Below, piece after piece: positions 1 to 40,409 of a DNA stretch of 40,409 bases (position 1 is its first letter; each line of letters opens with the position of its first letter). A program made the position numbers and the translations under genes. The stretch comes from Candidatus Bathyarchaeota archaeon A05DMB-3 (GTDB lineage Archaea > Thermoproteota > Bathyarchaeia > Bathyarchaeales > Bathycorpusculaceae). Location of the stretch: the NCBI GenBank assembly GCA_019685555.1, contig JABFQN010000015.1:1-40409 (forward strand), read 5' to 3'. The notes under the pieces are model-generated. The model was not told the DNA's origin. It searched no databases and saw nothing but the letters and a program-made list of their open reading frames with translations.

Positions 1-45
1 AAGCGGTTTTTGCGCAGTATAAGTAAAAGGAGTTGAAAAGGCGAA

Positions 46-186
46 ATGTCTAGTAAAGAGATGCACAAGGCAGTTTGTTCTGATTGTGGCGCGGAATGCG
101 AAGTTCCCTTCGTTCCAGACCCAAGCAGACCAGTTTACTGCCGAGAGTGCTGGATGAAAAGAAGAAATCAGAGAAGAAGGTATTAG
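46..186 (+). CDS. 46-residue CxxC...CxxC zinc-ribbon protein
   Basis: This short reading frame encodes 46 residues. Two cysteine pairs (CSDC at residues 11-14 and CREC at 32-35) are separated by a hydrophobic/proline stretch containing PFVPDPSRPVYC, and the tail is very basic (KRRNQRRRY). This is the layout of the small CxxC-x(n)-CxxC zinc-binding proteins common in archaea and some bacteria; the basic tail suggests nucleic-acid or ribosome contact, but that is inference. A GGAG lies 13 nt upstream of the ATG. The region before it is too short to tell whether it is the last gene of an operon cut by the window edge. No specific function is recognised. Confidence 0.75.
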   Translation: MSSKEMHKAVCSDCGAECEVPFVPDPSRPVYCRECWMKRRNQRRRY

Positions 187-291
187 TTTTACGTTTAACC
201 CTTTTCATTTAAACCCTATTTTCCACATTTTTAAGTACTTAATGTAATAGTTAAATAGGCGGAGATGCGCTTTTCCAATGTGTGACTGTTT

Positions 292-774
292 ATGAGTGAA
301 AACAAGACCTTGATAGCCTACGCCACTAAAGGAGGCGCCACGGAAGAGGTTGCCCTCAAAATTGCAGAAGTTTTACGGCAAAAACATGGATTCGAAGTTG
401 ACCTTGTCAATTTAAGGAAGAATCAACATCCAGACATTTTCCCATACAAGAATGTTGTTGTTGGAAGCGGGGTTAGAGTTCAGCGGGTTTACAAAGAAGC
501 GGTAAGGTTTCTGGAAAAGAACGATTTTGAAGGAAAAAACGTTGCATTTTTCATTTTATCTTTGGAAGCTGGAAATCCGAAAAGCTATGATGGTGCTGTG
601 GCAAAATACATTGAAAGGTTGTTGGAAAAATATCCTCATGTGAAGCCTGTTGCAACAGAAGCTTTCGGAGGAAGAATGAAAATTTTGGGTTTCACTGTGG
701 CTGATGCGCGAGACTTTGGCAAAGTTGAAACGTGGGCGGATAATTTGGGAGAAAAACTACGAAGCAAAGCATAG
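292..774 (+). CDS. Flavodoxin-domain protein (HemG-like)
   Basis: The 160-residue protein has a flavodoxin fold. The N-terminal strand and phosphate-binding loop read TLIAYATKGGATEEVA (about residues 6-21), followed by VVVGSGVRVQRVYKEA at the second FMN-contact loop and the late motif AFGGRMKILGF. This arrangement, with a short 'GS(G)V' loop and a C-terminal 'GG(R/K)..' segment, resembles the flavodoxin-domain family that includes HemG-type menaquinone-dependent protoporphyrinogen oxidase, though many archaeal members are uncharacterised flavin proteins. Length is typical. A TATA-like stretch sits around 245-255. The gene ends 2 nt before a convergent gene. Flavin binding is likely; HemG activity is not demonstrated by sequence alone. 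Confidence 0.85.
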   Translation: MSENKTLIAYATKGGATEEVALKIAEVLRQKHGFEVDLVNLRKNQHPDIFPYKNVVVGSGVRVQRVYKEAVRFLEKNDFEGKNVAFFILSLEAGNPKSYDGAVAKYIERLLEKYPHVKPVATEAFGGRMKILGFTVADARDFGKVETWADNLGEKLRSKA

Positions 775-776
775 CC

Positions 777-1322
777 TTAACTGTGCAGTTTGAACTCCCA
801 TTTGCACCATAAATCTTTTGGGTGGGGGTCTGGCGGGCAGACAAGACAGTTTACTTCGACCCTTTGGTTTAGGGTTTCTGCAAAATTTCTGAGGTAGCTC
901 CATCTAACCACTTTGCATGGAAACTCTTCTAAACCCTTTTTTAATCTTGCTTCTTGGGTTCTGCAACGGTTTATGCTTAAAACGGCTTTGTCTGCTGAAA
1001 TTTCCACTGTTTTGAAGGGCTGGTCTAAAGCCCAGCTCGTCAAGCGTAAAAATCCCATAATTGTTGGGATATCCGGGTTTTCGTCAACGTCAAACATTTT
1101 CTGTAGGCTTTTTGCTTCTATGGCTGCCATGGCTTCCCAAACTTTCGCGTCGATTTCTGTTGCTGCCTTTGTTCCAAACTTTTTCTCTATTTCAAGGAAG
1201 TATAAGCCGTCAACCCGCCAAAGATTTCTAATTTGAAGGAAGAAATGGTCGAGAAGCTTGTCCATGGGCATTTTAGCCAACATCCCGCGGTCTTCGATGC
1301 TTCCGAGGGGGTATTCAGCCAT
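777..1322 (-). CDS. DUF6125-like / ATC-hydrolase-like protein
   Basis: The 181-residue soluble protein has a helical N-terminal half (LLDHFFLQIRNLWRVDGLYFLEIEKKFG) and a C-terminal alpha/beta half with conserved-looking cysteines at CRTQEARLKKG, FPCKVV, NCLVCPP and LWCKWEF. That arrangement matches the archaeal/bacterial DUF6125 group, distantly related to L-2-amino-thiazoline-4-carboxylate hydrolase-like and 4-vinyl-reductase-like domains. The cysteines could bind metal, but this is inferred. It is transcribed convergently with the flavodoxin gene, whose stop lies 2 nt away, and its promoter region is the 1323-1474 gap. Biochemical function is unknown. Confidence 0.65.
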   Translation of the reverse strand: MAEYPLGSIEDRGMLAKMPMDKLLDHFFLQIRNLWRVDGLYFLEIEKKFGTKAATEIDAKVWEAMAAIEAKSLQKMFDVDENPDIPTIMGFLRLTSWALDQPFKTVEISADKAVLSINRCRTQEARLKKGLEEFPCKVVRWSYLRNFAETLNQRVEVNCLVCPPDPHPKDLWCKWEFKLHS

Positions 1323-1474
1323 AATATTTCACCACGCTGTATGTGCGCAGTTTAATCTAATAATCTTTGGTTTAACTGCCCATGGGAAAAGCAGCATAGA
1401 CAAGCATTGTTCTAAAATATAGCATTATATGGTGCGCCTCCTTTGTTGCATTTAAACTGCAGGGTGATGGAATC

Positions 1475-2074
1475 TTGAAAAAAGCATATGTTGTTTTTGT
1501 AGCATTAGCAACAGTTGCCATAATACTAAGCGTTGTGGGCGCTTTGATTTTCTATTCACGTTTTCAGACATACTTGGAGAACTTTGAAAACGGTTTTGGA
1601 GAGTGGAGCGCAGACGCGGATGTTCCTGAAGACCCAAACAACCCCGGACAGCCAGTGGAATGGCACATTAACCGCGTGGCAAACGTTTCGCATTTCGGTC
1701 AATATTCCCTTGAGTTATTCATTGATGGGCGGCAAGATGATGGAACCATTTGGATAGAAAGGAGAATAGAGTTAAAGAAACGTTCGCAAGTCAAAGTTTC
1801 CTTTTGGCTTTACAACGAGCAAGAGAGTTTCAACACCCGAGCCGTTGTATGCGCTTATATCGGCGCTGAAGACCCTGAAGTTGAAGGGGACTTTTCTGTT
1901 CTCGGGTCTGCCGACGAGTTTGCAGGATGGAAAAACTATGCACACACAGCGATTATTGATGCAGATTCCAGCGGAGAATTTTGGGTTGCTGTTGGAATTT
2001 CGGTGCGCTGGGAAACCTACTTAACCTACTACGTTGACTATGTTGAAATAGAAGTTTTTGAGCCTTTCCTTTAG
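1475..2074 (+). CDS. Membrane-anchored extracellular beta-sandwich protein
   Basis: The predicted protein is 199 residues with a TTG start. Residues 5-27 form one hydrophobic helix (YVVFVALATVAIILSVVGAL), and the remainder is rich in alternating beta strands and aromatic residues, ending in the strand YYVDYVEIEVFEPF. The repeated pattern (FENGFGEWS near the start of the ectodomain, a QYSLELFIDG strand, a WVAVGISVRWE strand and a closing VDYVEIEV strand) is that of galactose-binding/carbohydrate-binding-module-like jelly rolls. One N-glycosylation sequon (NVS) is present. I infer a membrane-tethered surface protein that may bind glycans. The gene stands alone between oppositely oriented neighbours; no catalytic motif is visible. 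Confidence 0.65.
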   Translation: MKKAYVVFVALATVAIILSVVGALIFYSRFQTYLENFENGFGEWSADADVPEDPNNPGQPVEWHINRVANVSHFGQYSLELFIDGRQDDGTIWIERRIELKKRSQVKVSFWLYNEQESFNTRAVVCAYIGAEDPEVEGDFSVLGSADEFAGWKNYAHTAIIDADSSGEFWVAVGISVRWETYLTYYVDYVEIEVFEPFL

Positions 2075-2171
2075 GCGATGGAAAGCCGCAAGGTTTAATA
2101 TTGAACAAGGCAGAATCAACTTTCACTTTGTTAGGGCTATAAATGTGTGAAAAGAGAAGCGGCGAGCGGGT

Positions 2172-2969
2172 TTGGAACAGCTAATAAAAACAGTGATTCT
2201 TGGAGTTATTCAAGGCTTAACCGAGTGGCTTCCCATATCAAGCAGTGGGCATCTGAAGCTTGCTGAAAGGTTTTTGGGCTTAAGCGTTCCCTTAGTTTTC
2301 GATGTTATATTGCACGTTGGAACTTTAATGGTTATCCTTGCCTTCTTCAAAAGCGACGTTAAAGGAGTTCTTTTAGCCCTCATGCGTTTAGACTTTAAAA
2401 CGGATTATGGAAAGCTTATCCCCCTAATCATCGTTGGAACCGTTCCCACAGCGTTTATTGGATTGGTTCTCCACACCTTTCTTGAAGAATTCTTACAAGA
2501 GGTTTTAACCATAGCAGTGGCTTTTATTGCCTGTGGAATAGTGCTTTTCTCCGCAAAAGCTGGGAGAGAAGAAAAAGGCGAAATAGGCTTTTTTGAAGCT
2601 TTCCTTGTGGGTGTGGTTCAAGGCATAGCCGTAATACCTGGGCTGTCCAGAAGCGGATTAACCATCGCCACGGCGCTTTTGCTTGGAATTCGGAAGGAGA
2701 AAGCTTTCAAGTTTTCCTTTCTCCTATCGGTTCCAGCTGTAATTGGAGCTTTAGCCTTAACCCTTTACACAGAGTTTGATAGGCTGGCTATTTCAAGTTT
2801 CGGTTTGGCTGAGGCAGTTGTAGAAATGGGTGCAGCGTTGATTGTGGGCTATTTAGCTTTGAAGCTTCTTTGGAAAGTGCTTGCGAAGGGAAAATTTCAT
2901 CTTTTTGCGTTTTACTGTTGGATGCTCGGAATATCTCTAATAACGGCTTTTTTCTTGGGCTTTTTATAG
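2172..2969 (+). CDS. uppP: Undecaprenyl-diphosphatase (UppP/BacA family)
   Basis: The 265-residue integral membrane protein shows both hallmark motifs: QGLTEWLPISSSGHL (residues about 14-28) and VIPGLSRSG (about 157-165). In the family these line the active site for dephosphorylating long-chain polyprenyl diphosphates; in archaea the substrate would be a polyprenyl or dolichyl diphosphate carrier for glycan assembly. There are about seven to eight hydrophobic helices and length is normal. The start is TTG, supported by motif alignment at residue 1-15. A TATA-like AGGTTTAATATT is at about 2091-2102. Its stop overlaps the convergent CCA-adding enzyme gene by 6 nt. Confidence 0.95.
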   Translation: MEQLIKTVILGVIQGLTEWLPISSSGHLKLAERFLGLSVPLVFDVILHVGTLMVILAFFKSDVKGVLLALMRLDFKTDYGKLIPLIIVGTVPTAFIGLVLHTFLEEFLQEVLTIAVAFIACGIVLFSAKAGREEKGEIGFFEAFLVGVVQGIAVIPGLSRSGLTIATALLLGIRKEKAFKFSFLLSVPAVIGALALTLYTEFDRLAISSFGLAEAVVEMGAALIVGYLALKLLWKVLAKGKFHLFAFYCWMLGISLITAFFLGFL

Positions 2970-4379
2970 CCATTTAGGCTTGCCTAAGAGAAATTCCGTT
3001 AAAAACTTTGCGAATTCGCCGTTCTTCTTGTAGGTTTCAGCTATCTCCTCGTTCACAAGGATTTTGAATTCGCGGTTTAGCACTTGTGCAATTTCTTTGG
3101 CTACGCCAGCGTTTCTCCCCCCATCCTTAAGCCTTTCGCCGAGCAGTGCCACTACATCCGTATGTTTTCTTCGGATTTCCACAACCCATCTTCCATCCTC
3201 AATGTAGGGTCCTGAAACCGTTTCTGGGCTGCCAGTGTGCTTGGCTAGAAAGTTTTTGCATTCGTCAGCCTTTTCTAATGGTGGTCCAAGATGTTTTTTC
3301 ACTGGCGGTAGGAAGCGGCTTTCAAGTTCAAATATGAAGGCGTTTAGGTTTTCCTCGTTGCTCCATGATGTGCAGCGCAACACGTTGAAATCGTTTAATT
3401 GCAGAAGCTTTGTCAACGAACGTTGAGACTTGTAAAGCTGCCCCCACAAGACATCTGGAACCGCATTCACGTTCCCAAAGACAACAAAAATCAATTTTGA
3501 ACCGCGGGTTTTCAACGTTTCCCCTAACTTTTTCACTGCTAAAGCCTTTGTTTCTGGCGGATAAAAGAATTTTAAACTTGGCTTTTCTAAGAAGGCGCGG
3601 GCTGCCGCTACAAAAGTGTAAAGTTTTTGAGGCTGCACTGCTGAACCCACGTTTCTTCCCCTGTCCACTGGGTCAATTATGATTAGGGGTTCGTTGAATA
3701 GTAACGGCAATTCGTCTTCCCTACCCTTATAGTGGTTTTCTACGTCTATGAATATTCGGTGTTTGTGCCGTGCAAAAGCCTTTAACACGTTTACAAAAGA
3801 CCCGTAATGTATAACCAAAAGCTCGCATAGGTATCCGCTGAAGCCTCCAACTTTGATTTCTGCGCCGTAAACTCCTACTCCTTTCATAAACTTCTTTAAC
3901 AAGCGAACTTCGCCGCGCATTTGTTTGTTTAGCCGCTTATTCGCATAGTCCGTGTGGTATGGTGTGCGGTCTGTGGCGCTTAACCATTCTGCAGGCTTGA
4001 CGTCATAACATGGTACTATGTTAACTCGAACATCGTCAACAAAAGCCTCCAGATAAGGATGTTCGGCAAATCTTTCAACTTGTCTTGCGCCTTCTGTGGC
4101 TTTTCTGGCTATTTTCAAGGCGTTTTCCCCAAGAGATTTGCGAGGTATGCTTGTTGGCAAACGCATGAAAATGTCTATGTCTGGTTCTCCGCTGAGCCAA
4201 GTGTCTTTGGCTACAGAGCCTTCCAAACGCACTTTTGCTTCAACGCCAAATTCCGCCATCGCAGAAGCCACTTTTCCTTCTAAGGCTTTTGCTAAAGCCT
4301 CTATTTTCGCCCTTTCCTCATTTTTTGGATTAACTCTATCCAGAACAGCATTGCAAACTTCTTCCAATTCCTTCAGCAT
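2964..4379 (-). CDS. cca: CCA-adding enzyme, archaeal class I tRNA nucleotidyltransferase
   Basis: This 471-residue protein adds the CCA terminus to tRNA without a template. The nucleotidyltransferase signature GSVAKDTWLSGEPDIDIFM gives the GS loop (54-55) and the metal-binding carboxylates D67 and D69; the third is in the VDDVRVNIVPCYDV segment around 113-127. The body and tail domains typical of archaeal class I enzymes follow (KQMRGEVRLLKKFMKG, GGFSGYLCELLVIHYGSF), and length fits the family. It lies head-to-tail with the ThpR gene (21 nt gap), another RNA-processing enzyme, so the two are probably co-transcribed. Confidence 0.95.
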   Translation of the reverse strand: MLKELEEVCNAVLDRVNPKNEERAKIEALAKALEGKVASAMAEFGVEAKVRLEGSVAKDTWLSGEPDIDIFMRLPTSIPRKSLGENALKIARKATEGARQVERFAEHPYLEAFVDDVRVNIVPCYDVKPAEWLSATDRTPYHTDYANKRLNKQMRGEVRLLKKFMKGVGVYGAEIKVGGFSGYLCELLVIHYGSFVNVLKAFARHKHRIFIDVENHYKGREDELPLLFNEPLIIIDPVDRGRNVGSAVQPQKLYTFVAAARAFLEKPSLKFFYPPETKALAVKKLGETLKTRGSKLIFVVFGNVNAVPDVLWGQLYKSQRSLTKLLQLNDFNVLRCTSWSNEENLNAFIFELESRFLPPVKKHLGPPLEKADECKNFLAKHTGSPETVSGPYIEDGRWVVEIRRKHTDVVALLGERLKDGGRNAGVAKEIAQVLNREFKILVNEEIAETYKKNGEFAKFLTEFLLGKPKWL

Positions 4380-4400
4380 AAACCCTGCCCTTTTACACTT

Positions 4401-4970
4401 CTATTTTTGTGGACAATACTCCCTAAGCGTAGAATATATGGGTCCTTTTGGTGTTAGGTCGCTTCTCTTAAGTCTTAAACAGTTAGCCTTCACAATCCCA
4501 AACTCGAAGTTTACATTTTCCTGCAAACATTTTGCAAGTTCAACCTTATTTCTTCCAGACTTCACTCTGGCAATCGTTAGGTGCGGACTGAAGCCCTTCG
4601 AGTCTGGAGCAAAACCCAAACCGCGCAATTGGGGCTCTAGCTGGTCAAAGATACCTCGCAACTGGTTGGCGCCTTCCCTTATTCCAGCCCAAACAACTTT
4701 TGGGTAACGCAGGTTTGGAAAGGCTCCCACTCCTTGAAGTTTAACGTCGAAAGGTGTGAACTGGATTTTCTGCATCTGTCCATGGATTTTGTCCACCATG
4801 TTTGGCGTTATGTTTCCCAGAAACCGCACGGTCACGTGAATGTTCTGCGGTTCAACAAACTTCAAATCCGCGCCAGTTTCAGCCAAAACTTTCTGCATCC
4901 GCGTTATGTTTTCCAAAACACTGACGCTTTCAATGTCGAAGGCTATGAAGCTTCTTATCATTTCTGGCAT
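4401..4970 (-). CDS. thpR: RNA 2',3'-cyclic phosphodiesterase ThpR (2H family)
   Basis: The protein belongs to the LigT/2'-5' RNA ligase group of the 2H phosphoesterase superfamily. The two catalytic HxTx motifs are visible: HVTVRFLG and HLTIARVK. The core starts with RSFIAFDIE, which is the usual N-terminus, so the ATG at 4970 (or at 4961) is preferred over an upstream in-frame ATG at 5033; AAGGA lies about 9 nt upstream of 4970. Length is then 189 residues, normal for the family. It hydrolyses 2',3'-cyclic phosphates on RNA ends. It is co-oriented with and just upstream of cca. Confidence 0.93.
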   Translation of the reverse strand: MPEMIRSFIAFDIESVSVLENITRMQKVLAETGADLKFVEPQNIHVTVRFLGNITPNMVDKIHGQMQKIQFTPFDVKLQGVGAFPNLRYPKVVWAGIREGANQLRGIFDQLEPQLRGLGFAPDSKGFSPHLTIARVKSGRNKVELAKCLQENVNFEFGIVKANCLRLKRSDLTPKGPIYSTLREYCPQK

Positions 4971-5064
4971 TAGGCATTCCTTCGCATATTTTAGCCTAAA
5001 TCCTTCATAAATGCTTTTAACGTTAAAGAACATTGCTATTAAAAGGTTGAAAAGAGGGCGTTGG

Positions 5065-5631
5065 ATGGCAAGTGAAAAATTGGTTGTGGGCTTGGCTGGA
5101 ATGCCTGGAGCTGGAAAATCCGTGGTGGTTAATGTTGCAAAGGCTATGAGTTATGGAGTTGTTGTGATGGGCGACGAAGTCCGAGAAGAAGCCAAACGGA
5201 GGGGTTTAAAGTTAACTCCCGAAAACCTTGGGCGCATCATGCTTGAACTGCGACGCCTAGAGGGCGAGGCTGTAATAGCGCGGCGATGCATTCCAAAAAT
5301 AAAGGCGAAAGCTGAAAGCAAGGTCATTGTTGACGGTTTAAGAAGCCTAGCCGAAGCTGAAGAGTTCAAAAAGATTTTTCCAAAATTCACCCTCGTCGCT
5401 GTGCACTCTTCGCCAGAAACAAGGTTTAAACGGCTTTTTCATAGACGGAGAAGCGACGACCCTAAAAACTGGGAGATTTTCCGAGAGAGAGACATGCGGG
5501 AATTAAGCGTTGGGTTAGGAAATGCTATAGCCTTAGCTGAACACATGATAGTAAATGAGGAAAGTTTAAGCGCTGCTAAAAGAAAGGCTGCAGAAATTTT
5601 AAAGGGGATTGAGGAGAAATGGATGAAGTAG
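5065..5631 (+). CDS. UPF0200 nucleoside-monophosphate-kinase-like P-loop protein
   Basis: The N-terminus VVGLAGMPGAGKSVVV contains a clear Walker A motif (GMPGAGKS), followed by VVMGDEVREEAKRRG and LTPENLGRIMLELRR, which are characteristic of the archaeal UPF0200 family related to adenylate and dephospho-CoA kinases. The actual substrate is not established. An in-frame ATG exists at 5011, but 5065 places the first strand correctly and has GAGGG about 7 nt upstream; the product is 188 residues. The gene overlaps the UPF0201 gene by 13 nt, so the two are translationally linked, as often seen in archaea. Confidence 0.88.
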   Translation: MASEKLVVGLAGMPGAGKSVVVNVAKAMSYGVVVMGDEVREEAKRRGLKLTPENLGRIMLELRRLEGEAVIARRCIPKIKAKAESKVIVDGLRSLAEAEEFKKIFPKFTLVAVHSSPETRFKRLFHRRRSDDPKNWEIFRERDMRELSVGLGNAIALAEHMIVNEESLSAAKRKAAEILKGIEEKWMK

Positions 5632-6020
5632 AAGTTCACGTTGAAGCTGAAATAAACCCTACGGAATCCGAAGAAAAAGTGAAAAGGGCTGTGGAAAACG
5701 TGTTTGGCAACATACAAGTGCAAGTAAAGCCTCTGACGAGGGGAAGCTTGCTAACAGCAAAGGCAAAAGGACTTGAAGCTTTAACAAAGCTCTACAATTT
5801 GCTGCGGAGGGAACGCATCCGCGACGCTGCCAGAGGAGCCCTTTTTGAAGGATTAAGCGGAAACACAATAACCTTTTATCTGAACAAGCAAGTTGCATTT
5901 GCTGGACACGTTTCCTTCTCTAAGGCTGTTGCAGAGTCGCCCCTTGGACCCATAAAAGTGCAAGTTAAATGCGACGACCCAAGGCAGCTGATTGACTGGC
6001 TTGCCCCCAAAACAGTTTAA
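5619..6020 (+). CDS. UPF0201 family protein (predicted RNA-binding)
   Basis: The 133-residue protein begins VEVHVEAEINPTESEEKVKRA and contains the segments LRRERIRDAARGAL and ISFYLNKQ-like TFYLNKQVAFAGHVSF, followed by SPLGPIKV. These are typical of UPF0201/COG1325, an archaeal family annotated as exosome-associated or RNA-binding on structural grounds; the role is not established. It overlaps the UPF0200 gene by 13 nt and is 10 nt from the peptidase start, so the three lie in one operon. Confidence 0.88.
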   Translation: MDEVEVHVEAEINPTESEEKVKRAVENVFGNIQVQVKPLTRGSLLTAKAKGLEALTKLYNLLRRERIRDAARGALFEGLSGNTITFYLNKQVAFAGHVSFSKAVAESPLGPIKVQVKCDDPRQLIDWLAPKTV

Positions 6021-6030
6021 GGCGATAAGT

Positions 6031-7386
6031 ATGAGTTTGGAAAAAGTCTACAACTACATTGATGCGCATGAAAAAGCCTTCATTGAAGACCTTGTTAGGC
6101 TTGTTAAACAGCCCAGTGTTTCAGCTAAAGGCGAAGGCATAACGGAATGTGCAAAACTTGTTGAGGGAATGATGCGGGAAGCTGGACTTTTAACAAAAGT
6201 TCTCAGCGGGAAAAAGGGCAATCCTGTTGTTTATGGCGAAGTTAAATCCAAAAATTCCAGTAAAACCTTGCTTTTCTATAACCATTATGATGTGCAGCCT
6301 CCAGAGCCTCTTGAAAAATGGAAATACGAGCCTTTCAGCGGCAAAGTCGTTGATGGAAAAGTTTATGGAAGAGGCGTTACGGACAATAAGGGCAATCTTG
6401 TTTCAAGGCTTAAGGCTGTTCAAGCTTTTCTGGAAGCTGTTGGCGACATGCCTGTAAACGTAAAATTCTTTGTTGACGGCGAAGAGGAAATTGGAAGTCC
6501 AAACCTTGAGCCTATAGTAAAAGAACATAAGCGTCTCCTTTCGGCGGATGCAGCCATATGGGAGTTCGGTGGAACTGACAGACGTGGAAGACCACAACTC
6601 TACTTGGGTTTAAAAGGCGTATTATCAGTGGAGCTAAAAGCGAAGGGTGCGCTTAAGGATGTCCACTCTGCAAACGCTCCTTTAATACCCCACCCAGCAT
6701 GGCGACTTGTCTGGGCGCTGAACACCTTGAAGGATAAGGATGAAAAAATCCTCATTGAAGGCTTTTACGAAAAGGTTCAGCCTCCATCCAAGGAAGAAGT
6801 AGAGTGTTTGAAGAGAATTCCCTTCGAAGAAGAGGAGCTGAAGAAAGAGCTAAGCTTAAAACAGTTTCTGAAGGGCGTTTCCGGATTTGAAGCTTTAAAG
6901 GCGCTGCTTTTCCAGCCTACGTGCACAATTAACGGCTTGCTTTCTGGATATACTGGGGAAGGCTCTAAAACGGTTTTGCCCCATGAGGCAATGGTTAAAA
7001 TGGATTTTAGGCTTGTTCCAAATCAGAAGCCTGACGAAATTTTCGAAAAGCTTGTTCTCCACCTTAAAAAATGTGGATTTGATGACCTAGAAATAATAAG
7101 ACATGGCTCCACGGAGCCTGTGAAAACCTCCATCAGCGACCCCTTTGTGGGTTTGGTTGCAAAAACAGCTGAGAAAGTTTATGGAGAAAGGGCTGTAATT
7201 TATCCGATTAGTGCTGGTTCTGGTCCAATGCACCTGTTCCGAAACCTTCTAGGCTATCCGGTTGTTTCTGCGGGTTGCGGTCATCCAGAGGCTAATACGC
7301 ATGCGCCTAACGAAAACTTGAAGGTTGAAGGCTTCATTGAAGGAACAAAGTTTATCGCCACTTTGCTTAACGACTTTGCTCAATGA
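6031..7386 (+). CDS. M20 family metallopeptidase (dipeptidase/deacylase)
   Basis: This is a cytosolic M20 (ArgE/DapE/CNDP-like) di-zinc hydrolase. Visible metal-site segments are HYDVQPPEP (His and the following Asp), GRGVTDNKGN (bridging Asp), DGEEEIGSPN (catalytic Glu and ligand Glu), the WEFGGTD segment and GHPEANTHAPNE (final His). A long dimerisation domain lies between the catalytic halves. The ATG at 6031 follows AGGCGAT and gives 451 residues; an upstream in-frame start at 5992 would run through the preceding gene. The HYDVQPPEP...W pattern is closest to the dipeptidase branch, but specificity (dipeptides, acyl-amino acids) cannot be read from sequence. Confidence 0.93.
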   Translation: MSLEKVYNYIDAHEKAFIEDLVRLVKQPSVSAKGEGITECAKLVEGMMREAGLLTKVLSGKKGNPVVYGEVKSKNSSKTLLFYNHYDVQPPEPLEKWKYEPFSGKVVDGKVYGRGVTDNKGNLVSRLKAVQAFLEAVGDMPVNVKFFVDGEEEIGSPNLEPIVKEHKRLLSADAAIWEFGGTDRRGRPQLYLGLKGVLSVELKAKGALKDVHSANAPLIPHPAWRLVWALNTLKDKDEKILIEGFYEKVQPPSKEEVECLKRIPFEEEELKKELSLKQFLKGVSGFEALKALLFQPTCTINGLLSGYTGEGSKTVLPHEAMVKMDFRLVPNQKPDEIFEKLVLHLKKCGFDDLEIIRHGSTEPVKTSISDPFVGLVAKTAEKVYGERAVIYPISAGSGPMHLFRNLLGYPVVSAGCGHPEANTHAPNENLKVEGFIEGTKFIATLLNDFAQ

Positions 7387-7389
7387 CTG

Positions 7390-8400
7390 GTGTTTTCCTT
7401 GTCAACAAAGGCTACAATAACTGACAAGGGCGCCGTAATCCTTGGCAAAAATGTTGCATGCGACGCCTTCGACGACTCTAAACCCTTGAGGGTTGTCACC
7501 CACACCCATGCGGACCATTTGATTGGCTTGCAGCAGAGCCTAAGAACCTGCGAAAAAGTCTTAATGACAAAAGCCACAAAGGATTTAATTGACATTATGA
7601 GGAGCCCGCTTTTTCTTATGGGCGGCTATGTGGAAGCCCTCGATTATGGCAAAACTATGCGTTACGGCGAAGAGAGCGTAACGTTTTTTCCAGCAGACCA
7701 CATTTTAGGCGCCGCCCAAGTGCTTGTTGAGGACCCGGAAGGCACGCGAATCGTTTACACTGGAGATTTTAGGCTGGATGGAACACCAGTGATAGAGGCG
7801 GACATTCTCGTCATGGAAGCCACTTATGGCAGTCCCTCCTGCAAGCGCTCCTTTGGCAAGGACGTTAAGGGCATGCTGTTTTCCATTGTGGAGGAGGGGC
7901 TAAAACATGGGGCGGTTTACGTTTTCGGCTATCATGGTAAACTTCAAGAGGTTATGCAAATTCTCCACGACGCTGGTTTAAAAGCTCCTTTTGTGGCGCC
8001 TGAAAGGGTTTTTCATGTTTCAAAGATATGTGAGAAATATGGCATGCGGGTTGGACGCCTAATGAGGCTTGAGGAGAAGGAGGCTAAGATGATGCTAGAG
8101 CGGAACCAGCCTTGTGTGGCTTTTTATCACATGGGCTTGCGGGGCAAAGTGGGGCAGGGATGTTTCTGCGTTTATGTCAGCGGTTGGGAGTTTGATGTGC
8201 CATGTCATGAAATCGCTGATAAGGAGTATGTTATCGCCTTAAGCGATCATTCGGATTTTGACGGTTTAATGGAGTATGTTAGGCGTTCAAGGCCTAAGCT
8301 TGTGATTACGGATAATTTTCGTGTTGGTTATGCGGAGACTTTGGCGAGGCACATTCAGAGAAGGTTTAATGTTTCGGCGGTGGCGCTTCCTAAGAGGTAG
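7390..8400 (+). CDS. MBL-fold beta-CASP-like nuclease family protein
   Basis: The 336-residue protein has the metallo-beta-lactamase signature HTHADH at residues 38-43, further zinc-site positions at FFPADHILGAAQV and YTGDFRLDG, and the C-terminal ALSDHSDFDGLMEYV motif that closes the active site in beta-CASP-type enzymes (mRNA 3'-end processing/DNA-repair exonucleases such as the CPSF/SNM1 group). I infer a nucleic-acid phosphodiesterase; whether RNA or DNA is the substrate is unknown. The start is GTG 4 nt after the peptidase stop (an alternative TTG is at 7399), so it is the last gene of the UPF0200-UPF0201-peptidase operon. Confidence 0.85.
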   Translation: MFSLSTKATITDKGAVILGKNVACDAFDDSKPLRVVTHTHADHLIGLQQSLRTCEKVLMTKATKDLIDIMRSPLFLMGGYVEALDYGKTMRYGEESVTFFPADHILGAAQVLVEDPEGTRIVYTGDFRLDGTPVIEADILVMEATYGSPSCKRSFGKDVKGMLFSIVEEGLKHGAVYVFGYHGKLQEVMQILHDAGLKAPFVAPERVFHVSKICEKYGMRVGRLMRLEEKEAKMMLERNQPCVAFYHMGLRGKVGQGCFCVYVSGWEFDVPCHEIADKEYVIALSDHSDFDGLMEYVRRSRPKLVITDNFRVGYAETLARHIQRRFNVSAVALPKR

Positions 8401-8472
8401 TTTTGGCTTTCGGTGTTTGTATTAAGTATTACTACACAAGATTTATCTTCTATTCTGGTAATTTATACTATT

Positions 8473-8497
8473 GAATTCGGATACCGATTCCGAATTC
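8473..8497. promoter_or_regulatory. 25-bp inverted repeat in the promoter of the 8546 operon
   Basis: GAATTCGGA at 8473-8481 is repeated as its reverse complement at 8489-8497, with a 7-nt spacer. It lies between AT-rich TATA-like stretches (TTTATACTA at about 8462-8470 and TTAAATAA at about 8505-8512) and 49 nt upstream of the ATG at 8546. Position and symmetry suggest an operator for a dimeric regulator of the membrane-protein/TasA-like operon. An RNA hairpin is possible but less likely if transcription begins downstream. Confidence 0.5.
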
Positions 8498-8545
8498 GCA
8501 TGACTTAAATAAGCAGAAATCAAACCATTCGGATGCTGAAAAGGC

Positions 8546-9253
8546 ATGCCCTCCCCACTGCAACCAGAGTTCTTCGCATTGGTAGGCATAGACCTCTTCC
8601 TAGCCATGAGCTTATTGACGTGTCTGTTGGATAGGCATTTTCCATGGCAGCTTCCCTACGTTTATCAGTTGGCGGCGCTGGCGGGTTTTGGACATCTCCT
8701 AGTAAGCCGCGAGTTTATGCTAACCTTCGGCGAATACATGCGCTTCTGGTACAGCCTCCTATATTTGGCAATAGCCCTAGCCAACATAATAGCCGTAAAC
8801 GTCTATTTAGGCGTAATCAAGAGGCTTATGAACTACGCAAGGGTTTTCATGGCAGCTGTCACTTTGCCAACGCTAACGCTAGCTGTTTTCTTCCTATCCA
8901 ACTACGCAGAAATCGCCGTCCACCCGCTTGTTATGGTTCCTCAAATGGGCTGGGAAGCCACCTTCGTTGGCATAGTAGCCTTCGACACCCTTGTGGTGGG
9001 GTTGGGCACCTACATGTTCTTCAAACCAAAATGGTGGTACATAGCCCTAGGCGCAGGCGCAACCATAACAGGCGCAGCCGCCTACGCCATCTACAAACCT
9101 TCGTGGGGAGAGGCGGCCTTCATAGCTTCAGCAGCAGCCCTAGCAATAGCCTGCGCCATAGTCCTAGCCCTCAGCGCCTACGTACTCGTAAAAATATGGA
9201 TAGAAACCCTAAAAGAAAGAAAACGAAAAGGAGGAGGTGAAAAAACAAAATGA
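8546..9253 (+). CDS. Six-helix integral membrane protein of unknown function
   Basis: The 235-residue protein is almost entirely hydrophobic, with about six to seven membrane helices (about residues 9-26, 38-52, 66-90, 99-117, 137-160, 164-180 and 190-215) and a very basic cytosolic tail (KERKRKGGGEKTK). No catalytic signature, transporter motif or signal-peptidase Ser/Lys pattern is visible, so no function is assigned. Its stop overlaps the start of the secreted TasA-like gene by 4 nt (ATGA), and the next gene's GGAGGTGA ribosome binding site is inside this gene, so the two are translationally coupled. The pairing suggests a membrane partner or assembly factor for the secreted protein (inference). 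Confidence 0.8.
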   Translation: MPSPLQPEFFALVGIDLFLAMSLLTCLLDRHFPWQLPYVYQLAALAGFGHLLVSREFMLTFGEYMRFWYSLLYLAIALANIIAVNVYLGVIKRLMNYARVFMAAVTLPTLTLAVFFLSNYAEIAVHPLVMVPQMGWEATFVGIVAFDTLVVGLGTYMFFKPKWWYIALGAGATITGAAAYAIYKPSWGEAAFIASAAALAIACAIVLALSAYVLVKIWIETLKERKRKGGGEKTK

Positions 9254-9801
9254 AAACAAACTATAAAAAAATATTAAAATTGGCAACTTTGTTAATGACC
9301 TCAGTGCTAATAGCGACCGTAAGCGCAGCAATCTACGATAGTTTATTCCTAAGCGCTGGTGTAGGTGTGGAAGGGTTATCTCTAGTGTGGGATGACACGG
9401 ACATTGACTCTGGACTATCAGCAACCATTCAAGGGGCATATTGTACACTTTCTGGCCTGAAAGCACCTCAAGGAGGTAATAGAACATACACTAAAGCTAT
9501 AGGACTTAAAAATACAGGCGGAACTAGTACCACTTTTGATATAGAAGTAGTGGATGTTACAGGAAGTGGCACAACAGACTTGGACTACATATTCGTTGAA
9601 ATCTATAATGGAAGCGATACTCTTCAAGGCAACTTAACTGTCTGGGAAAATGGTGCAAAAGGGACAACACCGGTAACAGACTTGACAATAAGCGCTGGCG
9701 ATGCGAGGAGACTTCAGTGGAAAATAGCTTGGAAAGCTACAGCCGATACAAGCGATACTGTCACCGTGTCGTTGAAAGTGACTACACCATCGCCGCCATA
9801 A
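9250..9801 (+). CDS. Secreted TasA/camelysin-like beta-sandwich protein
   Basis: The 183-residue protein has a basic N-terminus, one hydrophobic segment (about residues 10-27) and an Ala-rich cleavage-like site followed by AAIYDSLFLSAGVGVEG. The mature part is beta-rich and low in charge: LKAPQGGNRTYTKAIGLKN, then LDYIFVEIYNGSD, LTISAGDARRLQWKI and a closing strand TVTVSLKVTTP. The order 'signal peptide, GVxxxxL strand, ..K.I.LKN.G strand, closing strands' resembles TasA/camelysin proteins and archaeal bundling-pilus subunits, which polymerise by donating an N-terminal strand. Three N-glycosylation sequons (NRT, NGS, NLT) fit surface exposure. A complete GGAGGTGA ribosome binding site precedes the ATG by 9 nt, suggesting high expression. 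The fold call is by pattern only. Confidence 0.7.
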   Translation: MKTNYKKILKLATLLMTSVLIATVSAAIYDSLFLSAGVGVEGLSLVWDDTDIDSGLSATIQGAYCTLSGLKAPQGGNRTYTKAIGLKNTGGTSTTFDIEVVDVTGSGTTDLDYIFVEIYNGSDTLQGNLTVWENGAKGTTPVTDLTISAGDARRLQWKIAWKATADTSDTVTVSLKVTTPSPP

Positions 9802-9803
9802 GC

Positions 9804-9835
9804 TCTTCTTTTTTCTTTTTCTATATCTCTTTTTG
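9804..9835 (+). terminator. Oligo-T terminator after the TasA-like operon
   Basis: Just after the stop codon at 9801 there are several runs of four to six T residues within about 30 nt. Archaeal RNA polymerase commonly terminates at such T-rich tracts without a hairpin, so this is a plausible end of the 8546-9801 transcript. Confidence 0.5.
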
Positions 9836-9879
9836 AAATCGCCTTTCACAGCAAAACCATAACTTCTAGAAGAAAAGTA

Positions 9880-10050
9880 TCACCCTACACCTACCGTACT
9901 TTGAATGTGCATAGAATTGTAAATCGTAGCCACAGCAACTGCTACGAAAAAGGTCAATATCAACATTCCTAACGCAAATTCTTTCTTATGACTTTCTACA
10001 ATGTGTCTAATGCATCTTATCCCTTTGTTGAGTATTCTTAAAAATTTCAA
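9880..10050 (-). pseudogene. N-terminal fragment of a second TasA-like gene
   Basis: On the minus strand a 56-codon frame starts with TTG at 10050 (AGGA 4 nt upstream) and stops at 9880-9882. It has a basic cytosolic segment, a hydrophobic helix (GMLILTFFVAVAVAT) and then IYNSMHIQSTVGVG before the stop. The last part lines up with IYDSLFLSAGVGVEG in the intact secreted protein at 9250, which is the start of the mature chain in that family. Translation past the stop gives no recognisable continuation and runs toward the antisense of the intact gene. I read it as a truncated relic of a paralogue, inverted relative to the intact copy. A functional 56-residue membrane peptide cannot be excluded. 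Confidence 0.55.
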
Positions 10051-10229
10051 GTTCCTAATCCCTAATTCTCATTCTAAATTCATCTTACACATTTAAAGGA
10101 TTATGAATGCAAAATACAGATTTTTATTCCACACAATGTTCTTCATAAACCGTACATTTCCTTAAAGTTTAAAAGTAAACGTAGACATTGCTGTAACTTG
10201 AAACTACTAAGAATTTGAAGTGATGTAAA

Positions 10230-10476
10230 TGGATAAGTCATCTTTGGTTTCTGTTTTCTATAAGTCTAGTCCAGAAGAGCGTTTGAAGTTTGTTAGGGAT
10301 TTTGCTGCTTAAATGATGAAGAATGCGCTTTATTGTAGAAGACTGGCGCTCTATCTTTAGGTTTGGCTGACCGCATGATAGAAAATGTTGTAGGCGCTAT
10401 CTCAATACCGCTTGGCATTGCCGTTAACTTTCTCATTAATGGTCGGGACTATTTGATTCCGATAACTTCACTATTA
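10230..10476 (+). pseudogene. Frameshifted 5' fragment of class II HMG-CoA reductase
   Basis: From the ATG at 10230 the translation closely follows the first 27 residues of the intact reductase at 11493 (SSLFSGFYKLSP matched by SSLVSVFYKSSP). A one-base deletion after 10307 then produces TAA at 10310-10312. In the shifted frame the similarity resumes ([32 protein letters not shown]) with a second nonsense codon TAG at 10336-10338 where the intact gene has CAG. Homology ends near 10468, about residue 80 of 425. The upstream region is also related: AAAGTTTAAA occurs 66 nt before this ATG and 68 nt before the intact ATG. It is a dead partial copy including its promoter. Confidence 0.9.
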
Positions 10477-10649
10477 TAATCTACAATAATTCAACCAATA
10501 CGCACATTAGTTCACTTAATGTTCTGACAAGCTCTTCCCTGTCCAGTACCATTCATGGAAACGAAGTTTGGCACATAACCTTCTAGGTCATAACAAAACC
10601 AGAAGCTCAAACAAGTGACCAGCTCATTGTGCAATTTACATACGGATAA
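10473..10649 (+). pseudogene. C-terminal fragment of a third TasA-like gene
   Basis: Immediately after the reductase fragment a frame beginning at 10473 reads [18 protein letters not shown], then STIHGNEVWHITF, a TAG at 10584-10586, and VITKPEAQTSDQLIVQFTYG before TAA at 10647-10649. This follows the order of segments in the intact secreted protein at 9250: VEIYNGSDTLQGNLTV, LTISAGDARRLQWKI and ATADTSDTVTVSLKV. It lacks any start or signal peptide. I interpret it as the decayed 3' end of a TasA-like paralogue fused by rearrangement to the reductase relic. The match is short and made by eye. Confidence 0.5.
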
Positions 10650-10728
10650 CAACATAAGCCCCTCTTTTTCTTTAACCTTTCAGCCTCTCTTCCTATCTCG
10701 CTGATCGGAATTCAGCCAAGGATAGGAA

Positions 10729-10738
10729 ACTTTTTATT
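10729..10738 (+). promoter_or_regulatory. TATA box of the toxin-antitoxin operon
   Basis: A T-rich TATA-like element (ACTTTTTATT region) lies about 35-40 nt upstream of the TTG at 10771. Because archaeal transcription starts about 25 nt downstream of TATA, an upstream in-frame TTG at 10738 would lie inside the promoter and is therefore unlikely to be the start of the antitoxin. Confidence 0.5.
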
Positions 10739-10770
10739 TGCCATTTTTGGTATTACCTTTTGGTGGGAAT

Positions 10771-11001
10771 TTGAGTAAGTATACTACGGTTTCCACGAAA
10801 ATCCCTCAGGAGCTTAAAGAGAAAATGAAGGAGTTGAGAATTAAGCCCTCTAGGCTTTTGAGAAAGGCAATAGAAGACGAAATTAGGAGAAGGGAGGCTG
10901 AAAAGGTTAAAGAGGAAATTGAACGGCTTAGGCCCGTCCTTGACAAAGTAAACATAGAAGAAGTTGTTAAGGGTATAAGGGAGGATAGGACGCGCAGATG
11001 A
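10771..11001 (+). CDS. vapB: VapB-like ribbon-helix-helix antitoxin
   Basis: The product of 76 residues starts with TTG at 10771, 3 nt after GGTGGG, and has the ribbon-helix-helix pattern YTTVSTKIPQELKEKMKEL followed by RLLRKAIEDEIRRREAEKV. The N-terminal strand/two-helix part would bind DNA as a dimer; the charged C-terminal part (KVNIEEVVKGIRED) would wrap the toxin. Its TGA overlaps the toxin ATG by 4 nt, the standard arrangement in VapBC operons, which are autoregulated. It sits between two copies of HMG-CoA reductase sequence, one dead and one intact. Confidence 0.85.
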   Translation: MSKYTTVSTKIPQELKEKMKELRIKPSRLLRKAIEDEIRRREAEKVKEEIERLRPVLDKVNIEEVVKGIREDRTRR

Positions 11002-11396
11002 AATACCTTTTTGACTCTTCAGCCATATTTAAGGCTATAAAAGAAAATAAAATTGAAGTGCTTGTTGGGAATTTCACATTAGAGCTAGCAAGATACGAGC
11101 TTGGAAACGTATTATGGAAGAGTTTTGTCTTAGAAGGAAAAGCCACTAGTGCAGAGATTAAAAGCCTTGCAAAAATTGTTAAGCAGACTTTAGGCGTCAT
11201 GAATGTTTTGCAAATAGGTTGTAGCGAAGAAGAAATATTGGAAGTTGCAGGCAAAGCGAAAATAACGTTTTACGACGCAGCTTACGTTTACCATGCAATG
11301 GCGAAAAACCTAACACTAGTGACTGAAGACTCACAACTTCTGAAGAAGGTAACACCAAAAATAAGCGCTTCAACTTTAAGCGGCATCACAGTGTAA
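10998..11396 (+). CDS. vapC: VapC-like PIN-domain toxin ribonuclease
   Basis: The 132-residue PIN-domain protein retains the acidic active-site set: D6 in LFDSSAI, E34 in ARYELGNVLW, D93 in TFYDAAYV and E110/D111 in LVTEDSQLL. PIN toxins cleave RNA, often tRNA or rRNA, using magnesium held by these residues, so the toxin appears intact. It overlaps the antitoxin gene by 4 nt. The closest family type is the archaeal VapC group with 'FDSSAI...YE..NV(L/I)WK'. The target RNA cannot be predicted. Confidence 0.9.
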   Translation: MKYLFDSSAIFKAIKENKIEVLVGNFTLELARYELGNVLWKSFVLEGKATSAEIKSLAKIVKQTLGVMNVLQIGCSEEEILEVAGKAKITFYDAAYVYHAMAKNLTLVTEDSQLLKKVTPKISASTLSGITV

Positions 11397-11424
11397 AACG
11401 CGTTTCGGGTACTTGTTTTCCGCC

Positions 11425-11436
11425 AAAGTTTAAATG
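11425..11436 (+). promoter_or_regulatory. Promoter element of HMG-CoA reductase
   Basis: AAAGTTTAAATG lies 68 nt upstream of the reductase ATG. The same decamer AAAGTTTAAA occurs at 10164-10173, 66 nt upstream of the dead copy's ATG, and the ribosome-binding region (TGGAGTGATT versus TGAAGTGATG) is also shared. The shared spacing supports the motif as a real BRE/TATA promoter element duplicated with the gene. Confidence 0.55.
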
Positions 11437-11492
11437 CAAAGCCTAAATAATGTTTTCATTCAAATGAGCAAAACATGGAGTGATTAGGCAAT

Positions 11493-12770
11493 ATGAGCAA
11501 ATCTTCGTTGTTTTCTGGTTTCTATAAGCTTAGTCCTAAAGATCGTCTAGCCTTTGTTAAGGAGTTTGCTGGCTTAACTGATGAGGAGTGCGCTTTACTG
11601 CAGAGTACTGGCAGTTTGCCCTTAGACTTGGCTGACCGTATGATTGAGAATGTTGTTGGCGCCATTCCAATACCGTTGGGCATTGCTGTAAACTTTCTAA
11701 TAAATAGGCGGGATTATTTGGTTCCGATGGCTATTGAGGAGCCTTCAGTGGTAGCCGCGGCTAGTTATGCGGCTAAAATGGCTAGGGATGGCGGAGGTTT
11801 CCACACAAGCAGCACTCCACCCGTCATGATTGGGCAAATACAAGCCGTAGGCATAAAAGACCCTTACGCGGCTAGGCTACGCATCCTGCAAGCCAAAGAT
11901 GAGATTTTAAAGAAAGCTAACGACCAAGACCCAGTTTTAGTTTCAGTAGGCGGCGGAGCCAAAGACCTAGACGCCAAAGTCATCCAAACAGCGCAGGCTC
12001 CAATGGTTATTACTGAGTTGCATGTGGACTGCCGCGACGCCATGGGCGCCAACGCCGTAAACACCATGTGCGAGGCTGTTGCTCCCCTAATAGAGCGGAT
12101 AACTGGCGGGCGTGTTTATTTGCGGATTATCAGCAACTTGGCTGTTAAACGCTTAGCAAGAGCATGGTGCGTCGTGCCAAAGGAGGCTGTGGGCGGCGAA
12201 GAAGTCGTAGACGGCATAGTGAACGCTTGGGCTTTTGCTGCCGTTGACCCGTATAGGGCTGCAACCCATAATAAGGGTATAATGAACGGCATAATCGCCG
12301 TAATAATTGCCACATGCAACGACCACCGCGCCATAGAAGCCGGAGCCCACGCTTACGCTGCTAGAAGCGGACATTACACTACGCTTTCAACATGGGAGAA
12401 AAACGAGAACGGCGACTTAGTAGGCTCCATAGAGTTGCCCATGGCAGTCGGCTTAATAGGTGGAGCGGTGCGCACTCATCCAATAGCCAAAATATGCCTA
12501 AAAATCCTAGGCGTAAAAACAGCCAACGAGTTCGCTGAAGTTTTGGCGGCTGTTGGCTTAGCCCAAAACCTAGGCGCTTTAAGGGCTTTAGCCCACGAAG
12601 GCATACAGCGCGGACACATGTCGCTCCACGCCAGAAACATTGCAGTCGCCGCAGGTGCAACAGGCGAACTAATAGACTTGGTAGCTGAAAAAATGGTTGA
12701 AGAACACAAAATCCGAATGGACAGGGCTAAAGAGCTCATCGAACAATTTAAGGCGACGGGAAAAGTCTAA
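11493..12770 (+). CDS. hmgA: Hydroxymethylglutaryl-CoA reductase, class II
   Basis: The 425-residue enzyme makes mevalonate for isoprenoid lipid synthesis. It has the catalytic set of class II (bacterial-type) reductases: E83 in AIEEPSVVAAAS, K261 in ATHNKGIMNG, D277 in ATCNDHRA and H375 in QRGHMSLHARN, plus the dinucleotide-binding DAMGANAVNTM segment (182-192). The N-terminal SP..RL.F...F.GL..EE and LADRMIENV are also class II traits. Most archaea use class I enzymes, so this version suggests an ancestral bacterial acquisition, as known in some archaeal groups. Whether it uses NADH or NADPH is not clear. It is followed at 36 nt by prs in the same direction. A broken partial copy lies 1.26 kb upstream. 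Confidence 0.95.
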   Translation: MSKSSLFSGFYKLSPKDRLAFVKEFAGLTDEECALLQSTGSLPLDLADRMIENVVGAIPIPLGIAVNFLINRRDYLVPMAIEEPSVVAAASYAAKMARDGGGFHTSSTPPVMIGQIQAVGIKDPYAARLRILQAKDEILKKANDQDPVLVSVGGGAKDLDAKVIQTAQAPMVITELHVDCRDAMGANAVNTMCEAVAPLIERITGGRVYLRIISNLAVKRLARAWCVVPKEAVGGEEVVDGIVNAWAFAAVDPYRAATHNKGIMNGIIAVIIATCNDHRAIEAGAHAYAARSGHYTTLSTWEKNENGDLVGSIELPMAVGLIGGAVRTHPIAKICLKILGVKTANEFAEVLAAVGLAQNLGALRALAHEGIQRGHMSLHARNIAVAAGATGELIDLVAEKMVEEHKIRMDRAKELIEQFKATGKV

Positions 12771-12806
12771 AAGACACTAAGCCGAATCAAGAAACGGCGA
12801 ATTGCA

Positions 12807-13691
12807 ATGAAGATACTGCCAGGTCCTGCTTCGAAAGAGCTAGGTGAGAAAATAGCCGAGCTTTTAGGCGTAGAGGCAGTTCCAGTCTTTTTTAAGGTTT
12901 TTCCAGACGGCGAATCCTATGTGAGGATTGAAGGCGCTGTTGAAGGCGAAAAGGCGGTTATTGTTCAAACGACAAGTCCTCCGCAAGACATTCGAATAGT
13001 GCAGTTGGCGCTTATTGCCGATGCTGCTAAAAGAAAGAATGCCCGAAAAGTTGTGGCTGTTGTTCCCTATTTGGCTTACGCTCGTCAAGACAAGGCTTTC
13101 CTCCAAGGCGAAGCCGTAAGCATAGAAGCCATTGCAAGAATGCTTAAAGCAGCTGGCGTCGACAGCCTCATAACGGTTAATGTGCACGAGAAAAAAGTCT
13201 TAGAAAAGTTCCCCTTTCCAGCTAAAAGTCTTTCAGCCATCCCCCTTTTAGCCGAATATTTTAGGCAGAAAGGCTTCGAAGAAGCTTTTGCATTAGCTCC
13301 AGACAAAGGAGCCATAAACATAGCTGAAGAAGCAGCCAAAGTATTAGGCGGAGAATGCGGCTATTTAGAGAAGCGCAGAGACCGTTACACTGGGCATGTC
13401 ACCGTTGAAAAAAAGGAATTCAACGTGAAAGATAAAACCGTGATAATCTTCGACGACATTATAAGCACCGGCGGCACAATAGTCGCAGCTGCGAAAATTT
13501 TACATGAGCTCGGAGCAGCCAAGATTTACGCCGCATGCGTTCATCCTCTTCTGGTGGGAGAAGCTGAAAAACGCATCCGCGAAGCAGAAGTCGCGGAAAT
13601 TGTTGGAACAGACAGCATCCCCAGTCAAGTAAGTAAAGTTTCATTGGCTCCGCTTATAGCCAAAGCACTGAAGGAGCTTAAAAGTGGCTAG
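12807..13691 (+). CDS. prs: Ribose-phosphate pyrophosphokinase (PRPP synthetase)
   Basis: The 294-residue protein makes PRPP from ribose 5-phosphate and ATP for nucleotide and amino-acid synthesis. Signature parts are FKVFPDGESYVRI near the N-terminus, PYLAYARQDKAFLQGEAVS (ATP/metal region with catalytic Lys loop) and the PRPP-binding loop VIIFDDIISTGGT at about residues 210-222. The length matches the short archaeal type that lacks the extended allosteric features. It overlaps the start of the next gene by 8 nt, so it is translationally coupled with the tRNA methyltransferase. Confidence 0.95.
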   Translation: MKILPGPASKELGEKIAELLGVEAVPVFFKVFPDGESYVRIEGAVEGEKAVIVQTTSPPQDIRIVQLALIADAAKRKNARKVVAVVPYLAYARQDKAFLQGEAVSIEAIARMLKAAGVDSLITVNVHEKKVLEKFPFPAKSLSAIPLLAEYFRQKGFEEAFALAPDKGAINIAEEAAKVLGGECGYLEKRRDRYTGHVTVEKKEFNVKDKTVIIFDDIISTGGTIVAAAKILHELGAAKIYAACVHPLLVGEAEKRIREAEVAEIVGTDSIPSQVSKVSLAPLIAKALKELKSG

Positions 13692-14721
13692 GCTTTTCTT
13701 CCTCTTGTCAGGCGAGCATGAAACACTGCCAATCGCCGAGTTAAAAGCCATCCTTGAGGCGGAAGGCTACAAATACAGGGTTTTAGAAAAACTGGACCAA
13801 CTTTTAAGGGTTGAAACAGACCTAAAAAGCTTCAAAGCCGTAAAAAACCGTGCAGCCTTCACGAAGCTTTGCGGACTGGAACTTTTCACATGCGAAGCGG
13901 AACCAAGCCGAGCGATAAAAGCCTTGCACTCAATAAGCCTTGATGACGTTTTAAAGAAAGGTGAAAGCTTTGCGGTTCGCATAAAACACGTGAAAACTCA
14001 TGCTTCAGAAGTTGACGGGATGGCTTTAGAAAGAAAGCTCGGTGCTGATATCTTTAAAAGCGTAAAAGGCGCAAGAGTGAATCTGAAAAATCCAGAAAAA
14101 ACCTTCACTGGAATTTTAACGGACAATAAGCTTGTTTTCGGCTTAAAAATAGCTGATGTACCACCCAAATCCTTCACAGAAAGGCGTCCAAAGAAAAAGC
14201 CCTTCTTCCACCCGTCGGCTATGCCGCCGAAATTTGCCAGATGCATGGTAAACTTGGCAAAACCAAGAGCTGGAGACTTGGTTTTCGACCCTTTCTGCGG
14301 AACTGGAAGCATCCTAATTGAGGCGGCGCTTATGGGATGCCGAGTCATAGGCTTAGACATTCAACGGCGAATGGCGCGGGGAAGCCTAAAAAACTTCAGA
14401 TACTTCGGCATCGCACCAGAAGGCTTGATAGTGGCTGACGCCAAAAACCCTCCAGTAAGAAAAGTTGACTGTGTTGTGGCAGACCCACCTTATGGCAAAA
14501 GTGCCACAACCCTCAAGCGGGCGACCAGACAGATAATCGAGGAATGCTTAAAGGCTGTTTACGAAATGCTTGGCAAAGGCCAACACATATGCATGGCAGC
14601 GCCAAAAACCGTTGGCATAAGCCAAATAGGCACATCGCTGGGCTACAAGTGTGTGGAATCCCACCTAGTTTACATACACAGAAGCTTAACTCGCGAAATA
14701 GCAGTATTCAAGAAGATTTAA
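13684..14721 (+). CDS. tRNA (guanine-N2)-methyltransferase, Trm-G10/Trm11 type
   Basis: The N-terminal about 160 residues form a THUMP-type RNA-binding region (ending in FGLKIADVPPKSFTERRPKK); the C-terminal Rossmann domain has FDPFCGTGSILIEAAL (residues 201-216) for SAM binding and the catalytic ADPPYGKS (266-273) for N2-methylation of guanine. The linker FFHPSAMPPKFARCMVNLA is typical of archaeal Trm-G10 enzymes acting at tRNA position 10. The start is GTG overlapping prs by 8 nt. The length of 345 residues is normal. Mono- versus dimethylation cannot be decided from sequence. Confidence 0.92.
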   Translation: MARLFFLLSGEHETLPIAELKAILEAEGYKYRVLEKLDQLLRVETDLKSFKAVKNRAAFTKLCGLELFTCEAEPSRAIKALHSISLDDVLKKGESFAVRIKHVKTHASEVDGMALERKLGADIFKSVKGARVNLKNPEKTFTGILTDNKLVFGLKIADVPPKSFTERRPKKKPFFHPSAMPPKFARCMVNLAKPRAGDLVFDPFCGTGSILIEAALMGCRVIGLDIQRRMARGSLKNFRYFGIAPEGLIVADAKNPPVRKVDCVVADPPYGKSATTLKRATRQIIEECLKAVYEMLGKGQHICMAAPKTVGISQIGTSLGYKCVESHLVYIHRSLTREIAVFKKI

Positions 14722-14856
14722 AAACTTATTTCCGTTAACAGCAACTAATAGAACGTAATTTCTTGATACTATTATAAAATTTTCAGAATTCCCTCGAGAA
14801 GTTGCAAAGGCTTTTTATATTTCGGCGCATTCGGTGCGTGTATTTAGGTGAGGTTC

Positions 14857-15408
14857 ATGGTGAGGCTGAGTGGTGATTGGCGCGAAATTTTCTATGATGT
14901 TTTGGTTCCAACTTTCGTGGCGTTTTTAATTGTGGTCGTGGGGATGCTGCCGCCTCACTTGGAGGGAATTAAGTATTCCTTGCTTGAGGCGATAGTGGTT
15001 GTAGGAGTCCCCATGCTTATTGGGATGATTTGGAATAAATGGGCTGGAGGCAGCGCCGGCTTCATTATGGGAAGCCTTTACGGCTTATATTTTTCTGACC
15101 AGTTATATGCTGGTCGAGGAATGGGAGATGTAAGCTTGCTGGGAAATTTGGTTAGCGCCATGTTGATCGGATACATTGCAGGAGCCTTGAATAAGCGTTC
15201 AAATAGCTACAGAAGAATGCTGTATGCTGGATTAACCTCGGGGATTATGGGTTCCCTAGTGGTGCTATACACGAGCCGGTTTTCGTGGGTTCTTGGAGGG
15301 ATAACAATTGGAGGAGTCGCGCTCACACTATTCCCGAGAATACTCGCGGGGTTACTTGTCCCACTAGTGGCCAAAGCTTTTTTAAAAGCGCAAAACAATA
15401 AAAACTAA
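14857..15408 (+). CDS. Small integral membrane protein, unknown
   Basis: The product is about 183 residues with five or six membrane helices and glycine-rich segments (GGSAGFIMGSLYGLYF, LVSAMLIGYIAGAL, ITIGGVALTLFPRILAGLLVPLVAK). I recognise no family. The ATG at 14857 follows GGTGAGG by 3 nt; the in-frame GTG at 14848 is inside that ribosome binding site, so it is less likely. A TATA-like TTTTTATATTT is at about 14811-14821, about 40 nt upstream, and the gene is monocistronic as the next gene faces it. Confidence 0.7.
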   Translation: MVRLSGDWREIFYDVLVPTFVAFLIVVVGMLPPHLEGIKYSLLEAIVVVGVPMLIGMIWNKWAGGSAGFIMGSLYGLYFSDQLYAGRGMGDVSLLGNLVSAMLIGYIAGALNKRSNSYRRMLYAGLTSGIMGSLVVLYTSRFSWVLGGITIGGVALTLFPRILAGLLVPLVAKAFLKAQNNKN

Positions 15409-15502
15409 CCAACAAAAGTTTTGGCGTCAAATAAAGGCTGCTCTATAATTATTCTGTTAGCGATGACTAAGAGAACATTGTTCAAAATTTGGAAATCTTA
15501 TT

Positions 15503-15886
15503 TCATGGCGGTAAGCATTTGCGCTTTCTCATGTATATGATTATGATGGATATTGTTGGTACAATTAAGCCGATGGCGGCTGTAAACTGTATTGTTAATC
15601 CCCATATGTCAAAGGCTATGGTTGCAACGCTGGCTAACATTGCACTCCAAAAGCCCCATTTTCGTCTAGCCAACAAGCCGAAGGCGGCGGCAAGTCCTAG
15701 AACGCCTAAAAGCAGAAACATCACGAAAAGCGTAACGGATGTTGCATATGAAATGGGGGTATCCAAAAACTGTCCCATTCCTTCGGGCATGCCAACTGCT
15801 GCAAAGCAAAGCCTACCCACAGACTGAACTGTCCACAGAAAACCAACAAAAACTACCACCTTGCCTCTTTTAGCAGAACCCGCCAT
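15503..15886 (-). CDS. Four-helix membrane protein, unknown
   Basis: The 127-residue protein has four hydrophobic helices (about residues 9-30, 45-70, 75-95 and 97-118) and a basic C-terminus (YMRKRK). No family is recognised with confidence. It begins 4 nt after the flavodoxin stop codon on the same strand, so it is probably co-expressed with it. Confidence 0.65.
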   Translation of the reverse strand: MAGSAKRGKVVVFVGFLWTVQSVGRLCFAAVGMPEGMGQFLDTPISYATSVTLFVMFLLLGVLGLAAAFGLLARRKWGFWSAMLASVATIAFDIWGLTIQFTAAIGLIVPTISIIIIYMRKRKCLPP

Positions 15887-15890
15887 TTTC

Positions 15891-16355
15891 TCATCCTTCC
15901 TTAAGTTGGATTGCTATTTTCTTTCCGAATTCCTTACATTTTGATAGCTCGCCTTCAACAATGGGTCCCTTCATCCCTTGAACCTTTATTGATAACCCAG
16001 ATGCTAACCGTTTTAAACCAAGAGCTTTTTCGCTTATGCGTTTTTCCATTTTCTTTACGGCTTTCTCGAAGTCTTTTCCCATGTACGTGTCGAAAACGGC
16101 GAACTTCTTTCCCTCTAACGTTAACTCACTAAGCTTGTCAATGAAGCCCCTAATGTCTCTTGTTGGTCCCCCAAAATGGTTTGGAGAACCAATTAAAATT
16201 GCATCATAAGAGGGTATTCCCTTAAAGTCTACTTCTTTCAGCTCTTTAAGAGAAACTTCCACTCCACCGACCCCGTTTATTCCATCTATTATGGATTCTG
16301 CCACACGTTTAGTGTTGCCATAACGCGACTCAAAAACCACAACCACCCTTGCCAT
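15891..16355 (-). CDS. Flavodoxin family protein
   Basis: The 154-residue protein is a classical flavodoxin-like FMN protein: VVVFESRYGNTKRVAESI (residues 4-21) is the phosphate-binding loop, YDAILIGSPNHFGGPTRDIRGFI gives the isoalloxazine loop, and KFAVFDTYMG and KGPIVEGEL follow. It is a low-potential electron carrier or a flavin reductase component. It is upstream of a small membrane protein with a 4-nt gap, suggesting a membrane-linked redox role (inference). It is not obviously a paralogue of the flavodoxin-domain protein at 292, whose FMN loops differ. Confidence 0.9.
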   Translation of the reverse strand: MARVVVVFESRYGNTKRVAESIIDGINGVGGVEVSLKELKEVDFKGIPSYDAILIGSPNHFGGPTRDIRGFIDKLSELTLEGKKFAVFDTYMGKDFEKAVKKMEKRISEKALGLKRLASGLSIKVQGMKGPIVEGELSKCKEFGKKIAIQLKEG

Positions 16356-16467
16356 AAATGCCCAATCCCTAGTTACCCATTCTCCATCTAAGCCTTTAAG
16401 ACTTGCGGATTTAATTAAGCATAAAGCCTAACAAGGAAAACAGCATATCTAAAGGTGTAGTGCGCTC

Positions 16468-17391
16468 ATGAACTTGAAAGTTGTCTTCCTAGGCACGGCT
16501 GGAAGCGTTCCCACTCCTAAAAGGAGTTTGCCAGCCATCTTAGTGAAACGTAAAGGCGAACAGCTACTATTTGACTGCGGCGAAGGCGTGCAAAAACAAA
16601 TGATAATTGCTGGCGCGAGTTTCCACAAAAAAATGAAAGTTTTCATAACGCATATGCATGGCGACCACGTTTTAGGCTTGCCGGGGCTCATACAAACTAT
16701 GGCACTGCTGGACCGCGACAAAAAACTCGAAGTTTACGGGCCACATGGAATTCGGAAATTCATTGAATGCGTAAGGGAGACTGTGCAGTTTGGCTTAACA
16801 TTTCCAATAGAAATCTATGAGATTGGAGGGGTTGGCACAGTGTGCAATGAACATGAGTATACGGTTCAAGCGGTTTGGGCGAACCATTTAACGCCAAGCC
16901 TAGCCTATGCGTTGGTGGAGAAACCCCGCCCAGGAAGATTCCATACGGAAAAAGCCAAAGCCCTAGGTGTTCCGGAAGGTCCATTGTGGGGGCAGCTGCA
17001 GCGTGGAAAAGCTGTTAGGCTTTCAGATGGAAGGATTGTGAAGCCAGAAGATGTTTTGGGCCCGTCTCGCCGTGGAAGAAAAATAGTTTACACTGGAGAC
17101 ACAAGACCTTTTGATGGTTTGGCAGAATTCGCAGCCAATGCAGATTTGCTTATTCACGACGCCACCTTAGACGATGAGTTGGCTGAAAGAGCTGAAGAAG
17201 ATGGGCATTCAACACCAAGCCAAGCGGCAAAAATCGCAAAAAAGGCGAAGGCGAAAAGACTTGTTTTAACCCACATCAGCGCGAGATACAAAAACACGTC
17301 AAAGCTTTTGAAGCAAGCCAAGAAAATTTTTAAGAACACTTTTGTTGCTGAAGATTTTTTAGAAATCGAGATTCCCCTTTCAGACAAGTAA
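16468..17391 (+). CDS. rnz: Ribonuclease Z (tRNA 3' endonuclease)
   Basis: The 307-residue short-form RNase Z shows LGTAGSVPTPKRS at the N-terminus, the zinc motif HMHGDH (residues 62-67), GDTRPF and HSTPSQAA metal-site segments, and the flexible-arm exosite GRFHTEKAKALGVPEGPLWGQLQRG that grips tRNA. It removes 3' trailers from pre-tRNA, the step before CCA addition where CCA is not encoded. Length is typical. It overlaps the convergent isomerase-like gene by 12 nt at the 3' end. Confidence 0.96.
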   Translation: MNLKVVFLGTAGSVPTPKRSLPAILVKRKGEQLLFDCGEGVQKQMIIAGASFHKKMKVFITHMHGDHVLGLPGLIQTMALLDRDKKLEVYGPHGIRKFIECVRETVQFGLTFPIEIYEIGGVGTVCNEHEYTVQAVWANHLTPSLAYALVEKPRPGRFHTEKAKALGVPEGPLWGQLQRGKAVRLSDGRIVKPEDVLGPSRRGRKIVYTGDTRPFDGLAEFAANADLLIHDATLDDELAERAEEDGHSTPSQAAKIAKKAKAKRLVLTHISARYKNTSKLLKQAKKIFKNTFVAEDFLEIEIPLSDK

Positions 17392-18168
17392 GGCTTTCAG
17401 TTTTTCGATGCTTTCGGGAACATGCTCCACAGATTCAACGATGATAGTTTCGCCGTAATTAATTCGCTTTAATAATGCGGCGATTTTCTTCCAATTGACG
17501 GTTCCATAACCCACTCCTAAATGTTCGTCGTCTTTCCCACAGTTGTCGTGGGCATGGATGTGCACTATTTTGTCATGAAAGGCTTCTAGGAAAAGTTCTA
17601 TCTGCCCGTTAAGGTTTGCATGCCCAATGTCTAGTGCTATGCCCAAATCCACATCAATATCCTTATAGAATCTTTTGAAATGCTCAACACTTTTCATTAG
17701 GAAGGGGTATGGCTCCGGAACGTTTTCTATGGCTATTTTTACGTCGTACTCTTCTGCTATGCTATAGAGTAGCCGCGCGGTTTTACAGTTTTGAATCCAG
17801 TCTGCTCCAGGGTAGAACATGCTTATGCCCGTTTTTAATCCTGGATGGAAAACCCAGACATGCGCTTCTAAAATGTTTGCGAGGGTTATGGATTTTTCAA
17901 GGCGTTTAAGCATGGCTTTTAGCATGCACTGTGATGGAGAGGCTATGTTTATGTCTGCGAAGGGTGCGTGAATCGAAAACTTTAGGCCGTAGGATTTTCC
18001 AAGTTTCCTAAGCGTTAAAACTCTCTTTTTGTTTAAGGCATGGAAGCCGTCGTCGACGATTTCTATGCTTTTAACATTCATGTTTGTTATTTGTTTGATT
18101 GTTTTGTTGAAGGTTTCGCTTAGGCGGTGAAGGGTTGAAACTCCTATTTCCGGTCTGCTCAAATGCAT
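17380..18168 (-). CDS. TIM-barrel sugar-phosphate isomerase/epimerase (AP endonuclease 2 family)
   Basis: The protein has the xylose-isomerase-like TIM-barrel pattern with metal-ligand segments FSIHAPFADINIA, HVWVFHPGL, IAIENVPEP (Glu), LGIALDIGHANLNG (Asp/His), IVHIHAHDN and VESVEH. Members isomerise or epimerise sugars, or nick DNA at abasic sites (endonuclease IV); this version lacks clear endonuclease IV features, so a sugar-type role is more probable. The start could be ATG 18168 or GTG 18174. A TATA-like TTTAAAACATAA upstream implies a very short or absent leader. It overlaps rnz by 12 nt in convergent orientation. Confidence 0.85.
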   Translation of the reverse strand: MHLSRPEIGVSTLHRLSETFNKTIKQITNMNVKSIEIVDDGFHALNKKRVLTLRKLGKSYGLKFSIHAPFADINIASPSQCMLKAMLKRLEKSITLANILEAHVWVFHPGLKTGISMFYPGADWIQNCKTARLLYSIAEEYDVKIAIENVPEPYPFLMKSVEHFKRFYKDIDVDLGIALDIGHANLNGQIELFLEAFHDKIVHIHAHDNCGKDDEHLGVGYGTVNWKKIAALLKRINYGETIIVESVEHVPESIEKLKALLV

Positions 18169-18266
18169 TCCCACAGTTTTATGTTATGTTTTAAACCGTT
18201 TCTTGCTTATAACTTGGTTTGCTGTTTTCCTTTAGAGTTGCTTTTGTTTCTGAATTTTTGGTGAGC

Positions 18267-18278
18267 AAAATATATATG
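18267..18278 (+). promoter_or_regulatory. TATA box of the V4R gene
   Basis: AAAATATATATG is a strong archaeal TATA-like element located 76-87 nt upstream of the ATG at 18354. With transcription starting about 25 nt downstream, a leader of about 50 nt remains, and an upstream in-frame start at 18219 is ruled out. Confidence 0.6.
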
Positions 18279-18322
18279 GGGTTTTGTGGTCATAGAAAGT
18301 TACTACTAAAGGTGGTAATTTC

Positions 18323-18373
18323 GTGCACCTACCAAAAACTGGAAGGTGTACCAATGTCCAAACAAACTTTTAA
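18323..18373 (+). other. Possible 16-codon leader ORF overlapping the V4R start
   Basis: A GTG at 18323, 7 nt after GGTGG, opens a 16-codon frame ending at TAA 18371-18373. It overlaps the V4R start codon in a different frame. The spacing of the ribosome binding site is good and the frame lies in the predicted leader, so it could affect translation of the downstream gene. It may be accidental, because the sequence also forms an AGGTG...CACCT inverted repeat that could be the true feature. Confidence 0.3.
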
Positions 18374-19160
18374 ACCCCTAAACATCGGAAGGGTGATGGC
18401 TTTTAATGAAAAACAGAAAATATACGGTCTTGCAATCGAATCTAAAATAGAAAAGGGAAATCTTCGGAAATTAACTGAATTAGCAGATAGTCTGGGCATA
18501 ACAATTCAATACATTCAATTTTCTATGGAAGAATCCCGAAAGCCCACAGTAAATGCAATAGCCTTCCTAGACTTCACAAATTCAAAAGCCTCGCCAGAAG
18601 AGGCCCTAGAAATACTCCTTAACAGCTATAACTTCATTAAAAGTGCAAAAATAATAAAACCATGCGGAAACAGCGTCATTTTCGACAACTACTTCTTCCC
18701 TTTAACCGTTGCAAACGAAAGGGCTGTCATCTTCAGAAAATCAGTATACGAAGCGCTTTTCACTGGGGTTAGGGAGAAATTTGGCTCTGCTGGTGAGGCC
18801 ATGCTGTACTATCAAGGCTTCAGCATAGGCTTCGAAATTTATGAACAGTATGTAAAGATTGCTAAGTCTGAAAGGATCGAGGATTTGATTGAGGTGGCTA
18901 AAGCCATAAACATGACGTTGGGTTGGGGAATAGCGGACGATGTAAACATAGACGTGAAAAAGGGACACGCCAAGCTGCGAATTTACCAAAGTTTCGAATG
19001 TGAACTAGGCAAGGATGAGGAAAAACCTTACAGCCAATTCTACAGAGGCGCCATTGCCGGAATATTCACCCGCTTCTTTGGAAAAGATGTGAAGGTTGAA
19101 GAGACAAAATGCATTGCTAAAGGCGACCCCTACTGCGAATTCGAGGTAAGGGCATCTTAA
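18354..19160 (+). CDS. V4R-domain sensor protein
   Basis: The protein is 268 residues from the ATG at 18354, which follows GGAAGGTG. The N-terminal about 95 residues look like an alpha/beta regulatory domain (ELADSLGITIQYIQFS, NAIAFLDFTNSKASPEEALEIL); the rest is a V4R (4-vinyl reductase-like) domain ending in the family's cysteine segment CIAKGDPYCEFEV. V4R domains bind small hydrophobic or aromatic ligands and occur in archaeal signalling and regulatory proteins. No catalytic or DNA-binding part is attached, so it probably acts through a partner. The gene is monocistronic. Confidence 0.82.
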   Translation: MSKQTFKPLNIGRVMAFNEKQKIYGLAIESKIEKGNLRKLTELADSLGITIQYIQFSMEESRKPTVNAIAFLDFTNSKASPEEALEILLNSYNFIKSAKIIKPCGNSVIFDNYFFPLTVANERAVIFRKSVYEALFTGVREKFGSAGEAMLYYQGFSIGFEIYEQYVKIAKSERIEDLIEVAKAINMTLGWGIADDVNIDVKKGHAKLRIYQSFECELGKDEEKPYSQFYRGAIAGIFTRFFGKDVKVEETKCIAKGDPYCEFEVRAS

Positions 19161-19274
19161 AATTTTTATTCTAACCTAAGCAAGGATGTTCGCATAAAAG
19201 CTTCTCAATTTTGTAGGAATGTTTTGCAGTTTGAGCGGTTTGATTTGAAGTGTGAACTCTTACATTAGTGAAGT

Positions 19275-19745
19275 TTAGTTTTCCGTTTTGTAGCGTATGT
19301 CTGCATAAACTACTCCACGCTTAACCCTTTCCTCCTGTTCCTTAACCCATTTTTCTATGCCTACTTTTTGCAAGCGTTTTCCATCTTGGATTAAGGTTGG
19401 GTAATGTTCAGCTAATGATTTGATAAGCGTGCATGGATAATCTTTACATTGGGGACAAACTTCTACGCCCTTTTCTCTTGCGCAATTGCGGATTTTGCAG
19501 TCTGGAGGTCCGCCCTTTCCAACTCTGCAGTTGCAATCAAATGTTGCGAGTTTTTGTAGAAACTGCCAGAACAGTGGGAAAACTTCTTTCATTTCTGGCA
19601 CGTATTGGTAAAAGTCGTCGAATCCTTCTTCATGGAGGCTTCGTTCTAGTTGTGATGCTTGTTTTGGTATGCGGTTTTGTTGTGCGCATAGTTTACAGTA
19701 TAAGCCGCAGTAGGTTACATGGTGGAGTATTTTTTGGTTTGGCAT
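19275..19745 (-). CDS. DUF3795-like cysteine-rich protein
   Basis: The 156-residue protein has an N-terminal YCGLYCKLCAQQN cluster, CNCRVGKGGPPDCKIRNCA in the middle and VEVCPQCKDYPC, the arrangement of the DUF3795 family found widely in archaea and anaerobic bacteria. The cysteine clusters probably bind zinc or an iron-sulfur centre; the function is unknown. The gene stands alone between oppositely directed genes. Confidence 0.85.
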   Translation of the reverse strand: MPNQKILHHVTYCGLYCKLCAQQNRIPKQASQLERSLHEEGFDDFYQYVPEMKEVFPLFWQFLQKLATFDCNCRVGKGGPPDCKIRNCAREKGVEVCPQCKDYPCTLIKSLAEHYPTLIQDGKRLQKVGIEKWVKEQEERVKRGVVYADIRYKTEN

Positions 19746-19850
19746 GGCTTAAGCATTAGGGGTAAAGGATAAATAAATAATTTGGGTTAAAATTTTTATA
19801 TTCATGAACTGTAGAATTTTATGTTGGCGTGTTGGGGCGCGTAGGCGCCT

Positions 19851-20036
19851 ATGACTGGTGAAGGAAAAGGCAAAATTGTTGACAGAGGGAAGAAGTACAG
19901 AAAAATCTTCATTTACATACCTAAAGAGGTTTCTTCGGACACTAGTTTTCCATTTAAGGTTGGGGAAGACGTAACAGTAAAAATTGATGGCGACAGGCTT
20001 ATAATAGAGAAGAGGCGGCAGCGAACCACAAATTAA
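19851..20036 (+). CDS. Small AbrB-like DNA-binding protein
   Basis: The 61-residue protein reads KKYRKIFIYIPKEVSSDTSFPFKVGEDVTVKIDGDRLIIEK, the swapped-hairpin pattern (IPKxV..D..FPFKxGExVxVxIxGxxLxI) of AbrB/SpoVT-type proteins common in archaea, which bind DNA as dimers or act as antitoxins. No toxin gene follows; the next gene is a KaiC-like ATPase. An AT-rich TATA-like element at about 19789-19798 fits a promoter with a leader of about 30 nt. A role as a chromatin or transcription factor is inferred. Confidence 0.75.
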   Translation: MTGEGKGKIVDRGKKYRKIFIYIPKEVSSDTSFPFKVGEDVTVKIDGDRLIIEKRRQRTTN

Positions 20037-20069
20037 CACGGCTATGTCCCTTTTTCGTCTTGCAAACTG

Positions 20070-20079
20070 AAAGTTTATA
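20070..20079 (+). promoter_or_regulatory. Promoter of the KaiC-like/DNA ligase operon
   Basis: AAAGTTTATA lies 35-44 nt upstream of the ATG at 20114. This places the transcription start about 10 nt before that ATG and argues against an in-frame TTG at 20060. Confidence 0.5.
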
Positions 20080-20113
20080 CCCCTTAACTTGGTTATTAGA
20101 AATTGGGAAATTT

Positions 20114-21352
20114 ATGGTAGAGGAAAGAGAAATAGTTGAATTTCTCAAAACGCGTGAAAATGGAGTTTCCCTCAGCGAGATTGCTGAAGGTTTAGGAATT
20201 CCAAAGTATGGACCGAATTCTGCTTACGCGCTTTTACAATCCCTCAAGAATAGGGGAGTGGTTGAGCGCCGTGGCGAGTTGTGGGTGCTCATTGTTAAGG
20301 AGGAAAAACCTTCCGAAAAACCCTTAAAACCTCAAGAGGCTGAGCTTGAGCCTAAACCGAAGCCGGAAACCACTGTTCCGGAAATTGAAAACCTTGTCAG
20401 GGCGATGGCGCAGACCCTTGCAGAGGCTATGAAAAGTGCTAGGGCTCCGGCTGATGAGTGGGAGCTTGCAACAAAGCCTATGACGACGAAAATCGAGGAG
20501 GGAAAGGAAAAGCTGGGTGCTCTAGTGCTGAGACCAGACGAAGCCATTGAAGCCAAAAAGCCTCTCTTAGGTTTTCCAACAGGCACTTTCATTGACCAGT
20601 TATTCCTAACTCCAGACGGGAAAAGCTTGGAGGGCGTTCCCATATGCGGACAGTTTGCTATCACAGGGTTGCCCGGGGCTGGAAAATCCATTCTCGTTGA
20701 GGAAATCGCCGTACGTGTAGCTGCTTCTGGTAGGAAAGTGCTTTATGCAACCGCTGAAGACACTTGGAAGAGCGCCACTCCCCGTTTTGATTTGCAGTCT
20801 AGGCTTAAGCAGAAAGCCGACATTTTGGGTTTAGACTGGAACAAAATCCGCGAAAACCTTTTCGTGCTTGACACAGTAGCTTATCCAGAGCTCCGCGAAT
20901 GGAACACCTTCGCTGAAACTTATCGTTACGTCGCCGAAAAGGAGAAAATCGAACTAGCCATAATAGACTCTGTAACGGTGCTTGAAGCCTACCGCGGAGC
21001 ACTTAAATACCGTGTTATGGAGTTAGCCCGCTACAACCAAGTGCATGGCATAACAGCCTTCTACGTGAACCAGCGCAGCTCAGAGGTTTGGGACAGCTAC
21101 GACATGGCGGGCGGCATAGGTTTAGCCCACAACCTAGACGGAACAATAATAGTTGATTATGGACGTGTATACTGGTATGACCAGCAAGTAGACTTAGGAG
21201 CAGACAGAGGTGAATTCGTCCGCATAGTCCGCGTGCTAGACTGCCGCATGAGCAACTTCGAAAGGCGAAGGATTAAAGTGGACATCACAGAAGACGGATT
21301 CTTAAAGGCTATTGAACCAATACCGAAAACTTCAGAAATGGAAAAGAAATAG
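20114..21352 (+). CDS. KaiC/RecA-like ATPase with N-terminal winged helix
   Basis: The product is 412 residues from the ATG at 20114. Residues 1-60 form a winged helix-turn-helix (EFLKTRENGVSLSEIAEGLGI, LLQSLKNRGVVERRGELW), 61-120 a proline/glutamate-rich linker, and from about 150 a RecA-fold ATPase with Walker A GLPGAGKS (185-192) and Walker B IELAIIDSVTVLE. The FYVNQRSSEVWDSYDMAGGIGLAHNLDG segment resembles KaiC/RadA-paralogue proteins. I infer DNA-linked ATPase or recombination mediator. It precedes DNA ligase by 15 nt, which points toward DNA repair or replication. Confidence 0.85.
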   Translation: MVEEREIVEFLKTRENGVSLSEIAEGLGIPKYGPNSAYALLQSLKNRGVVERRGELWVLIVKEEKPSEKPLKPQEAELEPKPKPETTVPEIENLVRAMAQTLAEAMKSARAPADEWELATKPMTTKIEEGKEKLGALVLRPDEAIEAKKPLLGFPTGTFIDQLFLTPDGKSLEGVPICGQFAITGLPGAGKSILVEEIAVRVAASGRKVLYATAEDTWKSATPRFDLQSRLKQKADILGLDWNKIRENLFVLDTVAYPELREWNTFAETYRYVAEKEKIELAIIDSVTVLEAYRGALKYRVMELARYNQVHGITAFYVNQRSSEVWDSYDMAGGIGLAHNLDGTIIVDYGRVYWYDQQVDLGADRGEFVRIVRVLDCRMSNFERRRIKVDITEDGFLKAIEPIPKTSEMEKK

Positions 21353-21367
21353 CAGTGGCAAAAACGC

Positions 21368-23164
21368 ATGTCAATAGTTAAACCGCCAACCCTGAAAGAA
21401 CTAATAGAAACCTATGGCTCAGCGAAAGAGGCTGTTCTCCGCCTAATAGAGGCTGGATTTTCCCCAGAGCAGATAGAATGGCGCACTGGCATACCCTACT
21501 ATCTTATACGCCTCTACATGGAAGGAGAACAGCCGAAAAAAGATGTGGCTTTCTCAAAAATAGTTGAAGTTTACGAACGCTTAGCAGTGCTTCGTGGAAA
21601 AAAGGGCAAAGAAACCGAACTGACGAAGTTCTTCCAAAATCCAGAATTGCCGCTGGAAGCCAAAACCCGCTTTGCTTTGGGAACAATAACCGAGGAAAGC
21701 TTGAAGGTTGGACCCGGCCTAATAGAAAGAAGTATAAGCCTAGCCACCGGTGTCTCCCAAGACGAGATTAAAAAACTTCTGATAGACTATGGGGAACATG
21801 GAGAAGTAGCCTACCTCCTTAAAAAACCCTCAGAGCCCACGCTTTCCGTAAATGAGGTTTACGAAGCCATAAAGCTGATGCCAAAACTGAAAGGCATCAG
21901 AGAACGCGAACTCTACATTTCAAGCCTATTAAAAGCAAGCACACCCCTAGAGGCAAAATATATTGTTAGGCTTCTTTTAGGCGACTTGAAGCTTGGCTAC
22001 TATGCAAGCACTGTTATGAGGGCAGCAGCCAAAGCCCACAATGTTCCACAAGAACTAATCCAAAACGCCTGCGCAATAATGGGGATAACTGAAGGAATAA
22101 GCATGGCTTCTGAGGGAACGCTGAAGCTTGCAGAGATAAAAATGCGCCCAGGAAGGTTCATCAAACCTCAACTAGCCCACTTATACGAGCCTGACAAGAT
22201 TGTCTATCCCGTAAGAGCAGAATACAAACTTGATGGAAGCCGCCTCCAAATCCACAAGTGGGGCACTCAAACATGGATTTTTTCAAGGCGAGGCGTAGAA
22301 AAATCGCAGACTTTGCCAGAAGTTGTGGAGATAACTGGAAAATTTGGTGCTCAAAGCTGTATTGTTGACGGCGAAGTCTTAGCCATAGACGAGGCTGGCA
22401 ACCCTTTACCTTTCCAGGTTATGCTTGAAAGAACTGTGCCTAGGGAGCTCGCACCTGAAGAGCTTAAAGAGCGAATGGAAAAGGTTAGGGTTACATTCAA
22501 AGCCTTTGACATTCTATTTCTAAATGGGCAAGAGCTCACCCGCCTACCGCTTTCTGAAAGACGAAAATACCTTTTGGAGATTGTCCCGCCAGAATATATC
22601 GTTGAGGGGAGAGACTGCCAAAATGAAGTTGAACTCATGCGCTTCTACGAAGAAGCTCTAAAAAAGAAGTTTGAGGGCATAGTTGTCAAAAGTCTAAATG
22701 CTCCATACGAAATTGGACAGCGCACCTACACATGGCTTAAACTGAAACCAGAACGCGACACAATAGACTGCACAATAGTAAAAGCATTATATGGAAAGGG
22801 GAGACGCGCAGGATTATACTCGTCATTCCTTTTGGCGGTGCGCGACCCAACCGAAAAGAAACTTTACACCATCGGGAAAGTTTCCAACCTGCCGGAACAA
22901 ACAATGGACACGCTTAGAACTATAATTGAAAAAACAGGGACGGGTGAAGACGAGGAAGGAGTTTTCGTAAAACCGACAGTTGTTGTTGAAGCTACGTATC
23001 AGGAGATTCAGGAGACAGACGAGTACACAAGCGGATACGCCTTAAGAGTGCCAAAAATTGTTCGCTTCAGAACAGACAAGACTGTAGAGGAAATCGACAC
23101 CGTTGGAAAACTTAAGAAACTGTACGAGTTGCAGTATGAACGTTATCCAACGCAGTCTATTTAA
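21368..23164 (+). CDS. lig: ATP-dependent DNA ligase with N-terminal extension
   Basis: The 598-residue enzyme seals DNA nicks. The adenylation motif I is AEYKLDGSRLQIH with catalytic K287; motif III is TFKAFDILFLNG, motif IV KFEGIVVKSL, motif V YTWLKLKPERDTID, and the OB-fold domain ends near TYQEIQETDEYTSGYALRVPKIVRFR. Archaeal ligases usually begin near the segment equivalent to FSKIVEVYERL (residue 62 here) with the lysine near 250, so about 40-60 N-terminal residues are extra. They contain EAVLRLIEAGFSPEQIEWRTG, which looks like a helix-turn-helix. An alternative ATG is at codon 51 (21518). It is co-transcribed with the KaiC-like gene. Confidence 0.95.
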   Translation: MSIVKPPTLKELIETYGSAKEAVLRLIEAGFSPEQIEWRTGIPYYLIRLYMEGEQPKKDVAFSKIVEVYERLAVLRGKKGKETELTKFFQNPELPLEAKTRFALGTITEESLKVGPGLIERSISLATGVSQDEIKKLLIDYGEHGEVAYLLKKPSEPTLSVNEVYEAIKLMPKLKGIRERELYISSLLKASTPLEAKYIVRLLLGDLKLGYYASTVMRAAAKAHNVPQELIQNACAIMGITEGISMASEGTLKLAEIKMRPGRFIKPQLAHLYEPDKIVYPVRAEYKLDGSRLQIHKWGTQTWIFSRRGVEKSQTLPEVVEITGKFGAQSCIVDGEVLAIDEAGNPLPFQVMLERTVPRELAPEELKERMEKVRVTFKAFDILFLNGQELTRLPLSERRKYLLEIVPPEYIVEGRDCQNEVELMRFYEEALKKKFEGIVVKSLNAPYEIGQRTYTWLKLKPERDTIDCTIVKALYGKGRRAGLYSSFLLAVRDPTEKKLYTIGKVSNLPEQTMDTLRTIIEKTGTGEDEEGVFVKPTVVVEATYQEIQETDEYTSGYALRVPKIVRFRTDKTVEEIDTVGKLKKLYELQYERYPTQSI

Positions 23165-23172
23165 CAAGACTG

Positions 23173-23916
23173 TTAGTTTTCCCTCCATTTAGCCTTGAAT
23201 GCCACAAGAAGAATTGCGATAAACATCATAGCCAGCAAAGCTAGCCAGCGGATTACAATCATCTCTGGCGGCAGTGTTATAAGCCCGGAATAAGCCCTAA
23301 CCAGTCCAGCAGCATTAGATGTTGGGAATAAAACAGCTACCCAGTTTAAACCGCCTAGCAACTCTTCTGGGTAATAGACTGGCGGAAGGAAAATCAACCC
23401 CAACCCGAGGATGTTGGATATGTTATTTAATGTGTAAACGCTTGCCTTCTGAAGGTATGTAGATATGACAAAGCCTATGCCGCTTAAGCCAGCCCAGCAT
23501 AAGAGCAAAGCCGCAATAATCCACCCTAACGCATGTACTGGCAGGAAACCAAGCCACAAAGCAAGCGTAAGAAAGAACACAAGCCCTGGAGATGAAAGTA
23601 TTAGTGGAGCTAAGGCTGCTCCCATCATATACGAAATCGGGTGAACAGGCATAGCTACAATCATCTGCCTAATTTTCACATATCTATCCCATGTGATGTC
23701 TTGTATGGCAGCGGCTATGCCGATGAAGCCAACGGTGGAAATCATTGCTCCTATTAGGCCATAGCTTATTTCTCCGCCGAAGATTAATATGAAAAACAAT
23801 GGCAAAGCGCTTATTAACCCTATTACCATCAACATTAATGGTTGCCTTTTCAGATCTGGAATGGCTTTTAAGGCTGCGATCACCAAGGCGTCTCTAACCA
23901 TTTTTCCGATTTTCAT
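23173..23916 (-). CDS. ABC-2 type transporter permease
   Basis: The 247-residue membrane protein has six hydrophobic helices (about 27-48, 50-72, 93-124, 128-155, 165-180 and 220-240) with the ABC-2 permease pattern. The segment SNILGLGLIFLPPVYYPEELLGGLNWVAVLFPTSNAAGLVRAYSG matches the conserved end of such permeases; read in pieces it includes LPPVYYPEELL and FPTSNAAGL. It would form an exporter with the ATPase encoded upstream, whose gene it overlaps by 23 nt; AGGAGGAG precedes the ATG. The exported substrate is unknown. Confidence 0.9.
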   Translation of the reverse strand: MKIGKMVRDALVIAALKAIPDLKRQPLMLMVIGLISALPLFFILIFGGEISYGLIGAMISTVGFIGIAAAIQDITWDRYVKIRQMIVAMPVHPISYMMGAALAPLILSSPGLVFFLTLALWLGFLPVHALGWIIAALLLCWAGLSGIGFVISTYLQKASVYTLNNISNILGLGLIFLPPVYYPEELLGGLNWVAVLFPTSNAAGLVRAYSGLITLPPEMIVIRWLALLAMMFIAILLVAFKAKWREN

Positions 23917-24826
23917 TCATTTCTCCTCCTATAAGTTTTACAAAAACATCTTCAAGTGTGATGGGTGAGGCTTCAGCCTTCAACCCGTTTTTCAGGGCTT
24001 TTTTCACAAGGTCTATGGCTTCGTCTCCGTTGTCAATGTAAATTATTCGTTTGCTTCCAAAGCTTACTGAGGAATGGTTGCTGATGAACTTATCCAGCGT
24101 TTTTAGGCTTTTGCCTTCAACAACAACTCTGAACTTCTCCTTGGTTAGGCTTTTGATTTCTTCAATGGTTCCCTGCGCTATTAGCTCGCCTTTGTGGATT
24201 ATGGCTAGTCTGTCGGAAACCATTTCGGCTTCTTCCATGATGTGGGTTGTTAGAAGGATGGTTTTTCCTTCTTCAATCATTTCCCTCAAAACAATCCAAA
24301 CTTTTCTCCGCGCCACGGCGTCTAAACCGCTTGTGGGTTCATCCAGCATTAGCACTTCAGCATCTGAAGCCAAAGCCGCTGCTATTATCGCCCTTTTCTT
24401 TTCTCCGCCTGAAAGCGTTGCACAAGTGCGGTTTTTCAGCTCCCACAGTTCAACAGCCTTCAAGGCTTTTTCAGAAGTTTCCTTTGCTTTTTGCTTGGTC
24501 ATGCCGCGAAGAAGCGAGAAATAGTAGCAGTATTCCCAAGGTGTGAAATTGCCATAAGTAGCCACATCCTGTGGAACAACGGCTATGTGCTCCCGTACAC
24601 TTTCAGCCCTGTCTACAACGTTAAATCCCAAAACATAGGCTTCGCCGTTTGTAGGTAATAGCTGCGTGGAAATAATTCTGAGTAAGGTTGTTTTTCCAGC
24701 GCCGTTTGGACCCAGCAAGGTGAAAAGTTCACCTTTCTTTATGGATAGGCTGACGCCTTTTAGGGCTTCCACGGTCTCTTTGCCATGGTATGTTTTGACA
24801 AGGTTTACTGATTTTACTGCTTCCAA
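23894..24826 (-). CDS. ABC transporter ATP-binding protein
   Basis: The protein of about 310 residues has Walker A LLGPNGAGKTTLLR, Q-loop AVVPQDVATY, signature LSGGEKKRAIIAAAL, Walker B EVLMLDEPTSGLD and H-loop LLTTHIMEEAE. It is the DrrA/CcmA-type ATPase of multidrug or lipid exporters, with a C-terminal about 80-residue extension typical of that class. The start is uncertain: TTG at 24826 begins right at the conserved first strand and follows GAGG; GTG at 24847 is 7 codons upstream. It overlaps the permease gene and is the first gene of the pair. Confidence 0.95.
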   Translation of the reverse strand: MEAVKSVNLVKTYHGKETVEALKGVSLSIKKGELFTLLGPNGAGKTTLLRIISTQLLPTNGEAYVLGFNVVDRAESVREHIAVVPQDVATYGNFTPWEYCYYFSLLRGMTKQKAKETSEKALKAVELWELKNRTCATLSGGEKKRAIIAAALASDAEVLMLDEPTSGLDAVARRKVWIVLREMIEEGKTILLTTHIMEEAEMVSDRLAIIHKGELIAQGTIEEIKSLTKEKFRVVVEGKSLKTLDKFISNHSSVSFGSKRIIYIDNGDEAIDLVKKALKNGLKAEASPITLEDVFVKLIGGEMNENRKNG

Positions 24827-24923
24827 TGTCCTCAGCCCTTTTAACACATTTACATATTGAACTTTGGAGCTGGTTGTTAAGGGTTATGGGTAAAAGTGGT
24901 CAAAGATTTGGTCATCAACTGCT

Positions 24924-25439
24924 TTAGAAGATTCTCCTTGTTGGAATAAGTTGATGGGTGAAGCCTATGTTCGCTTTGCTTTTATATTGGTCATTGCGGA
25001 TTCCTAAGGCTATTTCTACAAACTCTTTTATGGTTTGGTTAGCGAACTCCCATGTTGGTCTTCCATAGATTAAACCATTACACGTTGAGTCTGCATAGAC
25101 ATAAAGATTTTTTCCACCGTAGGGATAGACGGCTTCTCTTGCATATCCAAATTTTGGACTGCCTAAAATTTTGAAAGGCCATAGTTTGCATGCTGTTGGT
25201 TTCATGTGCTGCAGTCCACATAAGTGCATGTTCGAGAGCTTGTAGAGGAATATGCATGAACCGTCGCTTTTCCTTCTTAAATAAAGCTTGTTTAAACCTG
25301 AAGCTGTTGTTTCAGCTCCATAGTTTTTCACTATGTGTAGCCATTCTTGGAAGTTTAGAACTACACTGTAGGCTTTGCAGCATAGGCCGCAAGTGTTGCA
25401 TTTCCAGTCTGCTATGCAACTCCACGGAACAAACAGCAT
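24924..25439 (-). CDS. YkgJ-type cysteine-cluster protein
   Basis: The 171-residue protein has WKCNTCGLCCKAYSVVL (residues 13-29), then CIFL, LCGLQHMKPTACKLWPF and a final CNG segment. This is the CxxCxxCC...C...RPxxC arrangement of the YkgJ/Fe-or-Zn-chelating domain family; metal binding is expected, function unknown. A second member of the family lies at 30656-31192. It sits alone, with a T-rich intergenic stretch upstream. Confidence 0.82.
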   Translation of the reverse strand: MLFVPWSCIADWKCNTCGLCCKAYSVVLNFQEWLHIVKNYGAETTASGLNKLYLRRKSDGSCIFLYKLSNMHLCGLQHMKPTACKLWPFKILGSPKFGYAREAVYPYGGKNLYVYADSTCNGLIYGRPTWEFANQTIKEFVEIALGIRNDQYKSKANIGFTHQLIPTRRIF

Positions 25440-25503
25440 TTAGTTTACCCGCGCTTGTTATCTTTTCCCTAAAATTTTGGAGAAACAAAGTTTTAATAAA
25501 AGT

Positions 25504-25935
25504 TTATCTTGTCTCTTCCGCTTCTGTGTTGCAAAAGGCTTTCAGTTTATCTCTTACTTCTTTTGGGATTTGGGTGGCTTTCAGTGTTTGTCTGTCCACA
25601 GCTACAGCCACAATATAACCGCTTGCCAACAAATCACTCGTTTCCTTGTTGTGGATTTTGAAGCCGTATTTCACGGCTTTTTCTTTCAATTCTTCCACTG
25701 TCAGTTCTATTTCAAGCAAGTCGTTAAATTTTGCTGGTTTGTTGTATTGGCAGAAGGCTTCCACCCGCGGCATTATTATTTCCCTGTCTCCAAGCCAGCC
25801 TATCAAGCCAAGTTTTGCGTAAAATTCCTCTTCGGCTCTTTCGAAAAATCTGAAGAAGTTTGAGAAGTGGACTATTTGGGCGGCGTCTGTGTCTACCCAT
25901 GAAACCCTATACAATGTTTTAAAAGAGTGCGGCAT
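25504..25935 (-). CDS. Hotdog-fold acyl-CoA thioesterase
   Basis: The protein of 143 residues from the ATG at 25935 matches 4-hydroxybenzoyl-CoA thioesterase-like enzymes: YRVSWVDTDAAQIVHFSNFFRFFERAEEEF has the catalytic Asp and the 'DTDxxxxVHxxxyfryfE' pattern, followed by beta strands ending KATQIPKEVRDKL. An upstream in-frame start at 26028 would overlap the methyltransferase gene and adds residues unlike the family. It hydrolyses acyl-CoA thioesters; the acyl group is unknown. It is 22 nt after the methyltransferase gene on the same strand. Confidence 0.88.
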   Translation of the reverse strand: MPHSFKTLYRVSWVDTDAAQIVHFSNFFRFFERAEEEFYAKLGLIGWLGDREIIMPRVEAFCQYNKPAKFNDLLEIELTVEELKEKAVKYGFKIHNKETSDLLASGYIVAVAVDRQTLKATQIPKEVRDKLKAFCNTEAEETR

Positions 25936-25957
25936 GCTTCCACAACTTGAGGAGGGG

Positions 25958-26386
25958 CTAGCCTTTCCTATAGAGGTATATGGTGTGGGATGGGTATCCA
26001 AGCTTCGGGTTCTCGCAGAAATTATCAACTTTCAATGGTTTCCAACCCACAATTTCATAGTCGTGGGAAACAACACGGGCTCCGGTTCTAAGCTCAACTT
26101 CAAGTTTTGGCTTAATCTTCTCGTTGGCGCTTGTTGTTAAATATAGGAATATGACGTCGGCTGATGTTAAGTCGACGTTGAACATGTCGCCGTTGACTAT
26201 GGTTACTCTGTCTTGAAGACCTTCCTCATAAACTGTGCTTAAGGCTCTTTTTGCAAGGTCTTCGCGTAACTCGACGCCTACGGCTCTTGCACCGAAATCC
26301 TTCGCAGCCATAATAACTGTTCTACCGTCTCCAGCACCCAAGTCAAAGAAAACCTCTCCAGGTTTTAGCTGTGCCAAAATAAGCAT
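25958..26386 (-). CDS. Class I SAM methyltransferase, start codon upstream and non-canonical
   Basis: From ATG 26386 the frame gives 142 residues with SAM motif I VFFDLGAGDGRTVI, AVGVELREDLA and the motif DVIFLYLTTSANEKIKPKLE; C-terminal RVVSHDYEIVGWKP fits small archaeal methyltransferases. Homologues begin with a segment like APYVPTPxxVVxxML, and that segment is encoded in frame upstream (FIAPYVPTPLPVVRHM), back to at least 26464, but the stretch contains no ATG, GTG or TTG. ATT at 26464 sits just after GAGGGAG. A TTG at 26463 would be in frame if one G were added in the run near 26446-26448. So either a rare start or a frameshift is present. The substrate is unknown. Confidence 0.75.
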   Translation of the reverse strand: MLILAQLKPGEVFFDLGAGDGRTVIMAAKDFGARAVGVELREDLAKRALSTVYEEGLQDRVTIVNGDMFNVDLTSADVIFLYLTTSANEKIKPKLEVELRTGARVVSHDYEIVGWKPLKVDNFCENPKLGYPSHTIYLYRKG

Positions 26387-26495
26387 GTGGCGGACGACTG
26401 GAAGGGGTGTGGGAACGTAGGGGGCTATGAACAGTTTAGGGGCCTCCCTTCTGGTTTTAGCAATGTCTCCCTCTCTTTTTTAAAATTTTCTCAGT

Positions 26496-26837
26496 TTAAG
26501 CTACGTAGGTTGACCTTTTAGGTGTGGGTCTTCTGGATTCTCCGCATTTCATGGCGCTTTGAGCGCAAAGTTCCAGATATTTTTCTTCGTCTCCAGCGCC
26601 TACTGCCTCGGCGGCTTTGCGGCATAATTCGCTGGGTTCCTCGCATCCTTCTTCCTTGCATAAGCCCGAAATGTAGAGGCAGATTTCCTGCACGTCTTTA
26701 GGCTCTAGTACAGCTCTGTTGGTGCGGATTAGGAGGCAGAGTTCCCTTGCCAAAACACAGTTTTTGACGTATTTAACTCTGTTTAAAACTTCTTCGCGGA
26801 GTTTTTTTCTGCTTATCTCCAAGCTTCTTATCTCCAC
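26496..26837 (-). CDS. Small cysteine-rich helical protein, unknown
   Basis: The 113-residue protein has eight cysteines, in KNCVLARELCLL, QEICLYISGLCKEEGCEEPSELCRKAAE and YLELCAQSAMKCGES, within predicted helices. The regular spacing suggests metal binding or paired disulfides in a helical bundle. I recognise no family. It is the first gene of a co-directional group with the methyltransferase (about 31 nt downstream) and the thioesterase, and the helicase gene lies just upstream. Confidence 0.6.
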   Translation of the reverse strand: MEIRSLEISRKKLREEVLNRVKYVKNCVLARELCLLIRTNRAVLEPKDVQEICLYISGLCKEEGCEEPSELCRKAAEAVGAGDEEKYLELCAQSAMKCGESRRPTPKRSTYVA

Positions 26838-26911
26838 AAGATATTGAGGCGACGCTCACCCACATTAAGGTGGTCTCCCATTTAAAAGTTGTTGTAAGTC
26901 TCTCACCACTT

Positions 26912-29788
26912 CTACCAGAATCTTTTGCTTATGGCTTTGCGTTCCGCCTCCAAAACAAGTTCATAAAACCTATCGTCAAGCCGCGAATCTTTTTCAAGAA
27001 CTTCTTTAACGTCTGAGGGTTGAACTTTTCTGGCGCATAAGGCGACCACCGCTGGCTTTCCATATTCCGCTATTAACCGAGCTGTTTGCAGGGCTTGCTT
27101 TCGCAGTTTCTCTTCGCTTTTGGTCAGTTTTTCGCCTTTTTTCTCTATTAAGGGTAGAATCTTCTCCTCCTCAACCTTCAGCAGTCCAATTGCTTCGGAG
27201 CCGCATTTTGGACATTTGGGTTTTGTCGGCAATTCTTTTACGCGTATCATGTCCGTGTAGCTCCAACAGTTTGTGCAGATGAAGCTGCATGTTTCGTTGA
27301 GCAGTCTTGCCTTGGCAGATTCTACGAGGACAGCGCGCATTCTTTCAGGCGGAATTAAATCTGTTTTCATGCTGACGCGTTCTATGCCAACCCGCGCCAC
27401 TGGAGTAGCATTTCCACCAGTTTCCACCTTCTCCACTACAATTTCGCCCTTGCGGATTTTTCCTAAAACATGCACAAGCTTTTCCAAGTCCAAGTCTTTT
27501 GTGAAAACTTCTTTCAAGGCTTCCTCAAACATTGGGGTTCCCTCAAAACTTTTCAAGAGTCTCTGAAGGCTCACGTTACTGAAGTCCGCCCACTTCTCCA
27601 GTGCTCCAAACCGTCTTGCCACATGAATCATCCGCCTCTTGAAAAGCCCCGTCTTCACAGTAGCCCTTGTTAAAGTTTCTCTAACAGCTTGTTCTCCCAT
27701 GCCAGCCATTTCCATCAATAAATCTGCCATTTGCTCCGCGTTCGCCGCCCCCATGGTTTGCACAAATATCCTGTAAGGGTCGTGTTGAACCACTACGCCG
27801 TATCCGATTTTCTCGGAGAGCAGTTGCCCAATAAGCTGGGCTAGGGCTCTGTTGGTGAGGGAGCCGAAATGGGCGTGAACAATCACAAAGTCTTCCCAGT
27901 CTTCAACTATTATCCGCCTGTCCGTGGGAACAGGCATTCCAGCAGAGGCGTGCTCCACAGTTTCAGTTAACGCGTCTAAAATTGTCTCCTTATCAGCTGG
28001 ATATTGCATGCTAAGCTTGGCGGCGATTTCCCCGGGTGATGAGCCCTTCAACATTTGCTCCTCAACAAAGCCTCTTATGCTGCCAACTTCCTGTGCCACT
28101 TCAAAAGGCACTGGGATTTCCTCACCTATCCAGCTTGGTATAGCCCCAGTAGGGTCGTCTACGGGCTTAACGTAAACCTTGTCGCCTGAAACATGGAGAA
28201 TCCGCCATGGGCTTCCGCGAATTATGAACTTTATGCCCGGCTTGCCATACTCAGCCATAAAGGCTTCGTCTAAAACTCCTATGGCTGAGTCAGCTGACTC
28301 GTCGACGACGAGATACTGTTTTTCTTCTGGTATCATGGACAAGTTGTTAAAATAATATTCGAAAAGCGCTTTTGTCCTCCGCGGTTTTAAGGCAACTTTG
28401 TCTTCGAAGGAAACCCATGCCAACCGTGGAAAGCGTTGATGCATATACATTAGAATTTTCTCAACATCCTCCATTGTTAAGTCCGCGTATGGATAAGCGT
28501 TTCTGAACATTTCTAAGACTTCGCCGAATTCGAGGCGTTTCTGTTTGACGAGTAAACCTGCTATCTGGTGGGCTAACGCATCATAGGGTTTTGGCGGAAT
28601 TTCAACAGGTTCCAAATCCTCTTTTAAGGCGCGCTTGGCTATGGCTAAAGCTTCAAGAGTGTCATCCGAATCCATTGTGACGATTATTCCTTCTGCTATG
28701 CGGCCAATTCTGTGGCCGCTTCTGCCCACGCGCTGAATAAGCCTCGTAACCTGCCTTGGGCTCATGTATTGGATAACTAGGTCTATTCTGCCCACGTCTA
28801 TGCCCAGTTCTAGGCTGCTGGTGCAAACTAAGCCTTTCAACTCGCCGTTTTTTAAGCCTCTTTCAGCGGCTATGCGGGAAGGTTTAGCTAAAGAACCGTG
28901 GTGTATGGAGACTGGGAAGTCTATGTCCCAAACCTTGAAGCGGCTGGCTAAAACTTCTGAAATGGCTCTAGTGTTGGTGAACAATAGAACTGACTTATGG
29001 CGGCTTATATAGTCGCGGATTACCCTAAGCCTAGCTGCTACTTCTGGATGCGTGTAAAGCTGTCCAGCAAGCCTAAAATCATCGGCTTCAGGCTTTGGAA
29101 AAACTATCTTAAGATGCATTTTCCGCGCGACTGGAACTCGCACAATTTCAACTGGGCGACCGTTTCCAACAAGGAACTGCGCCACCTTTTCCGGACTGCC
29201 AATGGTGGCTGACAAACCTATAATTTGAAAGTCCCTCCCAATCATGGTTCTAAGCCTTTCAAGGGCTAGGGCAAGCTGGCTTCCCCTTTTGCTGTCAGCC
29301 ATTTCATGCACTTCGTCAATTATCACCCAGCGCACCTGCTGCAGATGCTGCCTCATAATCCAACCAACCAAAATCGCTTGCAAAGTTTCAGGCGTCGTAA
29401 TCAAAACATCTGGTGGACTACGCGCCTGCCTTGTTCGTTCGCGAGTTTCTGTGTCACCATGCCTAACCGCCAACTTAATGTCTAGGTTGTTGCACCACCA
29501 TTCGAGACGCTCCAACATGTCACGGTTTAGAGCCCTCAAAGGTGTAATGTAAAGAACCTTTATGCCCGGAGCTTGCGACTCCTGCAAAAGCATGCTTAAA
29601 ACTGGCAGAAAAGCAGCCTCAGTCTTGCCCGTTGCAGTAGGTGAAATAAGCAGGACATTCTTTCCCTCAAGAATTAGCGGAATAGTTTTCTCTTGAGGTT
29701 CCGTTGGCTTTGAGAATCCCCTCTGCTCAATCAAGCGGCGAACAGGCTTAACCAGAAGGTCAAAAGCGTTTTTAGGAGATTCTTTCAA
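26912..29788 (-). CDS. Lhr-type DEAD/DEAH-box helicase
   Basis: This 958-residue superfamily 2 helicase has Q-motif PTEPQEKTIP, Walker A TATGKT (51-56), motif Ib ITTPETLQ, Walker B DEVH (158-161), motif III GLSATIGS, motif VI LIQRVGRSGHR and then the long Lhr-type winged-helix and accessory region. Near the C-terminus CSFICTNC and CPKC form a zinc-ribbon-like site. This is the archaeal Lhr class (aLhr1/aLhr2), implicated in DNA repair or RNA metabolism; which subgroup it belongs to I cannot decide. Length fits. The gene lies upstream of the small cysteine-rich gene, 74 nt away. Confidence 0.93.
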   Translation of the reverse strand: MKESPKNAFDLLVKPVRRLIEQRGFSKPTEPQEKTIPLILEGKNVLLISPTATGKTEAAFLPVLSMLLQESQAPGIKVLYITPLRALNRDMLERLEWWCNNLDIKLAVRHGDTETRERTRQARSPPDVLITTPETLQAILVGWIMRQHLQQVRWVIIDEVHEMADSKRGSQLALALERLRTMIGRDFQIIGLSATIGSPEKVAQFLVGNGRPVEIVRVPVARKMHLKIVFPKPEADDFRLAGQLYTHPEVAARLRVIRDYISRHKSVLLFTNTRAISEVLASRFKVWDIDFPVSIHHGSLAKPSRIAAERGLKNGELKGLVCTSSLELGIDVGRIDLVIQYMSPRQVTRLIQRVGRSGHRIGRIAEGIIVTMDSDDTLEALAIAKRALKEDLEPVEIPPKPYDALAHQIAGLLVKQKRLEFGEVLEMFRNAYPYADLTMEDVEKILMYMHQRFPRLAWVSFEDKVALKPRRTKALFEYYFNNLSMIPEEKQYLVVDESADSAIGVLDEAFMAEYGKPGIKFIIRGSPWRILHVSGDKVYVKPVDDPTGAIPSWIGEEIPVPFEVAQEVGSIRGFVEEQMLKGSSPGEIAAKLSMQYPADKETILDALTETVEHASAGMPVPTDRRIIVEDWEDFVIVHAHFGSLTNRALAQLIGQLLSEKIGYGVVVQHDPYRIFVQTMGAANAEQMADLLMEMAGMGEQAVRETLTRATVKTGLFKRRMIHVARRFGALEKWADFSNVSLQRLLKSFEGTPMFEEALKEVFTKDLDLEKLVHVLGKIRKGEIVVEKVETGGNATPVARVGIERVSMKTDLIPPERMRAVLVESAKARLLNETCSFICTNCWSYTDMIRVKELPTKPKCPKCGSEAIGLLKVEEEKILPLIEKKGEKLTKSEEKLRKQALQTARLIAEYGKPAVVALCARKVQPSDVKEVLEKDSRLDDRFYELVLEAERKAISKRFW

Positions 29789-29934
29789 AGCTGATTTAAC
29801 TCCAGACGTGCTGATAGGAATAGCGGAAACCTAAAGGTAAAAGCATTTTGCATACGCAAGCAGCATCTCCGCATAAGCACCATAAAATATATGGCTAGCA
29901 AATTTCAAACGAGAATGAAGAGGAAGTGCAATTT

Positions 29935-30492
29935 ATGAACGAAACCATAGAGGTTATAAAACGTAGGAGAAGCATACGGCGGTTTAAACCAGAACAGATA
30001 CGCGACTCAGACTTGCAGGAAATATTGGAGTCCGCTTTGCTTGCGCCTAACGCTCGAAACCAGCAGAAATGGCACTTCACTGTAATCCAAAACGAAGAAG
30101 TGCTAAACAAAATGGCAAGCATCATGAAGGAAAACATGTTAAACTCGGAGATAGAATTTTTGGCTGAACGAGCAAAAGATCCCGAGTTTAATCCTTTCGG
30201 AAACGCTCCAACAGTCGTCTTAATCACAGCGGACAAAACAACCCGTTTTGCTGAAATTGACTGCGCCTTAGCCGCCGAAAACATCTTGATAGCAGCCGAA
30301 TCTCTGGGCTTGGGTTCCCACATAATGACTTCCACCGAATTCTTATTCACAACGGAAAAAGGCAAGGAACTGAAAAAGGAGTTAGGAGTTCCAGAAGGAT
30401 ACGAACACGTCTGCGTAATAGCCTTAGGATACAAAGATGAAAACCTGCCGGCAAAACCGAGAAGAAAAGATGTAATCAACTATATAAGATGA
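29935..30492 (+). CDS. Nitroreductase family protein
   Basis: The 185-residue flavoprotein begins ETIEVIKRRRSIRRFKPEQI, the FMN-phosphate-binding arginine cluster of nitroreductases, and has LLAPNARNQQKWHFTVI, CALAAENILIAAESLGLGSHIM and VIALGYKDE near the end. It reduces nitro compounds, quinones or flavins with NAD(P)H; the physiological substrate is unknown. The ATG at 29935 follows GAGGAAGTG, so an in-frame GTG at 29926, inside this binding site, is not used. AAAATATATG at about 29884-29893 resembles a TATA box. Confidence 0.92.
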   Translation: MNETIEVIKRRRSIRRFKPEQIRDSDLQEILESALLAPNARNQQKWHFTVIQNEEVLNKMASIMKENMLNSEIEFLAERAKDPEFNPFGNAPTVVLITADKTTRFAEIDCALAAENILIAAESLGLGSHIMTSTEFLFTTEKGKELKKELGVPEGYEHVCVIALGYKDENLPAKPRRKDVINYIR

Positions 30493-30655
30493 GTTTAACC
30501 CTTCAAACGCACAATAAAAATGTTCTGATTAAACATTCCTTGTTTCATTTTGATTAAATTCCGGCAACGGAAAATCTCTTGAGAACATCTTAACCATGAG
30601 GTGCTTTTTGCAATGCTGCTGTTAAAGAAGACCAGCCAAAACAATTATGGTGTTC

Positions 30656-31192
30656 CTATATTTTGTTTAGAACTTCGCTTTCTATTTCTTCTTCGCCTAT
30701 CTTGAAGGTTTCTGGTTCCTCGCGCTTAAGTATGGTTTTTAAGGCTTCAGGAGGGAGTTCTTTTACAAGCCGCAAAATCTCTTTTCTAGCCGCCTCAAAA
30801 TGTTTCACTAGTAAATTCTTTTCTTTATACATGACTCCCGCTAGGGGGCATATCTTCTCCATCTTCAAATACCACTCGATTTTGCCTGTTTGCTTGTTTA
30901 TGTCGAAGGTTACTGGTCCAGCGACGCATGTTTCAGGCTTAACGGGGTGGACAATGCATTTTCGTGTTGCCTTATCATAGAATATGCAGTAGCCGTCTAC
31001 GTTTTCCCTTGGAAATGTGTATTCAGTGTGGACAAACGGGTTTTCTATGGGTATTTTATGCTTTTTCAAGTATTCCTCGATGATTTCCTTTCGCCTTAAC
31101 GTTATGGGCGGTCTAGCGTCCCAGCAGCAGTTGATTTTGCATGTGCCGCAGACATCAAAGAAATTTTTCTGTCTTTCCCCTTCAGTTTGCAT
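30656..31192 (-). CDS. YkgJ-type cysteine-cluster protein
   Basis: The protein of 178 residues has CGTCKINCCWDARP near the start, then GYCIFYDKATRKCIVHPVKPETCVAGP and EKICPLAG, the CxxCxxxCC...C...C..HPxxPxxC pattern of the Fe/Zn-chelating YkgJ family. The ATG at 31192 follows AGGGAGGTT by 10 nt; that binding site is embedded in the end of the GCS2 gene, and in-frame starts at 31225 and 31231 would overlap it. The tight junction suggests co-translation with the GCS2 ligase. The role is unknown; metal supply or redox is possible. Confidence 0.85.
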   Translation of the reverse strand: MQTEGERQKNFFDVCGTCKINCCWDARPPITLRRKEIIEEYLKKHKIPIENPFVHTEYTFPRENVDGYCIFYDKATRKCIVHPVKPETCVAGPVTFDINKQTGKIEWYLKMEKICPLAGVMYKEKNLLVKHFEAARKEILRLVKELPPEALKTILKREEPETFKIGEEEIESEVLNKI

Positions 31193-31208
31193 GTACGCCT
31201 TAACCTCC

Positions 31209-32417
31209 CTAAAAGAAGGGCTCATTATCAATTAGGCTCTTTAAAAGTTTCGAATAAACATCCACTATAGCCTCATTCAAATATGTTTTCTGCGCCCTAA
31301 CTTGGACCTTCTCCCTAATAACTTCTGCGAGGTTTCCATGCTCTATTCGCCTCTGCACTAATGGAAGATAATCTTTCTCTTCAACTGTAGCGTTTTCCCA
31401 GGCAATTTTGAGAAAGTGCTCGCAGACTTGTCTGGCTGTCGGTCCGTTTGGATGCAGCACTTTTGCGTTTAGTCCATGCTTTATGACGGATTTGAAGTCT
31501 TCTGTTAAAAGTCTTGTAGGCATAAGCGGCGCATTTTCCGCCATCAACCCTCTAAGCAAGGCTCTTATGAAACAGCTTAGGGCTACATCCGATTTTATGC
31601 ATTCCTGCTCGTCCATAACCCTTATCTCAACGGCTTTTCTTTCAAATCTGAGGATGACGCCTCTAGAATTAACCCATTCTTTGTTAAGGATGCACTGGTG
31701 GGCTCCAGCTTTAGCCAAATCAGTAGAGTATTTTTCAATAACGTCCTTTCGGTATTGCTTGAAAGAGTAAACGTATTCTGGAACCACATTTCCAGTTATC
31801 GAAGGGATTTCCTTCTGGTTTTCCATGTAAAAATAAAGCCTGTTATCCGCATAATCGCCAAAACATCCTTCATAAATGGGAGAGGAGGCTGAAACTGCTG
31901 GAAGGTAGGCGCAGACGTTTGCAAGCAAATTATGCACTTGAACAGCTTTTTCCTCATCAGAGTATGGAATGTTAAGTTGGAAGCTTTGAATGTTAAGCCA
32001 GCCGTGCTGTTTAAGGTTGAAAATTCGGCTGAAAGCCTCATAAATCTGCCTGTGACGGTGGGGCCAAACTGTGGTTTCCTCAAGCCTTAATGTTGGGTGC
32101 ATTCCCGTCCCCAGAAGCCTAGCCCCATAACGCTTTTGCAAAAGTTCGCCTAGCCTTAAAACTGCCATGTGCATTTTTTCCTCGAAGTTTCTTGGCGACT
32201 TGAAGGGCTTGTTGGGTTTAACCTCTAAAACGTGAAGCTGAAGCTCCTTTCCAAAGGAGAAGTCGCCGAAATCCACAAAGTTTACGATTCGTCCATAAAA
32301 GTCTTTTACGACTTTGTCAACTATGGGTAAAGCCTTCAAGTTTTCATTAACCAATGAGAATTCGTGTTCTGGTCCAAGAACCTCTAGGGTTCTATACGTA
32401 CAGGTAGCCTCTTCCAT
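31209..32417 (-). CDS. GCS2-family glutamate-cysteine ligase-like amidoligase
   Basis: The 402-residue protein is of the carboxylate-amine ligase (GCS2) type: GPEHEFSLVNE (residues 15-25) is the glutamate/metal-binding start, GTGMHPTL, QSFQLNIPYSDEEKAVQVHNLLANVCAYLPAVSASSP in pieces (LNIPYSDE, ASSPIYEG) and EIRVMDEQEC follow. This fold ligates an amino acid to the gamma-carboxyl of glutamate or a similar acid using ATP. The product is unknown; archaea of this kind do not usually make glutathione. It forms a presumptive operon with the methyltransferase upstream (28 nt gap) and the cysteine-cluster protein downstream, opposite the RLAN/ATP-grasp pair. Confidence 0.85.
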   Translation of the reverse strand: MEEATCTYRTLEVLGPEHEFSLVNENLKALPIVDKVVKDFYGRIVNFVDFGDFSFGKELQLHVLEVKPNKPFKSPRNFEEKMHMAVLRLGELLQKRYGARLLGTGMHPTLRLEETTVWPHRHRQIYEAFSRIFNLKQHGWLNIQSFQLNIPYSDEEKAVQVHNLLANVCAYLPAVSASSPIYEGCFGDYADNRLYFYMENQKEIPSITGNVVPEYVYSFKQYRKDVIEKYSTDLAKAGAHQCILNKEWVNSRGVILRFERKAVEIRVMDEQECIKSDVALSCFIRALLRGLMAENAPLMPTRLLTEDFKSVIKHGLNAKVLHPNGPTARQVCEHFLKIAWENATVEEKDYLPLVQRRIEHGNLAEVIREKVQVRAQKTYLNEAIVDVYSKLLKSLIDNEPFF

Positions 32418-32445
32418 TCAATCTGCAAACAACCCAAATATAAGC

Positions 32446-33198
32446 TTATAGCTGAAGCTTTCTGAAGACGTAGATGGCCCAGCTGATTGTTTCTCTCCGC
32501 CATTTAAGATAGATCTCCTTTTCTTTGGCAATTCGCTCCAAAAGTTCTGGAACATCTGGGTCTTCAGGATGAGCTTTTGCATAGTCGTCGGCTGCCAACC
32601 ATTGAAGACTCTCATAATTGTCCCAATCGTCTTCATTGCTTACAATAGTGTAAAGGCACCTTAAGTCTTCACCCTCTCCAACCTTTATGTTGTCCTTGTG
32701 GGTGCCATACTCGTTTCTTCTAAAACCTTCAATTTCCAAATATTCCTTGCAAGGTTCTTTCCGCCAAAAAATTTCGCCGACAATTATTAATCCATCCGGT
32801 TTCGCCATTTCTTTAAGCCTCCTTAACGTTTGTTTATATCCGCTAAAAACCCATGAGGCGCCTATACACATGGCTACATCAAAAAGTTCACCTTTTTCTG
32901 GTTTATATTCGGCTCCATCCATCTCCAAAAATTTGATATCCGCGTTCGGGGCACGTTTTCGGAGTTTTTCTATGCATTCACGTATGCAGTAAGGCGATAT
33001 ATCAACGCCAACGCCGGATATGCCATATAATTCCGCAAGCCTAATGAGAAGTTCACCTTTACCACATGCTATGTCTAAAACTCGTGCCCCTTTTCCCAAA
33101 TTAAGTAGATGGCAGAGGCTTTCCAGCTTTTCCATGCTTATCGGATTGCACACTAAATGCTTTTTGTGAATAATGTCATAATACTTCCATTTATCCAT
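32446..33198 (-). CDS. Class I SAM-dependent methyltransferase
   Basis: The 250-residue methyltransferase has SAM motif I VLDIACGKGELLIRLAE (residues about 40-56), GVGVDISPYC and the later DVAMCIGASWVFSGY, with GLIIVGEIFW for motif III. The N-terminal DKWKYYDIIHKKHLVCNPIS is characteristic of a broad group of small-molecule methyltransferases. Target unknown. It is the first gene of the minus-strand operon with the GCS2 ligase, so methylation of the same product is a reasonable inference. Confidence 0.88.
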   Translation of the reverse strand: MDKWKYYDIIHKKHLVCNPISMEKLESLCHLLNLGKGARVLDIACGKGELLIRLAELYGISGVGVDISPYCIRECIEKLRKRAPNADIKFLEMDGAEYKPEKGELFDVAMCIGASWVFSGYKQTLRRLKEMAKPDGLIIVGEIFWRKEPCKEYLEIEGFRRNEYGTHKDNIKVGEGEDLRCLYTIVSNEDDWDNYESLQWLAADDYAKAHPEDPDVPELLERIAKEKEIYLKWRRETISWAIYVFRKLQL

Positions 33199-33308
33199 TA
33201 AATGCTTCTTCCTTCATCGTTGAGCTCACTATGATTAGGGTTTAGTTGTAAATAGCTTTAGCTTCCACAGTTAATTTTAAATACCTAAATGATGTTAGCA
33301 GTTTTCTG

Positions 33309-34016
33309 TTGTCTGGTGCCTCTTGCGTGCTGGTCGTCTCAAACATAGACCTAAAAACAAACGCGCCTATAACGAAACCATTAACCTTCCTCAAGTCTTC
33401 TGTTAGAGACTTCATTCTCAACGTCAACAACGATTACCGATACATGAAAATTGGGTATTATGTTTCACTTCACGCTGAAATCCTAGGGAACAAGGTGGTT
33501 CCCACAACGGAAAACGCCCTAGACGCCTACAGGCTGCCAGTTATGCTGGTTAGAGCATCAAAAAATGGAATACCTGCAATGCCTTACCTTGTCACGGACT
33601 CGGTGAAGCAGATAATGACTGAGTTCGACTTCCCAATTGTCATGTTTGCCGTTAACCCCTTCTCTTTCAACGGTTTCCAAACAGCCAAAAACAGAACCGC
33701 CCTATACCGGGCTGTTAAAAGCCTAAGCATGAATTACCGCTACGCTGTCTGTGCTCAACCGCTTCGCGGCGAAATGATTTCCGTTAAATCCCTCTTCGGC
33801 GAATGTGCAACCGAACACGGCAACGTGAAGGAAATTGCCGAAAAAGTCTATGAAACCTTTAACCTCCCAGTCTGCAAACTGCATATCCAACACTTCGATG
33901 GAAAGGCTTACCTGTGTGGGCTTCAACCCTTAAAAGTGGAGGAGTTTTCACCATCAGACGTGAATATGATTTCTAAAATAGTTTCTCGGTTTTCCGAGAA
34001 AGGATGGTTTGATTGA
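33309..34016 (+). CDS. RLAN-domain protein (RimK-like ATP-grasp N-terminal)
   Basis: The 235-residue protein contains NNDYRYMKIGYYVSLHAEILG, the signature of the RLAN domain that precedes RimK-like ATP-grasp ligases in bacteria, and VINPF-like MFAVNPFSF, CAQPLRG and GLQPLKVEEF. In bacteria this domain is usually fused to the ligase; here it is a separate gene that overlaps the ligase gene by 4 nt (TTGA), so they are made together. The start is TTG 33309, or GTG 33327; TTTTAAATA at about 33273-33281 fits a TATA box with little or no leader. The biochemical function of RLAN domains is not settled. Confidence 0.75.
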   Translation: MSGASCVLVVSNIDLKTNAPITKPLTFLKSSVRDFILNVNNDYRYMKIGYYVSLHAEILGNKVVPTTENALDAYRLPVMLVRASKNGIPAMPYLVTDSVKQIMTEFDFPIVMFAVNPFSFNGFQTAKNRTALYRAVKSLSMNYRYAVCAQPLRGEMISVKSLFGECATEHGNVKEIAEKVYETFNLPVCKLHIQHFDGKAYLCGLQPLKVEEFSPSDVNMISKIVSRFSEKGWFD

Positions 34017-34891
34017 CGCGGATAGCTTGTTTTGTTGAAAAATACAATTTCACATACTCCGACGAAGCTGAAGCTCTCCAAGTTTTTAGGCATACGGCGG
34101 AACAAATGGGCCACGAGTTCAACTTCATATTTAGGAATGGGCTTTCAGAAATCCCAAAGTATGACGCGGTTTTCATAAGGGCTACAACCGACCCGCTTTA
34201 CACAGCGTATGTGGTCTCAAAAACAGCATGGGAATTGGGCTTAAAAGTTGTTGATGATCCGGTTTCTATTAGGATATGCGCCAACAAAATCCACCAGTAT
34301 AGGCTCTTCGAAAAACTTGATGTTCCCCATATTCCAACATTGTTTTTGAACAAGGACGAGTTTCATCATAGGCAAATAGCTGAAATCTTCAGGCTTTTCG
34401 GAAAACCAGTGGTGATAAAGGCGCCTTACACAAGTTTTTCAAAGTATGTGGAAAAAGCCTCATGCGAGACAAGTTTCCGCGAGGTTGCAAAACGCTTCTT
34501 CAGAAGGTCAGACTACATTGTTGTGCAGAAGTTTATGCCTTCCCGTTTCGACTGGAGGGTCGGCGTCCTCAACGGCGAAGTTCTCTATGTCTGCAAGTAC
34601 ATGATGCCGAAGGGTAAATGGAAACATGGCGTAAAACGCCGCGGAAAACCAAGCTTCATTTGGGGGAGAACCGTCACCCTAAAACGGGATAATGCGCCCC
34701 AAAGGTTGAAGGAAACAGCCATAAAAGCATGTAGTGTTGTTGGAAAAGGGCTTTACGGCGTCGACGTTAAAGAGGTTAATGGCGACTACGTGGTGGTTGA
34801 GGTTAACGATAACCCAAGCATATATAAGGGGCAAGAAGACCTCAGAGACCAGGACGTCTACGAGAAAATCATAAGGTTCCTAGCAGAGTAA
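34013..34891 (+). CDS. RimK-like ATP-grasp ligase
   Basis: The 292-residue protein has ATP-grasp features: YDAVFIRATTDPLYTAYVVS, PVSIRICANKIHQYRLFEKLDVPHIPT, GKPVVIKAPYTSFSKYVE (nucleotide-binding Lys), VVQKFMPSRFDWRVGVLNG, and the metal-binding GVDVKEVNGDYVVVEVNDNPSIY. These place it near RimK/LysX ligases that attach amino acids to carboxylates through acylphosphates. The TTG start is within the stop codon of the RLAN gene. The substrate is unknown; the neighbouring GCS2 ligase and methyltransferase point to a small peptide or modified amino acid (inference). Confidence 0.88.
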   Translation: MTRIACFVEKYNFTYSDEAEALQVFRHTAEQMGHEFNFIFRNGLSEIPKYDAVFIRATTDPLYTAYVVSKTAWELGLKVVDDPVSIRICANKIHQYRLFEKLDVPHIPTLFLNKDEFHHRQIAEIFRLFGKPVVIKAPYTSFSKYVEKASCETSFREVAKRFFRRSDYIVVQKFMPSRFDWRVGVLNGEVLYVCKYMMPKGKWKHGVKRRGKPSFIWGRTVTLKRDNAPQRLKETAIKACSVVGKGLYGVDVKEVNGDYVVVEVNDNPSIYKGQEDLRDQDVYEKIIRFLAE

Positions 34892-34897
34892 GCCATT

Positions 34898-35209
34898 TTA
34901 TTGAAAGACGACTAAGTATATTAAAAGCAGGGTGAAGCCAACAACTCCCAGTATTATCCCCATCCTTTTAGGGTCTCTTCCAGCCCTTATATGCCTCATT
35001 CCTTCCCTGGCGATAACAGGATTTAACGCTGCTCCCCTTATGTATCTGTACTCTGAAAATGGGAGCATGCTCACGAAGCCTATGCCGAGCAGAACAAGCG
35101 CCCCAATAATTAAAGCCCAACGAATAATTTCTAAGAAGGGTTTATTCATTAGGGTGGCGTAGATTAGCGTTCCAGAAGTTAAAATTACCAAGGTAACAGC
35201 TAAAGCCAT
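34898..35209 (-). CDS. Small membrane protein with three helices, unknown
   Basis: The 103-residue protein has hydrophobic helices at about residues 2-19, 28-49 and 83-101, with the basic loop REGMRHIRAGRDPKRMG before the last helix. No family is recognised. It faces the ATP-grasp gene convergently, 6 nt from its stop. It is probably an independent gene. Confidence 0.6.
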   Translation of the reverse strand: MALAVTLVILTSGTLIYATLMNKPFLEIIRWALIIGALVLLGIGFVSMLPFSEYRYIRGAALNPVIAREGMRHIRAGRDPKRMGIILGVVGFTLLLIYLVVFQ

Positions 35210-35291
35210 TAAGTAAAGCTTGGAAAAATCTTAAGCGTTTCTTTTACTGGCATCTCTTAACTTCGTCTGCATTTTACGTCTCCTTTAGTAT

Positions 35292-35699
35292 TTAAGGGTT
35301 TTGAGTTAGACATTTCAGCTCCGTAGACATGCATAATTCACACTTCTCAATGTCAAATGTTGGGTCTAAAGCCTTGTGCATGTTGCATAAAAGTCCTTTT
35401 GCACGGGTGACTCTGCAGATTTCACAAAACTTTAGTGTAAAATCTTTGTGGGATAAGCCTTCCTTTGCCAGGGAATTCGCTAACTCTTCAATTAGCCTTT
35501 TAATTTCTTTGTCTTTTTCTAGGTCTAGGGCTTTTCCCCTCATTTTCTTGTTGTAGAGGCTTACGGCTGGTTGGCTCACGCCCAGCAGTTTTGCTGCTTC
35601 CATCTGTTTTAGGCCGTGTTTTGTCATTAGTTGTCTGGCTAGTGCTGCCCTTACTGGTGGGAGTAGGCTTTTTACGGCGACTTCGCATGGTAACAGCAT
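35292..35699 (-). CDS. Cysteine-rich HTH transcriptional regulator
   Basis: The product of 135 residues (ATG 35699, GAGG about 8 nt upstream; in-frame ATG 35708 and an upstream start at 35738 are alternatives) has a Cro/XRE-like helix-turn-helix: ALARQLMTKHGLKQMEAAKLLGVSQPAVSLYNKK. The C-terminal part has FCEICRVTRAKGLLCNMH and CELCMSTELKCL, six cysteines plus others suited to an iron-sulfur cluster or zinc. Such COG2522-type archaeal regulators are poorly characterised. It is divergent from the flavodiiron operon and a perfect palindrome lies between, so autoregulation and control of that operon by redox or NO is a sensible inference. Confidence 0.82.
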   Translation of the reverse strand: MLLPCEVAVKSLLPPVRAALARQLMTKHGLKQMEAAKLLGVSQPAVSLYNKKMRGKALDLEKDKEIKRLIEELANSLAKEGLSHKDFTLKFCEICRVTRAKGLLCNMHKALDPTFDIEKCELCMSTELKCLTQNP

Positions 35700-35746
35700 T
35701 TTGTTCATTCCTCTGTGTAGTATTTTGGGGAAAGGCATAAATATAC

Positions 35747-35766
35747 TTTATTACAATTGTAATAAA
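35747..35766. promoter_or_regulatory. Perfect 20-bp palindrome, putative operator
   Basis: TTTATTACAA at 35747-35756 is followed directly by its reverse complement TTGTAATAAA. It lies 12 nt before the flavodiiron ATG at 35779 and about 47 nt before the regulator's ATG on the other strand. AT-rich TATA-like sequence (ATAAATATA, about 35738-35746) abuts it, so a bound dimer would block transcription start of the flavodiiron operon and probably the regulator as well. Confidence 0.7.
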
Positions 35767-35778
35767 AGGTGAATGTAG

Positions 35779-36966
35779 ATGCGTGAAAGAAGCGTAATGA
35801 AACTGGCAGAAAACGTTCACTGGGTCGGTGCAAGAGACTGGAACCGCAGACTATTCGATGCATTAATCCCGCTGCCAAAAGGAACATCCTATAACGCTTA
35901 CCTTATAATTGGTGAAACGGGCAAAGTCTTAATAGACACGGTTAACCCGGGCTTTGAAAAGGAGCTTGAAGAGAAAATCCGCACGGTCACAAGCCCAGAA
36001 GAGCTATACTATATTGTTATGAACCATGCGGAGCCAGACCACGCCGGCGCCATACCATACATTATGAAAATTTCGCCTAAAGCCAAACTTGTAACCACCA
36101 GCAGAGGCGCAAAAATGGCCCAAGTCTTCTATCATGTACCACAAGAGAGAATCAAAATCATAGCGGATAACGAAACCATAAGCCTAGGCGACAAGACTTT
36201 ACGCTTTATTGAAGCGCCTATGCTGCATTGGCCAGAAACCATGTTCACATACATAGAAGAGGATGAGATATTGTTTCCATGCGACTTTTTCGGCGCCCAC
36301 TTGGCTGGTGGGGTTTACAGCGACGAAGTTGAGGATTTGCTTGTTCACGCCCAACGGTATTGGGGCGAAATAATGATGCCTTTCCGGGCGATGGCACAGA
36401 AAGCCCTTGAAAAAATTGCTGGTTTGAACATTAAAGTAATAGCGCCAAGCCACGGTCCCATTCACAGAAAACCCGAGCTCATCTTAAATGCCTATAAGCG
36501 GTGGGCTGCTGGTGAAACCCGTCAAAAAGTCGTAATAGCTTACGTGAGCATGTGGAACAGCACAGACAGCATGGTGAAGCAGATGGCTGAAACATTGGCG
36601 GCTGAAGGAATCGAACTGGCCTTTCACAACCTAGCCATAACAGATATTGGAGATTTAGCCAAAGACCTTGTGGACTCAAAAGCCATAGTGCTTGGCGCAC
36701 CAACAGTTCTGGGTGGAGCCCATCCATTAGCTGTTTATGCTGCATACCTTTTTAAGGCATTGCGTCCGCCGACAAAATTCGCGGTTATTTTAAGCTCTTA
36801 CGGTTGGGGTGGAGGCGCAGTAAAACAGGTTCAAGAGCTGCTTAGTGGCTTTAAAATTGAGGTTGTCGGCGCTCTGGAGGTTAATGGTCCACCCACAGAG
36901 GAAAACATGAAGCAAATTGTTGATATAGGCAAATCTTTAGTCAACAAAATTAAGGAGGGCGCCTAG
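35779..36966 (+). CDS. fprA: Flavodiiron protein (A-type flavoprotein, FprA)
   Basis: The 395-residue protein reduces oxygen to water or NO to nitrous oxide. The diiron ligands are all visible: H83, E85, D87 and H88 in NHAEPDHAG, H150 in MLHWPET, D169 in CDFFGAH and H225 in PSHGPI. From residue 255 a flavodoxin domain follows (VIAYVSMWNSTDSMVKQM, VLGAPTVLGGAHP, LSSYGWGGGAV). In archaea the electron donor is usually F420H2 or a rubredoxin; none is adjacent. GGTGA precedes the ATG. It leads an operon with the hemerythrin/PAS gene (1 nt gap). Confidence 0.96.
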   Translation: MRERSVMKLAENVHWVGARDWNRRLFDALIPLPKGTSYNAYLIIGETGKVLIDTVNPGFEKELEEKIRTVTSPEELYYIVMNHAEPDHAGAIPYIMKISPKAKLVTTSRGAKMAQVFYHVPQERIKIIADNETISLGDKTLRFIEAPMLHWPETMFTYIEEDEILFPCDFFGAHLAGGVYSDEVEDLLVHAQRYWGEIMMPFRAMAQKALEKIAGLNIKVIAPSHGPIHRKPELILNAYKRWAAGETRQKVVIAYVSMWNSTDSMVKQMAETLAAEGIELAFHNLAITDIGDLAKDLVDSKAIVLGAPTVLGGAHPLAVYAAYLFKALRPPTKFAVILSSYGWGGGAVKQVQELLSGFKIEVVGALEVNGPPTEENMKQIVDIGKSLVNKIKEGA

Positions 36967-36967
36967 C

Positions 36968-38203
36968 ATGAGCGGAATAACCGAGGAAGACCGTAAAAAA
37001 GCCCTTAAAGGGATTCTTAGGCAATTGCATGCTGGTGTGTCTCCAGACCAAGTCAAAGAGAGGTTTAGGCAGTTCCTTGAAGGAGTAAGTTCGCTGGAAA
37101 TCGCCAAAATCGAGCAGGAGCTCGTAAGCGAAGGCGTATCGCGGGAGGAGATTCAAAGGCTTTGCGACGTGCACTTGGCAATCTTCAAAGAACAGTTGGA
37201 AAAGCAGCAGTTTGAGGTGGCGCCTGCCAGCCCGATTGGCATACTTCTCGAAGAACATAAAATGCTCCAGCAGATAACCCAAAAGCTCAGCGTGCTAGCT
37301 GAAAAAATGCAGACCGCCGAAAGCCTTGAAGCCATAAAAGAGGATTTGGCGCAGCTGAAGCATATTGCAGAAGAGCTTCTGGAGGCTGAAAAACACTATT
37401 TACGGGAGGAGAACGCCCTCTTCCCAGTTTTGGAGAAGCATGGAATAACTGAGCCGCCAGCCATCATGTGGATTGAGCACAACCAGCTCAGGGAAAAGAA
37501 GAAACAGCTTAAGAATCTCTTAGAAAACATTGCAAACGTGAGTTTTCCAGATTTTAAGAGGCAACTTGGCGAACTAGCCAACGCCATAAACAGCGCCCTG
37601 AACAGCCACATTTTCAAGGAAAACAACATTTTATTCCCAACAGCCCAACGCGTCGTCACAGAACAAGAATGGGCAAGCATGCGGGCAGACTTCGATGAAA
37701 TTGGATATTGCTGCTTCACCCCAGAACACTTAATAACGAAGCCAGCCAAAACTGTTGAAAAGCCAATAGCTGAGGAGACATCTATGCCAGAAGACACATT
37801 ACAATTTGAAACCGGCTCTTTAACAAAGGAGGAAGTGGAGGCTATTTTGAACACACTGCCCGTAGACGTAACCTTCGTGAACAAAGACGACGCCGTCAAA
37901 TACTTCAACAAGGCTGAAAAACGCATATTCGTAAGAACAAAAGCCATTCTAGGCAGAAAAGTGCAGCTCTGCCACCCACAAAAAAGCATCCACGTGGTCA
38001 ACAGAATCCTAGAAGCCTTCAAGAAAGGCGAAAAGGATGTGGCGGAATTCTGGATACAAGTTGGCGACCGCCTAATCCACATAAGATACTTCGCTGTAAG
38101 GGATAAAAACGGCAAATACTTGGGAACCATGGAGGTAACCCAGGACATAACGGACATAAAAAAGATTGAAGGCCAAAAGCGACTCTTGGACTGGGAAGGC
38201 TAA
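36968..38203 (+). CDS. DUF438-hemerythrin-PAS sensor protein
   Basis: The 411-residue protein has an N-terminal DUF438 domain (residues 1-90: ALKGILRQLHAGVSPDQVKERF, LVSEGVSREEIQRLCDVH), a hemerythrin HHE domain (LLEEHKMLQQI, YLREENALFPVLEKHG, MWIEHNQLREKK, HIFKENNILFPTA) whose His/Glu residues would hold a diiron site for O2 or NO, and a C-terminal PAS domain (TLPVDVTFVNKDDAVKYFNKAEKRIF, GKYLGTMEVTQDIT). It lacks a kinase or DNA-binding domain. The family occurs with nitric-oxide and oxygen-response genes. It starts 1 nt after the flavodiiron stop, and the next gene starts 2 nt after it. Confidence 0.93.
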   Translation: MSGITEEDRKKALKGILRQLHAGVSPDQVKERFRQFLEGVSSLEIAKIEQELVSEGVSREEIQRLCDVHLAIFKEQLEKQQFEVAPASPIGILLEEHKMLQQITQKLSVLAEKMQTAESLEAIKEDLAQLKHIAEELLEAEKHYLREENALFPVLEKHGITEPPAIMWIEHNQLREKKKQLKNLLENIANVSFPDFKRQLGELANAINSALNSHIFKENNILFPTAQRVVTEQEWASMRADFDEIGYCCFTPEHLITKPAKTVEKPIAEETSMPEDTLQFETGSLTKEEVEAILNTLPVDVTFVNKDDAVKYFNKAEKRIFVRTKAILGRKVQLCHPQKSIHVVNRILEAFKKGEKDVAEFWIQVGDRLIHIRYFAVRDKNGKYLGTMEVTQDITDIKKIEGQKRLLDWEG

Positions 38204-38205
38204 CG

Positions 38206-38607
38206 TTGAAAACCGTTTTGTTCGTCTGTGTGGAAAACAGTTTTAGAAGCCAAATTGCCGAAGCTTACTTTAACGAGTATGCGCCGAAAGGCTGGACTGC
38301 CACAAGTGCTGGCTTAACACCAGCTGAGAGGGTTCATCCAAACGCTGTTAAGCTTATGCTTGAAGAGGGCATAGACATAAGCCACAAAAAACCCCAAATT
38401 ATGACAAGGGAACTTCAGGAAAAGGCTAACATGGCCATAATCGTCTGCAGCGGCGCCCTATGCCCAGTAGTCTACACAAGGCGTGTTGAAGAGTGGAACA
38501 TGCCTGACCCTGCCAAAATGCCGCTTGAAGAGGCTAGGCAGATAAGAGACGCCATAAAAGTCAAAATTCTAGACTTGATTGAAAGGTTGAAGACCGAGCA
38601 GTCCTAG
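38206..38607 (+). CDS. ArsC/low-molecular-weight phosphatase family protein
   Basis: The 133-residue protein begins KTVLFVCVENSFRSQIAEAYF, the phosphate loop CxxNxxRS with nucleophilic C8 and R14, and has the acid DPAKMPLEEARQIRD near the end. Additional cysteines are in IVCSGALCPVV. This is the thioredoxin-dependent arsenate reductase/LMW protein tyrosine phosphatase fold. Arsenate reductase is likely but a phosphatase cannot be excluded. The TTG start lies 2 nt after the DUF438 gene, so it completes the fprA operon; the last 4 nt overlap a convergent gene. Confidence 0.88.
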   Translation: MKTVLFVCVENSFRSQIAEAYFNEYAPKGWTATSAGLTPAERVHPNAVKLMLEEGIDISHKKPQIMTRELQEKANMAIIVCSGALCPVVYTRRVEEWNMPDPAKMPLEEARQIRDAIKVKILDLIERLKTEQS

Positions 38608-39386
38608 CGTTTTTCCCTACTTTCTTTCAAGGCTTTTTCCACTTCCTCCCTTATAATATAGCCACCTATGTGGAGGATGGGCTCTTTGGCTTCTGGGTCA
38701 ACGTTCATGGTGGCGGTGCACGGATAGCTATGATGCGCTTTTGCAATGGCATCGTATAGGGTTTCGCGTTTTGTTTCAATGCCTATAAGCTTTCGTGCCA
38801 CATACCATGTGGAGCCGCATGGGGCGCTGCGCCTAACAAAAGCCGCTTCAACCACTTCGCGTCCGCCAACCCTGGCCGTGGAAATCTCCAGTTTTGGGCG
38901 TCCCACGCCAAACTCCGTGACGAAACGCGAAATTAATGGCTTGTCTTCGGCTGATTCCAGCGAACAGAAAGGTTTTGGAAAAGCATATTCCAAGCCTAGC
39001 TCCACGCAGCGTTCCTCAACCTGTTTTCTCAAGCCTGATGGAACCTCGTTAAAATCCTCTATGGGAACAATTAAGCCCTTAACGCCGACCCTTTCAACAT
39101 GAAGCGGCAGTTCTAAAAGCAGATCTTTGTGTAAACCTGAAGCCACACATAGGTCCGCTTTTGGAATGTTTTTTGGCATGTATTCCTCCGGTTTGTCGAT
39201 GAAGGTTGGCAAATCCATAGGCTTTGGCAGTTCTATGGCTGCGCGGATGTTGCGAACATAACTGTAAACGCCGTACTTGCATGAATCACAGTATAAGCCG
39301 CAAGACTTGCAGAAACTCGGGTCGTTTATGAGGTTTCTTATGACGCGTTCGGCGAACTCGCCACTGTAAACAAAAACCAAAGTCAA
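38604..39386 (-). CDS. DUF166 family protein
   Basis: The 260-residue protein has an N-terminal VFVYSGEFAERVIRNLIN, a cysteine cluster CKSCGLYCDSCKYG (residues about 26-39), then DLCVASGLHKDLLLELP and the C-terminal APCGSTWYVARKLIG, KAHHSYPCTATMNVD and ILHIGGYIIREEVEKAL segments. This pattern is the archaeal DUF166 family, sometimes labelled thymidylate-synthase-like; no thymidylate activity is indicated by what I can see. The start is TTG. It ends 4 nt inside the arsC-like gene on the other strand. Confidence 0.85.
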   Translation of the reverse strand: MTLVFVYSGEFAERVIRNLINDPSFCKSCGLYCDSCKYGVYSYVRNIRAAIELPKPMDLPTFIDKPEEYMPKNIPKADLCVASGLHKDLLLELPLHVERVGVKGLIVPIEDFNEVPSGLRKQVEERCVELGLEYAFPKPFCSLESAEDKPLISRFVTEFGVGRPKLEISTARVGGREVVEAAFVRRSAPCGSTWYVARKLIGIETKRETLYDAIAKAHHSYPCTATMNVDPEAKEPILHIGGYIIREEVEKALKESREKR

Positions 39387-39431
39387 AAATTCTTTCTTGT
39401 CATTCAGAGCTTTTCACACCTTTAAAGATGG

Positions 39432-40088
39432 TTAAAGCACATATTCTGGGCGGCGAGCAGACAACAAAACATGCTCTAGGAAAACGTCTTCTGGAACAGC
39501 TCCCAAAAACTCCACCTTCTCGTTTAAAACAGTCTTCGGAACACCCATAACCCCGTACTTATGCCCAATGTGGGGAAACTCGCTTACATCCACCACGTCA
39601 GCCCTAACCATTTCGCTTTCAACAGCAAACTTGAAGGCTAAACTCGCCACAGACGGACAGTATGGGCAAGTAAGCGTGACAAAAACCTGAATGTGCACAA
39701 ACGTCTTTACGCCTTTTAACTTTTCCCTAGTTTCTTCAGAGATTTCCGCTGTTCCTCTCGAAACGCTGATTATGCCGTCTAAAAGGGTTCCAAACTCGTA
39801 GCCGTAGGGCAAACCATAAAACCTTAAACCATAATCTTCGGCGCCTACAATCGCAACAGCTGGAACCTTGTCAATGCCATAAACCCTAGCCTTCTCAGCG
39901 TCAGCCGCAAAATCATAAACCTCAACACCTATCTCATCGCTTAAACCAGCCAAATCTTCAATAAGGCTTCGCGTCTGCGCACAGTAAGGGCACTCATATT
40001 CCTGTGTAAAAACAACAAGCTTAACAGGGTTATGCAGCTTCTGAACTAACTCTTCCTGCAAGCGTTTCTTGTGCTCTTCTGGAATCAC
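39432..40088 (-). CDS. Tandem-thioredoxin protein disulfide oxidoreductase
   Basis: The 218-residue protein is two fused thioredoxin folds, each with CPYC: C33/C36 in YECPYCAQTR and C141/C144 in TCPYCPSVASL, with cis-proline segments KVPAVAIVG and GVPKTVLN. This is the archaeal PDO/glutaredoxin-like family that makes or reduces disulfides in the cytoplasm. The start is GTG, overlapping the stop of a 62-residue gene by 4 nt (GTGA), so they are co-translated. No thioredoxin reductase is adjacent. Confidence 0.94.
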   Translation of the reverse strand: MIPEEHKKRLQEELVQKLHNPVKLVVFTQEYECPYCAQTRSLIEDLAGLSDEIGVEVYDFAADAEKARVYGIDKVPAVAIVGAEDYGLRFYGLPYGYEFGTLLDGIISVSRGTAEISEETREKLKGVKTFVHIQVFVTLTCPYCPSVASLAFKFAVESEMVRADVVDVSEFPHIGHKYGVMGVPKTVLNEKVEFLGAVPEDVFLEHVLLSARRPEYVL

Positions 40089-40273
40089 GCCTTACACGCC
40101 CTCCTAACTTCTATCTTAATCTCTTTCCAATCCTCTTTAACACCGCGCAATGAGCTAACCGCTCCAACAATGGTGCCGCCCAAAATCTTAACAACAAACT
40201 CATTAAGCCTTATCTCCTCACCATCCACAAAAGCCCTAACATCCAACACAACCACCTCAAAAATAGAAGCCAT
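40085..40273 (-). CDS. 62-residue protein coupled to PDO, unknown
   Basis: The protein has the sequence pattern VVVLDVRAFVDGEEIRLNEFVVKILGGTIVGAVSSLRGV, a beta-rich start and a charged helix after it (KEDWKEIKIEV). It resembles small archaeal proteins found next to oxidoreductases, but I do not recognise a named family. Its stop overlaps the start of the disulfide oxidoreductase. The upstream sequence (CTTTAAAGTA region) is AT-rich and may hold the promoter of both genes. Confidence 0.65.
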   Translation of the reverse strand: MASIFEVVVLDVRAFVDGEEIRLNEFVVKILGGTIVGAVSSLRGVKEDWKEIKIEVRRACKA

Positions 40274-40409
40274 ACTTTAAAGTAAAAACTTTCCGTTACG
40301 GCAAGACAGCTGAACTTAAAGAGAAAACAAAAATAAAACCTTAACAATTTCAATACAAGAAGGTAAAAACAACTGAAAACCGTTAGGAACCAACTGCGGG
40401 GTTGCCCTA

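Follow-up and report, generated by a model that had tools for sequence, protein, structure and literature searches.

The genes for a YkgJ-type cysteine-rich protein, a GCS2 carboxylate-amine ligase, an RLAN protein and a RimK-like ATP-grasp ligase constitute one functional module, which is well supported by their distribution. Across many archaea the four genes come and go as a set, and it is thus very probable that they jointly make one small molecule or modification. The window (the whole stretch of DNA that was analysed, 40,409 nucleotides) belongs to a genome of 1.46 Mb in 28 contigs in which GCS2 is single copy; in the named collection its relatives are mostly Candidatus Bathyarchaeota MAGs. 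The original prediction had placed five open reading frames here and read them as a dedicated pathway. All five are present at those coordinates (Table 1) with Pfam matches above the curated cut-offs. The pathway reading stands in that four of the genes form one conserved module, but the methyltransferase between them does not follow the others in co-occurrence. No match for this locus was found in viral contigs, and none of the four core proteins (YkgJ, GCS2, RLAN, RimK) matched a PADLOC defence model.

Table 1. Genes and promoter elements of the locus (positions in the window)
Feature	Position	Strand	Pfam family	Remark
YkgJ-type CxxCxxCC protein	30656..31225	-	PF03692	ATG 31225; alternative TTG 31231 gives 30656-31231
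GCS2 carboxylate-amine ligase	31209..32417	-	PF04107	
Probable own promoter of GCS2-YkgJ, TATAAGCTTATATTT	32433..32450	-		overlaps methyltransferase 3' end
Class-I methyltransferase	32446-33198	-	PF13649	
Dedicated promoter element AGTTAATTTTAAATA, 15 bp, BRE/TATA-like	33269..33283	+		44 nt upstream of RLAN start
RLAN protein, 229 aa	33327..34016	+	PF14401	annotated 33309-34016
RimK-like ATP-grasp ligase	34013..34891	+	PF08443	

It was found that 40 of the 163 genomes of the order carry all four genes, 47 carry any of them and 116 carry none. Taken singly, GCS2, RLAN and long YkgJ are each present in 44 genomes and RimK in 43. Every pair among the four co-occurs with a Fisher p of 9e-39 to 2e-32, values that overstate independence because the genomes are related observations. 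Repeated losses and rearrangements of the module provide evidence that does not rest on these p-values. GCS2 and RimK are found together in 41 genomes and apart in 5. Four discordant genomes (G033, G084, G098, G139), each short of one or two genes, have a module gene where a contig ends. The true exceptions are G015, with GCS2 and YkgJ and no RLAN-RimK, G024, with GCS2 alone, and G056, where the ligases are gone and the RLAN promoter and start persist as a relic beside an apparently intact YkgJ. Co-occurrence in relatives, the check proposed with the original prediction, therefore holds for YkgJ, GCS2, RLAN and RimK. This type of GCS2 is restricted to 20 of 398 genomes in an evenly drawn sample of the phylum, and one of these 20, G259 from another family, shows the divergent four-gene arrangement again. 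Within the Asgard phylum the module was observed in 2 of 227 genomes, both of the Njordarchaeum group, as a single co-directional operon RLAN-RimK-GCS2-YkgJ.

The usual order, YkgJ-GCS2 divergent from RLAN-RimK, is kept in about 26 genomes, and in G034, G035, G092, G094, G101, G102 and G147 both pairs are intact but lie far apart. Module relics without an intact ligase exist in four genomes of one genus: besides G056, these are G054, with broken YkgJ, RLAN and RimK and no GCS2, and G046 and G061, where only the RLAN promoter and start are left. The relics in this genus (loci L090, L172, L175, L089) indicate repeated loss. In one group of genera (L070-L085) genes for CofE (F420-0:gamma-glutamyl ligase) and SCP2 adjoin YkgJ, probably as synteny. 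Neither these nor the deoxyhypusine synthases found beside RimK are core members, being not required and absent beside the module in the clade of the window.

Two promoter elements accompany the module. The TATA-like TATAAGCTTATATTT element upstream of GCS2 is present also in relatives devoid of the methyltransferase. Of the 91 genomes of the family, 30 contain the AGTTAATTTTAAATA element, G096 twice and the other 29 once. Judged by coordinates and inspection, 29 of these 31 matches fall at RLAN or at a relic of it; the two remaining ones are G062 C3 and the second match of G096. The reversed pattern, used as a control, gave 1 match, and dinucleotide shuffles of the window gave 0.31 matches at <=2 mismatches. 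One-change variants (AGTTAATCTTAAATA) were found in other relatives, and somewhat similar AT-rich elements precede unlinked GCS2 genes. The RLAN promoter element is thus almost unique per genome and conserved across genera. Since this conservation exceeds what a TATA box alone needs, a dedicated regulator is possible. A shared promoter in the 110-bp divergent gap had been proposed; a promoter element is indeed present in the gap, but it is dedicated to RLAN, and the probable promoter of GCS2-YkgJ lies behind the methyltransferase. Related small HTH regulators are encoded near RimK in the clade of the window (window 35292-35738) and, in another family, near GCS2-YkgJ of G015 (L086 11198-11575), and this protein is a candidate regulator of the module.

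The gap is 110 nt as annotated, but becomes about 128 nt when the start of RLAN is moved to GTG 33327. This start, and not TTG 33309, is most likely the true one, because RLAN of relatives is conserved from this residue onward, several of them have a TGA directly before it and nearly all an SD-like GGTG in front of it. Selenocysteine at the internal TGA, considered for eight relatives, was rejected, as the TGA just precedes the true start. The 4-nt overlap of RLAN and RimK was confirmed (TTGA, 34013-34016), and GCS2 and YkgJ overlap by about 17-23 nt. RLAN had been described as a separate gene here and as ligase-fused in bacteria. Fusion was seen in all four bacterial loci examined (L129-L132, open reading frames of 488-550 aa), so the archaeal split form is real. 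Asgard RLAN frames (L122 7779-8711, L123 830-1846) carry an N-terminal Asp/Ser-rich stretch (DSDSDSD) that is absent in Bathyarchaeota.

The RLAN protein matches PF14401 with 63.6 bits against a cut-off of 25, and sequence search gave no solved relative. Its AlphaFold model has a mean pLDDT of 53.6 and is usable only over about residues 141-229, the N-terminal half being poor. Foldseek with this model retrieved the ATP-grasp ligases PsnB, ArgX, LysX and RimK (E down to 3.7e-6, probability 1.00), with TM about 0.43 and rmsd near 10 A. In an independent profile comparison with the adjacent RimK by hhalign, RLAN scored 74-82% probability over the linker and the start of the ATP-grasp domain, as against 0.1-3% for RLAN or RimK paired with the other module proteins. 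In this register the ATP-binding lysine of RimK (VVIKAP) falls on the lysine-less VVVFAVNPF of RLAN, and the D/E/N metal ligands further along are, by eye, absent as well. With moderate confidence, RLAN is predicted to be a degenerate, catalytically dead ATP-grasp domain acting as a partner subunit. If true, this would explain an unassigned Pfam domain shared with bacteria. The Pfam text on RLAN, based on the amidoligase survey of Iyer et al. 2009, reportedly lists GCS2 and a protein with a metal-sulfur cluster among the neighbours of RLAN.

The catalytic residues of the RimK-like protein (K92, K136, D251, E263, N265), whose loss would have spoken against the original prediction, are retained, invariant and aligned with those of ArgX (3vpb). 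The protein scores best with the RimK, MptN and LysX families, none of which reaches the cut-off, its closest solved relatives are ArgX/LysX and RimK, and the family profile search gave no GshB match. GCS2 has a full-length match to PF04107 (E 8.6e-38) and conserved motifs GPEHE, HVxE, MHP and RVMDEQ; its closest PDB profile match (E 0.001) is too distant for residue mapping. YkgJ scores 33.7 bits against a PF03692 cut-off of 23. Eight cysteines, CxxCxxxCC and four further ones, are invariant in the alignment. A C-terminal extension of about 55 aa, conserved with EPxTFKI, is absent from shorter paralogues of the same genomes, whose open frames mostly measure about 120-190 aa (130-150 being typical) and which match the central part only. 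No solved relative of YkgJ was found, and a structure search with the YkgJ model was empty. The PF03692-type cysteine motif of FliB, with eight conserved Cys, binds [4Fe-4S] (PMC8598068), and by this analogy YkgJ probably binds such a cluster.

As far as sequence can tell, the chances are about even that the module performs two successive ATP-dependent amide ligations leading to a small gamma-glutamyl-type metabolite or cofactor, with YkgJ as a probable [4Fe-4S] partner. GCS2 would link an amine to the side-chain carboxylate of a substrate resembling glutamate, and the RLAN-RimK complex would then attach a second residue to give that product. RLAN, as a degenerate subunit, would position or regulate and take no part in catalysis, and YkgJ, as a predicted [4Fe-4S] protein, would act on or with the product. 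We infer the two-step pathway from the intact RimK residues, the full-length GCS2 match, the literature on linked ligases and the precedent of FliB. The order of steps is suggested by G015 and G024, where RLAN-RimK is absent and GCS2 occurs, in G015 together with YkgJ and in G024 alone. Against the two-step pathway count the distance of GCS2 from characterised members, the lack of a solved YkgJ relative, the poor N-terminal half of the RLAN model and the apparently intact YkgJ without ligases in G056. A more specific form, in which the pseudo-ATP-grasp RLAN is in obligate complex with RimK and together with GCS2 and the Fe-S protein makes a new archaeal cofactor or a thiol/polyamine conjugate, controlled by a dedicated promoter element that is nearly unique in the genome, is possible, though somewhat doubtful. 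The thiol or metal relation suggested in the original prediction is likewise a possibility.

The original prediction counted the methyltransferase as a pathway partner, and the order methyltransferase-GCS2-YkgJ on the same strand in the window and in G100 agrees with a pathway of all five genes. But these are the only 2 of about 35 intact loci that have a methyltransferase between GCS2 and RLAN; every other one lacks it. Close orthologues (52-70%) occur in G100, G104, G039, G036 and G147, and with the gene of the window itself counted, 3 of the 6 are in module-less genomes (G104, G039, G036; Fisher p 0.34). GCS2 moreover retains its own promoter. The methyltransferase was therefore rejected as a module member and is an insertion or bystander, and a five-gene pathway is very improbable. 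In PADLOC, the methyltransferase matches part of the mad2 model only.

The ligases could instead modify a protein, as RimK does with ribosomal S6 and LysX/ArgX with LysW, YkgJ being the obvious candidate for tagging or as carrier. The closest solved relatives of the ATP-grasp protein fit such a role, and YkgJ overlaps or adjoins GCS2 and has the conserved EPxTFKI extension. However, the last residues of YkgJ are unconserved across 24 proteins, with no invariant terminal Glu, which disfavours a LysW-like carrier, and the module has no peptidase gene; this reading is unlikely. Less likely again is glutamylation of an agmatine- or homospermidine-type polyamine supplied by nearby deoxyhypusine-synthase-like proteins. 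Outside the clade of the window, a pair of such genes adjoins RLAN-RimK in about 20 loci; both Asgard loci have a type-II homologue after YkgJ, and GCS2 of G024 is flanked by a type-II homologue and a pyruvoyl arginine decarboxylase. Yet the linkage is absent in the clade of the window, and the only deoxyhypusine synthase in the genome of the window is an ordinary one located elsewhere. The pair is also still found in G054 and G056, in which the module has decayed, so that the linkage may be neutral synteny. Deoxyhypusine-synthase-like genes of types I and II lie by RimK in L060-L085 and at L122 11480-12556, L123 4620-5681 and L087 4587-5495; in L087 the decarboxylase is also beside GCS2.

Bathyarchaeota are among the most abundant groups of uncultured archaea. 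The tight co-inheritance and repeated loss of these four genes, there and in some Asgard archaea, indicate a metabolite or modification yet to be described, and the module offers a small, clear gene set for expression.

Several known systems resemble the module in part. The bacterial RLAN-RimK loci (Hydrogenovibrio, Thiomicrorhabdus) have a homologous RLAN and an ATP-grasp ligase that is 34-37% identical. They differ in that RLAN is fused to the ligase and the partner is a GNAT-peptidase-like protein, with a 370-380-aa protein lacking an NCBIfam match in three of the four loci; tblastn found neither GCS2 nor YkgJ beside them in the four loci. Glutathione-type pathways likewise pair GCS2/GshA with an ATP-grasp ligase, whereas that of the module is RimK/LysX-like and not GshB, and nothing in these pathways corresponds to RLAN or YkgJ. 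Archaeal GshA of Haloferax makes gamma-glutamylcysteine, and a review lists no archaeal GshB-family matches, with GshB-like proteins only in some methanogens (PMC7278568). Membership in the GshA/GshB pathway was rejected, as the ATP-grasp ligase has no GshB match. The LysW-LysX/ArgX carrier systems share the closest solved ATP-grasp fold and, next to the ligase, a small metal protein rich in Cys, but YkgJ lacks their conserved C-terminal Glu and the downstream carrier enzymes are missing. FliB lysine methylase, compared by its published description, shares the cysteine motif and the eight conserved Cys with YkgJ, but the latter has only about 190 aa. According to the literature, an ATP-grasp ligase linked to a COOH-NH2 ligase often carries out ligations in succession, for instance in the glutathione pathway and other small-molecule routes (PMC4431377). 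With its jointly encoded and co-inherited pair of different amide-ligase folds, the module is a variant of these linked-amidoligase systems, a kind already described.
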